Origin: Prevotella sp.
GTDB taxonomy: Bacteria; Bacteroidota; Bacteroidia; Bacteroidales; Bacteroidaceae
Assembly (NCBI GenBank): GCA_024682415.1
Contig: JAIKZG010000009.1
Span: forward strand, 145,257 to 209,256
Reading direction: 5' to 3'
Length of the DNA stretch: 64,000 nt
The notes beneath the pieces are model-generated. The model saw only the letters and a program-made list of their open reading frames with translations, made no database searches and had not been told where the DNA came from. Positions 1-64,000 of the stretch are shown here, in pieces. Position numbers and translations under genes: made by a program. Positions within the stretch are counted from its first letter, which is position 1, and the number at the start of each line of letters is the position of its first letter.

Positions 1-1570
1 ACCTCGCATGAAGCATCGCCCTGACTGTTATTTCAAAGAGGGTAAGGAACAGATATTGGTAAGTCCGGGAGCACTTGATATGGCAGGCATGATAATCACT
101 CCTCGTGAGAAAGATTTCAATGGCCTTTCTGCTGTCGAGGCTGAAAGCATTTTAAAAGAATGTGGCATAACCAATGAAGATGCGGATAAAATTGTGGCGC
201 TTATCAATGATGAGGAAAAACGGGCTTCTCAGAATGAGGATATGACAGAACCGATGGTTACTGTAGGTATCGTGAGTGGCAGCGAAATACATTTTACTCT
301 TAATAAGCCATATCTTGCCAAAGGCGAGAAAATAGAGGGTGAGCAGATCGCGCAATTCTCAGAGGGTGGTATTCTTTGGAACGGAAGCAGATATCAGGAG
401 TTGCAGTTCATTCCTTCTGGTAATGATGCTTCGTTCACTCTTTCTGATGTTACAATCGGAGTGAATTTCCATTGGGAACGCAAAGAAGCGCAGACCTTTG
501 TCGGCAATCTTAAACTTGTGGTAGACGCCGACAAAATATGCGCTATCAATGAGTTATCAGTTGAAAGATATCTTGAGAGCGTTATCTCAAGCGAGATGAA
601 GGCTTCTGCCTCATTGGAATTATTGAAAGCTCATACCGTGATTTCTCGCAGCTGGCTTCTCGCTCAGATGGAGAAGCGCAAACGTTTGTCGGAAAACAAT
701 AATGTGTTTTTCTCTTTCATTAAGAAGGATGACGAACTGATACGTTGGTATGACCGTGAAGACCATTTGCTGTTTGATGTCTGCGCGGACGACCATTGTC
801 AGCGTTATCAAGGTATAACGAGAGAAACGAGCAAAAATGTGGCAGCTGCCGTGAAAGCGACAAAGGGTCAGGTGCTTATGAGTAAAAACGAAGATGGCGA
901 AACTGAAATATGCGATGCTCGTTTTAGCAAATGTTGCGGTGGCATAAGCGAGGAATATCAATATTGCTGGGAGGATATGGAAAAAACATATCTTAAGGCA
1001 GTAAAGGATGATGCTTCTGATGCTTCATTGAGCGGTAAGGATGAAGAATTGTTGGATCTTACCGTTGAGGCTAATGCCGAGAAATGGATTCGCTCAAATC
1101 CTGACGCATTCTGTAATACTGATGACGCAAAGGTTCTGAAACAGGTGCTTAACGATTACGACACCGAAACTCATGATTTCTATCGTTGGAAGGTGGAATA
1201 CACCACAGAGGAACTTACGCAGCTTGTAAGTGATAATTTGAAGATAGACTTCGGAGAAATAACAGATTTGCAACCATTGGAGCGTGGCAAAAGCGGACGT
1301 ATTTCAAGGCTACGCATTGTGGGTAAAAACAGAAGTTTTGTGCTTGGCAAGGAATTGGAAATCCGTCGCGCGTTGAGCACAAGCCATCTGTATAGTTCTG
1401 CATTCGTCGTAGACAAAAAGGATGGAAAGTTTATCCTCACCGGAGCGGGCTGGGGGCATGGCGTAGGGCTATGCCAGATAGGGGCTGCCGTAATGGGAGA
1501 GCAAGGATATGATTACAGCAAGATATTGCTGCATTATTATAAAAACGCTGAAATAACAAAAATATACTAA
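1..1570 (+). CDS. SpoIID/LytB-domain protein with DUF4922-like N-terminus (5' end outside window)
   Basis: The C-terminal two thirds match the SpoIID/LytB (amidase-enhancer or glycan-processing) family. An 'INELSVERYLESVISSEM' block stands where the family has its conserved catalytic-site region, and the protein closes with 'GWGHGVGLCQIGA', the family's C-terminal signature. The first ~65 residues resemble the end of the Bacteroidetes DUF4922 domain, a nucleotidyltransferase-like fold. The frame is open from base 2 (CCT CGC before the ATG at 8), so the ATG at 8 is probably internal and the true protein longer, perhaps a DUF4922-SpoIID fusion. No signal peptide is visible in what remains. An AmpG-like permease follows after 4 nt, suggesting a joint role in peptidoglycan turnover; that role is inferred from context. 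The SpoIID call is firm; the fusion is less certain. Confidence 0.8.
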   Translation, partial: PRMKHRPDCYFKEGKEQILVSPGALDMAGMIITPREKDFNGLSAVEAESILKECGITNEDADKIVALINDEEKRASQNEDMTEPMVTVGIVSGSEIHFTLNKPYLAKGEKIEGEQIAQFSEGGILWNGSRYQELQFIPSGNDASFTLSDVTIGVNFHWERKEAQTFVGNLKLVVDADKICAINELSVERYLESVISSEMKASASLELLKAHTVISRSWLLAQMEKRKRLSENNNVFFSFIKKDDELIRWYDREDHLLFDVCADDHCQRYQGITRETSKNVAAAVKATKGQVLMSKNEDGETEICDARFSKCCGGISEEYQYCWEDMEKTYLKAVKDDASDASLSGKDEELLDLTVEANAEKWIRSNPDAFCNTDDAKVLKQVLNDYDTETHDFYRWKVEYTTEELTQLVSDNLKIDFGEITDLQPLERGKSGRISRLRIVGKNRSFVLGKELEIRRALSTSHLYSSAFVVDKKDGKFILTGAGWGHGVGLCQIGAAVMGEQGYDYSKILLHYYKNAEITKIY

Positions 1571-1574
1571 GATC

Positions 1575-2900
1575 ATGAAAAAGTCACCATGGGCATGGGT
1601 GCCCTCGCTCTATTTTGCAGAAGGACTGCCAAATGTTATTGTGGCAGAACTTTCAGTGCTGATGTATCAGCAACTTGGATTGAGTAATGCTGAGATTGCT
1701 TTATATACCAGTTTGTTTTATTTGCCATGGGTGATAAAGCCTTTCTGGAGTCCATTCGTGGATATTCTTAAAACAAAACGTTGGTGGATTCTCGCAATGG
1801 AGCTTTTGCTTGGTGCTGCTTTCGGCGGTATCGCATTCTCTATTCCTACATCTTTCTGGCTTCAAGCCACAATCTGTCTTTTCTGGCTCTTGGCATTTTC
1901 AAGCGCCACTCATGATATTGCAGCCGACGGATTCTATATGCTTGGTCTCAATGAGCATGATCAGGCGTGGTTTGTGGGTATACGCAACACTTTTTATCGC
2001 ATTGCGTCAATATTCAGCAAGGGATTGCTCATTTGGCTGGCAGGCTTTTTGCAGGTCGCGTTTAGAGGGCAGATTAAATATTCATGGAGCATCGTATTTT
2101 ATGCAGTTGCTGGTATCTTCATCGGGTTGTATCTATGGCACAACTATGTAATGCCACGTCCGAAAGCAGATGTAGCGAATAAGGTATTGACACATAAAAA
2201 AAACGGTAAGGCAGCGAAACAAAGTGCTGGCGAGATATGGAGAGAAATCGTGGAAACTGTTGTTACTTTCTTCCGCAAGCCATACGCACTCACAGCTGTG
2301 CTCTTTATGCTGTTATATCGTTTCCCAGAGGCATTGCTTTCTAAGATTTCCATTCTTTTCCTTCGTGATTTTCCTCATGCAGGTGGATTGGGGCTGTCGC
2401 CACAGGAATTCAGTTTCGTGTATGGCACAATCGGTGTAATCGGTTTGCTTGGCGGTGGTATTCTTGGCGGAATTCTTGCCAGCAGAGATGGATTAAAGAA
2501 ATGGCTTTGGCCAATGGTGTTGGCAATAACTGTGCCTGATTTGGTTTATGTCTATCTTAGCTATGCTCTGCCGGAAAGTCTTTGGCTCATTAATGCTTGC
2601 GTGTTTATAGAGCAGTTTGGCTATGGCTTTGGTTTCACAGCCTATACTCTCTACCTTATATATTATAGTCAAGGCAATTTCAAGACAAGTCATTATGCCA
2701 TCTGCACTGGTCTTATGGCAGCGAGCATGATGCTCCCCGGTATGCTTTCGGGTTGGCTTGAGTCGAAGTTGGGCTATCGTTATTTCTTCCTTTTGGTTAT
2801 TGGAGCATGCTTCGTAACATTTATAGTTACGGCTTTGATTAAGTTTGACCCCGAGTTTGGCAAGAAGAAAGTGGAAGAAGAGCAAATAGAGGAAGACTAA
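1575..2900 (+). CDS. MFS permease, AmpG-like
   Basis: A 441-residue inner-membrane protein with about twelve hydrophobic segments in the major facilitator pattern. The N-terminus 'PSLYFAEGLPNVIVAELSVLMYQQLGLSNAEIALYTS' resembles the AmpG/SLC33 branch, whose members import muropeptides or acyl-CoA. A charged, Lys-rich central loop (around residues 190-225) separates two six-helix halves, and the C-terminus is acidic and cytoplasmic. It lies 4 nt after the SpoIID-domain gene and 18 nt before a nitroreductase gene, all in one direction, so co-transcription is likely. Uptake of cell-wall fragments is a context-based guess; the sequence shows family membership but not the substrate. Confidence 0.75.
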   Translation: MKKSPWAWVPSLYFAEGLPNVIVAELSVLMYQQLGLSNAEIALYTSLFYLPWVIKPFWSPFVDILKTKRWWILAMELLLGAAFGGIAFSIPTSFWLQATICLFWLLAFSSATHDIAADGFYMLGLNEHDQAWFVGIRNTFYRIASIFSKGLLIWLAGFLQVAFRGQIKYSWSIVFYAVAGIFIGLYLWHNYVMPRPKADVANKVLTHKKNGKAAKQSAGEIWREIVETVVTFFRKPYALTAVLFMLLYRFPEALLSKISILFLRDFPHAGGLGLSPQEFSFVYGTIGVIGLLGGGILGGILASRDGLKKWLWPMVLAITVPDLVYVYLSYALPESLWLINACVFIEQFGYGFGFTAYTLYLIYYSQGNFKTSHYAICTGLMAASMMLPGMLSGWLESKLGYRYFFLLVIGACFVTFIVTALIKFDPEFGKKKVEEEQIEED

Positions 2901-2918
2901 TTTATATAGATATATTTT

Positions 2919-3443
2919 ATGAAAGATTTTAAGACTTTAGTGCAGATGCGTCGCAGTCATCGTCAGTTTACTGATGAGGAGATAAGCGCGGAAGATGTGA
3001 AACTCATTCTTCGTGCGGCTCTTATGTCGCCTACAGCTCGCGGACAGCGCGCATGGCAGTTTGTAGTAGTAGACGATAAAACGGATATCGAAAAACTCTC
3101 TGACGCTAAGGAGAGTGGCTCACAGCTTATAAAGGGCGCTCCATTGGCAGTCGCGATTCTTGGCGACCCTACATTGGATTGTTGGCTTGAAGATTGCTCT
3201 ATCGCTGCTATTAGCATGCAATATCAGGCAGAAGATTTGGGATTAGGCAGTTGCTGGGTGCAGATGAAAGGTCATGCTCTCAATGACGGCACAAGTTCAG
3301 AGGATGTTGTGAGAGGAATACTTAATATCCCACAAAATCTTGAAGTGCTCTGCGTTGTCGCGTTTGGACATAAGGCAGATGAACGCAAACCACAAAACGA
3401 AGATAAGTTGAAGTGGGAAAATGTACATATAGGTAAATATTAA
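2919..3443 (+). CDS. Nitroreductase-family flavoprotein
   Basis: A 174-residue protein of the small FMN-dependent nitroreductase family. The N-terminal 'MRRSHRQFTDEEIS' is the FMN-phosphate-binding arginine/serine region, and 'SPTARGQRAWQFVVV' is the usual second cofactor contact. A 'WLEDCSIAAISMQYQAEDLGLGSCWVQ' stretch matches the dimer-interface helix and the following strand. Family members reduce nitro groups, quinones or enones with NAD(P)H; the physiological substrate cannot be read from sequence. Its stop codon overlaps the next start (TAATG), indicating translational coupling to the DUF2520 gene. Confidence 0.85.
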   Translation: MKDFKTLVQMRRSHRQFTDEEISAEDVKLILRAALMSPTARGQRAWQFVVVDDKTDIEKLSDAKESGSQLIKGAPLAVAILGDPTLDCWLEDCSIAAISMQYQAEDLGLGSCWVQMKGHALNDGTSSEDVVRGILNIPQNLEVLCVVAFGHKADERKPQNEDKLKWENVHIGKY

Positions 3444-4210
3444 TGAATGTAATATTGATAGGTGCCGGCAGATTGGCAACTAATTTAGGTAAAGCACTTG
3501 TTCTATCTGGTAATAAGGTAGAACAAGTGTTTAGCCGTACAATGGAGTCGGCTTCTTGCCTTGCAAAGCAGATAGGTGCGGAAGCTATCTGTGATTATGG
3601 GCAGATAAGGGGTGATGCCGACATATATATCATCTCTGTAAAGGATAGCGCATTAAAAGAAGTGATAGAAAAGGCTACAGAGAAACGCAGTGATAAACTT
3701 TTCGTTCATACGGCAGGAAGCATGCCTATGGATATGCTTAAAGGTTATGCCAATCATTATGGCGTGCTTTATCCTATGCAGACATTCTCAAAAGAGAAAG
3801 AGGTGGATTTCAAGCAGATACCTTGCTTTGTTGAAGCAAACAATGACGACGCAAAGCAAGTGATAACAGATTTGAGCAACAGTATTTCCGACAGCGTGTA
3901 TTATCTTTCCACGGATGAAAGAAAATATCTGCACCTTGCAGCCGTTTTTGCCTGTAATTTCTCAAATCATTGTTTCGCTATAGCTGAAAAAATATTGGGC
4001 GAACATGGATTGCCATTCAGCGTGATGTTCCCTTTGGTGGATGAGACTGCGCGCAAGGCACACACAATGTCGCCGAAAGACGGACAGACCGGGCCTGCCG
4101 TGCGCGAGGATAGAAACGTTATGGCTAAGCAACAAGCATTGCTTCCTGATGATTTTGCCAAGATATATGAGCAGCTTTCTGAAAGCATAATCAAAATGAA
4201 GAATGAATAA
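3443..4210 (+). CDS. Rossmann-like and DUF2520 domain protein
   Basis: A 255-residue protein beginning with a dinucleotide-binding Rossmann fold ('ILIGAGRLATNLGKAL', GxGxxA type) over roughly residues 1-115, followed by a helical DUF2520 domain. The architecture is that of 6-phosphogluconate/pyrroline-carboxylate-type reductases, and family members are commonly described only as putative NADP-dependent oxidoreductases. The motif 'HTAGSMPMDML' and the 'GVLYPMQTFSKEKEV' strand are typical of the family in Bacteroidetes. It overlaps the nitroreductase gene by one base and precedes kdsC by 74 nt. In that gap the 9-mer GGGCGTGCA occurs twice (4229 and 4267). The substrate is unknown. Confidence 0.8.
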   Translation: MNVILIGAGRLATNLGKALVLSGNKVEQVFSRTMESASCLAKQIGAEAICDYGQIRGDADIYIISVKDSALKEVIEKATEKRSDKLFVHTAGSMPMDMLKGYANHYGVLYPMQTFSKEKEVDFKQIPCFVEANNDDAKQVITDLSNSISDSVYYLSTDERKYLHLAAVFACNFSNHCFAIAEKILGEHGLPFSVMFPLVDETARKAHTMSPKDGQTGPAVREDRNVMAKQQALLPDDFAKIYEQLSESIIKMKNE

Positions 4211-4284
4211 CGCTTTATAAAAGTTTAAGGGCGTGCATTGTAATATTAAGAGTATTGTAAAATAGAGGGCGTGCAAAAATAAAA

Positions 4285-4803
4285 ATGATAAACTACGATT
4301 TAAATAAGATAAAAGCGATAATCTTTGATGTAGACGGAGTGCTTTCAGCCGAGACTATAGTCCTGGCAGCGAGTGGCGAACCATTGAGAACCGTAAACAT
4401 CAAAGACGGTTACGCTATACAGCTGGCGCAGAAGATGGGCTTGAGATGCGCCATCCTCACAGGTGGAAACACCGAAGCTGTGCGCATAAGATATGCCAAC
4501 CTTGGAATGGAAGACATTTATATGAAATGTGCCGTTAAGATAAAGACATATATGGAATTTAAATCCAAATATAATCTTGCCGACGACGAGATAATATATG
4601 TGGGCGATGATATTCCTGACTATGAGATAATGAAGCAGGTGGGCTGTCCATGTTGCCCGAAAGATGCCTGCAACGAGATAAAAGAGATAAGCACTTATGT
4701 GAGCGACAGGATAGGAGGACACGGAGTAGGTCGCGACATAATCGAGCAGGTGCTCAAAGCGCAAGGCAAATGGATGAGCAATGCAAAGGCATTCGGATGG
4801 TGA
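4285..4803 (+). CDS. kdsC: 3-deoxy-D-manno-octulosonate 8-phosphate phosphatase (KdsC-type HAD)
   Basis: A 172-residue C0-type HAD phosphatase. The catalytic 'IFDVDGVL' motif holds the nucleophile Asp15 and acid/base Asp17; 'ILTGG' is motif II and '[12 protein letters not shown]' motif III/IV. The C-terminal '[14 protein letters not shown]' tail is characteristic of KdsC, where it reaches into the neighbouring subunit of the tetramer. The enzyme dephosphorylates KDO-8-phosphate to KDO for lipopolysaccharide inner core synthesis in the cytoplasm. Length is normal for the family. The DUF2520-kdsC-maf order is a familiar Bacteroidales arrangement, supporting the assignment over a generic HAD call. 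Confidence 0.88.
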
Positions 4804-4854
4804 TATCAGAATGCAGCCGGACAATAAACATAGAATGAAGATTTACGGAAAAAG

Positions 4855-5418
4855 ATGAAGATAATATTAGCAAGTAATTCCCCACGCCGACAAGAATTGC
4901 TCAAAGGGCTTGATGTGGATTTCAGAGTAGAGGTGAAGAAAGGCATTGATGAAAGCTATCCTGAGGATATGCCTATAAATCAGGTGCCTGAATATCTTTC
5001 AATGAAGAAAGCTTCTGCTTATGAGATAGGCGATGATGAACTTCTGCTCACTGCCGACACATTGGTGATTCTCGACGGAAAAGCGTTAGGCAAGCCGAAA
5101 GACGCTTCGCAGGCAAAGGAAATGTTGCACTCATTGAGCGGAAAAACTCATCAGGTGATAACTGGCGTATCGTTCACGACAAAAGATAGACAACACCATT
5201 TTTCCGTTTCTACAGATGTAACTTTTAAGCAGCTGAGCGACGAGGAGATAGACTATTACATCACCAATTACAAACCATTTGACAAGGCCGGTTCTTATGG
5301 CATTCAGGAATGGATAGGCTATATCGGCGTTACCTCGTTGCATGGCAGCTATTTCAATGTCATGGGATTGCCAGTGCAGCGCATATATGAAGAGTTGAAG
5401 AGAGAAGGCTTTATGTAA
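4855..5418 (+). CDS. maf: Maf-family nucleotide pyrophosphatase
   Basis: A 187-residue Maf protein. It opens with the nucleotide-binding signature 'ASNSPRRQELL' (residues 6-16), has the catalytic-loop 'TADTLVILDGKALGKP' region and ends with 'KPFDKAGSYGIQ', the family's conserved second half. Maf/YhdE enzymes hydrolyse dTTP, UTP or modified nucleoside triphosphates to monophosphates and are thought to keep non-canonical nucleotides out of nucleic acids. Residues that separate YhdE (dTTP/UTP) from YceF (m7GTP) subfamilies were not resolved, though SNSPRR favours the YhdE type. It lies 51 nt after kdsC in the same direction. Confidence 0.9.
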   Translation: MKIILASNSPRRQELLKGLDVDFRVEVKKGIDESYPEDMPINQVPEYLSMKKASAYEIGDDELLLTADTLVILDGKALGKPKDASQAKEMLHSLSGKTHQVITGVSFTTKDRQHHFSVSTDVTFKQLSDEEIDYYITNYKPFDKAGSYGIQEWIGYIGVTSLHGSYFNVMGLPVQRIYEELKREGFM

Positions 5419-5491
5419 AGGCATGGAAGAATTATTTTCCTAAAAAATAGACTAAACAATATATTACAAAAACTATATTAATTATTTTATT

Positions 5492-7483
5492 ATGAACAAA
5501 CTTATAACTACGGTCTGCGCACTGCTATTTACAATGGCAGCGCAGGCTCAGCATGGTTATCCTTACACACAGGTGCCATTCACTTCGGTGAAAATCACTC
5601 CTAACACCTTTTGGGGCAATCGCATCAAGGCAGCGCGAGAAGTTACCATCCCTTTGGCTTTCAGCAAGTGTGAGAGCGAAGGCAGATACCGCAACTTCGT
5701 TTGGGCTGCCCATCCAAGCGACAAGTATGACGTAAGCAAGTTTATGGGCTTCTCGTTTGATGATACTGATGTGTATAAAACCATCGAGGGAGCAAGCTAT
5801 GTGCTCCAGACTTATCCCGACAATCGACTGAAGATGTATATCGACAGCGTGCTCAACATTGTCGCTGCTGCTCAGGAGAAGGATGGCTATCTTTACACCG
5901 CGCGCACCATCAATCCTAAAAAGCCTCATTCATGGTCTGGCGATAAGCGATGGGTGAAGGAAGAAGTGTTGAGCCACGAGCTTTACAATCTCGGTCACAT
6001 GGTGGATGCAGCGTGCGCGCATTATCAGGCTACAGGTTCTGACAAGTTTCTCAACATCGCCCGCCGTTATGCCGACTGCGTGGTTAGGGAAGTAGGCTCT
6101 AAGTCGGGACAGGCAACTGTTGTGCCGGGTCATCAGATTGCTGAGATGGCATTGGCACGCTTGTATGTGCTCACCGGCGAAAAGAAATATCTTGATGAGG
6201 CTAAGTTCTTCCTCGATTTCCGTGGAAAAACTTCTATTAAGAATATGTATAGCCAGAGCCATAAGCCAGTAGTAGAGCAGGATGAGGCTGTGGGCCATGC
6301 AGTAAGAGCCGGATATATGTATGCAGGCATGGCTGATGTGGCAGCGCTTACCGGCGACTCTGCCTACATTAAGGCTGTAGACGCTATCTGGAGTAATATC
6401 GTGGATAAGAAATATTATATCACAGGCGGTGTAGGCGCGCGTCATGCCGGCGAGGCTTTTGGTGCAAACTATGAATTACCTAACATGACAGCTTACAATG
6501 AAACTTGCGCTGCCATCGCTCAGGTTTATCTCAATCAGCGAATGTTTCTTCTTCATGGCGATGCAAAATACATCGATTGCCTGGAGCGCACATTATATAA
6601 TGGCGTAATCAGCGGAATGAGCATCGATGGTGGCAAGTTCTTCTATCCTAATCCATTGGCTTCTGATGGTAAATATGCTTTCAACGCTGATAATACCAAG
6701 ACACGTCAGCCATGGTTCGGATGCGCTTGCTGCCCAAGCAACCTTTGCCGTTTCATTCCTTCAGTGCCTGGCTATATGTATGCCGTGAAAGATAACAATC
6801 TCTATGTAAACCTCTTTGCCGGCAACAATTCAGACATAAAGATTGGTAAGGGCATGGTTTCCTTGTCAGAGTCTACACAATATCCATGGATCGGTGATAT
6901 TGCTATTACCATAAAGAAGAACAACGCAGGCTCTTTTGCCATGCTTGTCCGCATTCCAGGATGGGCACAGAATAAGGTAGTGCCAAGCGATTTGTATCAT
7001 TATGCCGACAAAGTAAACCTGGGCTACAGCATTGAGGTGAACGGCGAGAAAATAGATGTTTCTTCACTTGAAAATGGTTATGCCAAGATTAATCGCAAAT
7101 GGAAGAAAGGCGATGTAGTGCGCATTCATTTCGATATGCAGCCACGATTGGTAGAAGCAAACAATAATGTGGAAGCCGACAGAGGAAGAGTTGCAGTAGA
7201 GCGCGGTCCGTTGGTTTATTGCGCTGAATGGCCTTATAATGATTTCGATTTGTTCCATACCATTATGCCTCGTAATCCAAAGTTCTCTGTTGAGAACAAC
7301 GCTCAGCTTTTCAACGGCATTACAACGATAAGCGCCCCTGTCAGTGTGTTGAGCGAAACTTCCGACGGCTTTGTTAAGACAGACGTGAAGAAGCTCACAT
7401 TAATTCCATATTATGCGTGGAATCATAAGGGAGCAGGCCAAATGGAAGTGTGGCTCAATGCCTCATTAGGTGGTGCTAATTAA
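5492..7483 (+). CDS. Secreted GH127-family beta-L-arabinofuranosidase
   Basis: A 663-residue exported glycoside hydrolase. Residues 1-19 form a Sec signal peptide ending near 'AQAQ'. The body is an (alpha/alpha)6 barrel of glycoside hydrolase family 127 (old DUF1680). The zinc/cysteine active site is visible: 'GEAFGANYELP' supplies the acid/base glutamate region, 'YNETCAA' supplies Glu and Cys zinc ligands, and 'GCACCPSN' near residue 410 carries the paired cysteines, one of which is the nucleophile in characterised GH127 enzymes. C-terminal beta domains follow. It would remove beta-L-arabinofuranose from plant glycoproteins or pectin. It stands alone between maf and the retroelement cassette. 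No good promoter was recognised in the 73-nt gap upstream. The family call is firm; the exact substrate is not. Confidence 0.9.
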   Translation: MNKLITTVCALLFTMAAQAQHGYPYTQVPFTSVKITPNTFWGNRIKAAREVTIPLAFSKCESEGRYRNFVWAAHPSDKYDVSKFMGFSFDDTDVYKTIEGASYVLQTYPDNRLKMYIDSVLNIVAAAQEKDGYLYTARTINPKKPHSWSGDKRWVKEEVLSHELYNLGHMVDAACAHYQATGSDKFLNIARRYADCVVREVGSKSGQATVVPGHQIAEMALARLYVLTGEKKYLDEAKFFLDFRGKTSIKNMYSQSHKPVVEQDEAVGHAVRAGYMYAGMADVAALTGDSAYIKAVDAIWSNIVDKKYYITGGVGARHAGEAFGANYELPNMTAYNETCAAIAQVYLNQRMFLLHGDAKYIDCLERTLYNGVISGMSIDGGKFFYPNPLASDGKYAFNADNTKTRQPWFGCACCPSNLCRFIPSVPGYMYAVKDNNLYVNLFAGNNSDIKIGKGMVSLSESTQYPWIGDIAITIKKNNAGSFAMLVRIPGWAQNKVVPSDLYHYADKVNLGYSIEVNGEKIDVSSLENGYAKINRKWKKGDVVRIHFDMQPRLVEANNNVEADRGRVAVERGPLVYCAEWPYNDFDLFHTIMPRNPKFSVENNAQLFNGITTISAPVSVLSETSDGFVKTDVKKLTLIPYYAWNHKGAGQMEVWLNASLGGAN

Positions 7484-7515
7484 TGTAAAAATGGATAAAT
7501 TTTTGCTCTCTGCTA

Positions 7516-7546
7516 TTGATTTGCATTGTTTCTTTGTTTATATTTG
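7516..7546 (+). promoter_or_regulatory. Promoter of the retroelement cassette
   Basis: TTG at 7516-7518, a 20-nt spacer and a perfect TATATTTG -7 element at 7539-7546 match the Bacteroidetes consensus. Transcription would begin near 7553 and give a ~120-nt leader before the avd-like gene. That leader starts with CTATAAACTTGG, a motif that recurs just before the RT gene (8392) and inverted near 35781. Confidence 0.6.
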
Positions 7547-7673
7547 CTTTTGAAGGCTATAAACTTGGTGTGTTTCGCATTCCTAACACAAAAGTGAAGT
7601 TATTTATGAAACATCAATTTCCTAAGGATGCAACTACCAAAGTAATAAACAAAAAGAAAACAACTTATTGTGA

Positions 7674-8039
7674 ATGATTGCAGAGAGCAAGTTGCCGCTA
7701 TACAGAGATTTGTTCAACTTGCTGAATGGCATTCTCGACATGTGTAAGTCGTATTCTAAGTTCTTCAAAATGACGGTGGGTGAACGCACTGTCAAGGAGT
7801 GCTTGGATTTGATGGCGCTTTTCCTAAGAGCGCGCAACGTGAGAAAGAATACCGAAATAGTGGAAGAGATGGACGCAAAATTTGAAATGGTGCTCGTATT
7901 GTTTCGGGCAGGCGTTCAGCAGCGAGTCATTTCTGAAGCTCAATACGCACGCTTCGCCGTGTTGTTGGCAAATGTTGGAGCGCAGATAGCGGATTGGAGG
8001 CGTGAGTGCCATAAGCGCGATGCCTCAGGCGAAATTTGA
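7674..8039 (+). CDS. avd: Four-helix-bundle protein, Avd-like DGR accessory protein
   Basis: A 121-residue, almost entirely helical, basic protein without a signal peptide. It matches the four-helix-bundle family that includes Avd, the accessory variability determinant of diversity-generating retroelements. The 'LPLYRDLFNLLNGILDMCKSYSKFFKMTVGERT' start and 'FRAGVQQRVISEAQYARFAVLLANVGAQIADWRRE' second half are typical. Avd forms a positively charged pentamer that binds the reverse transcriptase and its template RNA and is needed for mutagenic cDNA synthesis. It is encoded 385 nt upstream of an RT gene in the same direction, as in many DGRs. S23-intervening-sequence-type four-helix bundles look similar, so the call depends partly on the RT neighbour. 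Confidence 0.75.
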   Translation: MIAESKLPLYRDLFNLLNGILDMCKSYSKFFKMTVGERTVKECLDLMALFLRARNVRKNTEIVEEMDAKFEMVLVLFRAGVQQRVISEAQYARFAVLLANVGAQIADWRRECHKRDASGEI

Positions 8040-8424
8040 AATAATGAGACAGCAGACAATCTTGTTCTAAATTCAGGGGGAATATAATTGTTTTAGATTA
8101 TTAATTCGTGACCACTTGAGTTTTGGTTACTGATACTCCCCAAAGGGTCATCGACAGACTAATTGCGAGTCCGCATTCCTCCTATTAATAAGTTTCGTTT
8201 TCAGGTGCGGAGGAGCGTAGTTCGTTAAGATGAAACAAAACAGATGACAAAAGGCGTTTCAGGCAGAATACCTACCTGCCAGTGATGGTAGCTTATGTTT
8301 CGCCTCGAAATTGTGCCCTTGGCTACAAAAACTCCGGTGCGTCGCCTTGTCGCGCCGCCCGGCCTGCTTTGGAGAGCTTAGTTTTATGAAGCTATAAACT
8401 TAGTATTATTTTAATTTATATAAA
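8040..8424 (+). ncRNA. Structured intergenic region between avd-like and RT genes; candidate DGR template RNA
   Basis: No gene fits these 385 nt. They contain many local stems: TCCGCA/TGCGGA around 8170-8210; GGCAG/CTGCC around 8261-8279; GTAGC/GGCTAC enclosing TTTCG-CCT-CGAAA around 8288-8326; and a GGTGCG/CGCGCC stem in a GC-rich block at ~8336-8356. This is where many DGRs carry the template repeat and where the RT-bound RNA is made. A template repeat rich in AAC/AAT codons is not obvious, and I found no near-copy in the window that could be its variable repeat. TTTCGTTTTCAG (8193) recurs at 35899, and CTATAAACTTAG (8392) recurs inverted at 35781. RNA status is inferred from structure and position. 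Confidence 0.45.
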
Positions 8425-9723
8425 TTGAAAGAATTCCCTAAACCGATGTGGCGTTATCTCAATAAAATCGGCGACGAGAAGAATAGTGAGCTTAGCATCG
8501 ACGATGTATTTGCCGCCTATTTCGCTCTTCGCAAAAACAAGAGGAGAACGCCCAGCGCATTAAGATTTGAACTTGATTTCGAGCGCCGCTGCGTTGATTT
8601 GCATAAACGCATAAATGCCCGCACTTATCATCCGGGACGCTCGGCTGTCTTTATTGTTTCCCATCCGATAGTAAGGGAGATTTTCGCCCCTGCCTTTGAA
8701 GACAGGATTATCGATATGATTCTTCAACGGAAACTTGTCCCGTTGCTTGAGCGTTTTTATATCACCGACAGTTATTCTATTCGTAAGGGGAAAGGCGTGT
8801 TGTTTGCCGTGAAGAGGGTAGCGCAGCACATTCGCAAATGCTCTAAGGAGTATACTCAGGACTGCTATATTCTGAAACTCGATCTGCGCAGTTATTTCAT
8901 GTCGCTTAATAAGGAGATGTGCCTTAAAATGATGACCGATTTCGTTTATCGTGAATATAAGGGCGCCGACAAAGACGTGTTGATATATCTTATCCGTGAG
9001 GTTATCCTCGACTGCCCTCAGCACAACTGCCAGAGGCTTACTCCGCCTGACTCGTGGCTCAAGTTGCCGTGGCATAAAAGCCTGTTTAATGTTCCCGACA
9101 ATCATGGTCTTCCCATTGGGCGGATGACGAGCCAGATATGCGCCATGTATGTGCTTGTGCAGCTCGATAAGCTCATAACCAAGAACTGGGGAGTGAGATA
9201 TTATGGGCGGTATATGGACGATATGGTGTTGATACACAGAGATAGAAAATATCTGTTGCAGGTGGAGCAGAAGATAAAGGCATGGCTTGCGGAGCACGAC
9301 CTCAGCCTGCATCCCCACAAGCGATATCTGCAACATTATACAAAAGGTGTGAAGTTTGTAGGAGTAGTAATCAAGCCGTGGCGCAAATACATCAGTAATC
9401 GCACGGTAAGTCGTGCCGTGGAACGCATAAATCATTATAATCAGCTTATTTCCGAGAACAAATATCTCGTGTTTGAGTATGCCGAGGAGTTTGCCTTTTC
9501 GCTCAATTCCTTTCTTGGCATGATTTCGCATTACGACTCTTATAATGTGAGAGTAAACTTGGTGCGTAGGCTCGATGACGCGTGGTGGCGTGTGTTTTAT
9601 TTCAACAACGGCTACAAGCGTGTGTCGGTGAAGAAACGTTTTAGAAGTAGATTTGTGGAGCAGAGAAAAATACATATACAATTGCAAAATGACTTTACTC
9701 GAATTATTGGATATACAAAATAG
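8425..9723 (+). CDS. Reverse transcriptase, DGR-type
   Basis: A 432-residue RNA-directed DNA polymerase. Visible RT blocks are 'CYILKLDLRSYFMSLNKE' (motif A, catalytic Asp), 'GLPIGRMTSQICAMYVLVQLDKLI' (motif B/RT4, with the SQ typical of DGR and related bacterial RTs), and 'YYGRYMDDMVLIHRDRKYL' (motif C, YMDD), then a thumb with 'LHPHKRYLQHYTKGVKFVGVV'. No maturase, integrase or endonuclease domain is present, which argues against a group II intron. The track start at 8425 is TTG; an in-frame ATG lies at 8446. An Avd-like gene upstream and a MutS-I-like gene overlapping the 3' end support a DGR. A defence-type or other unassigned bacterial RT is the main alternative. Confidence 0.85.
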   Translation: MKEFPKPMWRYLNKIGDEKNSELSIDDVFAAYFALRKNKRRTPSALRFELDFERRCVDLHKRINARTYHPGRSAVFIVSHPIVREIFAPAFEDRIIDMILQRKLVPLLERFYITDSYSIRKGKGVLFAVKRVAQHIRKCSKEYTQDCYILKLDLRSYFMSLNKEMCLKMMTDFVYREYKGADKDVLIYLIREVILDCPQHNCQRLTPPDSWLKLPWHKSLFNVPDNHGLPIGRMTSQICAMYVLVQLDKLITKNWGVRYYGRYMDDMVLIHRDRKYLLQVEQKIKAWLAEHDLSLHPHKRYLQHYTKGVKFVGVVIKPWRKYISNRTVSRAVERINHYNQLISENKYLVFEYAEEFAFSLNSFLGMISHYDSYNVRVNLVRRLDDAWWRVFYFNNGYKRVSVKKRFRSRFVEQRKIHIQLQNDFTRIIGYTK

Positions 9724-10156
9724 CTCAAATGGCAAACGCATGTTTCTCATTAAGATAGGAGCGTTTTATCGCGCCTACGATAATGCTGCCTTTGCCATTC
9801 ACAACCTCATGGGCTATAAGATAGTAAGGAAAAGAGGCAAGGACGGCAAGCCTTTGTTTTATGTCGGTTTCCCTGCCACTCAGCTCGACAAGGTTGTCGA
9901 CGAGATAAATGCCCATGGTGGCAGAATGGGTCAGGTGGAAGAGGGCATTATTGGCTTCAAGGATATAAGTTATGTGGTGGAAGAGGGCGCGAAGATTATT
10001 GATGCCGACAGCTTCAGCCGGCATAAGCATGTCGATGGCAATGTGTCAGCGCTTGTTAAGACTTTGTCTTCCTTATTGTCGGAATTGACAAAAAACACAA
10101 ATATTAATATCGACATTCATATCACCGTGGGCGACAATGCTTCTAAGAAGAAATGA
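9689..10156 (+). CDS. MutS domain-I-like accessory protein of the RT cassette
   Basis: The track ORF starts at 9653, but the ATG at 9689 ('MTLLELLDIQ') is the better start. It overlaps the RT stop by 35 nt, suggesting coupling. The 155-residue product aligns by eye with the MutS mismatch-recognition domain I: 'MFLIKIGAFYRAYDNAA' against MutS 'LLFYRMGDFYELFYDDA', then 'VRKRGKDGKPLFYVGFPATQLDKVVDEI' against the 'TKRG...PMAGIPYHAVENYLAKL' block. The connector, lever, clamp and ATPase domains of full MutS are absent. Stand-alone MutS-like proteins (MSL) have been reported as accessory genes of DGRs, which fits the neighbours. A role in mismatch binding during mutagenic retrohoming is inference. 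Confidence 0.72.
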   Translation: MTLLELLDIQNSSNGKRMFLIKIGAFYRAYDNAAFAIHNLMGYKIVRKRGKDGKPLFYVGFPATQLDKVVDEINAHGGRMGQVEEGIIGFKDISYVVEEGAKIIDADSFSRHKHVDGNVSALVKTLSSLLSELTKNTNINIDIHITVGDNASKKK

Positions 10157-10182
10157 GGAAGTTTTTATAGTTGGCATGCTTC

Positions 10183-10610
10183 TTGCGAAGCCATGAAATG
10201 ATAATAGGAAGATTTGCCCGTTCCATTATTTTATAATCTTTGCTTTAAGAAGCGAAAAACGCAAGCGTAGTCTTTAATACTATTTAACAACGAGGTGAAA
10301 CTATGTTTATAGTTGTAGCAGATTGTTAATAAGAAAGTGAAACTATGTTTATAGTTGTAGCAGATTGTTAACGGAAAGTGAAACTATGTATATAGTCGTA
10401 GCAGATTGTTAATAGATAGTGAAACCATGTTTGTAGTTGTATCAGAATGTTAATAAGAAGTCATTTCTACGGCTATAATTGCCATTCGTCTTAAATTTTC
10501 CCTCTTTCTCCATGCCTTGAATGAAGAGTTCTTCGCTGTGTTATATGTAAAATGAAAGACTAAGAAGCTGATTATTAACATCCTCATTTGCCGATAATCG
10601 TAAAAACATG
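10183..10610. repeat. Dispersed ~430-bp intergenic repeat, copy A, with 41-42-bp phased array
   Basis: This stretch is nearly identical over its first ~330 bp to 60084-60405, and weaker similarity continues to ~10610. Its core is an array of GTGAAACTATGTTTATAGTT-type units starting at 10295, 10337, 10378 and 10419 (spacing 42, 41, 41), with degenerate units near 10253 and 10460. Units 1 and 2 hold a perfect AACTAT-gttt-ATAGTT inverted repeat; units 3 and 4 are mutated there. There are no TIRs, no transposase and no unique spacers of CRISPR type. It fills most of the 625-nt gap between the RT cassette and the DPP IV gene. Confidence 0.85.
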
Positions 10611-10691
10611 AAAGTTATTCGCGGCTCTTCCTCATTTTGCTATATTTTTATAAAAAAAAGATGAAAGAGAGAGTAATAGAAAATAATTCAC

Positions 10692-10699
10692 TAACTTTG
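10692..10699 (+). promoter_or_regulatory. Candidate -7 element for the DPP IV gene
   Basis: TAACTTTG fits the Bacteroidetes TAnnTTTG -7 box about 83 nt before the start codon. No convincing TTTG -33 box lies 19-21 nt upstream, so this is a half-supported promoter. Confidence 0.35.
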
Positions 10700-10781
10700 T
10701 CTGCTGTGCAAAAACGGAAGAATGCTTCCCCTAAGCTTATAGCTTTTTGAAAAGAAAATAAAAACATATAAAGTAGTACTA

Positions 10782-12980
10782 ATGAATAGGTTATTGACAT
10801 TTTGCGTCATGGCATTGTTAAGTACGGCAAATATCATGGCAAGTAGCAAATTAGATTTAAAGAGTATCACTAAGGGTGATTTCAGCGCGGAATATCTCAG
10901 CGGAATAAACCCGGTGAGCGGAACAGACCAGTATGCCAGCATAAAGGATGGCAAGCAGATTATACAATATTCTTTCAAGACAGGCAAACAGACGGCTGTG
11001 CTCTTCGATGTGGCTCACACGATGGGGGAGAAAGTGGAAGAAATAGATGGCTATAGTTTTTCGCCTGACGGCACAAAAATGCTTATTCAGACAAAGACAG
11101 AGAAGATTTATCGCCGCTCGTTTAAGGCACAGTTTTATATCTACACCATTGCTTCAAAGAAACTGGAGAAACTCTCCGACGGAGGAATGCAGCAGGTGCC
11201 TACATGGTCGCCTACAGGTCAGCAGATTGCTTTCGTGAGAGATGGCAACATCTTCCTCGTGAAGCTGCTCTATGACAATGCGGAAACACAGGTGACGAAA
11301 GATGGTAAGTTTGGTGAGGTTATCAACGGATTGCCAGACTGGGTGAACGAAGAGGAATTCGGATTTAATAAGGCTCTCGTGTTTAATGCTGATGGCACAA
11401 AGCTGTGCTGGCTGCGTTATGATGAAAGCAAGGTGAAGTCTTACTCTCTGCAGATGTTCAAGGGACTGAAGCCTGAGAAGATGGAGAATGCCGATTATCC
11501 AGGTCTTTACACATACAAATACCCTAAGGCAGGTGAGCAAAACTCTACTGTTACGGCATGGAGCTATGATGTGAAGTCACGCCGAACAAGACAGTTGCAG
11601 GTGCCTGTGGATGCCGATGGATATATGCCTCGCATCAAGACAACTAACGATCCTAATAAAATTATTGTCTACACAATGCCACGTCATCAGGATGTGCTCA
11701 ACCTCTATGTGGTGAATCCAAGTTCTACGGTGGCGCAGCTGTTGATAAAGGAGAGTTCGGCAAAATATGTGAAAGAGGAAGCGATGGAGGATATAACTAT
11801 CGGCAAAAACTCAATTCTTGTGCCGAGCGACCGCAGCGGATATATGGGATTGTATCTGTATAACATCAATGGTACTCTTCTTCGCAAGATAACTCCTAAT
11901 TATGATATTACTTCTGTGTATGGATATGATGAGCAGAATGGCGACATTTATTATCAGGCTGCTGCCGTAAATCCTCACGATCGTCAGGTTTTTGTATCTC
12001 ATAAAAACGGTAAGGTGGAACGTCTTACCGACAAGGAGGGATGGAATTCTGCCGTATTCTCAGGTGATTATAAGTATTTCGTAAACAACTGGAGCGATTA
12101 TGATAATCCTTATGTATATACCGTGCGCAGCAATAGTGGCAAGGTGATTTCTACTCCTATCGACAATGCCAAACTTAAGGCTAAGACTAAGGAATATGGC
12201 TGGACAAAGAAGGAGGCTTTCTCTTTCACAACATCTGAGGGCGTACGCCTCGATGGATGGATGGTGAAGCCTGCCAATTTTGATGCGTCTAAGAAATATC
12301 CTGTGATAATGTTCCAGTATAGCGGCCCAGGTAATCAGCAGGTTACTAACTCATGGGACGCTGGCTCAATGGGCAATGGTGGCGCATTTGATATGTATAT
12401 GGCTCAACATGGCTTTATCGTGGTTTGCGTAGACGGACGCGGCACAGGCGGAAGAGGTGCTGAGTTTGAGAAATGCACTTATCTGAAGCTTGGCGACCTT
12501 GAGTCGAAAGACCAGGTGGAAACCGCTATTTGGCTTGGCAAGCAGAGTTATGTGGATGCCGACAGAATAGGAATATGGGGATGGAGCTTTGGTGGCTTCA
12601 ACACATTGATGAGCATGAGCGAAGGTCGTGGCGTGTTCCGTTGCGGTGTGGCTGTAGCTCCTCCTACCAACTGGAAGTTCTATGATACTATTTATACGGA
12701 GAGATATATGCGCACTCCAGGCGAGAATGCCGACGGATATGGCATAAATCCTATCAATCGCGCTGCAAATCTGCATGGAGAGCTGTTGATATGTCATGGC
12801 TTGGCCGACGATAATGTTCATCCACAGAATACATTTGAATATTCAGAGGCATTGGTTCAGGCTGATAAGGATTTCCATGAGGTGGTTTATACAAATCGCA
12901 ATCATAGTATTTATGGCGGAAACACTCGCAATCATCTGCTTCGCCAGATAAGCAAGTTCTTCATTGAGAAGATGAAGTAA
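10782..12980 (+). CDS. Dipeptidyl peptidase IV (S9 family serine peptidase)
   Basis: A 732-residue exported peptidase with an N-terminal signal peptide (residues ~1-22). An eight-bladed DPPIV_N beta-propeller follows, then a C-terminal alpha/beta-hydrolase. The double-glutamate 'DWVNEEEFGF' motif that anchors the substrate N-terminus is present. The catalytic triad sits in 'GWSFGGF' (Ser near 600), 'GLADDNVH' (Asp near 675) and 'NHSIYGG' (His near 708). DPP IV removes X-Pro or X-Ala dipeptides in the periplasm, feeding amino-acid catabolism in peptide-fermenting Bacteroidales. Length matches the bacterial family. It is monocistronic, with a strong terminator 50 nt downstream. Confidence 0.92.
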   Translation: MNRLLTFCVMALLSTANIMASSKLDLKSITKGDFSAEYLSGINPVSGTDQYASIKDGKQIIQYSFKTGKQTAVLFDVAHTMGEKVEEIDGYSFSPDGTKMLIQTKTEKIYRRSFKAQFYIYTIASKKLEKLSDGGMQQVPTWSPTGQQIAFVRDGNIFLVKLLYDNAETQVTKDGKFGEVINGLPDWVNEEEFGFNKALVFNADGTKLCWLRYDESKVKSYSLQMFKGLKPEKMENADYPGLYTYKYPKAGEQNSTVTAWSYDVKSRRTRQLQVPVDADGYMPRIKTTNDPNKIIVYTMPRHQDVLNLYVVNPSSTVAQLLIKESSAKYVKEEAMEDITIGKNSILVPSDRSGYMGLYLYNINGTLLRKITPNYDITSVYGYDEQNGDIYYQAAAVNPHDRQVFVSHKNGKVERLTDKEGWNSAVFSGDYKYFVNNWSDYDNPYVYTVRSNSGKVISTPIDNAKLKAKTKEYGWTKKEAFSFTTSEGVRLDGWMVKPANFDASKKYPVIMFQYSGPGNQQVTNSWDAGSMGNGGAFDMYMAQHGFIVVCVDGRGTGGRGAEFEKCTYLKLGDLESKDQVETAIWLGKQSYVDADRIGIWGWSFGGFNTLMSMSEGRGVFRCGVAVAPPTNWKFYDTIYTERYMRTPGENADGYGINPINRAANLHGELLICHGLADDNVHPQNTFEYSEALVQADKDFHEVVYTNRNHSIYGGNTRNHLLRQISKFFIEKMK

Positions 12981-13028
12981 AGGCGGATTTATAGTTGAGA
13001 ATTCCTCGCCTTTAAAAGGCATAAAAAC

Positions 13029-13075
13029 AAAAAACTCCTGCTTACATATATTGAAAGTAAGCAGGAGTTTTTTCG
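13029..13075. terminator. Bidirectional terminator between DPP IV gene and uvrD
   Basis: A perfect 15-bp stem (AAAACTCCTGCTTAC / GTAAGCAGGAGTTTT) with an 11-nt loop, flanked by A and T runs, lies between convergent genes and can terminate both. Confidence 0.9.
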
Positions 13076-13089
13076 TATCAGCGATATTT

Positions 13090-15600
13090 TTATATCTTTC
13101 TGAATCTCGCGAATTTAAGAAGCAGTTGCTTTTCGCCTGTGTTCTCGAAAGCTACAGTGGCTTTGGTGTTCTCGCCTGTGCCTTCTATCTTCTTCACCAC
13201 GCCTATTCCAAAGCGTTGATGTTCTATTTTGTCGCCTACAACGAGAGATGCAGAGCCTTGCTTCATCTGTGTGGTCTCAGCTTGGAAGTTGCCGGCGTTT
13301 GTCGTTGGTGAAACTGAGCGACCGCCATTTGTCATCGCGTCTGAAATGCGACGCAGATTGCCACCGCCACGTGCTATACGCTGTTTAAATCCGTCAGAGA
13401 ATGGGTCGATGGCTGCTTCAGCGCGATGTGGAGATGTAATCTTCGGTTTTACGTCGGCACGGAACTGGCTCGCCACAGGATTGCTGTTCTGCATACGGCT
13501 GCTATATCTTTGATAGTCGCTTCCCCAAGGGTGAGAGCCAGTATAGCTTCTGTTAATCTCGTAGTCGGAAGAGCCACCAAATCCTCTGCCGATTTCATTG
13601 TAGCTTGCTGTGGCGCCATTCATTCCACCTTTCACATCAAGATATTTCGCGTCAATATCTTTTATGAAGCTTGATGGTATGTAAAACTCCATTTTGCCAT
13701 AGCGATAACGATTTTTGGCGCACGTCATCACGCAATGTTTCTCGGCTCTTGTAATGGCTACATACAGCAGTCGGCGTTCTTCCTCCATTTCCTTTAACGA
13801 ATCCATTGAACGCTGACTTGGGAATATTCCTTCGTCAAGACCTACTATGAACACTGTGGGAAATTCAAGACCTTTGGCGGCATGCACTGTCATGAGTGAA
13901 ACCCTATTTTTTGCTTCCTCGCTGTCGTCGTTATCTTCCAAATCGCTCATTAATGAAACATCTTGCAAATAGTCGTTAAGTGATATTTCATTAAGCATAT
14001 CTTCCTCTTTGCGGTTGTCTACAAATTCCTGCATACTGCTTAAGAATTCATCTACATTGTCCTGGCGGTCGAGGTCGTCAGGGTCTTTGCTTTTGAATAT
14101 CTCTTCGTAGAGTCCGCTTTCTTTTATTATTCTGCTGCCAAGTTGAAAAGCGTCCAATGTTTCATTTAAAGCAATGAAGCTGTCAATGAGCGACTTAAAC
14201 AGGTTAAGCTTGTTGAGAGTGCCTTTGTTTACGTTAAGACCGTAAATTTCTGGCGCTCCAATCACATTCCAAAAACTTGTGGAGTGGGAGTGGGCTGCCT
14301 GTGCTATCTTTTCAAGCGTTGTGTTGCCTATTCCTCGGGCAGGATAGTTTATTACGCGCTTTATGGCTTCCTCGTCATTGGGGTTTACCACAAGACGGAA
14401 ATATGCTATTATGTCTTTTATTTCCTTACGTTGATAGAAACTCTGTCCGCCATGTATGCGATAGGGAATACCGCTTTTCATAAATTCTTCCTCAAATGTG
14501 CGGCTCTGCGCATTGGTTCTGTAAAGAATGGCAAAATCTCCCCATTGGCATTTATCTTTGTGCTTTATCCTTTCAAGCTCTTTAGCTACGATAGACGCTT
14601 CCTCACGGTCGGAGTAAGCAGGGCGCAGCAATATCTTGTCGCCTTCAGCGTTTTCGCTGAACACATCCTTGGGTATCTGTCCTCTGTTGTGCTTTATGAG
14701 GCTGTTGGCTGCTTCCACTATTCTTTGAGTAGAACGATAGTTGCGCTCCAATTTGAATAGCTTGGCGTTATCGTATATCTTAGTGAATTTCAGAATGTTG
14801 TCGATATTTGCTCCTCTAAAGCCGTAGATACTTTGAGCGTCATCACCTACTACGCAGATATGTCTGTTCTCGCGGGTGAGCAATAATAATATCTGATGCT
14901 GGGCGTAGTTGGTGTCCTGATACTCGTCTACTAATATGTATCTGAATCTGTCTACGTATTTCAATCGGATTTCTTCATTGGTAGCAAACAGTTCGAAAGT
15001 GTTTGTCAGCAAGTCATCGAAATCCATTGCGTTGGCTGCTCTGCATCGGCGTGAATACTCGGCAAAGATTTTCCCTGTTGCCGGTATCTTGCTTTTATAG
15101 TCGTATTCGTATAGGCTATGATCTTTCTGATAGTCGGAAGCATTCATCAACTGGTTTTTTGCCATGCTGATATGGGCGTGTACGGTTGACGGCTTATATA
15201 CCTTGTCGTCAAGTCCCATTTCCTTGATGATTGCCTTTATCAGCGAGCGTGAGTCTGATTCATCATAAATGGTGAAATTCTGGTCATATCCGATGGATTG
15301 TGCTTCTTTGCGCAGAATGCGTGAGAAAATAGAGTGGAACGTGCCCATCTGTAATTTGCGCGCGCTGTCGTTGCCTACGAGTGAGCCGATACGCTCTTTC
15401 ATCTCGTTGGCAGCTTTATTTGTGAAGGTAAGGGCAAGTATGCTCCATGGGAAATAGCCTTGCTGCAACAGATAGGCTATTTTATATGTCAATACTCTCG
15501 TCTTGCCGGAACCCGCGCCTGCTATTACAAGCTGTGGCCCGTCAATATATTCTACAGCCTCACGCTGATTGTCATTAAGTTCTGCTAATAAATCCATCAT
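13090..15600 (-). CDS. uvrD: UvrD/PcrA-family DNA helicase
   Basis: An 836-residue superfamily 1A 3'-5' helicase. Walker A is 'GAGSGKT' (residues 28-34), motif II is 'LVDEYQDTNYAQ', motif III 'VGDDAQSIYGFRGA', motif IV 'NYRST' and motif VI 'VAITRAEKHCVM'. A low-complexity linker, rich in Ser, Gly and Asn (about residues 665-780), leads to a C-terminal Tudor-like segment 'GDKIEHQRFGIGVVKKIEG', typical of PcrA/UvrD and involved in RNA polymerase binding. It acts in nucleotide-excision and mismatch repair and in clearing stalled replication or transcription complexes. Its start overlaps the mtgA stop by 4 nt (ATGA type), so the two genes are co-transcribed. Confidence 0.92.
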   Translation of the reverse strand: MMDLLAELNDNQREAVEYIDGPQLVIAGAGSGKTRVLTYKIAYLLQQGYFPWSILALTFTNKAANEMKERIGSLVGNDSARKLQMGTFHSIFSRILRKEAQSIGYDQNFTIYDESDSRSLIKAIIKEMGLDDKVYKPSTVHAHISMAKNQLMNASDYQKDHSLYEYDYKSKIPATGKIFAEYSRRCRAANAMDFDDLLTNTFELFATNEEIRLKYVDRFRYILVDEYQDTNYAQHQILLLLTRENRHICVVGDDAQSIYGFRGANIDNILKFTKIYDNAKLFKLERNYRSTQRIVEAANSLIKHNRGQIPKDVFSENAEGDKILLRPAYSDREEASIVAKELERIKHKDKCQWGDFAILYRTNAQSRTFEEEFMKSGIPYRIHGGQSFYQRKEIKDIIAYFRLVVNPNDEEAIKRVINYPARGIGNTTLEKIAQAAHSHSTSFWNVIGAPEIYGLNVNKGTLNKLNLFKSLIDSFIALNETLDAFQLGSRIIKESGLYEEIFKSKDPDDLDRQDNVDEFLSSMQEFVDNRKEEDMLNEISLNDYLQDVSLMSDLEDNDDSEEAKNRVSLMTVHAAKGLEFPTVFIVGLDEGIFPSQRSMDSLKEMEEERRLLYVAITRAEKHCVMTCAKNRYRYGKMEFYIPSSFIKDIDAKYLDVKGGMNGATASYNEIGRGFGGSSDYEINRSYTGSHPWGSDYQRYSSRMQNSNPVASQFRADVKPKITSPHRAEAAIDPFSDGFKQRIARGGGNLRRISDAMTNGGRSVSPTTNAGNFQAETTQMKQGSASLVVGDKIEHQRFGIGVVKKIEGTGENTKATVAFENTGEKQLLLKFARFRKI

Positions 15601-16334
15601 TTCTTTTTCTTGTATATTCCGCCTGATACAGAGTTGGTGTTGATGTCTTCACCTTCTTTGGGGAATGAAGGGATAAATTTCATTTCGTGCTGTATGCGTC
15701 GCTGACGCTTGCGCATATATGAACTTGGATTGCTGCTGTCGAATCTGCGAGGATTAGGCAAAGTGGCGGCAATAAGCGCGCATTCCGAACGCGTAAGCTC
15801 GGCGGCGGTTTTGCCGTTGAAATGATATTTGGCAACAGCGTCTACTCCAAATATGTTCTGCCCCATTTCAATGCTGTTGAGATATACTTCCATAATGCGT
15901 TGCTTGCTCCAGAATAGCTCGATAAGAGCAGTGAAGTATACTTCCAGGCCCTTTCTCACCCAAGTGCGGTCGGGAAACAGAAAGACATTCTTCGCCGTCT
16001 GCTGAGATATTGTGCTCGCTCCATGTTTCTTTCCGCCTTTCACGTTGTGCTTGGCGGCTTTCTCTATTGCCTCGTAGTCGAATCCGTGGTGGAGAAGGAA
16101 ACGCTGATCCTCACTTGCCATTACTGCTACCGGCATGCTTGGCGACATATCTTCAATAGAAACCCAGTGATGATGCATTATCATGCTCTCGTCTGTTCCA
16201 ATGTTTTCTATTGAGCGGAGTACCATAAGCGGAGTTACGTATACAGGCATAAATCTGTATACGATTACGGCTAAAATCGTGGATGCGAAAAAGAAGGCTA
16301 CTGCCCATCTGAGGATATTCTTAAATAGTTGCAT
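15597..16334 (-). CDS. mtgA: Monofunctional peptidoglycan glycosyltransferase
   Basis: A 245-residue GT51 enzyme without a transpeptidase domain, hence MtgA-type. One N-terminal membrane anchor (about residues 8-30) precedes the glycosyltransferase domain. The catalytic glutamate is in 'ASEDQRFLLHHGFD', followed by 'GASTISQQTAKNVFL' and 'RKGLEVYFTALIELFWSKQRIMEVYLNSIEMG', which contains the second conserved glutamate. It polymerises lipid II into glycan strands on the periplasmic face. The distal half of the transcript is uvrD, overlapping by 4 nt. The ~200 nt upstream of its start hold no other gene. Confidence 0.92.
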   Translation of the reverse strand: MQLFKNILRWAVAFFFASTILAVIVYRFMPVYVTPLMVLRSIENIGTDESMIMHHHWVSIEDMSPSMPVAVMASEDQRFLLHHGFDYEAIEKAAKHNVKGGKKHGASTISQQTAKNVFLFPDRTWVRKGLEVYFTALIELFWSKQRIMEVYLNSIEMGQNIFGVDAVAKYHFNGKTAAELTRSECALIAATLPNPRRFDSSNPSSYMRKRQRRIQHEMKFIPSFPKEGEDINTNSVSGGIYKKKK

Positions 16335-16535
16335 GTTGCTTATTTGTGTAAGTATATAAACATAAAAAAGACGGACGCTTAATTACTCACTTTCTCAAGT
16401 TTGTGATCAGCCATCCGCCCATCCTTAAAATTTCAATGTAAGAACTGCCCTAAACTCACGTTCCGGACCTTTCCATAATTCTACTTTGTATATAATTAAT
16501 AAAAAACTTCTGTTTTTATAATCGCACACATAGAA

Positions 16536-17246
16536 TTAGTCCAATGTGCCGTTGTTGGCCTTGTTTACCATTGCCTTGCTGGCATACATGTAAACTTCTA
16601 CACGGCGATTTTCTCTGCGACCTGCTGCTGTAGAGTTGCTTGCTACAGGGTTGTCCTCGCCATAACCTGTTGTGCTCTTAATCTGAGAATAAGAAACACC
16701 ATTGCCTGTAAGGTAGTTGGTTACAGCCTGTGCTCTGCGCTGACTCAAGTCGAGGTTCTTCTGATAGCTCTGTTCTGCGTTGCAGTTCTTCCATCCCTGA
16801 TTGTCAGTATAACCCTGTACGGCGATGTCGCAGTCAGTATTGTTCTTCATCACCTGAGCAAACTTATTCAAAGATGTTCTTGCTGAAGAACTCAATGTGC
16901 TGCTGCTTGTGCTGAAAAGGATACCGTTGTCGAATGTTACCTTTACTGCCTGTAGACCATTAGCATCGGTTGTGGTTTCAACAGTAGCGTTAGGCACTTG
17001 TCTTGCCTGTTCTGCCACCTTGTCCATGTGATGACCGATGATTGCGCCTGTTCCAGCGCCTACGGCAGCGCCTATGGCAGCACCGATAGCTGTAGACTTT
17101 GTATTATGGCCTATAACTTGTCCTAATATTCCACCTAATACAGCACCGGCTCCTGCGCCGATACCAGCTCCTGTGCCCTGTTTTGTCTGACATCCGAATA
17201 TGGTCAGAAGGCACAGACCAAGTGTAAATAATTTAATCTTTTTCAT
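16536..17246 (-). CDS. OmpA-family lipoprotein with glycine-zipper domain (YiaD-like)
   Basis: A 236-residue outer-membrane lipoprotein. The signal peptide ends in a lipobox with Cys19 ('LLTIFGC'). A glycine-zipper segment follows (about residues 24-72, '[17 protein letters not shown]' and '[19 protein letters not shown]'). A C-terminal OmpA-like peptidoglycan-binding domain carries the 'GYTDNQG' and '[13 protein letters not shown]' motifs. Such proteins tie the outer membrane to the cell wall. It is divergent from proS, and the intergenic region contains a TACCTTTG -7 box on this strand. Confidence 0.88.
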
Positions 17247-17282
17247 AATTTATGTGTTCTTTTGTTTTGTATTAACTGGAGG

Positions 17283-17341
17283 CAAAGGTAACTCTTTTTT
17301 TTATATCGCCTCATACTTATCAACATTTTTTTGTAATTTTG
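17283..17341. promoter_or_regulatory. Divergent -7 elements for ompA-like gene (-) and proS (+)
   Basis: On the minus strand TACCTTTG (17283-17290) faces the OmpA-like gene. On the plus strand TAATTTTG (17334-17341) lies 30 nt before the proS ATG at 17371. -33 boxes are poor for both. The plus-strand -7 box lies inside the track's longer proS ORF and so argues for the downstream start. Confidence 0.5.
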
Positions 17342-17370
17342 CACCCAAATTTATAAAGCTAATCAAGAAA

Positions 17371-18849
17371 ATGGCTAAAGAACTGAAAGAATTAACTAAA
17401 AGAGCTGACAATTACAGTCAGTGGTACAATGACCTTGTCATTAAAGCCGGTCTTGCCGAATTGTCTCCGGTAAGAGGCTGCATGGTCATAAAACCTTACG
17501 GCTACGCCATCTGGGAGAAGGTGCAGCAGATTATGGATGCTAAGTTTAAGGAGACAGGCGTGCAGAACGCATACTTCCCCTTGCTTATCCCCAAATCTTT
17601 CCTCTCTCGTGAGGCAGAGCATGTGAAGGGCTTCGCTAAGGAGTGTGCCGTCGTTACTCACTATCGTCTTAAAGCATCAGAGGATGGAAACAGCGTTGTG
17701 GTAGACCCTGCCGCAAAACTCGAAGAGGAACTTATCGTTCGTCCAACTTCTGAGACAATTATATGGAATACTTATAAGGGATGGATTCATTCTTGGCGCG
17801 ACCTGCCATTGGTATGCAATCAGTGGTGTAACGTTATGCGTTGGGAAATGCGTACCCGTCCTTTCCTCCGTACAAGTGAGTTCCTCTGGCAAGAGGGCCA
17901 CACAGCTCATTCTTCTTCTGAGGAGGCAAGAGCACGCGCTGAGCAGATGCTTCACGTTTATGCCGACGTAGTTGAGAATTATATGGCAGTGCCTGTGCTT
18001 CAGGGCGTAAAGAGTGCCACAGAGCGTTTCGCAGGTGCTGTTGATACATATACTATCGAGGCTATGATGCAAGACGGTAAAGCTTTGCAGAGCGGTACAA
18101 GCCACTTCCTCGGTCAGAACTTCGCTAAGGCATTCGATGTGCAATATATAGATAAGGAGAACAAGTTGCAGTATCCTTGGGCTACATCTTTCGGTGTAAG
18201 TACACGTCTGCTCGGTGCTCTTATCATGGTTCACAGCGATGATAATGGTCTTGTTTTGCCTCCAAAGATTGCTCCGCTGCAGGTGGTAATCGTGCCTATC
18301 GGCAAGGGTGATCAGCAGCAGGCTATCGCTGATAAGTTCGCTCCTGTTATCAAAGGCTTGCGTGATTTGGGTATTACAGTGAAATATGATGATGCCGAGA
18401 ACAAACGTCCTGGCTTCAAGTTCGCTGATTATGAGCTTCGCGGTGTGCCTGTTCGCCTTGTTATGGGTGGAAGAGATCTTGAGAACGGCACTGTCGAGAT
18501 TATGCGTCGTGACACATTGGAGAAAGAAACAGTTTCTTTCGACGGTTTGGTAGAGCGTGTAAAGAACTTGCTCGACGATATGCAGAAGAATATCTTTGAG
18601 AAGGCTCGTAAATATCGTGACGCTCATGTATATGAGTGCGAGAATTACGAGGAGTTCAAGGAGCGTGTTAAGGACGGCGGATTCTTCCTCTGCCATTGGG
18701 ACGGTACAGCCGAAACTGAGGCTAAAATCAAGGAAGAAACTCAGGCTACTATCCGTTGCATTCCGTTTGCTTATGAGCAGACCGATGGCGTGGATATGGT
18801 AAGCGGCAAGCCTTCTAAGTATAGAGTTATTATCGCAAGAAGTTATTAA
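17371..18849 (+). CDS. proS: Prolyl-tRNA synthetase (eukaryote/archaeal-like type)
   Basis: A class II synthetase that charges tRNA-Pro. The ORF track begins at 17200, but the protein family starts at '[23 protein letters not shown]'. The ATG at 17371 follows a TAATTTTG promoter element, so the 57-residue extension (which reads like membrane sequence) is rejected. Class II motifs appear as '[24 protein letters not shown]' and '[30 protein letters not shown]', with the HisA-like anticodon-binding domain after residue ~280 ('[11 protein letters not shown]'). The zinc-binding-like C-terminal domain is typical of the ProS type 3 form and lacks the bacterial INS editing insertion. 492 residues is normal length. 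Confidence 0.93.
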
Positions 18850-18892
18850 TTAATAAGATATTACAAAGAGATAAAAATATCATTATAAAATA

Positions 18893-20587
18893 ATGGACTG
18901 GATAATAAATCTATTTACGAACAGTGAGTCGGTGGCTCACATCGCGCTTCTCTATGCCATTGTCATCGCTTGCGGTGTACTCCTCGGCAAGATGAAGATC
19001 GCAGGTATCTCTCTTGGTGTAACCTTTGTGCTCTTTATGGGTATCTTGGCAGGTCATGTAGGATTTACAGGCCCTACACCAATTCTCACGTTTATACAAG
19101 ACTTCGGACTTATCCTTTTCGTGTTCTGCATCGGTTTGCAGGTAGGTCCGGGCTTCTTCGACAGTTTTAAGAAAGGTGGCGTCACGCTCAATCTTCTTTC
19201 TACTCTCATGGTCTTGCTTGACATCGCTGTGATGTTTGGTTGCTATTATCTTTTCTTCGATACAAGCAATCCTAACAACTTGCCTATGATGGTGGGTACT
19301 CTCTATGGTGCTGTTACCAATACTCCTGGTCTTGGTGCGGCCAATGAGGCTCTCGGTTCTGTCTTCCATGATAATGTGCCACAGATTGCCAATGGTTATG
19401 CCTGCGCATATCCTCTTGGTGTGATAGGTATCATCGGCGCTACTATTGCCATTCGTTATATCTGTCGTGTGGATTTGGCAGAGGAAGAGGCTGAACTTAA
19501 TAAGCAGGAGGGTGAAAATCCTAAGGCTAAGCCTTGCCACTTGCATTTAAGAATAGACAATCAGCATATCGCCGGTCGTAAGCTGAAGCAGATAACAGAA
19601 TTCCTGAATCGTGATTTTGTCTGCACTCGTATTCTTCACGAGGGAGTGGTTACAATTCCTTTGCAGGACACTGTCTTTAATCTCGGCGACGAAATCATTG
19701 TTGTTTGCGCTGAGGGTGACGCTTCTGCCATAAGTGCCTTTATCGGTTCTGAGGTTGAAGGTGAGCTTTCACAGGCAAGCGAGGGCGAGACAGAGTTGAT
19801 TTCTAAGCGCGTGATGGTGACAAATCCTCAGATGAACGGTAAGGTGCTTGGTAAGATGCACTTCAACAGTGTTTATGGCGTAAATGTCACTCGCGTCACT
19901 CGTCAGGATATTGAGCTTTTCGCTTCACGCAACCACCATTTCAAAGTCGGCGACCGTGTTACTGTTGTTGGTCCTGAGGAGAATGTAGAGCGTGTAGCTT
20001 CTATGCTCGGTAACTCTATAAAGAGCCTTAACACTCCGAATATTGCTACAATATTCATTGGTATCATGATTGGTATCGTCTTTGGTAGTATTCCTTTGGC
20101 AATACCAGGCATGCCTGTTCCTTTGAAACTTGGTATCGCAGGCGGTCCTCTTATCATCGCTATCTTGATAGGTCGCTTTGGATATAGATTCAAACTCGTC
20201 ACTTATACCACCGTTTCTGCCAACCTTATGCTGCGAGAAATCGGTCTTGTGCTCTTCCTCGCGTCGGTAGGTATCAAGGCTGGCGCAGGCTTCTGGGAAA
20301 CAGTAGTTCAGGGAGATGGTTTGAAATATGTTGGTACTGGTTTCTTGATTACAATTATTCCTATCCTTATCGTGGGCACTATCGCCCGCATGAAGTATAA
20401 GTTTAATTACTTCACAATCATGGGTATGATTGCCGGTACTTACACCGATCCACCAGCATTGGCTTATGCTAATCAGACATGCTCAAAAGAGGCTCCGGCT
20501 GTAGGTTATTCTACTGTTTATCCTCTTAGTATGTTCCTTAGAATATTCACAGCTCAGATTATTGTGCTTTTCTTCTGTGGGGCATAA
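18893..20587 (+). CDS. AspT/YidE-type putative transporter with two TrkA_C domains
   Basis: A 564-residue inner-membrane protein of the aspartate:alanine antiporter-like family. Two hydrophobic blocks of five to six helices (about residues 1-190 and 385-564) each begin with the duplicated YidE/YbjL motif ('[19 protein letters not shown]' and '[19 protein letters not shown]'). Between them lie two RCK_C/TrkA_C ligand-binding domains ('[21 protein letters not shown]' and '[21 protein letters not shown]'). AspT exchanges aspartate for alanine, but most YidE-like members have no proven substrate. It lies 43 nt after proS and ends before a convergent terminator. Confidence 0.85.
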
Positions 20588-20613
20588 CTGTAGAAAAATA
20601 TAGTAAATAAAAT

Positions 20614-20659
20614 AAGTCGCGCATCATGGCTAATTATCAGCTTGATGCGCGACTTTTTA
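20614..20659. terminator. Bidirectional terminator between transporter and DUF4954 genes
   Basis: A perfect 13-bp stem (AAGTCGCGCATCA / TGATGCGCGACTT) with a 16-nt loop and a trailing T run lies between converging genes. Confidence 0.9.
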
Positions 20660-20679
20660 TATTAAGAAGTTTGACGTTC

Positions 20680-22518
20680 TTATTCGTAATCCTTTTCTTT
20701 GTCAAGTTGCTCAATGAAGTTGTCGAGTACACTCTTTTCTACATCGCCCATAGCATATTCACGTTCAGCGTCTTTGCGTATTTCCGCTATCCATTCACGG
20801 CGGGCGGTAACATAATCTTCCCTTATGCGCATGGCGTCTTCTTCCGTAATTTCATCAATGCCATAGTAATCGCATATCACATCGTATGACCATGCCCAGC
20901 GATACTCGCTATAGTTGTTGTTTATCTCTGTGAAGCGATCTATCACATCGTTGATGTTGTCAATTTCGCCATTCTTAATCTCGTTTACCAAAGCGTCTTC
21001 TTCTGAAGCAGGTAAAAGTAGTCCGCTTAGGTCATTCCATTTGCCTATGCCTGTCTGAGAGAGAGGGCGTGTAAGCTCATGACGTTTCATCACTGCGCCC
21101 ATATATATGCGCAATGCCATGTCGTAGTATTTTATACCCTTGTGGAGAGATGAGTTCCTGATGATATATTCATGATAAATATAGTTGCTCACATTATCGC
21201 CCGACGCTGCAAGCAAATCTTCAAGAATATGCTTCGCCTGTAGAATCTCACCTACGGAGAACGGACTGAGCCAATCGAAATTTACTACGCTCTTCTGTCC
21301 GCTGCGAGGGCGTACATCTCTCTTGGGCCATTTTCTGATATCACGATAAAGACCCACAGTAGTGATGTTTCTGCCCGGCACGAGATTCATCTGCTCGCCG
21401 TTGGCGATAAGATAAGAGAATGGTAGGGCACGAGTGTCGGGATGATACATCAGTTTGCCAAAGCATACACTGAAAGTACCGATATTGGCAGGCATGAGGA
21501 TGTAAGCCCCACTGGCTGTTTTCGTGCCTCGCTCAAGAATGCCGTAGTGCATAGGGCCCATCTTGTAAGCATGGTTGCTGAAGTTGGTCGCGCTGCCGGC
21601 ATTGTAGAATGAGAACATTCCGCCGATGAGTAATGAACTCTTGTGGTGACTTGCGGTGAATGGGCCACAGAACGCTGCACACGCCTCACCATTTGCCATA
21701 TATGAATTAGCGAAGAATACACTGTTCTCGGCAGTAAATCCATTTGTTATCTGGCATGCTTCGCCCACAAAGCAGTTCTCTATCTTAGCGCTGTTGAGGA
21801 TGGAAGAACCATCAAAGATTATTGAGTTCTCGCAAATTACTCCCGAACCTATGTAAACACTTGCTTCGGGTATGCTTTTGATGGAGCAGTCGCTTAGACG
21901 CACAGCGCCACGCACTTCGCAGTCGTTGCTTATCTGAGTGTTAATCACTTCCGATGTATTGATGATTTTCACTCTGTCGCCTATAGTGCCACGTTCAGGC
22001 TGAGAGCAGTTGATTTCTTCTCTCACCATCGCGCGAATAGCATGAGTAAACTCCCTGTCGGAACTGTATTTCACCATTAGAGCTGCCAACTGACTTGTAA
22101 GCCCGTCGAAGAGAATTACATTGCCGTCGCCCACTTCGTTAAGCACTGAAATGATGTTGCCTTCACCAAAGGTTGCCCCCTCGGTGGTTTCCATCGTGCT
22201 CACGTTGGTTATCACGCAGTCTTCGCCTATGTCGTAGCCGTTGATATAGTTGCCTATATTTTCTATCAGACAGTTATCGCCTATCTTCACATTGCGTAGC
22301 GTGGCATTGCGTATGCCGGAATGCTTGGTGAAGTCTTTTGCCACTTCAACGCTCTTCTCAAACAATCCGAGTTTCACTTCGCCATAGAAATTCACACCAC
22401 GGATATGAGCAGGCGAGAAGTCCTCGGCTACACTTATCTCAGTCCAATTTTCAGCCCAACAGCCGTTTTCTTCCAACGTGAGTATCTCATCGTCGGTCAG
22501 CGTTCTGTATTCTTCCAT
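20680..22518 (-). CDS. DUF4954 family protein with left-handed beta-helix
   Basis: A 612-residue cytoplasmic protein of the DUF4954 family. The first half (about residues 70-300) is made of hexapeptide-repeat-like coils ('ATLRNVKIGDNCLIENIGNYI', 'ASVYIGSGVICENSIIFDGSSIL'), the pattern of sugar-nucleotide acyltransferases and pyrophosphorylases. The second half is helical and acidic, of unknown role. No catalytic motif was recognised. It is common in Bacteroidetes, where it is often annotated as DUF4954 or UDP-GlcNAc pyrophosphorylase-like. It is followed 29 nt upstream (in transcription order) by hflX, so the two genes probably share a transcript from the hflX promoter. No function is proposed. 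Confidence 0.8.
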   Translation of the reverse strand: MEEYRTLTDDEILTLEENGCWAENWTEISVAEDFSPAHIRGVNFYGEVKLGLFEKSVEVAKDFTKHSGIRNATLRNVKIGDNCLIENIGNYINGYDIGEDCVITNVSTMETTEGATFGEGNIISVLNEVGDGNVILFDGLTSQLAALMVKYSSDREFTHAIRAMVREEINCSQPERGTIGDRVKIINTSEVINTQISNDCEVRGAVRLSDCSIKSIPEASVYIGSGVICENSIIFDGSSILNSAKIENCFVGEACQITNGFTAENSVFFANSYMANGEACAAFCGPFTASHHKSSLLIGGMFSFYNAGSATNFSNHAYKMGPMHYGILERGTKTASGAYILMPANIGTFSVCFGKLMYHPDTRALPFSYLIANGEQMNLVPGRNITTVGLYRDIRKWPKRDVRPRSGQKSVVNFDWLSPFSVGEILQAKHILEDLLAASGDNVSNYIYHEYIIRNSSLHKGIKYYDMALRIYMGAVMKRHELTRPLSQTGIGKWNDLSGLLLPASEEDALVNEIKNGEIDNINDVIDRFTEINNNYSEYRWAWSYDVICDYYGIDEITEEDAMRIREDYVTARREWIAEIRKDAEREYAMGDVEKSVLDNFIEQLDKEKDYE

Positions 22519-22547
22519 ATCAGTTTTCAGTTATATATCTGTAATTC

Positions 22548-23807
22548 TTATATTTCTTCCTCTTCGGTGGTAGGATACCAGAAATCATTATATGGATATT
22601 TCTGCACATGCAACTGCTTCACTTTCTTATAGAGCACATCGCGCAGCTCCTCCACGTTTTCCTTTTCCTTAGCCGAGATAAAGATGCAGTCGCCGCCCAC
22701 ACGAGCCATCCACGTCTGTTTCAGCTCATTTAGTGAGATATTCTCCTTTGTAGGAGGGGTGAGGTCGTCGGCTTCCTTTTCTGTCCAGTGATAATTATCT
22801 ATCTTGTTGAACACAATAAGGTGAGGAGTCTCCGCGCAGTCAAGTTCTTTGAGCATGTTGTCTACCACCTTTATCTGCTCTTCAAAGTCGGGGTGAGAAA
22901 TGTCTACCACATGAACAAGCAAATCAGCTTCGCGCACCTCGTCGAGAGTAGACTTAAATGAATCTACCAAGTCGGTAGGCAGCTTGCGTATAAACCCTAC
23001 GGTATCAGCCAATAGAAAAGGCAGATTTTGAATACCCACCTTGCGCACTGTCGTGTCGAGAGTGGCGAAAAGCTTGTTTTCCGCGAATACATTACTCTTT
23101 GAAAGCAAGTTCATGATAGTGCTCTTGCCCACATTAGTATAGCCCACAAGAGCCACGCGGATAAGTCTTCCTCTGTTTTTGCGTTGAGTTGTCTTCTGTC
23201 TGTCTATTTCCGTAAGGCGTTTTTTCAGCAAAGTGATGCGGTTGAGAATGATACGTCTGTCCATCTCAAGCTGAGTCTCACCAGGTCCGCGCAATCCTAC
23301 AGAACCTTTTCCGCCACCAGAGCCAGAACCGCCACCTTGACGTTCAAGGTGAGTCCATAGTCGTTGTAGTCGTGGAAGCATGTATCTATATTGCGCAAGC
23401 TCCACCTGTGTTTTGGCATTAGCTGTCTGCGCGCGCATGGCGAAAATGTCGAGAATTAGTGATGTTCTATCAAGAATTTTCACTTTTAGCTCTGCCTCAA
23501 TATTGCGTATCTGCTTCGCGCTCAGTTCATCATCGAAAATCACCATTCCGACAGGGCGTTCTGCTTCTTCCTCGTCTTCTATATATTTTCTTATCTCTTC
23601 GAGCTTACCCTTGCCCACATAAGTTACCGAGCTTGGTCCGCCCACGCGTTGAGTGAATCGCTTCACGGTAACGGCACCAGCGGTGTCGGCAAGAAATTCC
23701 AGTTCGTCGAGATATTCCGTAGTCTTAGCTTCGTTCTGATTTTGCGTTATCAATCCTACCAATATCGCTGTTTCAGCCTTAGCTTCTGAAATAACAAATT
23801 CCTTCAT
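22548..23807 (-). CDS. hflX: Ribosome-associated GTPase HflX
   Basis: A 419-residue HflX GTPase. The N-terminal HflX domain ends with the glycine-rich 'GGGSGSGGGKGSVGLRGPGETQLE' linker, followed by a coiled-coil region. The G domain has G1 'GYTNVGKST', G3 'DTVGF' and G4 'NKID'. HflX splits and rescues stalled 70S ribosomes, notably after heat or antibiotic stress. The promoter is a strong TTTG-N19-TATTTTTG on the minus strand (23871-23901). It is divergent from nagB and 29 nt ahead of the DUF4954 gene. Length and motifs are normal. Confidence 0.93.
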   Translation of the reverse strand: MKEFVISEAKAETAILVGLITQNQNEAKTTEYLDELEFLADTAGAVTVKRFTQRVGGPSSVTYVGKGKLEEIRKYIEDEEEAERPVGMVIFDDELSAKQIRNIEAELKVKILDRTSLILDIFAMRAQTANAKTQVELAQYRYMLPRLQRLWTHLERQGGGSGSGGGKGSVGLRGPGETQLEMDRRIILNRITLLKKRLTEIDRQKTTQRKNRGRLIRVALVGYTNVGKSTIMNLLSKSNVFAENKLFATLDTTVRKVGIQNLPFLLADTVGFIRKLPTDLVDSFKSTLDEVREADLLVHVVDISHPDFEEQIKVVDNMLKELDCAETPHLIVFNKIDNYHWTEKEADDLTPPTKENISLNELKQTWMARVGGDCIFISAKEKENVEELRDVLYKKVKQLHVQKYPYNDFWYPTTEEEEI

Positions 23808-23870
23808 TAAAAATGTTTATGATGTTGTGTATGTGAGAATTTTATTGAATATAATACCTTATTATATATG

Positions 23871-23901
23871 CAAAAATACTATTATTGCATCGATTTTCAA
23901 A
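23871..23901 (-). promoter_or_regulatory. Promoter of hflX
   Basis: Read on the minus strand: TTTG (23901-23898), 19 nt, TATTTTTG (23878-23871). This is an exact Bacteroidetes consensus, with the start codon ~60 nt downstream. Confidence 0.75.
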
Positions 23902-23920
23902 AAAAATCTCCTTATTTGTG

Positions 23921-23951
23921 TTTGTCGTTATGCCTTTTATCCTTACTTTTG
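23921..23951 (+). promoter_or_regulatory. Promoter of nagB
   Basis: TTTG (23921-23924), 19 nt, TACTTTTG (23944-23951). It is an exact consensus match, 41 nt before the nagB ATG and back to back with the hflX promoter. Confidence 0.78.
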
Positions 23952-23992
23952 TGATGTAATAACTAATTTATAAAATCAGAAATCTAAGAATT

Positions 23993-24775
23993 ATGCGGCT
24001 TATAATTACATCAGATTATGATGCCATGTCGGAATGGGCGGCATCTTACATAGTGGAAAAGATAAACAAATTTGCTCCTACGCCTAACCATAAATTCGTG
24101 CTCGGACTCCCCACAGGCTCGTCGCCTGAAGGTATGTATGCCCTCCTTGCCAAGGCTTGCGAAGAGGGTAGGGTGTCGTTCCGAAATGTCGTAACTTTTA
24201 ATATGGACGAATATGTAGGCTTGCCGGAAAGCCATCCAGAAAGTTATCATTCCTTTATGCAAAGAAATTTGTTCAGCAAGATAGACTGTCCTAAGGAAAA
24301 CATACATATCCTCAATGGCAATGCCAAGGATTTGGAGGCAGAATGTAAGGCTTATGAAGAAGAGATACGCAAGGCAGGCGGCATCGACTTGTTTATTGGT
24401 GGCATTGGCGCAGATGGTCATATCGCGTTTAATGAGCCATGCTCTTCACTCCGCTCACGCACTCGTGTGAAAACCCTTACCACCGACACTCGCATCGCTA
24501 ATTCTCGCTTCTTTGAGGGCGATATGAATAAAGTTCCTCGTTACGCATTGACAGTGGGAGTAGGCACAGTTATGGATGCCCGCGAAGTGCTTATCCTTGC
24601 TAACGGTCATCATAAGGCAATGGCGTTGAAAGCGGCTGTTGAGGGCAGCGTCACTCAGATGTGGACGATAAGCGCCCTTCAGATGCACGAGCGTGGTATA
24701 ATCGTGTGTGATGAAGCAGCCTGCGATGAGCTTAAAGTTTCCACCTACAAATATTTCAAGGACATAGAAGGATAA
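23993..24775 (+). CDS. nagB: Glucosamine-6-phosphate deaminase
   Basis: A 260-residue isomerase/deaminase that converts glucosamine-6-phosphate to fructose-6-phosphate and ammonia, feeding amino sugars into glycolysis. Conserved elements are '[13 protein letters not shown]' (phosphate loop), '[20 protein letters not shown]' (catalytic Asp of the ring-opening step) and '[14 protein letters not shown]' (second catalytic region). The length equals that of the classic NagB. The promoter is an exact consensus 41 nt upstream. No nagA lies beside it in this window. A strong terminator follows 25 nt after the stop. Confidence 0.95.
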
Positions 24776-24797
24776 TCACGTTACATCTTCATATACG

Positions 24798-24841
24798 AAA
24801 AAATAGGATACCTCAAATAAAATGAAGTATCCTATTTTTTA
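24798..24841. terminator. Terminator between nagB and asnS
   Basis: A 14-bp stem (AAAAAATAGGATAC / GTATCCTATTTTTT) lies between converging genes, with A and T runs on both sides; likely bidirectional. Confidence 0.88.
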
Positions 24842-24890
24842 TAGTGTAATGCAATTACGATAATAATTGCGGAATTTCAAAATCTGATGT

Positions 24891-26294
24891 TTAGAACTCT
24901 GCGTTCTTTGGAGTACGTGGGAATGGAATCACGTCGCGAATGTTCTGCATACCTGTTACGAAGAGAATCAGACGCTCGAAACCAAGACCGAAACCTGCGT
25001 GTGGGCAAGAACCATATTTGCGAGTATCGAGATACCAGCCATAATCGCTCATGTCCATGTTGCGGTTGTTGATTTCTTCCATAAGCTTGTCGTAGCTTTC
25101 CTCACGAACGCTACCGCCGATGATTTCACCGATGCGTGGGAATAATACGTCTGTGCCCTGCATGGTCTTGCCGTCAGCGTTCTTCTTCATATAGAATGCC
25201 TTGATTTCGCTTGGGTAGTCGTTCATGATTACAGGACGCTTGAAGTGCTCCTCTACGAGGTAACGCTCATGCTCTGAAGCCAAATCCATGCCCCAGCCTG
25301 TAACAGGGAACTCAAACTTGTGGCCATTCTTCTGTGCTTCTTCCAAAATGTTGATACCCTCGGTGTAAGAAAGGCGAACGAAGTCTTCTTTCAATACCGA
25401 TTCAAGAGTTTCGAGCAAAGTCTTGTCTATCATCTTGTTCAAGAACTCAAGGTCGTCATGACAGTTGTCGAGTGCCCACTTCACGCAATATTTTATGAAG
25501 TCTTCCTCCAAATCCATCAAATCTTCCTTGTCCATGAACGCAACCTCTGGCTCAATCATCCAAAACTCTGCCAAGTGGCGAGGAGTATTGCTGTTTTCAG
25601 CGCGGAAAGTAGGACCGAAAGTGTAGATAGCTCCGAGAGCTGTCGCGCCAAGCTCGCCTTCAAGCTGTCCGCTTACGGTAAGGTTGGCTTTCTTTCCGAA
25701 GAAATCACGATCGTAAGCTACGTTTCCGTCCTTGCCTGTTCTGTTGAGGTCAAGAGTAGTAACCTGGAACATCTCGCCTGCTCCCTCTGCGTCGCTTGCA
25801 GTGATAAGAGGAGTGTTGAAATAGAAGAAGCCATGGTCATGAAAATACTTGTGGATGGCGATAGCCATGTTGTGGCGAATACGGAATACAGCGCCGAATG
25901 TATTGGTGCGCAGACGCAGATGAGCATACTGACGCATATATTCGAAGCTTTGTCCCTTCTTCTGCATTGGATAATCGCTGCCGCAAAGGCCATAGATTTC
26001 CAATTCCTCACATTGTATTTCTACGCTTTGACCTTTTCCCTGGCTCTCCACCAAAGTACCCGTAACGTTTATGCAGGCACCTGTTGTAATCTGGCGTAAT
26101 TTCTCAGCGTCTTCCTTCTCAGGATCAACGACAACCTGAATATTTTTGATTGTAGAACCATCGTTAAGTGCGATAAAGTCGACGGCTTTACTGCTGCGAT
26201 GAGTTCTGATCCAACCTTTCACATTTATGGTAGTACCATAGTCGGTGCGCTTCAGCGCATCGACTACTTTAGTTCTACGAATAGTTCCTAACAT
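24891..26294 (-). CDS. asnS: Asparaginyl-tRNA synthetase
   Basis: A 467-residue class IIb synthetase. An N-terminal OB-fold anticodon-binding domain ('[33 protein letters not shown]') precedes the catalytic core. Motif 2 is '[25 protein letters not shown]' and motif 3 '[27 protein letters not shown]'. It attaches asparagine to tRNA-Asn in the cytoplasm. The motif 2 '[12 protein letters not shown]' context separates it from aspartyl-tRNA synthetase. It lies 42 nt after the pseudouridine synthase gene in the same direction, a frequent Bacteroidales pairing. Confidence 0.95.
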
Positions 26295-26336
26295 GTTTGT
26301 ATCTTAATTCTTGTGTTTGTTTTAATCAAATTCTGA

Positions 26337-27815
26337 TTATTCAAATGCGCCCATACGGAGCATATCTACCTCCTGCTCTGTGAGGTAACGCCAGTCGCCA
26401 CGGCGAAGGTTCTTCTTTGTAAGACCAGCGAACTGTACACGGTCGAGTTTCACAACGCGATAGCCGAGGTGCTCAAATATACGGCGCACGATACGGTTGC
26501 GACCGCTGTGAATCTCGATGCCTACCTGAGTCTTGTCCTGATCGTCAGCATATTCAATAGAATCTGCGTGTACCTCGCCGTCCTCAAGCTCAATGCCCTC
26601 AGCAATCTTCTGCATATCATCAGCAGAAACTACCTTGTCGAGGAATACGTGGTAAACCTTCTTCTTCAAGAACTTAGGGTGAGTAAGCTTGCTTGCCAAA
26701 TCACCATCGTTGGTAAGGAGAAGAACACCGGTAGTGTTTCTGTCAAGACGACCTACAGGATAGATACGCTCTGTGCATGCGTCCTTAACCAAGTCCATAA
26801 CAATCTTGCGCTCCTGTGGATCATCGCTTGTTGTTACATAGTTCTTTGGCTTGTTGAGAAGCACATAAACCTTCTTTTCCAAAGAAACAATCTGGTCGTT
26901 GAAGCTAATCTTGTCTGTGCGTAATACCTTGGTACCCAATTCAGTAACAACTTCGCCATTAACCTTTACTACACCAGCCTCGATGAACTCATCAGCCTCA
27001 CGGCGTGAGCAGATGCCGGCATTAGCCAAGTACTTGTTCAAACGCAATGGAACTGTCGGGTCGATGTTGTCCTCCTTGTATTCTATGCGCTTCTTCAAGC
27101 TATATTTTGCGTTTGGATCGTAATCGCTTGTGTGCTGACGGAATGGGTTGTTAGGACGGCTGTTGTATCCACCCTGGCGGTTATTGTTGTATCCACCTTG
27201 GCGATTGTTGTTGTATCCACCCTGGCGGTTATTGTTGTATCCGCCTTGGCGATTGTTATTGTATCCACCCTGGCGATTGTTATTATATCCACCCTGGCGG
27301 TTGTTGTTATTATATCCACCTTGGCGGTTGTTGTTACCATATCCACCTTGGCGGTTGTTATTGCCATATCCACCCTGGCGGTTGTTGTTACCATATCCGC
27401 CTTGGCGATTGTTATTGCCATATCCACCCTGGCGGTTGTTGTTACCATATCCGCCTTGGCGATTGTTATTGTATCCACCTTGGCGGTTATTGCCATATCC
27501 GCCCTGGCGATTATTATTGTATCCACCCTGGCGATTGTTGTTGTAACCACCCTGGCGATTGCCATATCCACCTTCGTTGTTGTAGCGTGAACGATAGTTC
27601 TGTGAACCCTCGTTGTTACCGCCTAACAAGCCTGCACCGAATCCCTCAGGGAGAAATCCGCCCTCATCATTGTTGTGAGATGATGAAGAATGGTTGCTGC
27701 TGTAGGCATGTCCTGCATGGATGCGCTGACGTGGTCTGCGACCTGCACCGTCAGAATTAGCATTACTCTCGTTAATCTGCTCTTGCGGTTTGTTGAATAA
27801 TTCTTCGTTGTCCAT
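26337..27815 (-). CDS. RsuA/RluB-family pseudouridine synthase with long NRQGGY-repeat N-terminus
   Basis: A 492-residue two-part protein. Residues ~235-490 are a complete RluB/RsuA enzyme: an S4 RNA-binding domain ('LRLNKYLANAGICSRREADEFIEAG') and a catalytic domain with 'GRLDRNTTGVLLLTNDG', which contains the essential aspartate. It isomerises uridines in rRNA. The first ~230 residues are disordered and dominated by 16 copies of an NRQGGY unit spaced by Asn/Gly. Such a tail is expected to bind RNA or phase-separate, but this is inference. The DNA encoding it is a minisatellite. Long ORFs on the opposite strand here are artefacts of that repeat. Confidence 0.88.
   Translation of the reverse strand: MDNEELFNKPQEQINESNANSDGAGRRPRQRIHAGHAYSSNHSSSSHNNDEGGFLPEGFGAGLLGGNNEGSQNYRSRYNNEGGYGNRQGGYNNNRQGGYNNNRQGGYGNNRQGGYNNNRQGGYGNNNRQGGYGNNNRQGGYGNNNRQGGYGNNNRQGGYGNNNRQGGYNNNNRQGGYNNNRQGGYNNNRQGGYNNNRQGGYNNNRQGGYNNNRQGGYNSRPNNPFRQHTSDYDPNAKYSLKKRIEYKEDNIDPTVPLRLNKYLANAGICSRREADEFIEAGVVKVNGEVVTELGTKVLRTDKISFNDQIVSLEKKVYVLLNKPKNYVTTSDDPQERKIVMDLVKDACTERIYPVGRLDRNTTGVLLLTNDGDLASKLTHPKFLKKKVYHVFLDKVVSADDMQKIAEGIELEDGEVHADSIEYADDQDKTQVGIEIHSGRNRIVRRIFEHLGYRVVKLDRVQFAGLTKKNLRRGDWRYLTEQEVDMLRMGAFE
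27150..27565. repeat. 24-27-bp coding minisatellite within the pseudouridine synthase gene
   Basis: The unit reads TATCCACCCTGGCGGTTGTT on the plus strand, with silent third-position variants, and encodes the NRQGGY repeats. Unit length alternates between 24 and 27 bp, always a multiple of three, so copy-number changes keep the reading frame. Confidence 0.92.
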
Positions 27816-27946
27816 TTCTTTAAAATTTTGTTTAGCCTCACGGCCAGGTTAATGAATTAAAAACTAATAATTAATTGGTTGTTGTTTTTTAAAACTTGAA
27901 ATATTTGTTTTTAATATGTATGTTCAAATAATTAAAAGTCAAAAAA

Positions 27947-29293
27947 TTACATTCCCGTGTAGTTGCTTGGAGTGATAGCTCTCAGCTCTGCCTTGATGCT
28001 GTCGCTCACATTCAGACCGTCAATGAATTCGTGGATTGTCTCCTCTGTCATTGTCTTGTTTGTGCGTGTGAGAGCTTTCAGTGCCTCGTATGGATGAGGA
28101 TAAGCCTCGCGGCGCAGAATTGTCTGAATGGCTTCTGCCACTACAGCCCATGTATTGTTTAAGTCTTCTTTTAATTTATCTTCGTTGAGAATGAGTTTCC
28201 TCAATCCTTTCAATGTGCTCTGAATGGCGATAATGCTATGGCCGAGAGGCACACCTACATTACGCAGCACAGTAGAATCCGTAAGGTCTCTTTGCAGACG
28301 TGAAACTGGCAACTTCTGCGCTAAGAATTGCAGAATAGCGTTTGCCATGCCGAGGTTGCCCTCGCTGTTTTCGTAGTCGATAGGGTTCACCTTGTGAGGC
28401 ATTGCGCTTGAGCCTACTTCTCCTGCCTTGATTTTCTGCTTGAAATATTCCATAGAGATATACATCCAGAAATCGCGGTCGAGGTCGATGATGATAGTAT
28501 TTATTCTGCGGATAGCGTCGAAAAGCTCACCGAGGTTGTCGTAGTTGCTTATCTGCGTAGTCCACTGCTCGCGGCTCAGTCCTAATTTCTCACTTACGAA
28601 TTTATTTCCGAATTCCTTCCAGTTGTATTGCGGATAAGCCACATGATGAGCGTTGTAATTACCGGTAGCGCCACCGAATTTAGCTGTGATAGGACATGAC
28701 TTCACGCTGTTGAGCTGCTCTGTCAATCTGTAAACGTAAACCATAATCTCTTTGCCGAGACGGGTAGGAGAGGCTGGCTGTCCGTGAGTCTTTGCCAACA
28801 TTGGAACGTCTTTCCATTCTTCCGCGTAAGCTTTCAACTGTGAAATAAGTTCTTCTATTTGTGGGTAATAGACGTTGAGCAGTGCTTCTTTCAGTGCGAG
28901 AGGTGTCGCTGTGTTGTTTATATCTTGAGATGTAAGGCCGAAGTGTATGAATTCCTTGTATTCTTCCAGTCCGCCGATTGCGTCAAACTGTTCTTTAATA
29001 AAGTATTCTACGGCTTTTACATCATGATTTGTAGTCTTTTCTATGTCTTTTACTCGTTGTGCGTTTTCCTCGTTGAAGTAGCGATAGATGTCGCGCAAGC
29101 GGTCGAAAAGCTTGTGGTCGAAATTAGCTAATTGTGGTAGAGGCAGTTCACACAATGTGATGAAATACTCAATCTCAACACGGATGCGGTAACGAATTAG
29201 TGCGTACTCAGAGAAGTAGCCGGCTAAAGGTTCTACTTTTGCTCTGTAGCGTCCGTCTATCGGAGAGACGGCAGTAAGTGAATCAAGTTTCAT
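27947..29293 (-). CDS. purB: Adenylosuccinate lyase
   Basis: A 448-residue fumarase/aspartase-superfamily enzyme acting twice in purine synthesis (SAICAR to AICAR, adenylosuccinate to AMP). The superfamily signature is clear: 'GSSAMPHKVNPIDYENSEGN', with the catalytic serine on its loop. 'KTHGQPASPTRLGKE' and 'HFGLTSQDINNTA' are the other conserved histidine regions. This is the long, E. coli-like PurB form. The -7 box TACTTTTG (29342-29335, minus) lies 42 nt upstream, although its -33 box is weak. It is divergent from the DUF4450 gene. Confidence 0.94.
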   Translation of the reverse strand: MKLDSLTAVSPIDGRYRAKVEPLAGYFSEYALIRYRIRVEIEYFITLCELPLPQLANFDHKLFDRLRDIYRYFNEENAQRVKDIEKTTNHDVKAVEYFIKEQFDAIGGLEEYKEFIHFGLTSQDINNTATPLALKEALLNVYYPQIEELISQLKAYAEEWKDVPMLAKTHGQPASPTRLGKEIMVYVYRLTEQLNSVKSCPITAKFGGATGNYNAHHVAYPQYNWKEFGNKFVSEKLGLSREQWTTQISNYDNLGELFDAIRRINTIIIDLDRDFWMYISMEYFKQKIKAGEVGSSAMPHKVNPIDYENSEGNLGMANAILQFLAQKLPVSRLQRDLTDSTVLRNVGVPLGHSIIAIQSTLKGLRKLILNEDKLKEDLNNTWAVVAEAIQTILRREAYPHPYEALKALTRTNKTMTEETIHEFIDGLNVSDSIKAELRAITPSNYTGM

Positions 29294-29403
29294 GTCCTGA
29301 ACTTAGTCTATATATGTTTTATGATTGTTGTGCGCAAAAGTACGAATTAATTTTTTATTTCTGTGCTAAAATAAATATAAAGTTTTGCAATATGATAAAA
29401 TAT

Positions 29404-29435
29404 TTTGCTCGTTTCGTGTCTATTTATTACTTTTG
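29404..29435 (+). promoter_or_regulatory. Promoter of the DUF4450 gene
   Basis: TTTG (29404-29407), 20 nt, TACTTTTG (29428-29435): a consensus promoter 35 nt before the start codon. Confidence 0.75.
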
Positions 29436-29470
29436 CCATCGATTATTTCTAAATTATTCACATATTTTCA

Positions 29471-32449
29471 ATGATTTACATGCATAAACGATTATCGCTT
29501 TTAGCTTTTGGCTTGTCTTTTTTCATGCCTTTTTCTTCAATTTCAGCTCAGAATAAAACTCAAAAGGTGGGCGATTTTATAGAATCTAAATCTTATAATG
29601 AAGATAATCGCGGCGCGCAGCGTTCCATGAACTATTTCCCAGAGGGCAACGGATGGGCCTGCGTGAATGGCAACAACCGCTTCACTCGCGCTCTTTATGG
29701 CGGCTACACCGATTTCCGCATCGAAACGAGCGATCGCCCTGTATTTGCCGCATATAAAAAGAAAGATTATCGCAATGTTTCTTTCCGTGTGACGATAAAC
29801 AATGTTACGCTTGCCCTTGATTCCACATCTTATTGCAAGGCTCTCTATGTGCCTGGCACGCGCTCTTATGTAGTGGGCGATAAGTCGTGGGGCAACACCT
29901 TATTATATATTGACGCATTGGCTTTTGCCGACAGTGAGGGCGCTGTGTGGCGCGTTTCGTTGAAAGACGATAAAAACAAAAAGGTGAAAGCCGACATTGT
30001 ATGTCGTACGTCGGACATTGCTAATCCTAAACTTCGCAGAAACGGCGACATGGGCGCAGACCCTTACGGAGTGTTTGAGGCAAGCGACAGAAATGTAAAC
30101 TTTCTGCGTGGTAGCGTGAAAAGTGGCAGCACCATTTATTTCGTAATCGAAAATCAGCAGATGCGCGTTGCTTCTGCAGCTGAGGGCAAAGCTCTTTACG
30201 CCAAGGCAGAGAAATATCGCAGAAGCATTGCCGAGAGGATATCATTCTCCACTCCTGATCCCTATATCAACAATCTCGGTGGAGCTATCTCGATAGCTGC
30301 CGATGGCGATTGGGATGGCGATACATGGCTTCACGGCTGTGTGGGATGGCGTTCGCAGCTTGCAGGCTGGCGTGCAGGATATGCTGCCGACCCTCTTGGC
30401 TGGGACGATCGCGCGAAAAATCATTTCAAGGCATATTCCGAAAGTCAGCTCACGAATGTGCCTGCCATATATTCTCACCCTTCTCAGGACAGCGCGAAGA
30501 ATCTGTGCCGAGCTGTTGAGAAATGGGGCACACCAATGTATAGCAACGGCTATATATGCCGTTATCCTCATAAGGCTGACAAGATGAACCATTACGACAT
30601 GAACCTCAACTACATTGACGCTCTCCTCTGGCATTTCTCATGGAATGCCGACACTGCCGAAATGCGTTCTCTGTGGCCTACGCTTGCCCGACACCTTGCA
30701 TGGGAAAAGATGAACTTCGACCCTGATAATGACGGACTCTATGACGCTTACTGCTGTATATGGGCAAGTGATGCGCTTTACTATAATAGTGGAGGTGTAA
30801 CTCATTCATCTGCTTATAATTATCGAGCTAACTTATTGGCTGCGCGCATAGCTGAAATCTTGGGTTGCGACGCAGCGCCTTATAAGAAAGAAGCCGACAA
30901 AATACTTAATGCCATGAACTCCCGACTTTGGCTTGGCGAGCAAGGCACATGGGCAGAATTTCAGGACTTCATGGGGCTGAAGCGAAAGCACACTTCGCCT
31001 GCTCTCTGGACTGTCTATACAGCCATCGACTGCGGAGCGGGAAGCAAGGAGCAGTTTGCCAAAGCTGCCGACTGGGTTTCACGAAACATTCCTCACATCA
31101 AGGTGGAGGGCGCGAATATGCCTAAGGGCGATTGGCAAACCATTTCCACATCTAATTGGCTGCCTTATTCATGGAGTATCAACAATGTAGCTCCTGCCGA
31201 GGTGATGAATATGGCTTTGGCTTATTTCGAGGCTGGTAAAAAGCGTGAGGGTTTTAACCTTATGAAGAGTAATATTCTTGATCAGATGTATTTGGGCGGA
31301 AGTCCTGCCAATTTTGGTCAGCTAAGCTTCTACGATGCTGCGCGAGGCGAATGCTATCGTGATTTCGGCGATGTCATAGGTATTTCTTCGCGAGTGTTTG
31401 TGCAAGGCCTGTTTGGCATTGTGCCCGATGCTCTTAACGGCAAATGCCTTATCCGCCCTGGCTTCCCCGATGAATGGGACAAGGCAGATTTCCATGCTCC
31501 TTATCTTGATTATAGCTTCCGTCGCACCTCAAAGGGTGATGTTTATACATTCCATCCTCGTTTCGCTCAAAAGCTGTCTATCGACATGGATATTAACGGT
31601 AAGATACTTTCAAGAGTGGAGCAGGGCGACAGCATTGTGTTTACAGTGGCTCGTGAGAATGATAGCTCGGCTATGGTGGAATATGTAGCCCCTGTTAAGA
31701 AAAACCTGCCAGAGCTTGCCGATATTCAGCCGAAAGGCAAACTGGTGGAACTGAGTATGGACAAAACGTTTAACGCCAATGTGAGCGACATCTTCAAAAA
31801 TGAGTATCTTTCGCCAGCTTCTCCTTACACCACGCTTCGTATTCCTAAGCAGGGCATTGGCGAGTGGTGTCATCCAGAGTTGTCGGCAGATATTGATGAT
31901 TCCGTTTTTCGCAGTAAAATCAGTAATGGAGAGTTCGCCACAGGTCTTGGCGTTGCTTTCCGCAGCCCTAAGCAAGGTCATAACATAGCATATACATCTT
32001 TGTGGGATAATTATCCCGACAGTATTTCTATTAATGTCCGTGGCAAATATTCTAAGGCATATCTGCTTCTCGCAGGCTCTACCAACCACATGCAGAGCCG
32101 TATTGCCAATGGCGTTGTCGTTGCCACTTATTCCGACGGCACTTCTCAATGTCTGCAACTCGTAAATCCTGACAACTGGTGCCCTATAGAGCAGGATTAT
32201 TTCATCGATGATAAAGCTTTCTGCGCAGCAGGTCGCCCTTATCGTTTGCATTTTGGCAGCGGAGCGGTGAGCCGTAATCTTGGCGACGTTCTTGATATTA
32301 AGGGCGTGTATGGCAGAGAGATACCTGGCGGAGCTGCCCAAATTCTCACCTTGCCGCTCAATCCGGCAAAGAAACTCGTGAATATCACTCTTCGCACATT
32401 GTCAAATGATGTAGTTATCGGACTTATGGCGGTAACATTTGAGAAATAG
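29471..32449 (+). CDS. Secreted DUF4450 protein, six-hairpin glycosidase-like
   Basis: A 992-residue exported protein with a signal peptide (cleavage near 'SISAQN'). ATG 29480 (fourth codon) is an equally good start. The central ~450 residues, with 'WLHGCVGWRSQLAGWRAGYAADPLGWDDRAKNHF' and 'DPDNDGLYDAYCCIWASDALYYNSGGVTHSSAYNY', look like an (alpha/alpha)6-barrel glycosidase core. Beta-rich domains flank it. This matches the Bacteroidetes family DUF4450, presumed polysaccharide-active but without a substrate that I know. A consensus promoter precedes it, and a HAD phosphatase follows after 18 nt. The role in plant glycan breakdown is inferred from fold and from the nearby hydrolases. Confidence 0.75.
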   Translation: MIYMHKRLSLLAFGLSFFMPFSSISAQNKTQKVGDFIESKSYNEDNRGAQRSMNYFPEGNGWACVNGNNRFTRALYGGYTDFRIETSDRPVFAAYKKKDYRNVSFRVTINNVTLALDSTSYCKALYVPGTRSYVVGDKSWGNTLLYIDALAFADSEGAVWRVSLKDDKNKKVKADIVCRTSDIANPKLRRNGDMGADPYGVFEASDRNVNFLRGSVKSGSTIYFVIENQQMRVASAAEGKALYAKAEKYRRSIAERISFSTPDPYINNLGGAISIAADGDWDGDTWLHGCVGWRSQLAGWRAGYAADPLGWDDRAKNHFKAYSESQLTNVPAIYSHPSQDSAKNLCRAVEKWGTPMYSNGYICRYPHKADKMNHYDMNLNYIDALLWHFSWNADTAEMRSLWPTLARHLAWEKMNFDPDNDGLYDAYCCIWASDALYYNSGGVTHSSAYNYRANLLAARIAEILGCDAAPYKKEADKILNAMNSRLWLGEQGTWAEFQDFMGLKRKHTSPALWTVYTAIDCGAGSKEQFAKAADWVSRNIPHIKVEGANMPKGDWQTISTSNWLPYSWSINNVAPAEVMNMALAYFEAGKKREGFNLMKSNILDQMYLGGSPANFGQLSFYDAARGECYRDFGDVIGISSRVFVQGLFGIVPDALNGKCLIRPGFPDEWDKADFHAPYLDYSFRRTSKGDVYTFHPRFAQKLSIDMDINGKILSRVEQGDSIVFTVARENDSSAMVEYVAPVKKNLPELADIQPKGKLVELSMDKTFNANVSDIFKNEYLSPASPYTTLRIPKQGIGEWCHPELSADIDDSVFRSKISNGEFATGLGVAFRSPKQGHNIAYTSLWDNYPDSISINVRGKYSKAYLLLAGSTNHMQSRIANGVVVATYSDGTSQCLQLVNPDNWCPIEQDYFIDDKAFCAAGRPYRLHFGSGAVSRNLGDVLDIKGVYGREIPGGAAQILTLPLNPAKKLVNITLRTLSNDVVIGLMAVTFEK

Positions 32450-32467
32450 CAGCGTCTATCTTAATAG

Positions 32468-33109
32468 ATGAAATACAATACTTATATATTTGATTTGGAT
32501 GGCACTCTCCTTGACTCTCTCGACGACCTCATGCTGAGTTGCAACTACGCGCTTCGCGCTAACGGTATGCCAGAGCGCACTTATGATGAAGTGCGTCGCT
32601 TTGTGGGCAACGGAGTAAAGAAACTCATGGAGCGTGCCATTCCCGATGGATTGGATAATCCAAAGTTTGAGAAGACTTATGCGGAATTCCGCGCTCACTA
32701 CATGGAGCATAATCTCGACCACACCAAGCCTTACAATGGTGTGATGGACGTGTTGAAATCGCTTCGCGACAACGGCAAGCGTGTGGCAGTGGTGAGTAAT
32801 AAGTTTTATGCTGCCACACAGGAGCTGTGCAGCCATTTCTTCGGCTCTCTTGTAGAGGTTGCCATAGGCGAGCGAGAGGGCATTAACAAGAAGCCTGCTC
32901 CCGATACAGTCGTTGAGGCTTTCCGTCAGCTCGAAGTGAGCAAGGAAAATGCGGTGTATGTCGGCGACAGTGATGTTGATGTTCAGACGGCACGCAACAG
33001 CGGCTTGCCCTGCATCAGCGTGTTGTGGGGCTTCCGTGATAAGGAATTCCTCATTGCCAATGGAGCTACCACTTTCGTTTCCTCACCAGAAGAGATACTT
33101 TCTATATAA
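32468..33109 (+). CDS. HAD-superfamily phosphoglycolate phosphatase-like hydrolase
   Basis: A 213-residue HAD hydrolase with a C1 helical cap. Motif I is 'FDLDGTLLDSLDDL', with the catalytic aspartates; motif II is in 'VAVVSNK'; motif III is the lysine of 'KKPAPDTV'; and motif IV is 'YVGDSDVDVQTARNSG'. These fit phosphoglycolate phosphatase (Gph), which clears 2-phosphoglycolate from DNA repair, but related beta-phosphoglucomutases and other phosphatases share the pattern, so specificity is tentative. It sits 18 nt behind the DUF4450 gene and 57 nt ahead of an FKBP gene. Confidence 0.8.
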   Translation: MKYNTYIFDLDGTLLDSLDDLMLSCNYALRANGMPERTYDEVRRFVGNGVKKLMERAIPDGLDNPKFEKTYAEFRAHYMEHNLDHTKPYNGVMDVLKSLRDNGKRVAVVSNKFYAATQELCSHFFGSLVEVAIGEREGINKKPAPDTVVEAFRQLEVSKENAVYVGDSDVDVQTARNSGLPCISVLWGFRDKEFLIANGATTFVSSPEEILSI

Positions 33110-33166
33110 AGCAATTCGTTTGCGGGGAAACGTTCCTTTTGTATAACCCACAAAAATAAAAAGAAA

Positions 33167-33565
33167 ATGGCAAAACAAGCTTACGTTAAGGCGAATAAAG
33201 AATGGCTCATCGCTAAAAGCAAGGAAGAGGGAGTGAAAGCCCTTCCTAAGGGCATATATTATAAAGTGATTGCCGAGGGCGACGCTGATAGCGGTCATCC
33301 TACGGCGAGAAGCATAGTTACTGCTCACTACACAGGCAAAACTATCAATGGCAAGAAATTCGACAGCAGTCGTGGTGGTGTGCCTTTGGCTTGCCGTCTT
33401 TGCGATCTCATTGAGGGCTGGATTATTGCCATGCAGCAAATGCACGTCGGCGATAAATGGGAAGTATATATCCCTGCCGAAATGGGCTACGGCAAATTCT
33501 CTCAGCCTGGCATTCCCGGTGGCTCAACGCTCATCTTCGAGATAGAACTATTGGCTTTCGATTAA
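33167..33565 (+). CDS. FKBP-type peptidyl-prolyl cis-trans isomerase
   Basis: A 132-residue single-domain FKBP. 'TARSIVTAHYTGKTINGKKFDSSR' and 'PAEMGYGKFSQPGIPGGSTLIFEIELL' are the family's substrate-pocket strands. There is no signal peptide, so it is probably cytoplasmic. The usual 'FPLGVGQVIPGW' turn is replaced by 'VPLACRLCDLIEGWIIAM', which introduces two cysteines but keeps the pocket tryptophan. It is the last gene before the accessory island and is followed by a 13-bp hairpin at 33577-33606. Confidence 0.88.
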   Translation: MAKQAYVKANKEWLIAKSKEEGVKALPKGIYYKVIAEGDADSGHPTARSIVTAHYTGKTINGKKFDSSRGGVPLACRLCDLIEGWIIAMQQMHVGDKWEVYIPAEMGYGKFSQPGIPGGSTLIFEIELLAFD

Positions 33566-33576
33566 TTGACACTACA

Positions 33577-33606
33577 AAATGGGTTCGCATTTTTGCGAAC
33601 CCATTT
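33577..33606 (+). terminator. Hairpin after the FKBP gene
   Basis: A perfect 13-bp stem (AAATGGGTTCGCA / TGCGAACCCATTT) with a T4 loop lies 12 nt past the stop codon. A T run after the stem is lacking, so termination is plausible rather than certain. Its 3' arm is also the beginning of the periodic array that follows. Confidence 0.55.
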
Positions 33607-33893
33607 CTGCACTGCATTTGCGGTTCCCACTTTTTACAATGTCATTTTGTAGGGTACGCTGCGCCTTTGTAATTATTGCAAACCCATTTCTGCACTGCAT
33701 CTGCGGTTCTCACTTTTTACAATGTCATTTCGTAGGGTACGCTGCGAGTTTGTAATTCTTGCAAACCCATTTCTGCATTGCATTTGCGGCTTTGTAGTTT
33801 TTACAATGTCATTTCGTAGGCTACGCTGTGGGTTTGTAATTCTTGCAAAGTCATTTCGTAGGTGCAGTTATGGTTTTGCAATTATTTTAATTT
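33598..33893. repeat. Tandem array, 83-bp unit built of two 41-42-bp half-units
   Basis: AACCCATTTCTGCA begins a unit at 33598, 33681 and 33764 (83 bp apart). Each unit contains a second related half beginning GTCATTTCGTAGG. The shared CATTT anchor occurs at 33602, 33643, 33685, 33726, 33768, 33810 and 33852, giving spacings of 41, 42, 41, 42, 42 and 42. The array stops about 15 nt before the promoter of the lipoprotein gene. The ORFs called here (33457-33672, 33722-33925) are products of the repeat and are not considered genes. Confidence 0.85.
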
Positions 33894-33907
33894 TTCTTCT
33901 TTTTTGC

Positions 33908-33937
33908 TTGCAGATTAGAAAATAAGGTTTATATTTG
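33908..33937 (+). promoter_or_regulatory. Promoter of the fimbrillin-like/FISUMP lipoprotein gene
   Basis: TTG (33908-33910), 19 nt, TATATTTG (33930-33937). The start of transcription would be near 33944, leaving a leader of ~325 nt before the ATG at 34270. Confidence 0.65.
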
Positions 33938-33943
33938 CAGTTA

Positions 33944-34269
33944 GAATGTGCGTAGCACCTTATGTTTTGGTGTAGCGTGCCTTATTGGTGAAAAATATAG
34001 CATTAGCTATTATCGTGTTCTTCTAACGAATCTGGAAAATTCAATAAAGTATCAGGACATCGGGTAATGGTTTAATGTCTACGTATAGCGTAGGCACTAT
34101 TCGTTTATTATCTATTTGGTACTTAGGTTTTCCAGAACCTGTTAGAAAATAGATGGCGAATAGATGCCTACGCATCGTTTTTATATCTATTGCAGGATTT
34201 AATACTATGCTTCTATTTCTTCACCAATCTTAGTTTGAAACAAATAATCAAAAAATTAGGAGGATTAAT
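33944..34269 (+). promoter_or_regulatory. Long 5' leader with overlapping stems and strong Shine-Dalgarno
   Basis: Two long inverted repeats interleave. Arm A, TCTAACGAATCTGGAAAA (34022-34039), pairs with 34128-34146. Arm B, CGTAGGCACTATTCG (34089-34103) plus TCTATTT (34111-34117), pairs with AAATAGAT (34147-34154) and CGAATAGATGCCTACG (34157-34172). Because A' lies inside the B-B' loop, the two stems form a pseudoknot or are mutually exclusive. A small AGGTT/AACCT hairpin (34125-34140) competes with arm A'. The leader ends with AGGAGG six nt before the start codon, a strength unusual in Bacteroidetes. No known riboswitch class was recognised. Confidence 0.55.
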
Positions 34270-35697
34270 ATGAAGAAACAATTATTATTTATGGCGTTCA
34301 TGGTATTAGCAGCTATGAATTTCGCTTCTTGCTCATCTTCTGATGATGTGCAGAATGAGCAAGGCAATCAATTATTGCTTTCTGCCGGAATTATGGCACA
34401 AAAAGAGCCTTACAATATTGGCGAGTGGGGTTCTACCATAGATGTCGGAGATATTGACGCACAGGCAAAAGAGAATGTTTTCAGCGATTATGGCGACAGC
34501 ATTCTTACTCGTACTCCTACTGACAATAATAACTGGGACGGGATGAACAACCGCAATATTGCCGTGCAAATAGGAAGTAACGCTCCCGACAAAAGCACGA
34601 TTAACGCAAACGGCAGTATTTCTTTCGCTTCGCCTTATTATTTCACTACGACAAATAATGTGAGCGTTACTTCCTGGTATCCATATTCCGCATCACTAAG
34701 TACTTTTGCCGTACAGACAGACCAAACGTCTTACGCAAATTATGAAGCAAGCGACTTACTTTATGCTACTACACAGATGAATCAGAGTTCACCGAGCGGT
34801 ACGCTTACTTATTCTCACAAGACAGCGAAAGTGATAGTATATGTAACGGTGAATAATGTGCAATATCTTGCGAGTGACGCAATTACTGCCGTTTCAATGA
34901 GTAATCTTAAAACTTCGGCAACCGTTTCTAACGGCAATCTTACAGCGTCGGACAGCAATGGTACTATAAAGATGTATAATAATGTCGCAAGCCGTACGAC
35001 AAGCAATAATTCTACAGCGACATTCGAGGCTTGTGTGATTCCGCAGACGGCAGCAATAGGTTTAACAATTAATTATTGTGGAACTACTTACACAACAACA
35101 CTTTCAAGTAAAACTCTCACGGCAGGTAATCAGTATACAGCGAATGTTACAATTACTGTTCAAGGTTCAGGCACAATTAATGGTCATGCTTGGGTGCGTT
35201 TAGGCAGTCCTTTGAAATGGGCGACAATGAATGTCGGAGCAAGTGCCGTAACAGGTTCCGGTGGGTATTATCAATGGGGAGCAACTACGGAGTATAAAAA
35301 TGAAACTCAATATTGGACAGGAACTTTGATAACTCCCACAGGTGGTCATGACATAGCGAGAATAAGATGGGGAGGAACATGGCGTATGCCAAGATATGAT
35401 GAAATGGCATGGATAATCAACAATTGTAATTGCTCATATACCACACAGAACAGCGTTAATGGTTGGCTATGCAGATCAAATCGCACTGGAAATAATAATT
35501 CCATTTTCATTCCTATCTGTGGCAGATATCAGGTAAATGAATCCACTATAGGAGACAGGGAAATCGGTTTGTATTGGGTTGCTGAAGGACAAAGTAATGT
35601 TTCAAAAGCACAATCATATAACTCGTATTCACATAGACATCAAATGAGTGGTGATGATAAAAGATGCGGGCAAAATGTTCGTGCTGTTTCTGATTAA
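34270..35697 (+). CDS. Surface lipoprotein: fimbrillin-like N-terminal region plus FISUMP/C-type-lectin-like domain
   Basis: A 475-residue lipoprotein with a lipobox 'AAMNFASC'. Residues ~25-300 resemble Mfa/FimA-type fimbrillin-like domains ('ASDLLYATTQMNQSSPSGTLTYSHKTAKVIVYV'). From ~305 on ('GHAWVRLGSPLKWATMNVGAS', 'RIRWGGTWRMPRYDEMAWI', 'NSIFIPICGRY', final 'NVRAVSD') it matches the Fibrobacter-succinogenes major paralogous (FISUMP) domain, related to C-type-lectin/formylglycine-generating folds. That fold is the usual target of DGR diversification, and a DGR-type RT lies 25 kb away, but no template repeat matching this 3' end was found. Expression appears elaborately controlled: array, promoter, structured leader and a strong Shine-Dalgarno. 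The function is probably adhesion or binding at the cell surface. Confidence 0.78.
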   Translation: MKKQLLFMAFMVLAAMNFASCSSSDDVQNEQGNQLLLSAGIMAQKEPYNIGEWGSTIDVGDIDAQAKENVFSDYGDSILTRTPTDNNNWDGMNNRNIAVQIGSNAPDKSTINANGSISFASPYYFTTTNNVSVTSWYPYSASLSTFAVQTDQTSYANYEASDLLYATTQMNQSSPSGTLTYSHKTAKVIVYVTVNNVQYLASDAITAVSMSNLKTSATVSNGNLTASDSNGTIKMYNNVASRTTSNNSTATFEACVIPQTAAIGLTINYCGTTYTTTLSSKTLTAGNQYTANVTITVQGSGTINGHAWVRLGSPLKWATMNVGASAVTGSGGYYQWGATTEYKNETQYWTGTLITPTGGHDIARIRWGGTWRMPRYDEMAWIINNCNCSYTTQNSVNGWLCRSNRTGNNNSIFIPICGRYQVNESTIGDREIGLYWVAEGQSNVSKAQSYNSYSHRHQMSGDDKRCGQNVRAVSD

Positions 35698-35726
35698 ATA
35701 TAAAACCCTTTACATATTAAGTTCTT

Positions 35727-35965
35727 CCCCGTTTGGGGAAAATTAGAAGGGGCATAAGATATTTTCATAGCTTCATAAAGCTAAGTTTATAGTCAGTGGT
35801 GCGTAGCTCGTGAGAGTCAAAGCACCACTTTTAAAGAGAATTAGTTTCAAAATAAAGATAATAGGGAAGTTCTTCTTCCCATTGAGGGCGATCAGAATTT
35901 TCGTTTTCAGCTGATTGCCCCCTCCTTGAGTTGCGGTGCACTGCTCGTGAGAGTGAGTGCATCGC
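35727..35965 (+). promoter_or_regulatory. Cluster of five or more hairpins 3' of the lipoprotein gene
   Basis: Stems, in order: TTCCCC-gttt-GGGGAA (35727-35742); AGCTT/AAGCT (35769-35782); AGTGGTGC/GCACCACT (35795-35829); GGGAAG/CTTCCC (35864-35880); GAGGGCGATCAG paired with CTGATTGCCCCCTC (35884-35924); and GCGGTGCACT/AGTGCATCGC (35933-35965), followed by TTTTGTTG. The third and last stems carry the identical 12-nt loop sequence GCTCGTGAGAGT. The final one may terminate transcription. The region fills most of the 293-nt gap before the small ORF at 35991. Confidence 0.6.
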
Positions 35966-35990
35966 TTTTGTTGTAAACAACTTCTGAGCA

Positions 35991-36236
35991 TTGCAATTTT
36001 ATAGATATATTTGCCAAGATATAGCCTATTTTACTGCTATCCCCAAATTTAAATCGTTAAATCTGTCAGCTATCCCCGAATTTGAAATGGTGGATTTGTC
36101 GTCTATCCCCGAATTTGGCTTGCAGTTGATGGAAAAACACGGAGCGAAAACGCGTGCTATGTATCATGAGGCAAAGTTTTTGGTATATATGGTAAAGTCG
36201 GTGTGGGAGGATTTGTATAACTTTGAACCCCAATAA
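35991..36236 (+). CDS. Small hypothetical protein or gene remnant with 11-residue repeats
   Basis: The 81-codon frame starts with TTG. Internal ATGs at 36088 and 36130 are alternatives. A TATATTTG -7-like box (36006-36013) lies just inside, so a shorter protein may be the real product. It contains three tandem 33-bp units (TATCCCCGAATTTG at 36039, 36072 and 36105) giving 'AIPEFEMVDLS'-like 11-residue repeats, then a helical tail 'GAKTRAMYHEAKFLVYMVKSVWEDLY'. I recognise no family. The abrupt repeat start suggests a decayed or recombined gene. It ends 28 nt before the GH31 start used here. Confidence 0.3.
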   Translation: MQFYRYICQDIAYFTAIPKFKSLNLSAIPEFEMVDLSSIPEFGLQLMEKHGAKTRAMYHEAKFLVYMVKSVWEDLYNFEPQ

Positions 36237-36264
36237 AACCTATACATATATTATAAACAACTCT

Positions 36265-38784
36265 ATGAACAAAAAGATAAAGGTGGCGACTCTGCTTTGC
36301 CTATGCGGATTGTTTGGCAATGCGCAGGCAAAGATTGTGGTAACGGCACAGAATGAGAATGCGGTAAGAGTGAGAATCATTGCGGATGACGCGAAAGCGA
36401 AAGATGAAATCGTTTTCATAAACAATCAGCACAAGACTCGATTTAAACGGGAAGAGAATGATAAACTCATCTCTGTAAAGACACGCAGATTTACTGCCGT
36501 TTTCAGCAAGGTGGACAGCACTTTCTCTGTTTTTAATGCTGATGGAAAACTTGTAGTGAAAAGTCGTCCGCTCACCAAGCAGGGCGAAGCCTCTTTCCTT
36601 TCTCCTGAAAATGAACATATATATGGCACGGGACAGTTTCAGGATGGCTATCTGAATATCCGTGGACTGTCGAGAAAGCTCACTCAGGTGAACACGCAGA
36701 TTTCTATTCCTATGATTTTGTCGAGCAATGGTTATGCCTTGCTGTGGCATAACTATGGGCTTACGGAATATAACCCATCTACAGAAAAGGTGGTGATGAC
36801 TCCTTCGACTGCTGATGGTGAGAGCGTGACGGTGAACGTGACCTCTACCACAGGCAACAAGCAGGAGCGCAGAAATGTGCATGCTTTCTTTGCCGACATT
36901 GACGCACCAGCGGATGGTGATTATTCTTTGCTGATAGATGTGGGGCAGAAGATGGCGCGCAAATATTATGTGGCTGTAGACGGCAAGGTGATGGAAAATT
37001 TCAATAATATTTGGCTTCCGCCTACAACATCGTTTATCACGCATCTTTCCAAAGGTCGCCATAAGGTAGAGTTTCGTGGCGACAGAAACGACAAGCCTGT
37101 GTTGGGCCTGCGCCGTGTGGATGCCTCTACCACTTTCTGCTCGCCAAATGCCGACGCTACTGATTTCACAGTATTCGTGGGCACAGCCGACGAGGCGATG
37201 GCAAGCTATCGCAGCCTTACGGGAAATGCTCCGCTTATGCCTAAATGGGCTATGGGCTACGTGCATTGCCGTGAGCGTTACGATAGTCAGCAGGAACTGC
37301 TTGCCAACGCCACGGAGTTTAGAAAGAGAAATATTCCGCTCGACATGATTGTGCAGGACTGGCAGTATTGGGGAAAATATGGCTGGAACGCTATGCGATT
37401 TGACGAGGGCAAATATCCTGACCCTAAGCTTATGGTAGACAGCTTGCATAAAGAGAATGTGCGCCTTATGCTTTCCGTGTGGTCGAAGATAGACAGAAAC
37501 TCGGAACTGGGAAATCAGACAGAGCAAAAGGGATATTACATTAAGAATACGGAATGGGTGGATTTCTTTAATCCCGACGCAGCGAAATTTTATTGGAACA
37601 ACTACAGCGCGCGTTTGCTCAAACCATATCATATAGACGCTTGGTGGCAGGACGCTACTGAGCCAGAGAATGACGACCTTAACGGCAGACTTGTAAACAA
37701 CGGCACGATGGCAGGCGATGATTATCGCAATGTGTTCCCAATGTATGTGAACAAGACTGTTTATGAGGGGCTGCGCAGAGATAATCCCGATAATCGCGCT
37801 ATGATTCTCACTCGCTCTGGTTTTTCGGGAATGCAGCGATATGCCACTGCCACATGGTCGGGCGACGTGGGATTTGACTGGGAAACTCTTCGCCGCCAGA
37901 TTGTCGGCGGACTTGGCATGATGGCAAGCGGACTGCCTTGGTGGACTTATGACGCAGGTGGATTCTTCCGCCCACAGAATCAGTATGCGAGCGAGGATTA
38001 TCACGAATTGCTTCTTAGATGGGTGCAGACGGCAACATTCCTTCCTCTCATGAGAGTGCATGGATATATGAGCCAGACAGAGCCATGGCGATATGGCGAG
38101 AAGGCTTGCAAGGGTATTGAGAAATGTATCCGTCTGCGTTCTCGATTGCTACCTTATATATATTCAGAGTCAGCGCATGTATCTTTCGATGGCTCTACAT
38201 TGATGCGTCCGCTTGTGATGGACTTTGCCGACGATGAGCAGGCATTAAATCAGGAAACGGAATATATGTTTGGGCATTCATTGCTTATCGCGCCTGTGCT
38301 TCAGGCAAAGCAAAAGCAGCAAAAGGTGTATCTGCCTAAGGCTATGGGCGGATGGTATAGATTCATGGCGAATGGTGCTGAAGCAACGCCTATGAATGGC
38401 GGACAATATGTGAACGTAGATTTGCAGTCGCCTCTCGATGGCGGATTTTTGCCAGTGTTTGTAAAGGCAGGCTCAATTCTTCCGCTTGGAGTGGAGAAGC
38501 AGTATTCATTGCAGAAAACGGACGAGCCTATTGAAATACGTGTCTATCCAGGTGCTGACGCTTCGTTTACGCTCTACGACGACGAGGGCACAAACTATAA
38601 TTATGAGCGTGGCGAGTGCGCGCGCATAAAATTCTCATGGAATGATTCTAAGGCTGAGCTAAGTATCGGCAAGCGTGAGGGCAGATATCAAGGTATGCCT
38701 AATGTCATGAAATTCCGCGTCGTTGTCATTGGAAAGAATATAGATAAGGTGATAGAATATAATGGCAATCAAGTTAAAATTTAA
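36265..38784 (+). CDS. Secreted GH31 alpha-xylosidase-like glycoside hydrolase with PA14-like insert
   Basis: Family GH31. The track start (36223) is replaced by ATG 36265, because 'MNKKIKVATLLCLCGLFGNAQAK' is a clean signal peptide. An N-terminal galactose-mutarotase-like domain is interrupted around residues 185-290 by a PA14-like module ('HAFFADIDAPADGDYSLLIDV'), as in several alpha-xylosidases. The (beta/alpha)8 barrel has 'DMIVQDWQYWGKYGW', the nucleophile in 'WWQDATEPE' (near residue 460) and the acid/base in 'WSGDVGF'. It would release alpha-xylose from xyloglucan-type oligosaccharides. It heads a GH31-GH5-GH43 run, 6 nt ahead of the GH5 gene. Specificity is inferred from motif type. 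Confidence 0.88.
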   Translation: MNKKIKVATLLCLCGLFGNAQAKIVVTAQNENAVRVRIIADDAKAKDEIVFINNQHKTRFKREENDKLISVKTRRFTAVFSKVDSTFSVFNADGKLVVKSRPLTKQGEASFLSPENEHIYGTGQFQDGYLNIRGLSRKLTQVNTQISIPMILSSNGYALLWHNYGLTEYNPSTEKVVMTPSTADGESVTVNVTSTTGNKQERRNVHAFFADIDAPADGDYSLLIDVGQKMARKYYVAVDGKVMENFNNIWLPPTTSFITHLSKGRHKVEFRGDRNDKPVLGLRRVDASTTFCSPNADATDFTVFVGTADEAMASYRSLTGNAPLMPKWAMGYVHCRERYDSQQELLANATEFRKRNIPLDMIVQDWQYWGKYGWNAMRFDEGKYPDPKLMVDSLHKENVRLMLSVWSKIDRNSELGNQTEQKGYYIKNTEWVDFFNPDAAKFYWNNYSARLLKPYHIDAWWQDATEPENDDLNGRLVNNGTMAGDDYRNVFPMYVNKTVYEGLRRDNPDNRAMILTRSGFSGMQRYATATWSGDVGFDWETLRRQIVGGLGMMASGLPWWTYDAGGFFRPQNQYASEDYHELLLRWVQTATFLPLMRVHGYMSQTEPWRYGEKACKGIEKCIRLRSRLLPYIYSESAHVSFDGSTLMRPLVMDFADDEQALNQETEYMFGHSLLIAPVLQAKQKQQKVYLPKAMGGWYRFMANGAEATPMNGGQYVNVDLQSPLDGGFLPVFVKAGSILPLGVEKQYSLQKTDEPIEIRVYPGADASFTLYDDEGTNYNYERGECARIKFSWNDSKAELSIGKREGRYQGMPNVMKFRVVVIGKNIDKVIEYNGNQVKI

Positions 38785-38790
38785 ATAATA

Positions 38791-40896
38791 ATGAAGAAAC
38801 TATTTTTACTACTATTCACTGCTATAGGCTGTTGGCTCAACGTGGGCAACGGCTGCGCGCAGATTACTAAACCGTCGCTTCACGTTGAGGGTCGTCAGCT
38901 TGTAGACGACAAGGGGCATGTGGTGCTTCTCCATGGCGTGATGGACACTCCGAATGTGTATTTCAACGGCAGACGATGGGGCGATTATTGGGGCTATCCT
39001 GATGAGGCTGTAGAGCCATGTATCGCGTATTTCGACAAACTTTATACTGCGCTTACCGACAATAGCCAAGGGGCTTATTGCGATGTGTTTCGCCTGCATC
39101 TCGACCCTTGCTGGACTAACGACCCCACAAAGCCGAGAATACCACTTAGTGAGGGCAACGATGGAAGCGAAGCCAATATTTCGCAGTTCAGCGAGGCGCG
39201 ACTTCAGAAGTTTTTCTCATCTCTTTATATAAAGCTCATTGAGAAAGCGTTGGCTCACGGACTATATGTAGTGGTGCGTCCTCCTGGCGTTTGTCCTCCT
39301 ACCATTCAGGTGGGTGGAGAGTATCAGCAGTATCTGTTGAAGGTTTGGGACATCGTTTCCAAGAATGTGGATATGCAGAGATATGCCGGCAGAGTTTCTA
39401 TAGAGCTTGCCAATGAGCCAGTGAAGCTCGTTGATGCCAATGGCAAAGAAACAGCCAGAGCATGCCATGATTTCTTTCAGCCTATCGTGGATAAGATTCG
39501 CGCCAACGGATTCGATGGCATTATATGGGTGCCTGGCACAGGTTGGCAGGCTAACTACAGAAGCTACGCAAGCTATCCTATCACGGGGCATAATATAGGC
39601 TATGCCGTTCATGCTTATGTGGGATGGTATGGCAATGAAGACAAAAATGCCAACGGCGAAACGTTTATCAGGCAGTTTGGCGAAAGTGTGCCTGTGGTAA
39701 AGACCAATCCTGTGATAATTACCGAGGTGGACTGGAGTCCGGAGAAAGAGGGCACAGGTCATTATAATGAACATGGCGAATGGGTAGTAGCCAACTACGG
39801 TACATGGGCCACCGGCACCACCTCTCATTGGGGAAATGCCTATAAAGCGATGATGGATTATTATGGCAACATTTCAATGACCCTCAGCGGCACAGGCTGC
39901 TATCTCGACATCGATAAATATCTTAACAACGGCATTGTAGCTCCAGCTTTTGTAGCGGATATGCAGGCAAATGGTCTCGACCCAAACGAGGCTTGCTCAA
40001 AGGCTTGCTTCGACTGGTATAAGGATTATGCTCAGGCTAACATCGACCATCAGCAGCCTTTCACAAGGGATGATTCCGTGGTGGTGAGCATTTCGGCGGA
40101 GAAGCCTTCTTTCACCATCATGCCCAACGGCTCATTGCCGATAAACATCGTTGCCACTTATCGCTCGGGCAGAAAAGCCGACGTGGCATGGAAATGTGAT
40201 TATGCTGTAGACAATAACGGCGTAGTAACTATTGCCGACAGCTGGCTGCACGCCAATGGAAATGGCAAGGTGAAAATTACCGCTACATATAAAGATGAGA
40301 AAGGCAATGAGGCTGAAACTTCATTTGAGGTAGACGTTACGATGTTTCCATTAACCACAGAGAGTTTCGATCCTCGTATCTGGGAATCAGGCACATTCGA
40401 TGAGGCTACCCACACGCTGATAACAGGGCAGTGGGGCTTTGGCGGATGGAGATATTCTAATCCTCTCGACCTTTCAGGTTATAGGTATCTTATCGTAAAG
40501 CTGAAGAAAAAGTCTACTGCTCACCCTTCATTCCGCCTTTTTGATGAAAACAGTTATTGGACGGGCGCATGCGAAAACGACATGACAGACAAGACAGAGA
40601 TAGCGATAGATTTGCATAACATGAAGAAAACCAAGGATGGGCAGACGCTGACTTGCGATCCTTCTCACATCTATATCGCAGGCTTCTGGAGCTTTGGCGG
40701 TTCGCCGATAGAGATTGAGGGCGTTTATGTGAGCGACGACGGCCACACTGCTTCTGCCATTGCAGATGTCATCGCCAAGCAGCATGAAAGCGACAGCTTT
40801 ATCTATGATTTGTCGGGACGCAGAGTTTCTGCCGACAAGTCTTCTTTAAAGAAAGGTATCTATATTCGCAACGGACATAAATTCATTATAAAATAA
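38791..40896 (+). CDS. Secreted GH5-family endoglycanase, multidomain
   Basis: A 701-residue exported protein. The signal peptide is followed by a (beta/alpha)8 GH5 catalytic domain (about residues 25-420): acid/base glutamate in 'SIELANEPV' and nucleophile in 'VIITEVDW'. A BIG-like Ig domain (~430-510, 'FTIMPNGSLPINIVATYRSGRK') and a carbohydrate-binding-like beta domain (~520-660) come next. The C-terminal 'IYDLSGRRVSADKSSLKKGIYIRNGHKFIIK' segment is the short tail common on secreted Prevotella enzymes. Likely substrates are beta-glucan, xyloglucan or mannan. It lies 6 nt after GH31 and 11 nt before GH43, so one operon is probable. The subfamily was not determined. Confidence 0.85.
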   Translation: MKKLFLLLFTAIGCWLNVGNGCAQITKPSLHVEGRQLVDDKGHVVLLHGVMDTPNVYFNGRRWGDYWGYPDEAVEPCIAYFDKLYTALTDNSQGAYCDVFRLHLDPCWTNDPTKPRIPLSEGNDGSEANISQFSEARLQKFFSSLYIKLIEKALAHGLYVVVRPPGVCPPTIQVGGEYQQYLLKVWDIVSKNVDMQRYAGRVSIELANEPVKLVDANGKETARACHDFFQPIVDKIRANGFDGIIWVPGTGWQANYRSYASYPITGHNIGYAVHAYVGWYGNEDKNANGETFIRQFGESVPVVKTNPVIITEVDWSPEKEGTGHYNEHGEWVVANYGTWATGTTSHWGNAYKAMMDYYGNISMTLSGTGCYLDIDKYLNNGIVAPAFVADMQANGLDPNEACSKACFDWYKDYAQANIDHQQPFTRDDSVVVSISAEKPSFTIMPNGSLPINIVATYRSGRKADVAWKCDYAVDNNGVVTIADSWLHANGNGKVKITATYKDEKGNEAETSFEVDVTMFPLTTESFDPRIWESGTFDEATHTLITGQWGFGGWRYSNPLDLSGYRYLIVKLKKKSTAHPSFRLFDENSYWTGACENDMTDKTEIAIDLHNMKKTKDGQTLTCDPSHIYIAGFWSFGGSPIEIEGVYVSDDGHTASAIADVIAKQHESDSFIYDLSGRRVSADKSSLKKGIYIRNGHKFIIK

Positions 40897-40907
40897 TAAG
40901 GTAAAAA

Positions 40908-42236
40908 ATGTATCACACAGCAAAGAAACTATTCTTATCGGCAAGCGTAATGCTGTCTATGGGAGCGGCAGCGCAAAACATGCCTATCATTCAGACGCAA
41001 TACACCGCCGACCCTGCGCCGATGGTGCACAACGACACCGTTTTCCTCTACACCACTCATGACGAGGACGATGCCACAGGATTTAAGATGTACGACTGGC
41101 TTTTGTTCACTTCTACCGACATGGTGAACTGGACGGCACACGGCGCAGTGGCTTCCACGAAGAATTTCGCCTGGCGTTCGCGCGACAATGGAGCGTGGGC
41201 AGAACAAGTAGTAGAGCGCAATGGCAAATACTATATGTATTGTCCGCTTCATGGTCATGGCATTGGCGTGCTCGTGAGCGACAGCCCTTACGGCCCATTC
41301 CACGATCCACTCGGCAAACCTCTTGTATGGAACCCTAAAAATTGGTACGACATCGACCCTACAGTATTCATCGACGACGATGGTCAGGCATATATGTATT
41401 GGGGCAATCCTAACACCTATTATGTGCGCCTGAATGAAGATATGATTTCCGTTAAGGACACTGTAACTCAGATTCCTCACATCAATGATTACCAGGAGGG
41501 CCCATGGTTTTACAAGCGCAACGGACATTACTATCTTGCCTTTGCTTCCACCTGCTGCCCTGAGGGCATAGGCTATGCTATGAGCGACAGCCCTACTGGC
41601 CCTTGGACTTATCGTGGTCATATCATGGATCACACTCCGAAGACTCGTGGCAACCACCCAGGCATTATTGATTATAAAGGCAAATCTTATGTCTTCGGAC
41701 TCAACTATGATATTCTGCGCCTACAGACAAAGGAGCATAGCGAGCGCCGCTCTGTTTCTGTGGCAGAGATGCACTACAATGCTGACGGCACAATTCAGGA
41801 AGTGCCTTATTTCAAGGAGGCCACTTTGAAGCAGATAGAGTCGTTTAATCCTTATCAGCGTGTTGAGGCTGAAACGATGGCGTGGGGATATGGCTTGAAG
41901 ATAAAGAAGATAGACGATAAAGGTATTTGCGTTACAAGCATCGATGATGGCGACAGCCTTATCGTCAAGGGCGTAGACTTTGGCAAGAATGGCGCAAAGG
42001 AAATCTTTGCTTGTGTAGCTTCCGACAAGGAAGGCTCAAGCATAGAGGTGCGTTTGGATAGTGCCGACGGCAAGCTGGTGGGTACGCTCCCTGTTCCTTC
42101 TACAGGCTCAATGAGCAGATATGGCATTCAGACCGCCAAGATTAAGGGCGCAAAGGGCGTTCACAATCTCGTGTTTGTGTTCCGTGGTTCTGCCAAGACC
42201 AATCTCTTTAACTGGGATTTCTGGGAAATGAAGTAA
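40908..42236 (+). CDS. Secreted GH43-family enzyme with C-terminal CBM6-like domain
   Basis: A 442-residue exported protein: signal peptide to ~22, a five-bladed GH43 propeller (~25-310) and a CBM6-like beta-sandwich (~315-442, 'QRVEAETMAWGYGLK'). The catalytic base is in 'YTADPAPMVHND', the pKa modulator in 'WYDIDPTVFIDDDGQAYMYWG' and the acid in 'DYQEGPWFYKRNGHYY'. GH43 enzymes remove xylose or arabinofuranose from arabinoxylan; this architecture is common in xylan utilisation. It is last in the GH31-GH5-GH43 run and is followed by a terminator. No SusC/SusD pair is present nearby, so this is only a partial utilisation locus. Confidence 0.87.
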   Translation: MYHTAKKLFLSASVMLSMGAAAQNMPIIQTQYTADPAPMVHNDTVFLYTTHDEDDATGFKMYDWLLFTSTDMVNWTAHGAVASTKNFAWRSRDNGAWAEQVVERNGKYYMYCPLHGHGIGVLVSDSPYGPFHDPLGKPLVWNPKNWYDIDPTVFIDDDGQAYMYWGNPNTYYVRLNEDMISVKDTVTQIPHINDYQEGPWFYKRNGHYYLAFASTCCPEGIGYAMSDSPTGPWTYRGHIMDHTPKTRGNHPGIIDYKGKSYVFGLNYDILRLQTKEHSERRSVSVAEMHYNADGTIQEVPYFKEATLKQIESFNPYQRVEAETMAWGYGLKIKKIDDKGICVTSIDDGDSLIVKGVDFGKNGAKEIFACVASDKEGSSIEVRLDSADGKLVGTLPVPSTGSMSRYGIQTAKIKGAKGVHNLVFVFRGSAKTNLFNWDFWEMK

Positions 42237-42266
42237 CCATAATTTAGAATTAACCATTTTGATAAC

Positions 42267-42310
42267 AATCTGCGTCATGGAGTTTTGTCTCTTGGCGCAG
42301 ATTTTCTTTT
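42267..42310 (+). terminator. Terminator of the GH31-GH5-GH43 operon
   Basis: An 8-bp stem AATCTGCG / CGCAGATT with a 21-nt loop is followed by a T-rich run, 31 nt past the GH43 stop. Confidence 0.65.
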
Positions 42311-42348
42311 TAAGACAGCGAGAAAAAGCTATTTTTTGAATAATCAAA

Positions 42349-42680
42349 TTCTGTTTTGTAAATAAAAGTGTTTTGATGAAACGAATGGTGGCGATTTTGT
42401 AAATAAAAACGTTTTGAAAATCTTATTAGGGGTGATTTCTCAAAAAAAAACGGATTAATTTACAAAACAATGATGATTTCAATTTTCAAAACGCTTTTAT
42501 TTACAAAAAATCGATGATTCAAAAAATAAAAACGTTTTTATTTACAAATTTATGGCTGTTTGAATTTTCAAAACGTTTTAATTTACAAAATGGGGTGGTG
42601 TCGTTTCATCAAAACGTTTTTATTTACATTTCACTTTGATTTTTCATCAAAACGCTTTAATTTACATTTTCGCTTGTAAC
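42349..42680. repeat. 41-bp-period array of AAAACGTTTT-centred palindromic sites
   Basis: Eight sites with consensus TTTTCAAAACGTTTTTATTTACA. The central CG pairs fall at 42410/11, 42451/52, 42492/93, 42533/34, 42574/75 and 42615/16, exactly 41 bp apart. A degenerate site is centred at 42369 and the last at 42653/54 (38 bp on). The first two sites are in inverse orientation, yet spacing stays 41 bp. The ~15-20 bp between sites differ. The array fills the 608-nt gap between convergent GH43 and AraC-type genes. I know of no named element with this pattern. Confidence 0.88.
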
Positions 42681-42844
42681 TATTTGAAGATTAAATACTT
42701 AAAATTTTGCCTTTACAGAATTTAACGTCAAAAACATGGCATTTTTGCCGCATTTTCAGCCATAGAGCCTTTAAAAAGAACGCTGCAAGCTGGCCTCTTT
42801 TCCCGTGCGGAAATGCCATGTTTTTCCAAAATATCGGGGCAAAA

Positions 42845-43648
42845 TTACGCGTTGGCGCAGAAATGGCTTGGCGTTTTGCCCGTAATCTTTTTGAATACGC
42901 GATTGAAATTGTTGGGAGTGTTGTAACCCACTTCGTAGGCTATCTCCTGCATGGTCTTGTTGCCGTCGGCAAACAGCTCTATTGCGCGAGTGATGCGCTG
43001 ATAGTTGAGATAGGAGTTGAAGCGGATGTCGGATTTCAGAAACAGGCGGCTGAGGTTGCGCTCGGAGAAGCCGAACTCGCGCGCCACGCTTTCCACGGTG
43101 AGATCTTCTTGCAGATGACGGTTGATGAAGTCGAGCACAGGGCGCAGACGCTGGTCGTCGGGCAGCACAAGGGCTTTGAGTGGGAGAGTGTAGCTCGTGC
43201 TTATAGTGCTGAGAAGTCGGAAAAAGCTCGTGGCATAGTAATACATATCTTCATTGCTGCGCTTGCTTATGATGTTGCTGGCGGAAGATATGAATTTTAG
43301 GTTGGCTAAAATAAGCGGGTCGGCATTATAGACGGCAAACTGCTGGCGAGGGTCGTTTTTCTTTAGGTGCATGTTGCAGTGAAACATCTGCAAGGCTATC
43401 TTCTGATTGTTGCTCGACAGCTTGTGCTCCACTTTCTCGGGAATCCACGCGATATGACGCTCGGGCACAAAATAGCTCATTGTGCCAATCTGAATGTGGA
43501 GTGTGCCCGACAGCGTGAATATTATCTGATGCTTGTTGTGGCTGTGGGGCGGAAGGTTGATGCCTTCCTTCATGGTCTTCTTTATGTATATCTCGTCGCT
43601 TGCCGAAGAGTCTATGCTCGCGATGTAGTTTTGCTGGTCTGCGGTCAT
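42845..43648 (-). CDS. AraC-family transcriptional regulator
   Basis: The track ORF begins at 43738, but 'MTADQQNYIASID' at 43648 is the more natural start; the upstream 30 residues look like read-through of the intergenic region. A cupin-type sensory domain ('GINLPPHSHNKHQIIFTLSGTLHIQIG') precedes two helix-turn-helix motifs in the C-terminal ~100 residues ('LTVESVAREFGFSERNLSRLFL' and 'TMQEIAYEVGYNTPNNFNRVFKKITGKTP'). It is divergent from the phenolic acid decarboxylase gene, which it probably controls. Phenolic acid decarboxylases are more often controlled by PadR repressors, so this pairing is unusual. The effector, perhaps a hydroxycinnamate, is inferred. Confidence 0.85.
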   Translation of the reverse strand: MTADQQNYIASIDSSASDEIYIKKTMKEGINLPPHSHNKHQIIFTLSGTLHIQIGTMSYFVPERHIAWIPEKVEHKLSSNNQKIALQMFHCNMHLKKNDPRQQFAVYNADPLILANLKFISSASNIISKRSNEDMYYYATSFFRLLSTISTSYTLPLKALVLPDDQRLRPVLDFINRHLQEDLTVESVAREFGFSERNLSRLFLKSDIRFNSYLNYQRITRAIELFADGNKTMQEIAYEVGYNTPNNFNRVFKKITGKTPSHFCANA

Positions 43649-43705
43649 GGCGTAAAATGATAATTTTATTGCATAATATGAAAATTCGGTGTAAAGATAA
43701 CCAAT

Positions 43706-43713
43706 TACCTTTG
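43706..43713 (+). promoter_or_regulatory. -7 element of the phenolic acid decarboxylase gene
   Basis: TACCTTTG fits the Bacteroidetes -7 box, 57 nt before the start codon, in the 122-nt divergent region shared with the AraC-type gene. The -33 box is weak, as expected for an activator-dependent promoter. Confidence 0.5.
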
Positions 43714-43770
43714 CATTCGGAAATAAATAACAAAGCAATATAGTATTATATTTAAATAAAGGTTTAGATT

Positions 43771-44274
43771 ATGAACAACTTGGAAGAATTTGTAGGATCA
43801 CATTTTATTTATGACTATGCCAACGGCTGGACATACGAATTTTACGTAAAGAACGAAGACACTGTGGATTACCGTATTCACAGCGGCATGGTAGGTGGCA
43901 GATGGGTGAAGAACCAGAAGGCCGACATCGTGAAGCTCACCGATGGCGTGTATAAGGTTTCGTGGACAGAGCCTACAGGCACCGACGTAAGCCTTAACTT
44001 TATGCCTAAGGAGAACAAGCTCCACGGCGTAATCTTCTTCCCTAAGTGGGTGCAGGATCATCCTGAGATTACTGTCTGCTTCCAGAATGAGCATATCGAC
44101 CTCATGGAGGAGAGCCGCTTGAAGTATGACACATATCCTAAATATGTAGTTCCAGAGTTTGGCCGCATCTTCTTTGCTAAGAATGAGGGCAAGAATAATG
44201 AGAAGGTAATCTCTCAGGCTCCTTACGATGGCATGGTAGACGACATCGTGAACGGCAAGCTCACATTCGAGTAA
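43771..44274 (+). CDS. padC: Phenolic acid decarboxylase
   Basis: A 167-residue cytoplasmic lipocalin-like enzyme. Long blocks match the family: '[22 protein letters not shown]', '[16 protein letters not shown]', '[11 protein letters not shown]' with Val-Ser at its start, '[13 protein letters not shown]' and '[11 protein letters not shown]'. It decarboxylates ferulic, p-coumaric and caffeic acids to vinylphenols, a detoxification step. It follows hemicellulases that would free feruloylated arabinoxylan and is divergent from an AraC-type regulator. Most characterised PadC proteins come from Firmicutes and enterobacteria, so a Bacteroidales copy may have been acquired; codon use was not measured. 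The family call is strong. Confidence 0.93.
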
Positions 44275-44369
44275 ACGGCAAACGGTCAATGTGGGGCGGA
44301 GAATCCGTAATTGCTATTTCAGTTTAGATTTTTATAATGTAATTTTTGAGTTTAAGTGCCTTTGGGCAA

Positions 44370-44410
44370 AAAGAGAGCATGCTTCGCTTAGGTGATGGCA
44401 TGCTCTCTTT
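44370..44410. terminator. Bidirectional terminator between padC and HsdR_N-domain gene
   Basis: A perfect 13-bp stem (AAAGAGAGCATGC / GCATGCTCTCTTT) with a 15-nt loop lies between convergent genes. Confidence 0.88.
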
Positions 44411-44439
44411 CGTTATTCTGTTTATGGACAAACGTGCTG

Positions 44440-44889
44440 TTACAGCTCGCTGTAGTCAGGAATGTCTTTCAGAAATTCGTAGGCGTTGTCGGCATAGTTT
44501 ATGCGGCAGCAGAAATGGCTCATGCCGTTGCTCACTATGAGGTAGTCTACGTGAAGAAGGCTGTTGTAGGCTGTGATTTGCTCAAACACTTTTTGCGTAA
44601 TCTGTATGTGTGGCGCTTTATATTCTACAATCATGCGTGGGTGGAGGTTTTTATCATAGAGCACGCTGTCGGCACGCAAGGTTTTGTTGCCCACTTGCAG
44701 TTTCACTTCGTTGGCAAGGAGTGATTGCGGAAAATGCTTCTGGCTGATAAGGAAATGGATAAAATGCTGGCGCACCCACTCTTCGGGAGTGAGGGCTACA
44801 TATTTGCGGCGCAGCACATCGTAAATGGCTTGCTTTTCGGGTGTGCCTTTTAGTTTTATGTCGAATGGCGGTAGGTTTAATGGGTTCAT
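44440..44889 (-). CDS. HsdR N-terminal-domain protein (PD-(D/E)XK nuclease-like)
   Basis: The start is set at 44889 ('MNPLNLPPFDIKLKGTPEKQAIYD'), because the family begins there; the track adds 22 residues. The ~149-residue protein belongs to the stand-alone 'type I restriction enzyme R protein N-terminus' family. It carries the PD-(D/E)XK-like 'ADSVLYDKNLHPRMIVEYKAP' core, where D...E-x-K would form the nuclease site. No helicase or methyltransferase accompanies it. In Bacteroidales this gene habitually sits divergent to holA, arguing for a conserved housekeeping or repair role rather than restriction. Its function is unknown. Confidence 0.8.
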   Translation of the reverse strand: MNPLNLPPFDIKLKGTPEKQAIYDVLRRKYVALTPEEWVRQHFIHFLISQKHFPQSLLANEVKLQVGNKTLRADSVLYDKNLHPRMIVEYKAPHIQITQKVFEQITAYNSLLHVDYLIVSNGMSHFCCRINYADNAYEFLKDIPDYSEL

Positions 44890-44920
44890 TTTCTGTATTT
44901 TATGATAAGTTTCCATCTTT

Positions 44921-45211
44921 GGGAATGAAAATAAAAACAAGTTTTCATTTTGCATTCCTCTCGATTTAACGTAACTTTTGAGAAGTTAATTTCATCTCGG
45001 CATAAAAAAAGAATAAATTCTTTTTATTCTGCACTCGATTTTTAGCGAACTTTAGCTTCGCTGAAGTTACTCCATCTCGGGAATGAAAATAAAAACAAGC
45101 TTTCATTTTGCATTCCTCTCGATTTAACGTAACTTTTGAGAAGTTAATTTCATCTCGGCATAAAAAAAGAATAATTTCTTTTTATTCTGCACTCGATTTT
45201 AAGTAACTTTG
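44921..45211. repeat. Tandem ~79-bp hairpin modules upstream of holA
   Basis: Four related modules start at about 44923, 45001, 45081 and 45159. Modules 1 and 3 (GAATGAAAATAAAAACAAG...) are nearly identical, as are modules 2 and 4 (CATAAAAAAAGAATAA...). Each contains an A/T-rich stem, then CTCGATTT..., a second small stem and CATCTCGG. The last module runs into TAACTTTG (45204-45211), a -7 box 26 nt before the holA ATG; the earlier modules carry a TAACTTT-like sequence at the corresponding position. It looks like a duplicated promoter-proximal element. Confidence 0.8.
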
Positions 45212-45236
45212 TACAAAATTACAAAGAAAAAACAAT

Positions 45237-46265
45237 ATGGCAGGAAAAGCTGTAGGCCAATCTTATGAAATGATAATGCGCGACCTCAGAGCGGGCAAGT
45301 TTTCACCTCTTTATATATTAATGGGAGATGAAAGCTATTATATTGATAAGATTTGCGATTATATAGCAGGAAATGCGCTCCAGCCGGAAGAGCGGGATTT
45401 TAATCAGGATATTGTCTTCGGCAATGACGTTACGGTAAACAAGGTGCTCGATTTGGCAAAAGGTTTCCCGATGATGGCGGCGAGAAGGGTGGTGATAGTG
45501 AAGGAATCGCAAGACTTGAGCCACACGGAACTGCTTGAGAAATATTTCGAGAAGCCTGTGAAGAGCACGGTTCTCGTGTTTTGCCACAAAAACGGCTCTG
45601 TAGACAAGCGAAAGAAAATCCTTTCTTTGGCAATGGCTAATGGCGTGGTGTTTGAGAGCAACAAGAAAAAGGATTATGAACTTTCGCCTTTCATAGAGAA
45701 TTATCTGAAGGAGAGGGGAGTGGCGATAGAGAAAAAGGCTACGATGATGATGGTGGAGAATATCGGCTCTGATCTTCACAGGCTGATTTCAGAGCTTGAC
45801 AAGCTGCAAATCACTCTTCCAGCCAATGATAAACGCATCACTCCCGACATTGTGGAGAAGCAGATAGGTGTAAGTAAAGATTTCAATGGTTTTGAGCTGA
45901 GAAATGCCATTATTAGCAAGGACGTGTATAAGGCTAACGAGATTATGAAATATTTTGATAGCAACCCTAAGGCAGGTTCTCCTTATATGCTGTTGCCTCT
46001 CATCTTCAATTTCTTCGAAAATCTTATGCTTGCTTATTATTGCCCTAACCCACGAAATGAGCGCGAGCTCGCAGCTTTCTTAGGGCTGAAATCTTTGTGG
46101 GGAGTGCGCGACTATATCACGGGCATGAGGAATTTCACTGGAAGAAAGACAATGCAGATTATAGATAAGATTCGCGAAACTGATGCGAAAATTAAAGGCT
46201 TAGATTCTAAAAATACCCCGTCGGGGGACATAATGAAGGAGCTAATCTTCTTCATTTTGCACTAA
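45237..46265 (+). CDS. holA: DNA polymerase III delta subunit
   Basis: A 342-residue clamp-loader subunit. 'MIMRDLRAGKFSPLYILMGDESYYIDKICDYI' is the conserved N-terminus, replacing the Walker A of related AAA+ proteins. 'MAARRVVIVKESQDLS' and the helical C-terminal collar ('LMLAYYCPNPRNERELAAFLGLKSLWGVRDYI') complete the delta architecture. It opens the beta sliding clamp during loading at the replication fork. A TAACTTTG element lies 26 nt before the start at the end of a repeated module. A perfect terminator follows the stop. Confidence 0.9.
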   Translation: MAGKAVGQSYEMIMRDLRAGKFSPLYILMGDESYYIDKICDYIAGNALQPEERDFNQDIVFGNDVTVNKVLDLAKGFPMMAARRVVIVKESQDLSHTELLEKYFEKPVKSTVLVFCHKNGSVDKRKKILSLAMANGVVFESNKKKDYELSPFIENYLKERGVAIEKKATMMMVENIGSDLHRLISELDKLQITLPANDKRITPDIVEKQIGVSKDFNGFELRNAIISKDVYKANEIMKYFDSNPKAGSPYMLLPLIFNFFENLMLAYYCPNPRNERELAAFLGLKSLWGVRDYITGMRNFTGRKTMQIIDKIRETDAKIKGLDSKNTPSGDIMKELIFFILH

Positions 46266-46270
46266 AATAT

Positions 46271-46303
46271 AGCCCTTTTGATTGCTTCAAAAGGGCTTTT
46301 TCT
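46271..46303 (+). terminator. Terminator of holA
   Basis: A perfect 11-bp stem AGCCCTTTTGA / TCAAAAGGGCT, 5-nt loop and a TTTTTCTTTCTC run lie 5 nt after the stop. Confidence 0.9.
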
Positions 46304-46969
46304 TTCTCTTTTTCATTTTATCGTAGACATGAAATTTGGTAATAAAGTGCTGAATTTCATGTGAGTTATGCGTTTTATTCCTATCTGAGAATCGTGTATT
46401 TTCGTACTTCTCGCCAGTTGATTAGCTGTGGCTTGAAAACGCTGAAAAAGGGCAATTTGCGTTCGTCTGGATTTATCGTTTGCAAATTTTGTGATTTATG
46501 ATTTTATAATTTACGGTTTTAAATCTTTCTTTCTTCTAAATTTCTTTGCGATTTATAAATTAAAACAATAAAGCAATCAACTGAATTTATTCTTTAAAAC
46601 TTTATATATTAAAAGGTAAAATAACGCGTTGAATTATATAAACGTATGTGTATGCACTTTAATTCTTAAAGAATAACTATCTAAAATTTAATAAGTTACA
46701 TTTTACAATGCACGCAATATTTAGCTATTTACATATAGTTTGGTTCTCTGAATTTGCATATTATCTATAAATAGAGGGATTTATAATAATATAACTATCT
46801 ATATTTTAGTGTATTACAAATTTTGGTTGCTTAAAAACTTTGTTGAGGTTTATTCGTGGATAATTTATATCTCCGCAATTTATAGTATTCTCTCTTGATT
46901 TTATTTAGAATTATAAATTGATTTATGATAATAAAATTAAATTTAATAAAATAAATTATGGTTTATGTA
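46304..46969. other. AT-rich gene-free stretch
   Basis: About 665 nt with no plausible gene. Visible elements are a 9-bp inverted repeat CATGAAATT / AATTTCATG (46328-46361), a TATAAAT/ATTTATA palindrome near 46770, and two AACTATCTA-type near-repeats (around 46674 and 46793). The composition is markedly richer in A and T than the neighbouring genes, as in curved, silencer-bound or degenerated DNA. Confidence 0.5.
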
Positions 46970-47000
46970 TTGCAAGTTTTACGGAAAAGATTTATATTTG
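46970..47000 (+). promoter_or_regulatory. Promoter of the HTH regulator gene
   Basis: TTG (46970-46972), 20 nt, TATATTTG (46993-47000). It lies inside the longer ORF given by the track, so translation must start downstream, at 47048. Confidence 0.65.
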
Positions 47001-47047
47001 TAAATGCATTGGCAAATGTGCCAGAAATTACACTTAAAAAGACTATA

Positions 47048-47548
47048 ATGGATATGAAAGATAGAATTCGCCAATTGATGGAGAGTCAAAAAATGTCACA
47101 GCAAACTTTTGCTGATGCTATAGGATTGTCACCGGCAACATTGAGTAACATTTTTAATGGAAGGACAAAACCTACCCTAAATCATGTTGATGCAATCATG
47201 TCGTGTTTTCCAAATCTTAATCTTGGATGGTTGCTCTATGGTCAGGGTGATATGTATGTGCCATCAGATGGCAATGATGTTGATGGCAATAATTCTGCAT
47301 CGGATGATGATATGGGTGAAAATGCCGGTGGTGTTTCATTTTCTGATGGTGGCGCAAATATGATGGCAGGTCAGAATGATCTGTGGAATGGCGCTCCTAC
47401 TCCACAGGGTGGCAATATGGCAAAAAATCAGGGCAGAAAGATTGTTGCGCCAGAAGTGAAATATTCTGACAAACCGCAACGCCAGATTACGGAGATAAGA
47501 ATCTTCTTTGATGATCAGACTTGGGAAACGTTTGTTCCTAAAAAATGA
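47048..47548 (+). CDS. XRE-family helix-turn-helix protein
   Basis: A 166-residue protein when started at 'MDMKDRIRQLMESQKMS'; the 30 upstream residues in the track precede and overlap the promoter. The Cro/C1-type HTH spans about residues 3-58, with 'SQQTFADAIGLSPATLSNIFNGRTKPTLNHV' as the recognition unit, followed by 'FPNLNLGWLLYGQGDMY', common in Bacteroidales regulators. The rest is acidic and then Gly/Asn-rich and probably disordered, ending in 'QITEIRIFFDDQTWETFVPK'. The 5' leader would be ~40 nt. Its targets are unknown. It may be co-regulated with, but is probably not co-transcribed with, pyrK, which has its own promoter. Confidence 0.8.
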   Translation: MDMKDRIRQLMESQKMSQQTFADAIGLSPATLSNIFNGRTKPTLNHVDAIMSCFPNLNLGWLLYGQGDMYVPSDGNDVDGNNSASDDDMGENAGGVSFSDGGANMMAGQNDLWNGAPTPQGGNMAKNQGRKIVAPEVKYSDKPQRQITEIRIFFDDQTWETFVPKK

Positions 47549-47611
47549 AAATGGGTTAATATGTTTGTGCAAAGATGTGGTTATATTTAAGCAAAAAATA
47601 AATAAAATTAT

Positions 47612-47642
47612 TTTGTACTACAATTTAAGTACACTACCTTTG
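47612..47642 (+). promoter_or_regulatory. pyrKD promoter with an inverted repeat in the spacer
   Basis: TTTG (47612-47615), 19 nt, TACCTTTG (47635-47642): exact consensus. Between the boxes lies GTACT-N8-AGTAC (47615-47632), a 5-bp dyad well placed for an operator. Confidence 0.75.
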
Positions 47643-47662
47643 CACAAACATATTATAATGTG

Positions 47663-48442
47663 ATGAAGAAATATTGTGTAGACTTGACGGTAAAGTCTAT
47701 TGAGAGGTTGAGTGATAAGCATGTTCTTATTAAACTAACCGATGAAAAACCGTTGCCTGATATGGTGCCAGGACAATTTGTAGAGATAAAGGTGGATGGC
47801 TCTTCTTCCACTTTCCTGCGTCGCCCTATTTCAATTAATTTTTTTAGTCGTGAACAAAATGAGATGTGGTTGCTTGTCGCTACCGTTGGCGACGGCACAA
47901 TGGCTCTCGCAAAGTTGAATACGGGCGATAAACTTAGTTGCTTATTCCCTCTTGGCAATGGCTTTTCTATGCAGCCGAAGAATGGTGGCAAGAAAGTGTT
48001 GTTAGTCGGAGGTGGCGTAGGTGTAGCTCCTCTGCTTTATATGGGCAGCGAGCTGAAAAAGCAAGGTTTGCAGCCTACATTCTTGCTCGGAGCACGAAGC
48101 AAAAACGATTTGCTTGAGCTGGATTTATTTGAGGAGATAGGCGATGTATGCGTAACCACGGAAGACGGCTCATTGGGCGAGAAAGGTTTTGTCACCAATC
48201 ACAGCATTCTTAATAATGTGGTGTTCGACTTGATAAGCTGCTGCGGTCCTAAGCCGATGATGATGGCTGTGGCGCGCTACGCGAAGAAAGCGGATATAGA
48301 ATGTGAGGTTTCTCTTGAGAATATGATGGCTTGCGGACTCGGAGCATGTCTTTGCTGTGTGGAAAAGACGGTGGAAGGCAATGTATGCGTGTGCAAGGAA
48401 GGACCTGTATTTAATATTAATAAACTGACATGGCAAATCTAA
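47663..48442 (+). CDS. pyrK: Dihydroorotate dehydrogenase electron-transfer subunit
   Basis: The track starts at a GTG (47660); the ATG at 47663 is preferred. The ~259-residue flavoprotein has an FAD domain ('[11 protein letters not shown]' is the RxxS FAD motif), an NAD domain ('[17 protein letters not shown]') and a C-terminal 2Fe-2S cluster site ('[12 protein letters not shown]...CVCKEGP'). It passes electrons from PyrD to NAD+ in pyrimidine synthesis. It overlaps pyrD by 13 nt, so expression is coupled, and the pair has an exact-consensus promoter with a possible operator. Confidence 0.92.
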
Positions 48443-49338
48443 ACGTAGAAATAGGTAAACTCGCGTTGAAAAATCCCGTAATGACTGCTTCTGGCACGTT
48501 TGGTTATGGATTGGAGTTTGCTGATATCGTTCCTTTGGATGGTATCGGCGGAATAATCGTTAAGGGCACAACTCTTGAACCTCGTCAGGGTAATGATTAT
48601 CCTCGTATGGCAGAAACGCCTCAGGGCATGCTTAATTGCGTGGGATTGCAGAATAAGGGTGCAGATTACTTCTGTAAGCACATTTATCCGCAGATAAAGG
48701 ACATAGATACTAATATGATTGTAAATGTGTCGGGTTCTTCTCCTGATAATTATGCAGCCTGTGCCGCAAAAATCAACGAGCTGGAGAATATTCCCGCAAT
48801 TGAGCTTAATATCTCATGCCCGAATGTGAAAGACGGCGGAATGGCTTTCGGTGTTACTTGTGAGGGTGCGGCAAGCGTGGTAAAGGCTGTGCGCAAGGCG
48901 TATGACAAGACTCTTATCGTAAAGCTCTCGCCAAACGTCACAAATATAGCTGATATTGCCCGTGCCTGTGAAGCTGAGGGCGCAGACTGTGTTTCCTTGA
49001 TAAACACTCTTATGGGTATGGCTATCGATATTGAGCATCGATGCCCGAAATTGAGCATTAAGACTGGCGGACTTAGTGGCCCTGCAGTTAAGCCTGTTGC
49101 CGTGCGCATGGTTTGGCAAGTGAGTGATGCCGTTAAGATTCCTGTTATCGGATTGGGCGGTATCTCTACGGCTGAAGATGCGATAGAATTCCTGATGGCT
49201 GGTGCGTCGGCAATAGAAATAGGTACTGCCAATTTTATCGACCCTGCTACTACTATAAAGGTGCGCGACGGTATTAATATGTGGCTTGATGAGCATAATG
49301 TGAAGTCTGTGAAAGACATCATCGGAGCTGCAAAATAA
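48430..49338 (+). CDS. pyrD: Dihydroorotate dehydrogenase, class 1B catalytic subunit
   Basis: A 302-residue FMN-dependent TIM barrel that oxidises dihydroorotate to orotate. '[15 protein letters not shown]' opens the barrel. '[14 protein letters not shown]' carries the catalytic cysteine that defines class 1, and '[30 protein letters not shown]' binds the FMN phosphate. Class 1B is confirmed by the adjoining pyrK, which overlaps by 13 nt. A perfect terminator follows the stop. Confidence 0.94.
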
Positions 49339-49385
49339 TAGAAAAAAGCGAATAAAGGCGTTATCGCCTGCTTCTTATAACAAAT

Positions 49386-49422
49386 AAAAAGCGGATGTGT
49401 TTTGATTGCACATCCGCTTTTT
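49386..49422. terminator. Bidirectional terminator between pyrD and dnaJ
   Basis: A stem AAAAAGCGGATGTG / CACATCCGCTTTTT with a 9-nt loop lies between converging genes. Confidence 0.9.
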
Positions 49423-49451
49423 CTTATTTAATATTGATTTCTCTTACAGAC

Positions 49452-50621
49452 TTATTTGAAATAGTTCTTAAACTTCTCAAAGATTGTCTTCTTTGTAGCG
49501 TCGTCACCTTTGAAGTTGTCGCTGTCCTTAAACTTCTCAATGGCTTTCTTCTCGTCCTTTGACAATGTCTTAGGCACATATACGCTGATGTTGATAAGGA
49601 TGTCGCCCTTGCCAGAGCCATAGCCCTGAACGGCTGGCAATCCTTTGCCACGCAGACGAAGAGTTTTGCCAGGCTGAGTGCCAGGTTCAATCTTTATCTT
49701 CACCTTTGTGCCCTCAATGGTAGGTATTTCAGCTTCGCCACCGAGAGTAGCGGTAGGGAAGTCGAGTAGGAGGTTGTAAATCACGTCCTGTCCGTCGCGA
49801 ACGAATGTATCGTTCTTCTCCTCGCTGATGAATACCTGAATATCGCCTGTTATGCCATTGTGCTGACCAGCGTTACCCTTGCCCTGAGCTGTTACCACCA
49901 TGCCCTCGGCTACGCCTGCAGGGATGTTGATTTCGATAACTTCCTCACCCTTGACAACACCCGTGCCATGACATTCGTGACATTTGTTCTTTATAATTGT
50001 TCCCTCACCGTGGCAGTCAGGACATTCTGTCTGTGTCTGCATCATGCCGAACATAGAGCGAACGGTACGCATTACGACGCCCGAACCATGACATGTAGGA
50101 CATGTTTCCGCGCCGCTGCCTGCCTCTGCTCCTGTGCCGTGGCAATGCTTACATTCTACATCCTTTTTCACCTTGAATTTCTTGGTAACGCCTGTCATAA
50201 TCTCCTGCAAGGTGAGCGTTACTCTCAGGCGCAAATCGGCACCGCGATATTGTGGCTTGCGTCCGCCACGACCACCGCCGAAGCCTCCGAAACCACCAAA
50301 GCCTTCAAATCCACCACGACCACCGAAAATGTCGCCGAAAGCAGAGAAAATGTCGTCCATAGAGAAGTCACCTCCTCCGAATCCGCCTGCGCCACCGCCC
50401 GGAGCATTGAATCCAAACTGGTCGTATTGCTGACGTTTCTTCGGGTCGTGGAGCACATCATAAGCCTCCGCAGCCTCCTTGAACTTCTCCTCAGCTTCTT
50501 TGTTGCCGGGGTTGCGATCAGGGTGATATTTTATAGCAAGCTTTCTATAAGCTTTCTTTATCTGGTCTTCTGTAGCATTCTTGTCAACGCCCAGAACTTC
50601 ATAATAATCTCTTTTTGCCAT
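49452..50621 (-). CDS. dnaJ: Chaperone DnaJ
   Basis: A 389-residue Hsp40. The J domain has the 'HPDRNPG' motif needed to stimulate DnaK. A long Gly/Phe region follows (about residues 73-125, '[27 protein letters not shown]'). Four CxxCxGxG zinc-finger units come next ('CKHCHGTG', 'CPTCHGSG', 'CPDCHGEG', 'CHECHGTG'), then the peptide-binding C-terminal domains. It is 47 nt downstream of grpE on the same strand, the usual Bacteroidales grpE-dnaJ order. Confidence 0.96.
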
Positions 50622-50668
50622 AATCTTATGTTCTTATTGAACTGTTTTGCTCTTTCCGAACTATGCTG

Positions 50669-51265
50669 TTATTGTCCTACCGCAACTTTCGCGTGTCTGA
50701 TAACCTTGTCGTTGAGCGTATAGCCGTTCAACACGCAGTCGATGATTTTGCCCTTCTTGTCATCGCCCATGCCAGGCACCATCGCAATGGCTTCGTGGAA
50801 ATCTACGTCGAAGTCTTTGCCTTCGGTCTCGATTTTCTTCACGCCCATGCTGCCAAGCACTTTGATAAACTTCTGAGCGATAAGTTCCCATCCTTCCTCA
50901 AGCTTCTCGGCACTCTCTGCCTTGTCGGCATTGGCAATAGCGCGCTCCATATCGTCGAGGATAGGGAGAATGGCATTCACCGTCTTCTCGCTGCCGTTGA
51001 GGATAAGCTCTGCCTTTTCCTTTATGGTGCGCTTCTTGTAGTTATCAAATTCCGCTACTGTGCGCAGATATTTGTCTTTCAGCTCCGCAATCTGCTGTTC
51101 GGCTTCAGCCAAAGCTTCTTCCGGAGTTTTTTCTTTTGTTTCTTCTTCCGCTGTCTGCTCCTCAGCCTTGTTTTCTTCGGTAGCAGCCTCTTGTGTAGAA
51201 TCCTCGTTGTTCATAGCAGGATTCTCTTCCTGAATGTCTTTCTTTATATCTTTTTCGTTTGCCAT
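50669..51265 (-). CDS. grpE: Nucleotide exchange factor GrpE
   Basis: The start is set at 51265 ('MANEKDIKKDIQEEN'); the 19 extra residues in the track run into the upstream terminator region. The 198-residue protein has a highly acidic, low-complexity first third, a long coiled-coil helix ('EALAEAEQQIAELKDKYLRTVAEFDNYKKR') and the C-terminal beta domain ('GEDFDVDFHEAIAMVPG'-type, here 'GKDFDVDFHEAIAMVPG'). It releases ADP from DnaK. It precedes dnaJ by 47 nt. Confidence 0.94.
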   Translation of the reverse strand: MANEKDIKKDIQEENPAMNNEDSTQEAATEENKAEEQTAEEETKEKTPEEALAEAEQQIAELKDKYLRTVAEFDNYKKRTIKEKAELILNGSEKTVNAILPILDDMERAIANADKAESAEKLEEGWELIAQKFIKVLGSMGVKKIETEGKDFDVDFHEAIAMVPGMGDDKKGKIIDCVLNGYTLNDKVIRHAKVAVGQ

Positions 51266-51297
51266 AATTATATCTTTGTTTCTATAATATATACATA

Positions 51298-51368
51298 CAA
51301 AAAACATGCCAAACGGGTACAATCATGCTCCTTTTTCGCATAGCTGTGCCGATTTGGCATGTTTTTTA
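51298..51368 (-). terminator. Terminator of the ABC-F gene
   Basis: A 14-bp stem (AAAAACATGCCAAA / TTTGGCATGTTTTT) with a ~38-nt loop lies just past the ABC-F stop on the minus strand. It ends ~35 nt before the grpE start. Confidence 0.75.
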
Positions 51369-51388
51369 TGAAGTTTTAATATATTATG

Positions 51389-53011
<1,623 letters not shown>

Positions 53012-53043
53012 TTAAATTTATATACGATTTTACAAAATCGGTG

Positions 53044-53074
53044 CAAAGGTACTCATTTTCTTTGTGATAACAAA
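53044..53074 (-). promoter_or_regulatory. Promoter of the ABC-F gene
   Basis: Minus strand: TTTG (53074-53071), 19 nt, TACCTTTG (53051-53044). Exact consensus. Confidence 0.78.
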
Positions 53075-53086
53075 AATAAAAAAAGT

Positions 53087-53130
53087 CAAAAGACTCAAAT
53101 CTTCCCGGTTTAGAAGAATTGAGCCTTTTG
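53087..53130 (-). terminator. Terminator of rplU-rpmA
   Basis: A long stem CAAAAG-a-CTCAA-a-TCTTC paired with GAAGA-a-TTGAG-c-CTTTTG, interrupted only by single mismatches, followed on the minus strand by a T-rich run. Confidence 0.82.
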
Positions 53131-53198
53131 TGTTTGTTTGGAATAATATATTGAAATAAATTCGAATCGCTTTAATTTAAAATGCGACTCAGCGAACC

Positions 53199-53468
53199 TT
53201 AAGCTTCTGCTCCAGATTCAGGAATGACTGAAACGAAACTCTTGTTCTTGCGACCCTTGTGGAACTGTACAGTACCATCAACGAGTGCATAGAGAGTGTC
53301 GTCCTTACCAATAGCAACGTTAGTGCTTGGATTGTGCTTTGTGCCACGCTGACGAACGATGATGTTGCCTGCTACGCACTTCTGTCCACCCCAAATCTTT
53401 ACGCCTAATCTCTGTGAAGCTGATTCACGTCCGTTCTTAGAACTACCTACACCTTTTTTGTGTGCCAT
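53199..53468 (-). CDS. rpmA: 50S ribosomal protein L27
   Basis: An 89-residue L27. The N-terminus '[29 protein letters not shown]' reaches the peptidyl-transferase centre in the ribosome; no cleaved N-terminal extension (as in Firmicutes) is present. '[29 protein letters not shown]' is the family core. It is 18 nt downstream of rplU and is followed by a strong terminator. Confidence 0.97.
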
Positions 53469-53486
53469 GATGAATTTCCTCCGTTT

Positions 53487-53804
53487 TTAAGCGATTACTT
53501 GTTTAACTTCTACCTGAGTGAACTGTGCGCGGTGACCGTTCTTCTTGCGAGAATCCTTGCGACGCTTCATCTTGAAGACGATAATCTTATCGCCCTTTAC
53601 GAGTGGGTTCACTACTTCTACTACTACCTTAGCACCTTCTACAGTTGGTGCACCTACTGTGACTGTACCCTCGTTGTCTACGAGCAATACCTTGTCAAAT
53701 TCAACAGTCTTGCCTTCTTCGGCGTCCTTGATACGGTTTACAAAGAGCTTCTTGCCCTCTTCAACCTTGAACTGCTGACCGTTAATTTCTACAATTGCGT
53801 ACAT
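53487..53804 (-). CDS. rplU: 50S ribosomal protein L21
   Basis: A 105-residue L21 that binds 23S rRNA domain II/VI near L20. '[25 protein letters not shown]' and the basic '[23 protein letters not shown]' block are diagnostic. It leads the rplU-rpmA transcript. The ~90-nt leader is structured and may allow autogenous control (see the regulatory entry). Confidence 0.97.
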
Positions 53805-53805
53805 T

Positions 53806-53900
53806 TATTTTAATTATATAAACGGGTTTTTCCGCAAGGCGAATGGAGCATCTACCATTACTTGTTCGAGCCTTTACGGACTAAATCGGCTGCAAAGGTA
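53806..53900 (-). promoter_or_regulatory. rplU promoter -7 element and structured leader
   Basis: TACCTTTG (53900-53893, minus) starts a leader of ~85 nt. It folds into an outer stem TCCG-AAGGC with GCCTT-CGGA enclosing AATGG-tagatgct-CCATT. The closed two-stem form placed just ahead of a ribosomal operon resembles autogenous r-protein leaders. Which protein would bind is not known to me. Confidence 0.5.
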
Positions 53901-53946
53901 CTAACTTTCCTTCTAATGAGGATTGCTTATATTATTCGCATTTATA

Positions 53947-55254
53947 TTATTTAACGTTATTTAGTAGGAAATTCTTAAATGCGCCGAAATCATTGTCCAT
54001 CAACACACTTTGTTTCTTTCCTTTCATAAATGCCGCCAGTCTTTCGGGTATTTCCACTTCCGCTCCGATGATTTCTTCCACCGTGTCTTTGAATTTCGCG
54101 GGGTGGGCAGTTTCGCAGAACACTCCCGTTTCGCCATCTTTCAGTCCTTCTTTCAACGCGCGGTAGCCACAGGCTCCATGAGGGTCGAGAATATATCCGT
54201 CGATTTCATAGCAGGCTTTCATCGTTTCGCCTATCTGCTCGTCGCTGTAGGTAGCTCCGCTCACATGGCTTTTGATTGTTTCCCATGAGCCATCGTATAG
54301 GTCGAGAATGCGTGCGAAGTTGCTTGGCGCGCCCACGTCCATAGCGTTTGCCAACGTGTGCAAACTTGCCTTCGGTTCATATTTTCCTGTAAGCAGATAC
54401 TTATAGAAAATGTCGTTGGCGTTGTTGGCAGCGATAAATCTCTTTATTGGCAGTCCCATCTGCTGACCGAATAAGGCTGCTGTGATGTTGCCGAAGTTTC
54501 CGCTCGGCACGCACACCACAAAGTCTTTTGCCTTGCCCAGCTTCTTTGCCTGTGCGTAGGCATTGAAATAATAGAATGCCTGTGGCAAGAATCGTGCCAC
54601 ATTTATGGAGTTGGCAGAAGTGAGCTTCATCTTTGCGTTAAGCTCCTTGTCCATGAAAGCGTTCTTCACGAGAGCCTGGCAGTCGTCGAACACGCCGTCT
54701 ACTTCTATGGCTGTTATGTTTTGTCCGAGGGTGGTAAACTGGCTTTCCTGTATCTTGCTCACCTTGCCTTTAGGATAGAGCACATACACATGAATGCCTT
54801 CCACACCGAGGAAACCATTTGCCACGGCAGAACCAGTGTCGCCACTTGTCGCCACGAGCACATTCACTTCCTCTTTGCCTTCCTGCTTAGTGAAATATTG
54901 CAGCAGTCGTGCCATGAATCGCGCGCCCACATCCTTGAATGCCAGCGTAGGGCCATGAAACAGTTCAAGAGAATATATGTTTTCCTCCACCTTTTTTATA
55001 GGAGTGGGGAATGAAAGAGTGTCGTAAACAATCTTTTTCAGTGCTTCGTGTTCTACGTCTTCACCGAAGAATGCCTTTGCCACTTCGTAAGACATTTCCT
55101 GAAACGACATTTTGTCAATGCTTTCAAAGAAATTCTGTGGCAACTTATTGATTTTCTCAGGCATATACAAGCCTTTATCTGGCGCAAGACCTTTCACTAC
55201 GGCTTCATGCAGTGTGGCTAATGGCGCCTGCTTGTTGGTACTATAATATTTCAT
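53947..55254 (-). CDS. thrC: Threonine synthase
   Basis: A 435-residue PLP enzyme turning O-phosphohomoserine into threonine. The PLP lysine lies in 'LAFKDVGARFMARLL', the phosphate cup in 'VATSGDTGSAVANGF', and the characteristic N-terminus is 'MKYYSTNKQAPLATLHEAVVKGL'. It is the last gene of thrA / apgM-like / thrC, separated from the middle gene by only 6 nt. Confidence 0.95.
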   Translation of the reverse strand: MKYYSTNKQAPLATLHEAVVKGLAPDKGLYMPEKINKLPQNFFESIDKMSFQEMSYEVAKAFFGEDVEHEALKKIVYDTLSFPTPIKKVEENIYSLELFHGPTLAFKDVGARFMARLLQYFTKQEGKEEVNVLVATSGDTGSAVANGFLGVEGIHVYVLYPKGKVSKIQESQFTTLGQNITAIEVDGVFDDCQALVKNAFMDKELNAKMKLTSANSINVARFLPQAFYYFNAYAQAKKLGKAKDFVVCVPSGNFGNITAALFGQQMGLPIKRFIAANNANDIFYKYLLTGKYEPKASLHTLANAMDVGAPSNFARILDLYDGSWETIKSHVSGATYSDEQIGETMKACYEIDGYILDPHGACGYRALKEGLKDGETGVFCETAHPAKFKDTVEEIIGAEVEIPERLAAFMKGKKQSVLMDNDFGAFKNFLLNNVK

Positions 55255-55260
55255 GATAAA

Positions 55261-56502
55261 TTATAATTTCATAAACTCGTCCATGAATTCATGGAGCGTC
55301 AATAATCCATATCCACCGCTCACGCAGCTCACTTCGTCATATTCTGTCACGCCGTCAGGCTCAATGCCCTTATGCCAGAATATGAACGGCACGGGCTCTT
55401 TCACATGAGTGCGTATCTCCACAGGGGTAGGGTGGTCGGGCAGAATAGCTATGCTTACAGGCTCATACCATGTCTTCACCTCATTATATATAGGCTCTAT
55501 TATGCGCTGGTCGAGATATTCTATCGTGTGCAGCTTCAATTCAAGGTTGCCATCGTGGCCTGCTTCGTCGCTTGCCTCAAGATGCAGAAATACGAAGTCG
55601 TCTTTTCTTAAAGCCTCTATCGCAGCCTGCGCCTTGCCCTCATAATTGGTATCTGAAAGTCCTGTTGCACCTGGCACATCAATGTTTCTCAATCCGGCAT
55701 AATGCCCGATACCTTTTATCAAATCAACAGCCGATATGCACGCGCCACTCTTAATCTGCGGATAAAGGTTGGCAAGCGTTTCCATTGATGGGCGGTAACC
55801 TCCGCTCCATGGCCATACGGAGTCTGCCAAGTCCTCACCGCGTCTTTCGCGCGCCTTGTTGAAAGGGTGCTCAGTCAGCAGCACCTGCGATTCAAGGATA
55901 AGAGTATTTATAAGGTCGGCAGTCTCTCTTGCTGTCATTCTGTCGCCGTCTTTCCTGTCTTCCCATCCCTTTTCAGGCTTCACCATCAGCTCGCGCCATG
56001 GTTCATTGGGGTGGTCGTGAGGAGGAGCGCACACAATGTGCTTGTTGCCACCCCTTATTATTAATAGGTGGCGATATTGAATTCCTGTGATAAACTGCAC
56101 GCGGTCGTTGCCAAGTTTGGCGTTGAGATATTTTATCAGCGTGTCGGCATCTTCTGTTTTCAGATGTCCACCATGATGATTTTTAATCACCCCGTCGTCA
56201 AGGCATACTATGTTGCATCTCAAAGCCAAGTCGTCCTCTCTCATTTCATATCCTATCGACGCAGCTTCCAGAGGCCCTCTTCCTTCATACACCTTGTTGA
56301 GGTCGTAGCCCAGTATGGCAGTGTTGGCCACTTCCGAGCCTGGCAGAAAACCATCGGGAATGGTGTTGAGCCTGCCAGTGCGCCCTTTCTTAGCCAGCAT
56401 ATCCATGTAGGGCGTGTCGGCATATTGCAGAAGCGTCTTGCCGCCTAATCTCTCCACGGCATGATCCGCCATGCCGTCACCTAAAATGATAATGTGTTTC
56501 AT
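55261..56502 (-). CDS. ApgM-like metalloenzyme, proposed homoserine kinase
   Basis: A 413-residue member of the alkaline-phosphatase superfamily, related to archaeal-type cofactor-independent phosphoglycerate mutase. 'IIILGDGMADHAV' carries the first metal aspartate, 'DGFLPGSEVANTAILGYD' the Ser/Thr phosphoryl acceptor, and 'LHLEASDEAGHDGNLELK' plus 'ILPDHPTPV' further metal ligands. It lies between thrA and thrC (spacing 5 and 6 nt), and no thrB is present. This is the arrangement behind the 'proposed homoserine kinase' family (TIGR02535). I favour homoserine phosphorylation over glycolysis from context; sequence alone cannot decide. Confidence 0.85.
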   Translation of the reverse strand: MKHIIILGDGMADHAVERLGGKTLLQYADTPYMDMLAKKGRTGRLNTIPDGFLPGSEVANTAILGYDLNKVYEGRGPLEAASIGYEMREDDLALRCNIVCLDDGVIKNHHGGHLKTEDADTLIKYLNAKLGNDRVQFITGIQYRHLLIIRGGNKHIVCAPPHDHPNEPWRELMVKPEKGWEDRKDGDRMTARETADLINTLILESQVLLTEHPFNKARERRGEDLADSVWPWSGGYRPSMETLANLYPQIKSGACISAVDLIKGIGHYAGLRNIDVPGATGLSDTNYEGKAQAAIEALRKDDFVFLHLEASDEAGHDGNLELKLHTIEYLDQRIIEPIYNEVKTWYEPVSIAILPDHPTPVEIRTHVKEPVPFIFWHKGIEPDGVTEYDEVSCVSGGYGLLTLHEFMDEFMKL

Positions 56503-56507
56503 AAGCC

Positions 56508-58943
56508 TTATATGTTTGCTATTGACATGATATTCGCGAATACGCCTGCTGCCGTCACTTCAGCTCCAGCTCCATAGCCCTGTATCTGCATAGGGTATTC
56601 TTTGTAGCGTTCTGATGTGAGCAGCACGATATTGTTTGAGCCTTCCAAATTATAGAAAGGAGAGTTCCTGTCTACTTCCTGCAATGCCACTTGGGTGTTG
56701 CCCTGCTGCATGGTCGCTACGAAGCGCCAACGTTTTCCCTCACTCTCCAACTGCTTTCTGCGAGCCTCAAAGTCGGCATCGAGCGCTGGCAGCTTCTTCC
56801 AGAAATCGTCTACGCTGCCCTCAAAATAATCGTCGGGCACAAACAGATGTTTTTCCACATCGCCTGTTTCTACCTTATATCCGGCTTCGCGTGTAAGGAT
56901 TACGAGCTTTCTTACCACATCCGTTCCGCTAAGGTCTATTCGTGGGTCTGGCTCGCTGTAGCCGCTCTCTTTCGCTCTGCGCACAGCTTCAGAGAAAGGC
57001 ACGTCTGCCGAAATCTCATTAAATATGAAGTTGAGCGTGCCCGATAGCACAGCCTCTATCTTTGAAATCTTGTCGCCAGAGTTTCTAAGGTCGTTGATAG
57101 TGCCTATGATAGGTAATCCAGCGCCCACATTGGTTTCAAATCTGAACAATACGCCACGTTTCAGTGCGGTGCGTTTCAGCGACAGATAATTCTCATAATC
57201 GCTTGAAGCCGCAATCTTGTTGGCTGCCACCACGCTCACATTGCTGTTGAGCAGCGGTTGGTATATCTCGGCTATCTCCTTGCTTGCCGTGCAGTCTACA
57301 AACACGCTGTTAAACATGTTCATGCCTATGATAGTTTCCTTTATCAGCTGCGCGTTGCTTTTCTCCGACTGCTTCAGTTGCTCACGGAAGTTGTCGAGGT
57401 CGAGTCCGTCGCGGTTGTATATGGCGTTTTTGCTGCTTGCTATTCCCACCACGTTCAGTTTCAGTCGGCGGCGGTTTTTCAAATCCTCATATTGGCTCTT
57501 TATCTGCTCTATAAGCATACCGCCAACTGTGCCCACACCGCATATAAAGAGGTTGAGCACCTTGTATTCTGAAAGGAAGAATGAGTCGTGGAGTACGTTG
57601 AGTGATTTCCTGAGCGATTTTCCGTCTACCACGAATGATATATTTGTTTCGCTTGCGCCCTGTGCGCATGCTATCACGCTTATGCCCGAACGCCCAAGCG
57701 TGCCAAACAGCTTACCGGCGATACCAGGCGTGTGCTTCATGTTTTCACCCACGATAGCCACCGTGGCGAGTCCGCTTTCCGCGCTCATCGGGAACATCGC
57801 GCCCGTAACGATTTCCTTGGCAAACTCCTCATTGAGCACTCTCACCGCTTCTTGCGCATCGGCATCTCTCACGCCTATTGACGTAGAGTTTTCCGATGAA
57901 GCCTGCGAAACGAGGAACACGCTTATACCATTGTTGGCCAAGGCTGTGAATATACGCCTGTTTACACCGATTACGCCCACCATGGAAAGACCTGTAACCG
58001 TAATCAGCGTAGTGCCGCTTATGCTTGATATACCTTTGATAGGCTTGCTGTCGTTTTCTATCTCTTTCTTAATTATCGTGCCTGTTCCGTCGGGGTTGAA
58101 AGTGTTCTTCACCATTATCGGAATGTCCTTTATCAGAACAGGATATATCGTAGGAGGATACACCACCTTTGCACCGAAGTTGCAAAGCTCCATTGCCTCC
58201 ACATAGCTTAGCTCATTGATGGTGTAGGCGGTCTTTATCACTCTCGGATCGGCAGTCATAAATCCGTCTACGTCTGTCCATATCTCCAACACCTCAGCGT
58301 CGAGCGCGCCTGCTATTATCGCAGCCGTATAGTCAGAGCCGCCTCTGCCCAAATTGGTTATCTCGCCCGTATCTCTGTCGGTGCTTATAAATCCTGGCAC
58401 GAGCGAAACTCTTGGCAGCTCGGCAAAAGCATCCCTTACGAGCTTGTTGCTAAGCTCCATGTCGAGCATATTCTTCTTGTTCTTAAACTCGGTCTTGATA
58501 AATTCGCGCGAGTCAAGCCACTGCGACCCCCTTATGAGTGTCGCCACAATCTGCGATGATATGCGCTCGCCGTAGCTTACTATGGCGTTCTGCGTCTTTT
58601 CGCTCAAATCATGTATCAGGAATACGCCGAAATAAATAGAGCGCAGCTGCTCCAGCAGGGCGTCTACTTTCGAGAATAGTTTTTCCCTTGCCTGAGTGTC
58701 AGTAATAATAGTGTCTATTATGGTGTGGTGTCTGTCTACCATTTCGCTGTAGGCGGCACGCCATTCCTCGTCGCCTTTCAGAGCCAGTTGAGCTGTAGCC
58801 AGCAGTTTGTCGGTAATGCCTCCGAGGGCGCTCACCACCACAATGACAGGCTGTTTTTTAGCCTCTCTCTCCACTATGCGTTTCACGCTTAGAATACTTT
58901 TTACGGAACCCACGGATGTTCCGCCGAATTTTAATACTTTCAT
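56508..58943 (-). CDS. thrA: Bifunctional aspartokinase / homoserine dehydrogenase
   Basis: An 811-residue fusion. Residues 1-300 are aspartokinase ('MKVLKFGGTSVGSVKSI'; 'NLGRGGSDYTAAIIAGALDAEVLEIWTDVDG'). ACT regulatory domains cover ~315-460, and homoserine dehydrogenase covers ~465-811 ('NLFICGVGTVGGMLIEQI', 'FETNVGAGLPIIGTINDLRNSGD'). It catalyses the first and third steps from aspartate to threonine/methionine and is usually feedback-inhibited by threonine. It heads the thr operon. The promoter is exact consensus ~85 nt upstream. An 11-codon ORF lies in the leader but lacks Thr/Ile runs. Confidence 0.95.
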   Translation of the reverse strand: MKVLKFGGTSVGSVKSILSVKRIVEREAKKQPVIVVVSALGGITDKLLATAQLALKGDEEWRAAYSEMVDRHHTIIDTIITDTQAREKLFSKVDALLEQLRSIYFGVFLIHDLSEKTQNAIVSYGERISSQIVATLIRGSQWLDSREFIKTEFKNKKNMLDMELSNKLVRDAFAELPRVSLVPGFISTDRDTGEITNLGRGGSDYTAAIIAGALDAEVLEIWTDVDGFMTADPRVIKTAYTINELSYVEAMELCNFGAKVVYPPTIYPVLIKDIPIMVKNTFNPDGTGTIIKKEIENDSKPIKGISSISGTTLITVTGLSMVGVIGVNRRIFTALANNGISVFLVSQASSENSTSIGVRDADAQEAVRVLNEEFAKEIVTGAMFPMSAESGLATVAIVGENMKHTPGIAGKLFGTLGRSGISVIACAQGASETNISFVVDGKSLRKSLNVLHDSFFLSEYKVLNLFICGVGTVGGMLIEQIKSQYEDLKNRRRLKLNVVGIASSKNAIYNRDGLDLDNFREQLKQSEKSNAQLIKETIIGMNMFNSVFVDCTASKEIAEIYQPLLNSNVSVVAANKIAASSDYENYLSLKRTALKRGVLFRFETNVGAGLPIIGTINDLRNSGDKISKIEAVLSGTLNFIFNEISADVPFSEAVRRAKESGYSEPDPRIDLSGTDVVRKLVILTREAGYKVETGDVEKHLFVPDDYFEGSVDDFWKKLPALDADFEARRKQLESEGKRWRFVATMQQGNTQVALQEVDRNSPFYNLEGSNNIVLLTSERYKEYPMQIQGYGAGAEVTAAGVFANIMSIANI

Positions 58944-59025
58944 CTTTTTTAGTAAATGTCGTCTTCTCTTAAATCACTATTCATGCCTCCCCATCTACGA
59001 TTGGGGCCAGACGTGAACTTAAATG

Positions 59026-59056
59026 CAAAAATAATAACTTTTATGTGTTTCGCAAA
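59026..59056 (-). promoter_or_regulatory. Promoter of the thr operon
   Basis: Minus strand: TTTG (59056-59053), 19 nt, TATTTTTG (59033-59026). Exact consensus, leader ~75 nt. Confidence 0.78.
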
Positions 59057-59113
59057 GATTTTCCGTTTGTTTTTCAATTTTTAATTAATATGGCGTGCTT
59101 TCCTTTCAATATG

Positions 59114-59145
59114 TTTGTGAGAGTGAATGTTTTGCTATAAATTTG
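59114..59145 (+). promoter_or_regulatory. Promoter of the methyltransferase gene
   Basis: TTTG (59114-59117), 20 nt, TAAATTTG (59138-59145), 62 nt before the ATG. Divergent from the thr promoter. Confidence 0.72.
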
Positions 59146-59206
59146 CAGCTAAAATTACGAAAACTAATTATCAAACATAAAAACTTACATATATACATAT
59201 AATAAT

Positions 59207-60001
59207 ATGCAAAACAGACATTTGGATCGAAAGCAATATTTCGAGGAAGAATCAGCTACATCTAAAAACTATTATCTGCCTTATCTCAGGCGCTTCACCA
59301 ATGTGGGCAAGGGCGTGAGAGTTATTGAAGTGGGCTGCGGAGAGGGTGGCAATCTCCTGCCTTTCTATAATGACGGCTGCCATGTTTCGGGCATAGACTT
59401 CTCAGAGGGGCGCATAGAGCAGGCCAACACATTCTTTCGCGCTCATGGTGCCGACGGCGATTTCCGTTCGGGCGACTTCCTTAAAGCTGAATCACCTAAA
59501 AGCGAGAGCGAAAAATATGATATTGTGCTCATGCACGATGTGATAGAGCATATTCCGCAAAACCTAAAGAAGCCTTTTCTTACCCACATTCAGGAGTTTA
59601 TGAAGAAAGACGCCGTCTTCTTCTGTGCCTTCCCCGCATGGCGTATGCCTTTCGGAGGTCATCAGCAGATAGGGCGTGGCTTCGCCTCTAAGCTGCCGTT
59701 TATCCATCTTCTGCCGAAGCCTGTCTACAGATGGCTGCTCAATCTCAGCGGCGAGAACGACGGCACGATAAAGGAGCTTTTCTCCATCCGTGAGTCGCAG
59801 ATGCGAGTAGAATGTTTTGAGCACCTCGTCAAGGAATGTCATTTTGCTATGAAAGACCGCGTGTTCTGGTTTATCAATCCTCATTATTTGCAGAAGTTCG
59901 GCTTGAAGCCTCGTGTGCTCAGAGCACCCATCTCCAAGATTCCTTACGTAAGGAATTTCTTTACCACCTCTTGCTTCTATATGCTTAAGAAAGCAGCATA
60001 A
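59207..60001 (+). CDS. Class I SAM-dependent methyltransferase
   Basis: A 264-residue cytoplasmic protein. Motif I 'VIEVGCGEGGNLLPFY' binds SAM, with 'GIDFSEGRIEQA' as the acidic motif II and 'YDIVLMHDVIEHI' as motif IV, as in Methyltransf_11/23 families. The C-terminal third has aromatic-rich helices, perhaps for a lipid or glycan acceptor. The substrate is unknown. It stands alone between the thr operon and the second copy of the dispersed repeat, with its own consensus promoter and a 13-bp hairpin downstream. Confidence 0.82.
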   Translation: MQNRHLDRKQYFEEESATSKNYYLPYLRRFTNVGKGVRVIEVGCGEGGNLLPFYNDGCHVSGIDFSEGRIEQANTFFRAHGADGDFRSGDFLKAESPKSESEKYDIVLMHDVIEHIPQNLKKPFLTHIQEFMKKDAVFFCAFPAWRMPFGGHQQIGRGFASKLPFIHLLPKPVYRWLLNLSGENDGTIKELFSIRESQMRVECFEHLVKECHFAMKDRVFWFINPHYLQKFGLKPRVLRAPISKIPYVRNFFTTSCFYMLKKAA

Positions 60002-60012
60002 ACTTATACCTA

Positions 60013-60066
60013 CTGCGCTGCATTTCGTGGCTTCTCGCTCTTTGCAAAGTCATAAATGCAGCGCAG
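60013..60066 (+). terminator. Hairpin after the methyltransferase gene
   Basis: A perfect 13-bp stem CTGCGCTGCATTT / AAATGCAGCGCAG with a 28-nt loop starts 12 nt past the stop. A T run is absent, so it may be a terminator or an RNA-stability element. Confidence 0.55.
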
Positions 60067-60083
60067 TCGCGCATTCTTATTTA

Positions 60084-60510
60084 TTGCAAGCTATGAAATG
60101 AAAATAAGAAGATTTGCCCGTTCCATATTTTTATAATCTTTGCTTTAAGAAGCGAAAAACGCAAGCGTAGTATTTAATACTATTTAACAACGAGGTGAAA
60201 CTATGTTTATAGTTGTAGCAGATTGTTAATAAGAAAGTGAAACTATGTTTATAGTTGTAGCGGATTGTTAATAGAAAGTGAAACTATGTATATAGTCGTA
60301 GCAGATTGTTAATAGATAGTGAAACCATGTTTGTAGTTGTATCAGAATGTTAATAAGAAGTCATTTCTACGGCTATAATTGCCTTTCGTCTTAAATTTTT
60401 CCTCATTCTCTTCGCTTTGAATGAAGATTTATTCGTAACTTTGCCTTTAAAATTAAAGGTGGAGAAGCAGATTATTAACATCTTCCTCTGCCGATAACTG
60501 TAAAAACAGA
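60084..60510. repeat. Dispersed ~430-bp intergenic repeat, copy B, with 41-42-bp phased array
   Basis: A near-identical copy of 10183-10610, 50 kb away. The array units match copy A almost base for base (one G/A change in the second unit and a two-base difference in its linker). Flanking similarity fades after ~60405 but returns at ATTATTAACATC. Unlike copy A, copy B contains TAACTTTG (60436-60443), followed by the perfect dyad CCTTTAA-aa-TTAAAGG (60444-60459), a possible promoter and operator for the helicase transcript. Confidence 0.85.
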
Positions 60511-60669
60511 AAAATAGAGCAAACTGTCTGCTATATATAATAATGTAGAGGCAGCGTCTTTCGCAATTGCGAATTACTTGTATATAAAAGCTGTAACGAG
60601 CATTACGATAGGCAGACATATTTTTGATATAAAGTGAATTAAAATCACTGCATACTAATTTTGATGTGG

Positions 60670-60830
60670 CTTAGTTGCTAAAAGTTCGACCAAAATAAAA
60701 GTACACAGCCACGGAGAAGTCAGGATGCACCTTGCTATAGGTGCACCCTTTTCCGTGTATATGTGTACATAGGGCAATCTTTGGTCGGACTCCCTCGCAA
60801 CTAAGATACACGAGAAAGGTGGTGCATCTT
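60670..60830 (+). promoter_or_regulatory. 136-nt multi-stem hairpin with alternative terminator-like pairing, upstream of the helicase gene
   Basis: Nested stems: CTTAGTTGC/GCAACTAAG (60670-60678 with 60797-60805); GTTCGACCAAA/TTTGGTCGGAC; GTACACA/TGTGTAC; CACGGA/TCCGTG; and GGATGCACC with GGTGCACCC at the tip. In addition GATGCACC (60724-60731) is perfectly complementary to GGTGCATC (60821-60828), which is followed by a run of eight T or more. This creates two exclusive folds, one of them with a U-tract. The start codon is 28 nt further on. It could be an attenuator or a small non-autonomous mobile element with terminal inverted repeats. Confidence 0.6.
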
Positions 60831-60855
60831 TTTTTTATTATCAGATTTTAGCAAG

Positions 60856-63800
60856 GTGAACAACGAACCAAAGTCTTTTGATAACGTAAATAGTCGAGTA
60901 ATAGACGATTTAAGGCAGACCGTCACCCGTGGCAGCAAAATAGAAATCGCTGCTGCCAGCTTCTCTATATATGCCTACGAAGTGTTGAAAGAGGAGTTGG
61001 AACAAATTGATGAATTGCGTTTTATCTTTACTTCGCCTACATTTATTAAGGCTAAAAACGAAAGTAAGGAGAAACGGGAATTCTATATTCCAAAACTTCA
61101 TCGTGAGCGTAATCTTTATGGTTCTGATTTTGAGATAAAACTGCGCAATGAGCTGTCGCAGAAAGCGATAGCACGCGAGTGCGCCGACTGGATACGCCGT
61201 AAGGCTCGTTTTAAGACCAATATTACGGAGCGCATGATGAACGGCATGCTTAATGTGAAAAATTCAGATAACGAGTCTTTCACTTATATGCCATTTAATG
61301 AATTTACCACAACTGAGATAGGCGTAGGGCGAAGTAATAAAATTCCGCAGCTTATCACTAAATTTCCATCACCGCTTGCAGTAGCCTATCTGCAAAACTT
61401 TGAAAACCTATGGAGCGACGGCAAACTCTTTGAAGATGTCACCGACACCATTGTGGAAAGCATTGCCACAGTGTATAATGAAAATAGTCCTGAATATATC
61501 TATTTTATAGCCTTATATAATATATTCAAGGATTTCCTCAACGATGTTTCCGAGGATGAATTGCCCAATGAAAAGACAGGATTCAAGGACAGCGTGATAT
61601 GGAATAAACTCTATAATTTCCAGAAAGACGCAGCTCTCGCCATTATCAATAAACTTGAAAAATATAATGGCTGCATTCTTGCCGACAGCGTAGGCTTGGG
61701 CAAGACCTTTACGGCGCTTGCCGTGATCAAGTATTATGAGAGCAGAAACAAGAATGTACTTGTGCTCTGCCCTAAGAAGCTATACAACAACTGGGACACT
61801 TATCACAACGATTATGTAGACAATCCGCTGGTTAAAGACAGGCTCAATTATAAAGTTCTTTTCCACACCGACCTAAGTCGCAATAGTGGGCGAAGTAATG
61901 ATATCGACCTCAGCCGCTACAACTGGGGCAACAACGATTTGCTTGTAATAGACGAGAGCCATAATTTCCGCAATGGCGGCAATGTGGATGAAGACGAACT
62001 TGAAGAGGCCGACCACATAAACCGATATCAGCGACTGATGCAAAACGTGATACGCAAAGGCGTGAAGACAAAGGTGCTGATGCTTAGTGCTACGCCTGTA
62101 AACAATCGTTTCAACGATTTGCGTAATCAGTTGCAGTTGGCTTATGAGGGGCATACTGCTGATTTTAACAACGCTCTTGAAACGGATAAAGACATCGACA
62201 ATATATTCCGCGACGCGCAGAAGGCTTACAACAACTGGTCGAAGCTCGATCCAGAGCATCGCACCACGCAGCGTTTGCTCGACAGCCTTGATTTTGATTT
62301 CTTCAAAATGCTTGATGCTGTGACCATTGCGCGCAGTCGCCGCCACATAGAAACTTATTACGACACTAAGGATGTGGGAAAATTCCCTAAGCGTCTTGCG
62401 CCTGTATCGCGTCGCCCTAAGCTCACCGATATTCCCGATGCCATCACATTCAAGGGCATTGCCGAAAAATTGCTCATGCTCAATTACAGCGTGTATGCGC
62501 CTTCGCGATTTATTCATCCGAGCATGCTCTATAAATATAATCTCAAAATGGGTAATAGCGGCAGTGGCATAAGCATCACCGGTCAGGAGAAAGGTATTTG
62601 CAAACTCATGGCGGTAAACATGCTCAAACGTCTGGAAAGCAGCGTGAATTCTTTCCGCCTCACATTAGAAAGAGTGCGCGCCACGATAGAAAAGCAGATA
62701 GCCATTGTAGATGATTATGTGGAAAATCATCAGGCAAAGAGCATTTCAGCGGGCGAAGATTATGGTATGGTGGCAGAGCTTGACGCAGAAGATAGCGAAA
62801 ACGCAGCCTGCGTGGGCAATAATATGTCTATTCGCTTAGAGGATATGGACTATGCGTCGTGGAAAAGAGAAATGGCGGAAGACCTTGCCGTTATTGATTA
62901 TCTGCTGCGAAGCATATCCGGCATTTCGCCAATCCACGACTCCAAACTGCGCCAATTGCTTGGTGATTTAAGCCATAAGATAGCCCACTCTATAAATGGC
63001 AACAATCGCAAGATACTTATCTTCACTGCCTTTTCAGATACGGCGGAATATCTGTATCAGCATATTGTGGAAGCTCTCAACACAGCTACGCGTGGCGAGG
63101 TGAATGTGGCAATGGTTACGGGCAATGCCAACAAGAGCACCGTGAAGAGCATTCATGGCGATTTCAACAAGATATTGACGCTTTTCTCGCCAATATCCAA
63201 GAATAAGTCTACCATATATCCGGAAATAAACGATACTATTGATGTGCTTATCGGCACCGACTGCATTTCCGAGGGACAAAATCTGCAAGACTGCGACTAC
63301 ATAATCAATTACGACATTCATTGGAATCCTGTGCGTATCATTCAGCGTTTTGGTCGTATCGACCGCATAGGCTCAAGAAATGAGAAGATACAGCTGGTAA
63401 ACTTCTGGCCCGATATGGAGCTTGACGAATACATTAAGCTGAAGGGCAGAGTAGAATCGCGAATGCGTGCTCTCAATATTGTGGGCGGCGGCGATGAAGA
63501 TGTGCTTTCGCCCGAGCAGCAGGCCGATTTAGACTATCGCAAGCAGCAGTTGCTGAAGATGCAGCATGAGGTGGTAAACATCGAAGACATGAATACTGGC
63601 ATAAGCATCACCGATTTGGGGCTCAACGAGTTTCGCATGGACTTGCTTTCTTATCGCAAGCAGCATCCTAACATCGACAGCGCGCCTTTCGGAATGAGTG
63701 CCGTCACTAAGGGCAGCTCTATTGTGAAGCCCGGAGTGATATTCCTGCTGCGCAACATCAATAATGGTGTAAACATAGGGCAGCGTAATCTTATTCATCC

Positions 63801-64000
63801 TTATTATATGGTGTATCTTGCCGACGATGGCACTGTGGTGACCGATCATCTGCACCCTAAGCAGATTCTCGATTATATGCGTGCCGCCTGTGCCGGCAGA
63901 AATGAGCCTATAATGCCGCTGTGCAGCGCCTTTAATCGGGAAACGCGTGACGGCTGCAACATGAAGCATTATTCTCAGCTCCTGCAGAGTGCCATAAAGA
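60856..64000 (+). CDS. PLD-like/SNF2-family helicase, candidate defence gene (3' end outside window)
   Basis: Missing from the ORF track because no stop lies within the window. GTG at 60856 is the only sensible start: a stop lies at 60802 and no ATG intervenes. The ~1,048 visible residues begin with a phospholipase-D-like N-terminal region ('RGSKIEIAAASFSIYAYEVL', 'LRFIFTSPTF'). SF2/SNF2 motifs follow: I 'LADSVGLGKT' (near 280), II 'DESHNFRN' (near 366), III 'LSATPVNN', V 'GTDCISEGQNLQDCDYIINYD' and VI 'QRFGRIDRIGS'. Similar proteins often precede DUF4391, a DNA methyltransferase and a type-III-like restriction helicase in Bacteroidetes, so a restriction or defence operon may continue to the right; that is inference. 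Confidence 0.85.
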   Translation, partial: MNNEPKSFDNVNSRVIDDLRQTVTRGSKIEIAAASFSIYAYEVLKEELEQIDELRFIFTSPTFIKAKNESKEKREFYIPKLHRERNLYGSDFEIKLRNELSQKAIARECADWIRRKARFKTNITERMMNGMLNVKNSDNESFTYMPFNEFTTTEIGVGRSNKIPQLITKFPSPLAVAYLQNFENLWSDGKLFEDVTDTIVESIATVYNENSPEYIYFIALYNIFKDFLNDVSEDELPNEKTGFKDSVIWNKLYNFQKDAALAIINKLEKYNGCILADSVGLGKTFTALAVIKYYESRNKNVLVLCPKKLYNNWDTYHNDYVDNPLVKDRLNYKVLFHTDLSRNSGRSNDIDLSRYNWGNNDLLVIDESHNFRNGGNVDEDELEEADHINRYQRLMQNVIRKGVKTKVLMLSATPVNNRFNDLRNQLQLAYEGHTADFNNALETDKDIDNIFRDAQKAYNNWSKLDPEHRTTQRLLDSLDFDFFKMLDAVTIARSRRHIETYYDTKDVGKFPKRLAPVSRRPKLTDIPDAITFKGIAEKLLMLNYSVYAPSRFIHPSMLYKYNLKMGNSGSGISITGQEKGICKLMAVNMLKRLESSVNSFRLTLERVRATIEKQIAIVDDYVENHQAKSISAGEDYGMVAELDAEDSENAACVGNNMSIRLEDMDYASWKREMAEDLAVIDYLLRSISGISPIHDSKLRQLLGDLSHKIAHSINGNNRKILIFTAFSDTAEYLYQHIVEALNTATRGEVNVAMVTGNANKSTVKSIHGDFNKILTLFSPISKNKSTIYPEINDTIDVLIGTDCISEGQNLQDCDYIINYDIHWNPVRIIQRFGRIDRIGSRNEKIQLVNFWPDMELDEYIKLKGRVESRMRALNIVGGGDEDVLSPEQQADLDYRKQQLLKMQHEVVNIEDMNTGISITDLGLNEFRMDLLSYRKQHPNIDSAPFGMSAVTKGSSIVKPGVIFLLRNINNGVNIGQRNLIHPYYMVYLADDGTVVTDHLHPKQILDYMRAACAGRNEPIMPLCSAFNRETRDGCNMKHYSQLLQSAIK

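Follow-up and report, generated by a model that had tools for sequence, protein, structure and literature searches.

Genomic context and predicted structure of the leader

The window (the whole 64,000-nt stretch of Prevotella sp. DNA analysed here) ends in a gene encoding a PLD-SNF2 helicase, and the region directly upstream of this gene would be transcribed as the 5' leader of its mRNA (Table 1). Folding of positions 60670-60830 yielded -65.4 kcal/mol, compared with a dinucleotide-shuffle mean of -37.4 (sd 4.0; z -7.08), and none of 200 shuffles folded as well. The long hairpin that an earlier note on this DNA had placed before the helicase is thus real, its size being corrected from about 41 to about 46 nested pairs (60670-60805; the fold to which it belongs is hereafter called the giant hairpin). 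The same note had reported that the arm next to the T-run is complementary to the hairpin tip, and GATGCACC (60724-60731) is indeed the exact complement of GGTGCATC (60821-60828), which is followed by eight T. This complementarity stands, but the stronger and conserved alternative is a different one, in which the 3' half of the tip with its continuation (60739-60760, AGGTGCACCCTTTTCCGTGTAT) pairs with 60806-60829 (ATACACGAGAAAGGTGGTGCATCT), giving a terminator fold of -36.8 kcal/mol in the window and of -38.3 and -37.2 kcal/mol in the two other copies of the leader in this genome. Three features go beyond the earlier note: the pairing of a 5' element with the last arm, formed in the giant-hairpin state by TGCATACTAATTTTGATG (about 60649-60667), the two additional genome copies, and the involvement of the start site. 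The core of the 5' element is identical in the three genome copies, and the tip hairpin reads GGATACRCC-loop-GGYGTACCC in the family. About four tandem 41-bp units (GTGAAACTATGTTTATAGTTGTAGCAGATTGTTAATAGAAA) are located at 60195-60355, in the interval that separates the leader from the methyltransferase-domain gene upstream of it.

Table 1. Features of the leader and the adjoining gene in the window.
Feature	Position	Strand	Remarks
Possible Bacteroidota promoter box TAnnTTTG, TAACTTTG	60436..60443	+	About 200 nt before the modelled leader
Conserved 5' element, TCACTGCATACTAATTTTGATGTGG	60645..60669	+	Pairs with last arm 60806-60829 in the giant hairpin; helices 1-3
P1 5' strand, CTTAGTTGC	60670..60678	+	Partner 60797-60805
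P2 5' strand, AGTTCGACCAA	60683..60693	+	Partner about 60780-60790
P3, P4 and tip hairpin	60701..60768	+	Tip GGATGCACCTTGCTATAGGTGCACCC invariant in the genome
Terminator 5' strand (tip 3' strand and continuation)	60739..60760	+	
P2 3' strand, CTTTGGTCGGACT	60779..60791	+	Partner P2 5' strand or, in the terminator loop, the start-codon region
P1 3' strand, GCAACTAAG	60797..60805	+	
Last arm (terminator 3' strand)	60806..60828	+	Common to both exclusive folds
T-run of intrinsic terminator	60829..60836	+	
PLD-SNF2 helicase (PADLOC C3a139 HKD+Snf2)	60856..63999	+	GTG start; runs past the contig end

Copies in the genome and distribution of the leader family

The 2.5 Mb assembly contains exactly three copies of the leader. 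A type III Mod-Res operon (L015) follows the second at a distance of 34 nt, and the third lies 46 nt before an EcoRI-type adenine methyltransferase with a GmrSD_N/HNH restriction gene (L016). The upstream element TCACTGCATACTAATTT is common to all three, and their tips are identical; the outer stems differ in sequence yet still pair. A DNA search of the genus turned up one more, divergent copy, which has a further methyltransferase operon behind it (L031/L069), and the first covariance model, built from these four leaders, matched 84 of 398 genomes of the genus. A second model matched 25 of 301 genomes of the family, belonging to 9 of 30 genera, and among 295 genomes from across the order it found, beside the source genome, one weak copy outside the family with the same architecture. 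Reverse-strand matches of the models were rejected as palindrome echoes rather than genes. When the tip was searched with three mismatches in 298 relatives, only chance matches, mostly in coding sequence, were obtained outside the source genome. The window leader had no match in plasmids and phages, nor the leaders of two relatives in plasmids; viral contigs contained no exact tip match, and their matches to the tip pattern carried no leader according to the covariance model.

For the comparison of downstream genes and sequence signatures, 137 loci were collected. Rfam 15 covariance models at gathering score gave no match to the leader, and tRNAs were the sole matches elsewhere in the loci. 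Several known element types were rejected at these 137 loci: a short ORF, as in a leader-peptide attenuator of the trp type, was present in 101 (119 expected from shuffles); a T-box sequence in one, with two mismatches allowed and no Rfam match; the ops element GGCGGTAGnnT of RfaH/ops-type leaders in two, with one mismatch; and the end R boxes of an integron attC site (RYYYAAC and GTTRRRY) in none.

Leaders of the same gene family are 82.5% identical across genomes, and those of different gene families within one genome have a median identity of 67%. The three copies of the source genome are 75-80% identical, above the usual 67%, which suggests from sequence comparison that the leader has been transplanted between operons in the host lineage. 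Such likeness of three copies in one genome, together with the position of the leader before many unrelated cassettes, could also be taken as the mark of a DNA-level element, the hairpin acting as DNA in a MITE, a recombination site or an attC-like cassette boundary. This explanation is hardly credible given the constant orientation, the distance of 20-60 nt from the gene, the promoter upstream and the T-run downstream, the scarcity of 8-mer flanking repeats (3/137) and the lack of attC-like boxes (0/137), and the fact that leaders follow the gene family, as the identities above indicate.

Conservation of two mutually exclusive folds

In the alignment of 63 leaders, which was fitted to the giant hairpin and therefore favours it, 91.8% of the pair cells of this fold were formed and 42 of its 56 pairs were doubly changed, whereas controls with slid partners reached 34-54%. 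Double changes were already present in 20 of the 56 pairs in a structure-free MAFFT alignment of four sequences. A second set of 71 rows, two of which are reverse-strand echoes, likewise fitted to the giant hairpin, gave 90.4% paired cells and 49 of 56 pairs doubly changed. The terminator was counted on alignments fitted to the competing giant hairpin, and 82.0 and 83.3% of its cells were still paired; doubly changed pairs numbered 16 of 25 and 15 of 20, respectively, and the slid controls were at most 60% paired. The two strands of the tip and the last arm change in step, their letters (tip 5'/tip 3'/last arm) being A/T/A in 22 and G/C/G in 39 of the 63 leaders. The terminator fold could be formed by all 63 leaders, at -27 to -53 kcal/mol, and all 63 possess a T-run of at least six T in 9 nt, compared with 2.5% of random 9-mers.

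Two exclusive folds before a defence gene, one of them terminator-like, had been proposed for the window alone, with covariation in homologous leaders named as a check. This covariation backs each of the folds with compensatory changes, and it gives good support to an attenuator of two mutually exclusive folds. The giant hairpin is thermodynamically preferred in nearly all copies, so that something must open it.

A third pairing with the start site

In 56 of 124 loci, the start region of the downstream gene is complementary to the P2 3' strand of its own leader (score of at least 7 pairs), compared with 2.5 on average after letter shuffling and 19 (maximum 27) when P2 was exchanged between loci. 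In many of the mRNAs, the sequence of the P2 5' strand recurs as a copy beside the start codon, and the start site is complementary to the P2 3' strand over 10-12 nt. This copy tracks P2 through more than ten variants, such as GTCCTACC in L125, ACCCGACC in L143, AGACCAA in L090, L109, L111 and L144, GTCGACC in L082, GTCCCTTCC in L128, L181 and L189, CTCCTACC in L187 and others, AACTGGCC in L175, and AACGGCC in L208. In L016, L122 and L128, the P2 3' strand is matched better by the start site than by the P2 5' strand, which argues for pairing rather than mere repetition. A strong complement is absent from about half of the leaders and largely absent from the window copy, where ACCAAAG (60867-60873) faces CTTTGGT. 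In leaders of the type ISP systems, the start codon lies between TAGATT and AATCTA.

The same complementarity could serve a terminated leader that acts mainly in trans as a small RNA, the P2 3' strand in its loop blocking the start sites of its own mRNA as a negative feedback on the dosage of the defence gene. The covarying 10-12 nt would suit this purpose, the differences in P2 between system types would keep the circuits apart, and a 5' UTR of Listeria is reported to combine attenuation of transcription with an action in trans (PMC11394854). We nevertheless consider this unlikely: the pairing works equally in cis, about half of the leaders are without a start-site complement, and the more stable fold hides the P2 strand.

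Promoter and conserved 5' part

The promoter box TAnnTTTG was detected within 85 nt upstream of 88 of 121 leaders (7 expected), mostly 56-71 nt before the modelled leader; the box in the window lies about 200 nt away, and its use here is therefore uncertain. Long 5' hairpins are able to stabilise mRNA, and both hairpins of the leader are stable, so the element could in principle be a constitutive terminator or an mRNA-stabilising hairpin devoid of regulation. This is improbable, since covariation extends to both exclusive folds as well as to the start site, and a constitutive terminator behind a conserved promoter would silence the operon.

Between the promoter box and the hairpin, most relatives contain a variable stem-loop, the motif GACATYGTGGGT and a small GTATC hairpin. 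A search with the motif alone in 15 leader-rich genomes recovered eight known leaders and one new hairpin, upstream of a gene whose product resembles a DNA methyltransferase. Extended to 140 genomes, the motif search revealed a second hairpin class, unrelated in sequence (L270, L272, L273, L274, L276, L279, L281), that follows the same logic: a 5' GACATYGTGGGT motif, a long hairpin, a tip strand complementary to the last arm, and a T-run. Downstream of this class are two EcoRI-type methyltransferase-like genes and several predicted secreted proteins. The shared 5' motif is the best candidate site for a putative trans-acting factor.

Envelope genes are typical targets of NusG paralogues (reviewed in PMC7819879). 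Some leaders of the family precede envelope genes, others long operons, and the 5' motif is conserved even on hairpins of unrelated sequence. These features fit a protein-dependent antitermination, in which a NusG paralogue (UpxY/LoaP/RfaH-like) or another RNA-binding protein would load at the 5' motif and carry the polymerase through the terminator, the giant hairpin being a binding site or a by-product. This reading, which differs from the one we prefer mainly in which part of the leader senses, is possible but less likely than not: covarying exclusive folds and a covarying start site exceed the needs of a binding site, and an ops-like element is found in 2 of 137 leaders only.

Genes downstream of the leader

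The 137 loci were grouped by the first gene after the leader, and representatives were annotated with Pfam and PADLOC. About 115 of the leaders directly precede modification-based defence genes. The groups counted were DpnII systems (32 loci), split Eco57I/IIG (25), type III (17), Ssp phosphorothioation (14), type ISP (8), SNF2 helicases including PLD-SNF2, DISARM-like and other kinds (8), BREX with BrxP-BrxC (7), one EcoRI-type system and one C5 methyltransferase. Two further leaders precede an operon with a HATPase-domain protein to which no system was assigned, and seven precede envelope genes (four EptA-like, one LpxL-like, one acyltransferase and one flippase). The remaining loci, cut off, unclear or with other genes, are mostly among the weakest model matches; among the 63 best matches in the genus, nearly all readable genes belong to defence or defence-like operons.

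Most of the downstream systems contain SAM-dependent DNA methyltransferases, which would be in line with a metabolite riboswitch for SAM or a related compound. However, such a riboswitch is very improbable for a single long unbranched hairpin without conserved junction and without Rfam match, and there is no obvious metabolite common to Ssp, the BREX BrxP and the envelope genes.

Relatives of the PLD-SNF2 helicase with a leader include L113 (62% identical over its length) and L152 (68% over the part read). In L091 and L159, what follows the leader is an N-terminal remnant of PLD-SNF2. Helicase homologues at 11 loci from other phyla had no leader (best E 4.4), some of these being fragments short of upstream sequence. 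Full DpnII loci numbered 21 in 150 genomes of the genus; 10 had the leader, one of these being cut by a contig end, and 11 had none. Leader-free helicase homologues and the partial occupancy of DpnII loci together indicate that the leader belongs to the host lineage and not to the gene. Many defence operons have this module of the host lineage in front of them, and it is no feature of the helicase. The earlier note had held that homologues without such a leader would speak against the attenuator; they do exist outside the host family, and it is the tie to the helicase that they undo, leaving the attenuator unrefuted.

Several loci show unusual arrangements behind the leader. In L091, L094 and L159, PLD-SNF2 remnants are located between the leader and other genes (type III Mod in L091 and L094), as if a decayed system had passed its leader to the next gene. 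In L137-L139, L141, L147, L212 and L213, EptA-like or LpxL-like envelope genes are joined to the leader and to first codons typical of type ISP genes (MQKNL/MHENL), which looks like a replacement of the restriction gene behind its leader. In L070 (802-6800) and L072, the leader precedes genes for proteins of 392 aa, 555 aa, 601 aa (HATPase domain) and 436 aa with no PADLOC match, an operon that is a candidate new defence system. Finally, weak-scoring leaders in L202, L204-L209 and L216 precede small HTH proteins, a beta-propeller-like gene or genes of no recognised kind, and some of them retain the start-site copy (AACGGCCAATTATG), hinting that the leader architecture is older and wider than defence.

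Proposed mechanism

We consider it probable, at roughly seven chances in ten, that the leader is a transcription attenuator coupled to start-site sequestration and represents one copy of a cis-acting family. Sequence and covariation show that the RNA can adopt two folds. The first is the giant hairpin, in which the last arm is sequestered together with the 3' strands of the tip and of P2. In the second, the tip 3' strand and the last arm form an intrinsic terminator followed by the U-tract. The P2 3' strand then lies in the terminator loop; as about half of the family has a start-codon region complementary to it, a read-through transcript could also be blocked for translation. The giant hairpin would correspond to the ON state, because it removes the terminator and frees the start site, and the terminator with sequestered start to the OFF state. 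The balance between the folds may be set by a trans-acting host factor, which perhaps recognises the 5' part with the GACAUYGUGGGU motif and the small GUAUC hairpin of most relatives, and a factor common to the leaders of a cell could adjust several unrelated defence operons by one signal. Points against this reading are the thermodynamic preference for the giant hairpin, the want of a strong start-site complement in about half of the leaders and largely in the window copy, and the leaders that precede envelope or other genes. The earlier note's suggestion that infection or stress switches the leader on names a possible trigger.

More tentatively, with the odds set slightly below even, this Bacteroidota lineage may possess an RNA-controlled defence regulon, in which one trans-acting signal, read by the common leader, would throttle transcription and translation of about ten unrelated modification-based systems together, the leader passing between operons as a regulatory cassette.

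Significance and comparison with known systems

Restriction-type systems are usually seen as controlled singly, by C proteins, antisense RNA or promoter strength. One RNA family before type II, IIG, III, ISP, BREX, Ssp, DISARM-like and PLD-SNF2 systems makes a joint setting of their expression possible, and opens the timing of defence in these bacteria to experiment. The leader may explain why such defence genes appear silent in culture, and it provides a signature by which defence operons can be recognised in sequence, also ones not yet described, as in L070 and L072. No earlier account of such a leader was found in the literature searched, and the family is apparently undescribed.

Like the trp-type, T-box and ribosomal-protein leaders, the present leader combines two exclusive folds, one being a U-tract terminator, between promoter and first gene. 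Unlike these attenuators, it has no enrichment of leader peptides and no T-box motif, consists of one very long hairpin, and has defence operons as targets. With the RfaH/ops, LoaP and Bacteroides UpxY leaders it shares a conserved 5' motif before long operons and some envelope targets; it differs from leaders of NusG paralogues in the rarity of ops-like elements (2/137) and in itself holding a covarying terminator and antiterminator. The 2010 survey of candidate RNAs (PMC2864571) described Bacteroid-trp, Bacteroidales-1 and Bacteroides-1, which have Rfam entries and are likewise structured RNAs of the same phylum, but none of which is tied to restriction genes in that work, and no Rfam model matches the leader. 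Rli51 of Listeria, reported to be a 5' UTR RNA that attenuates transcription and is also a trans-acting small RNA (PMC11394854), resembles the leader in its described function.

Known control of restriction-modification genes relies on C proteins and antisense RNA (reviewed in PMC3874152); this review mentions no riboswitch or hairpin leaders, its terminator and leader passages concerning antisense RNA. In both cases the expression of restriction-modification genes is controlled, including by RNA, whereas here a single leader family serves many restriction-modification types as well as BREX, Ssp, DISARM-like and PLD-SNF2 systems. Attenuators as such are known; what is apparently new is one family before many unrelated modification-based systems, equipped with a covarying start-site lock.
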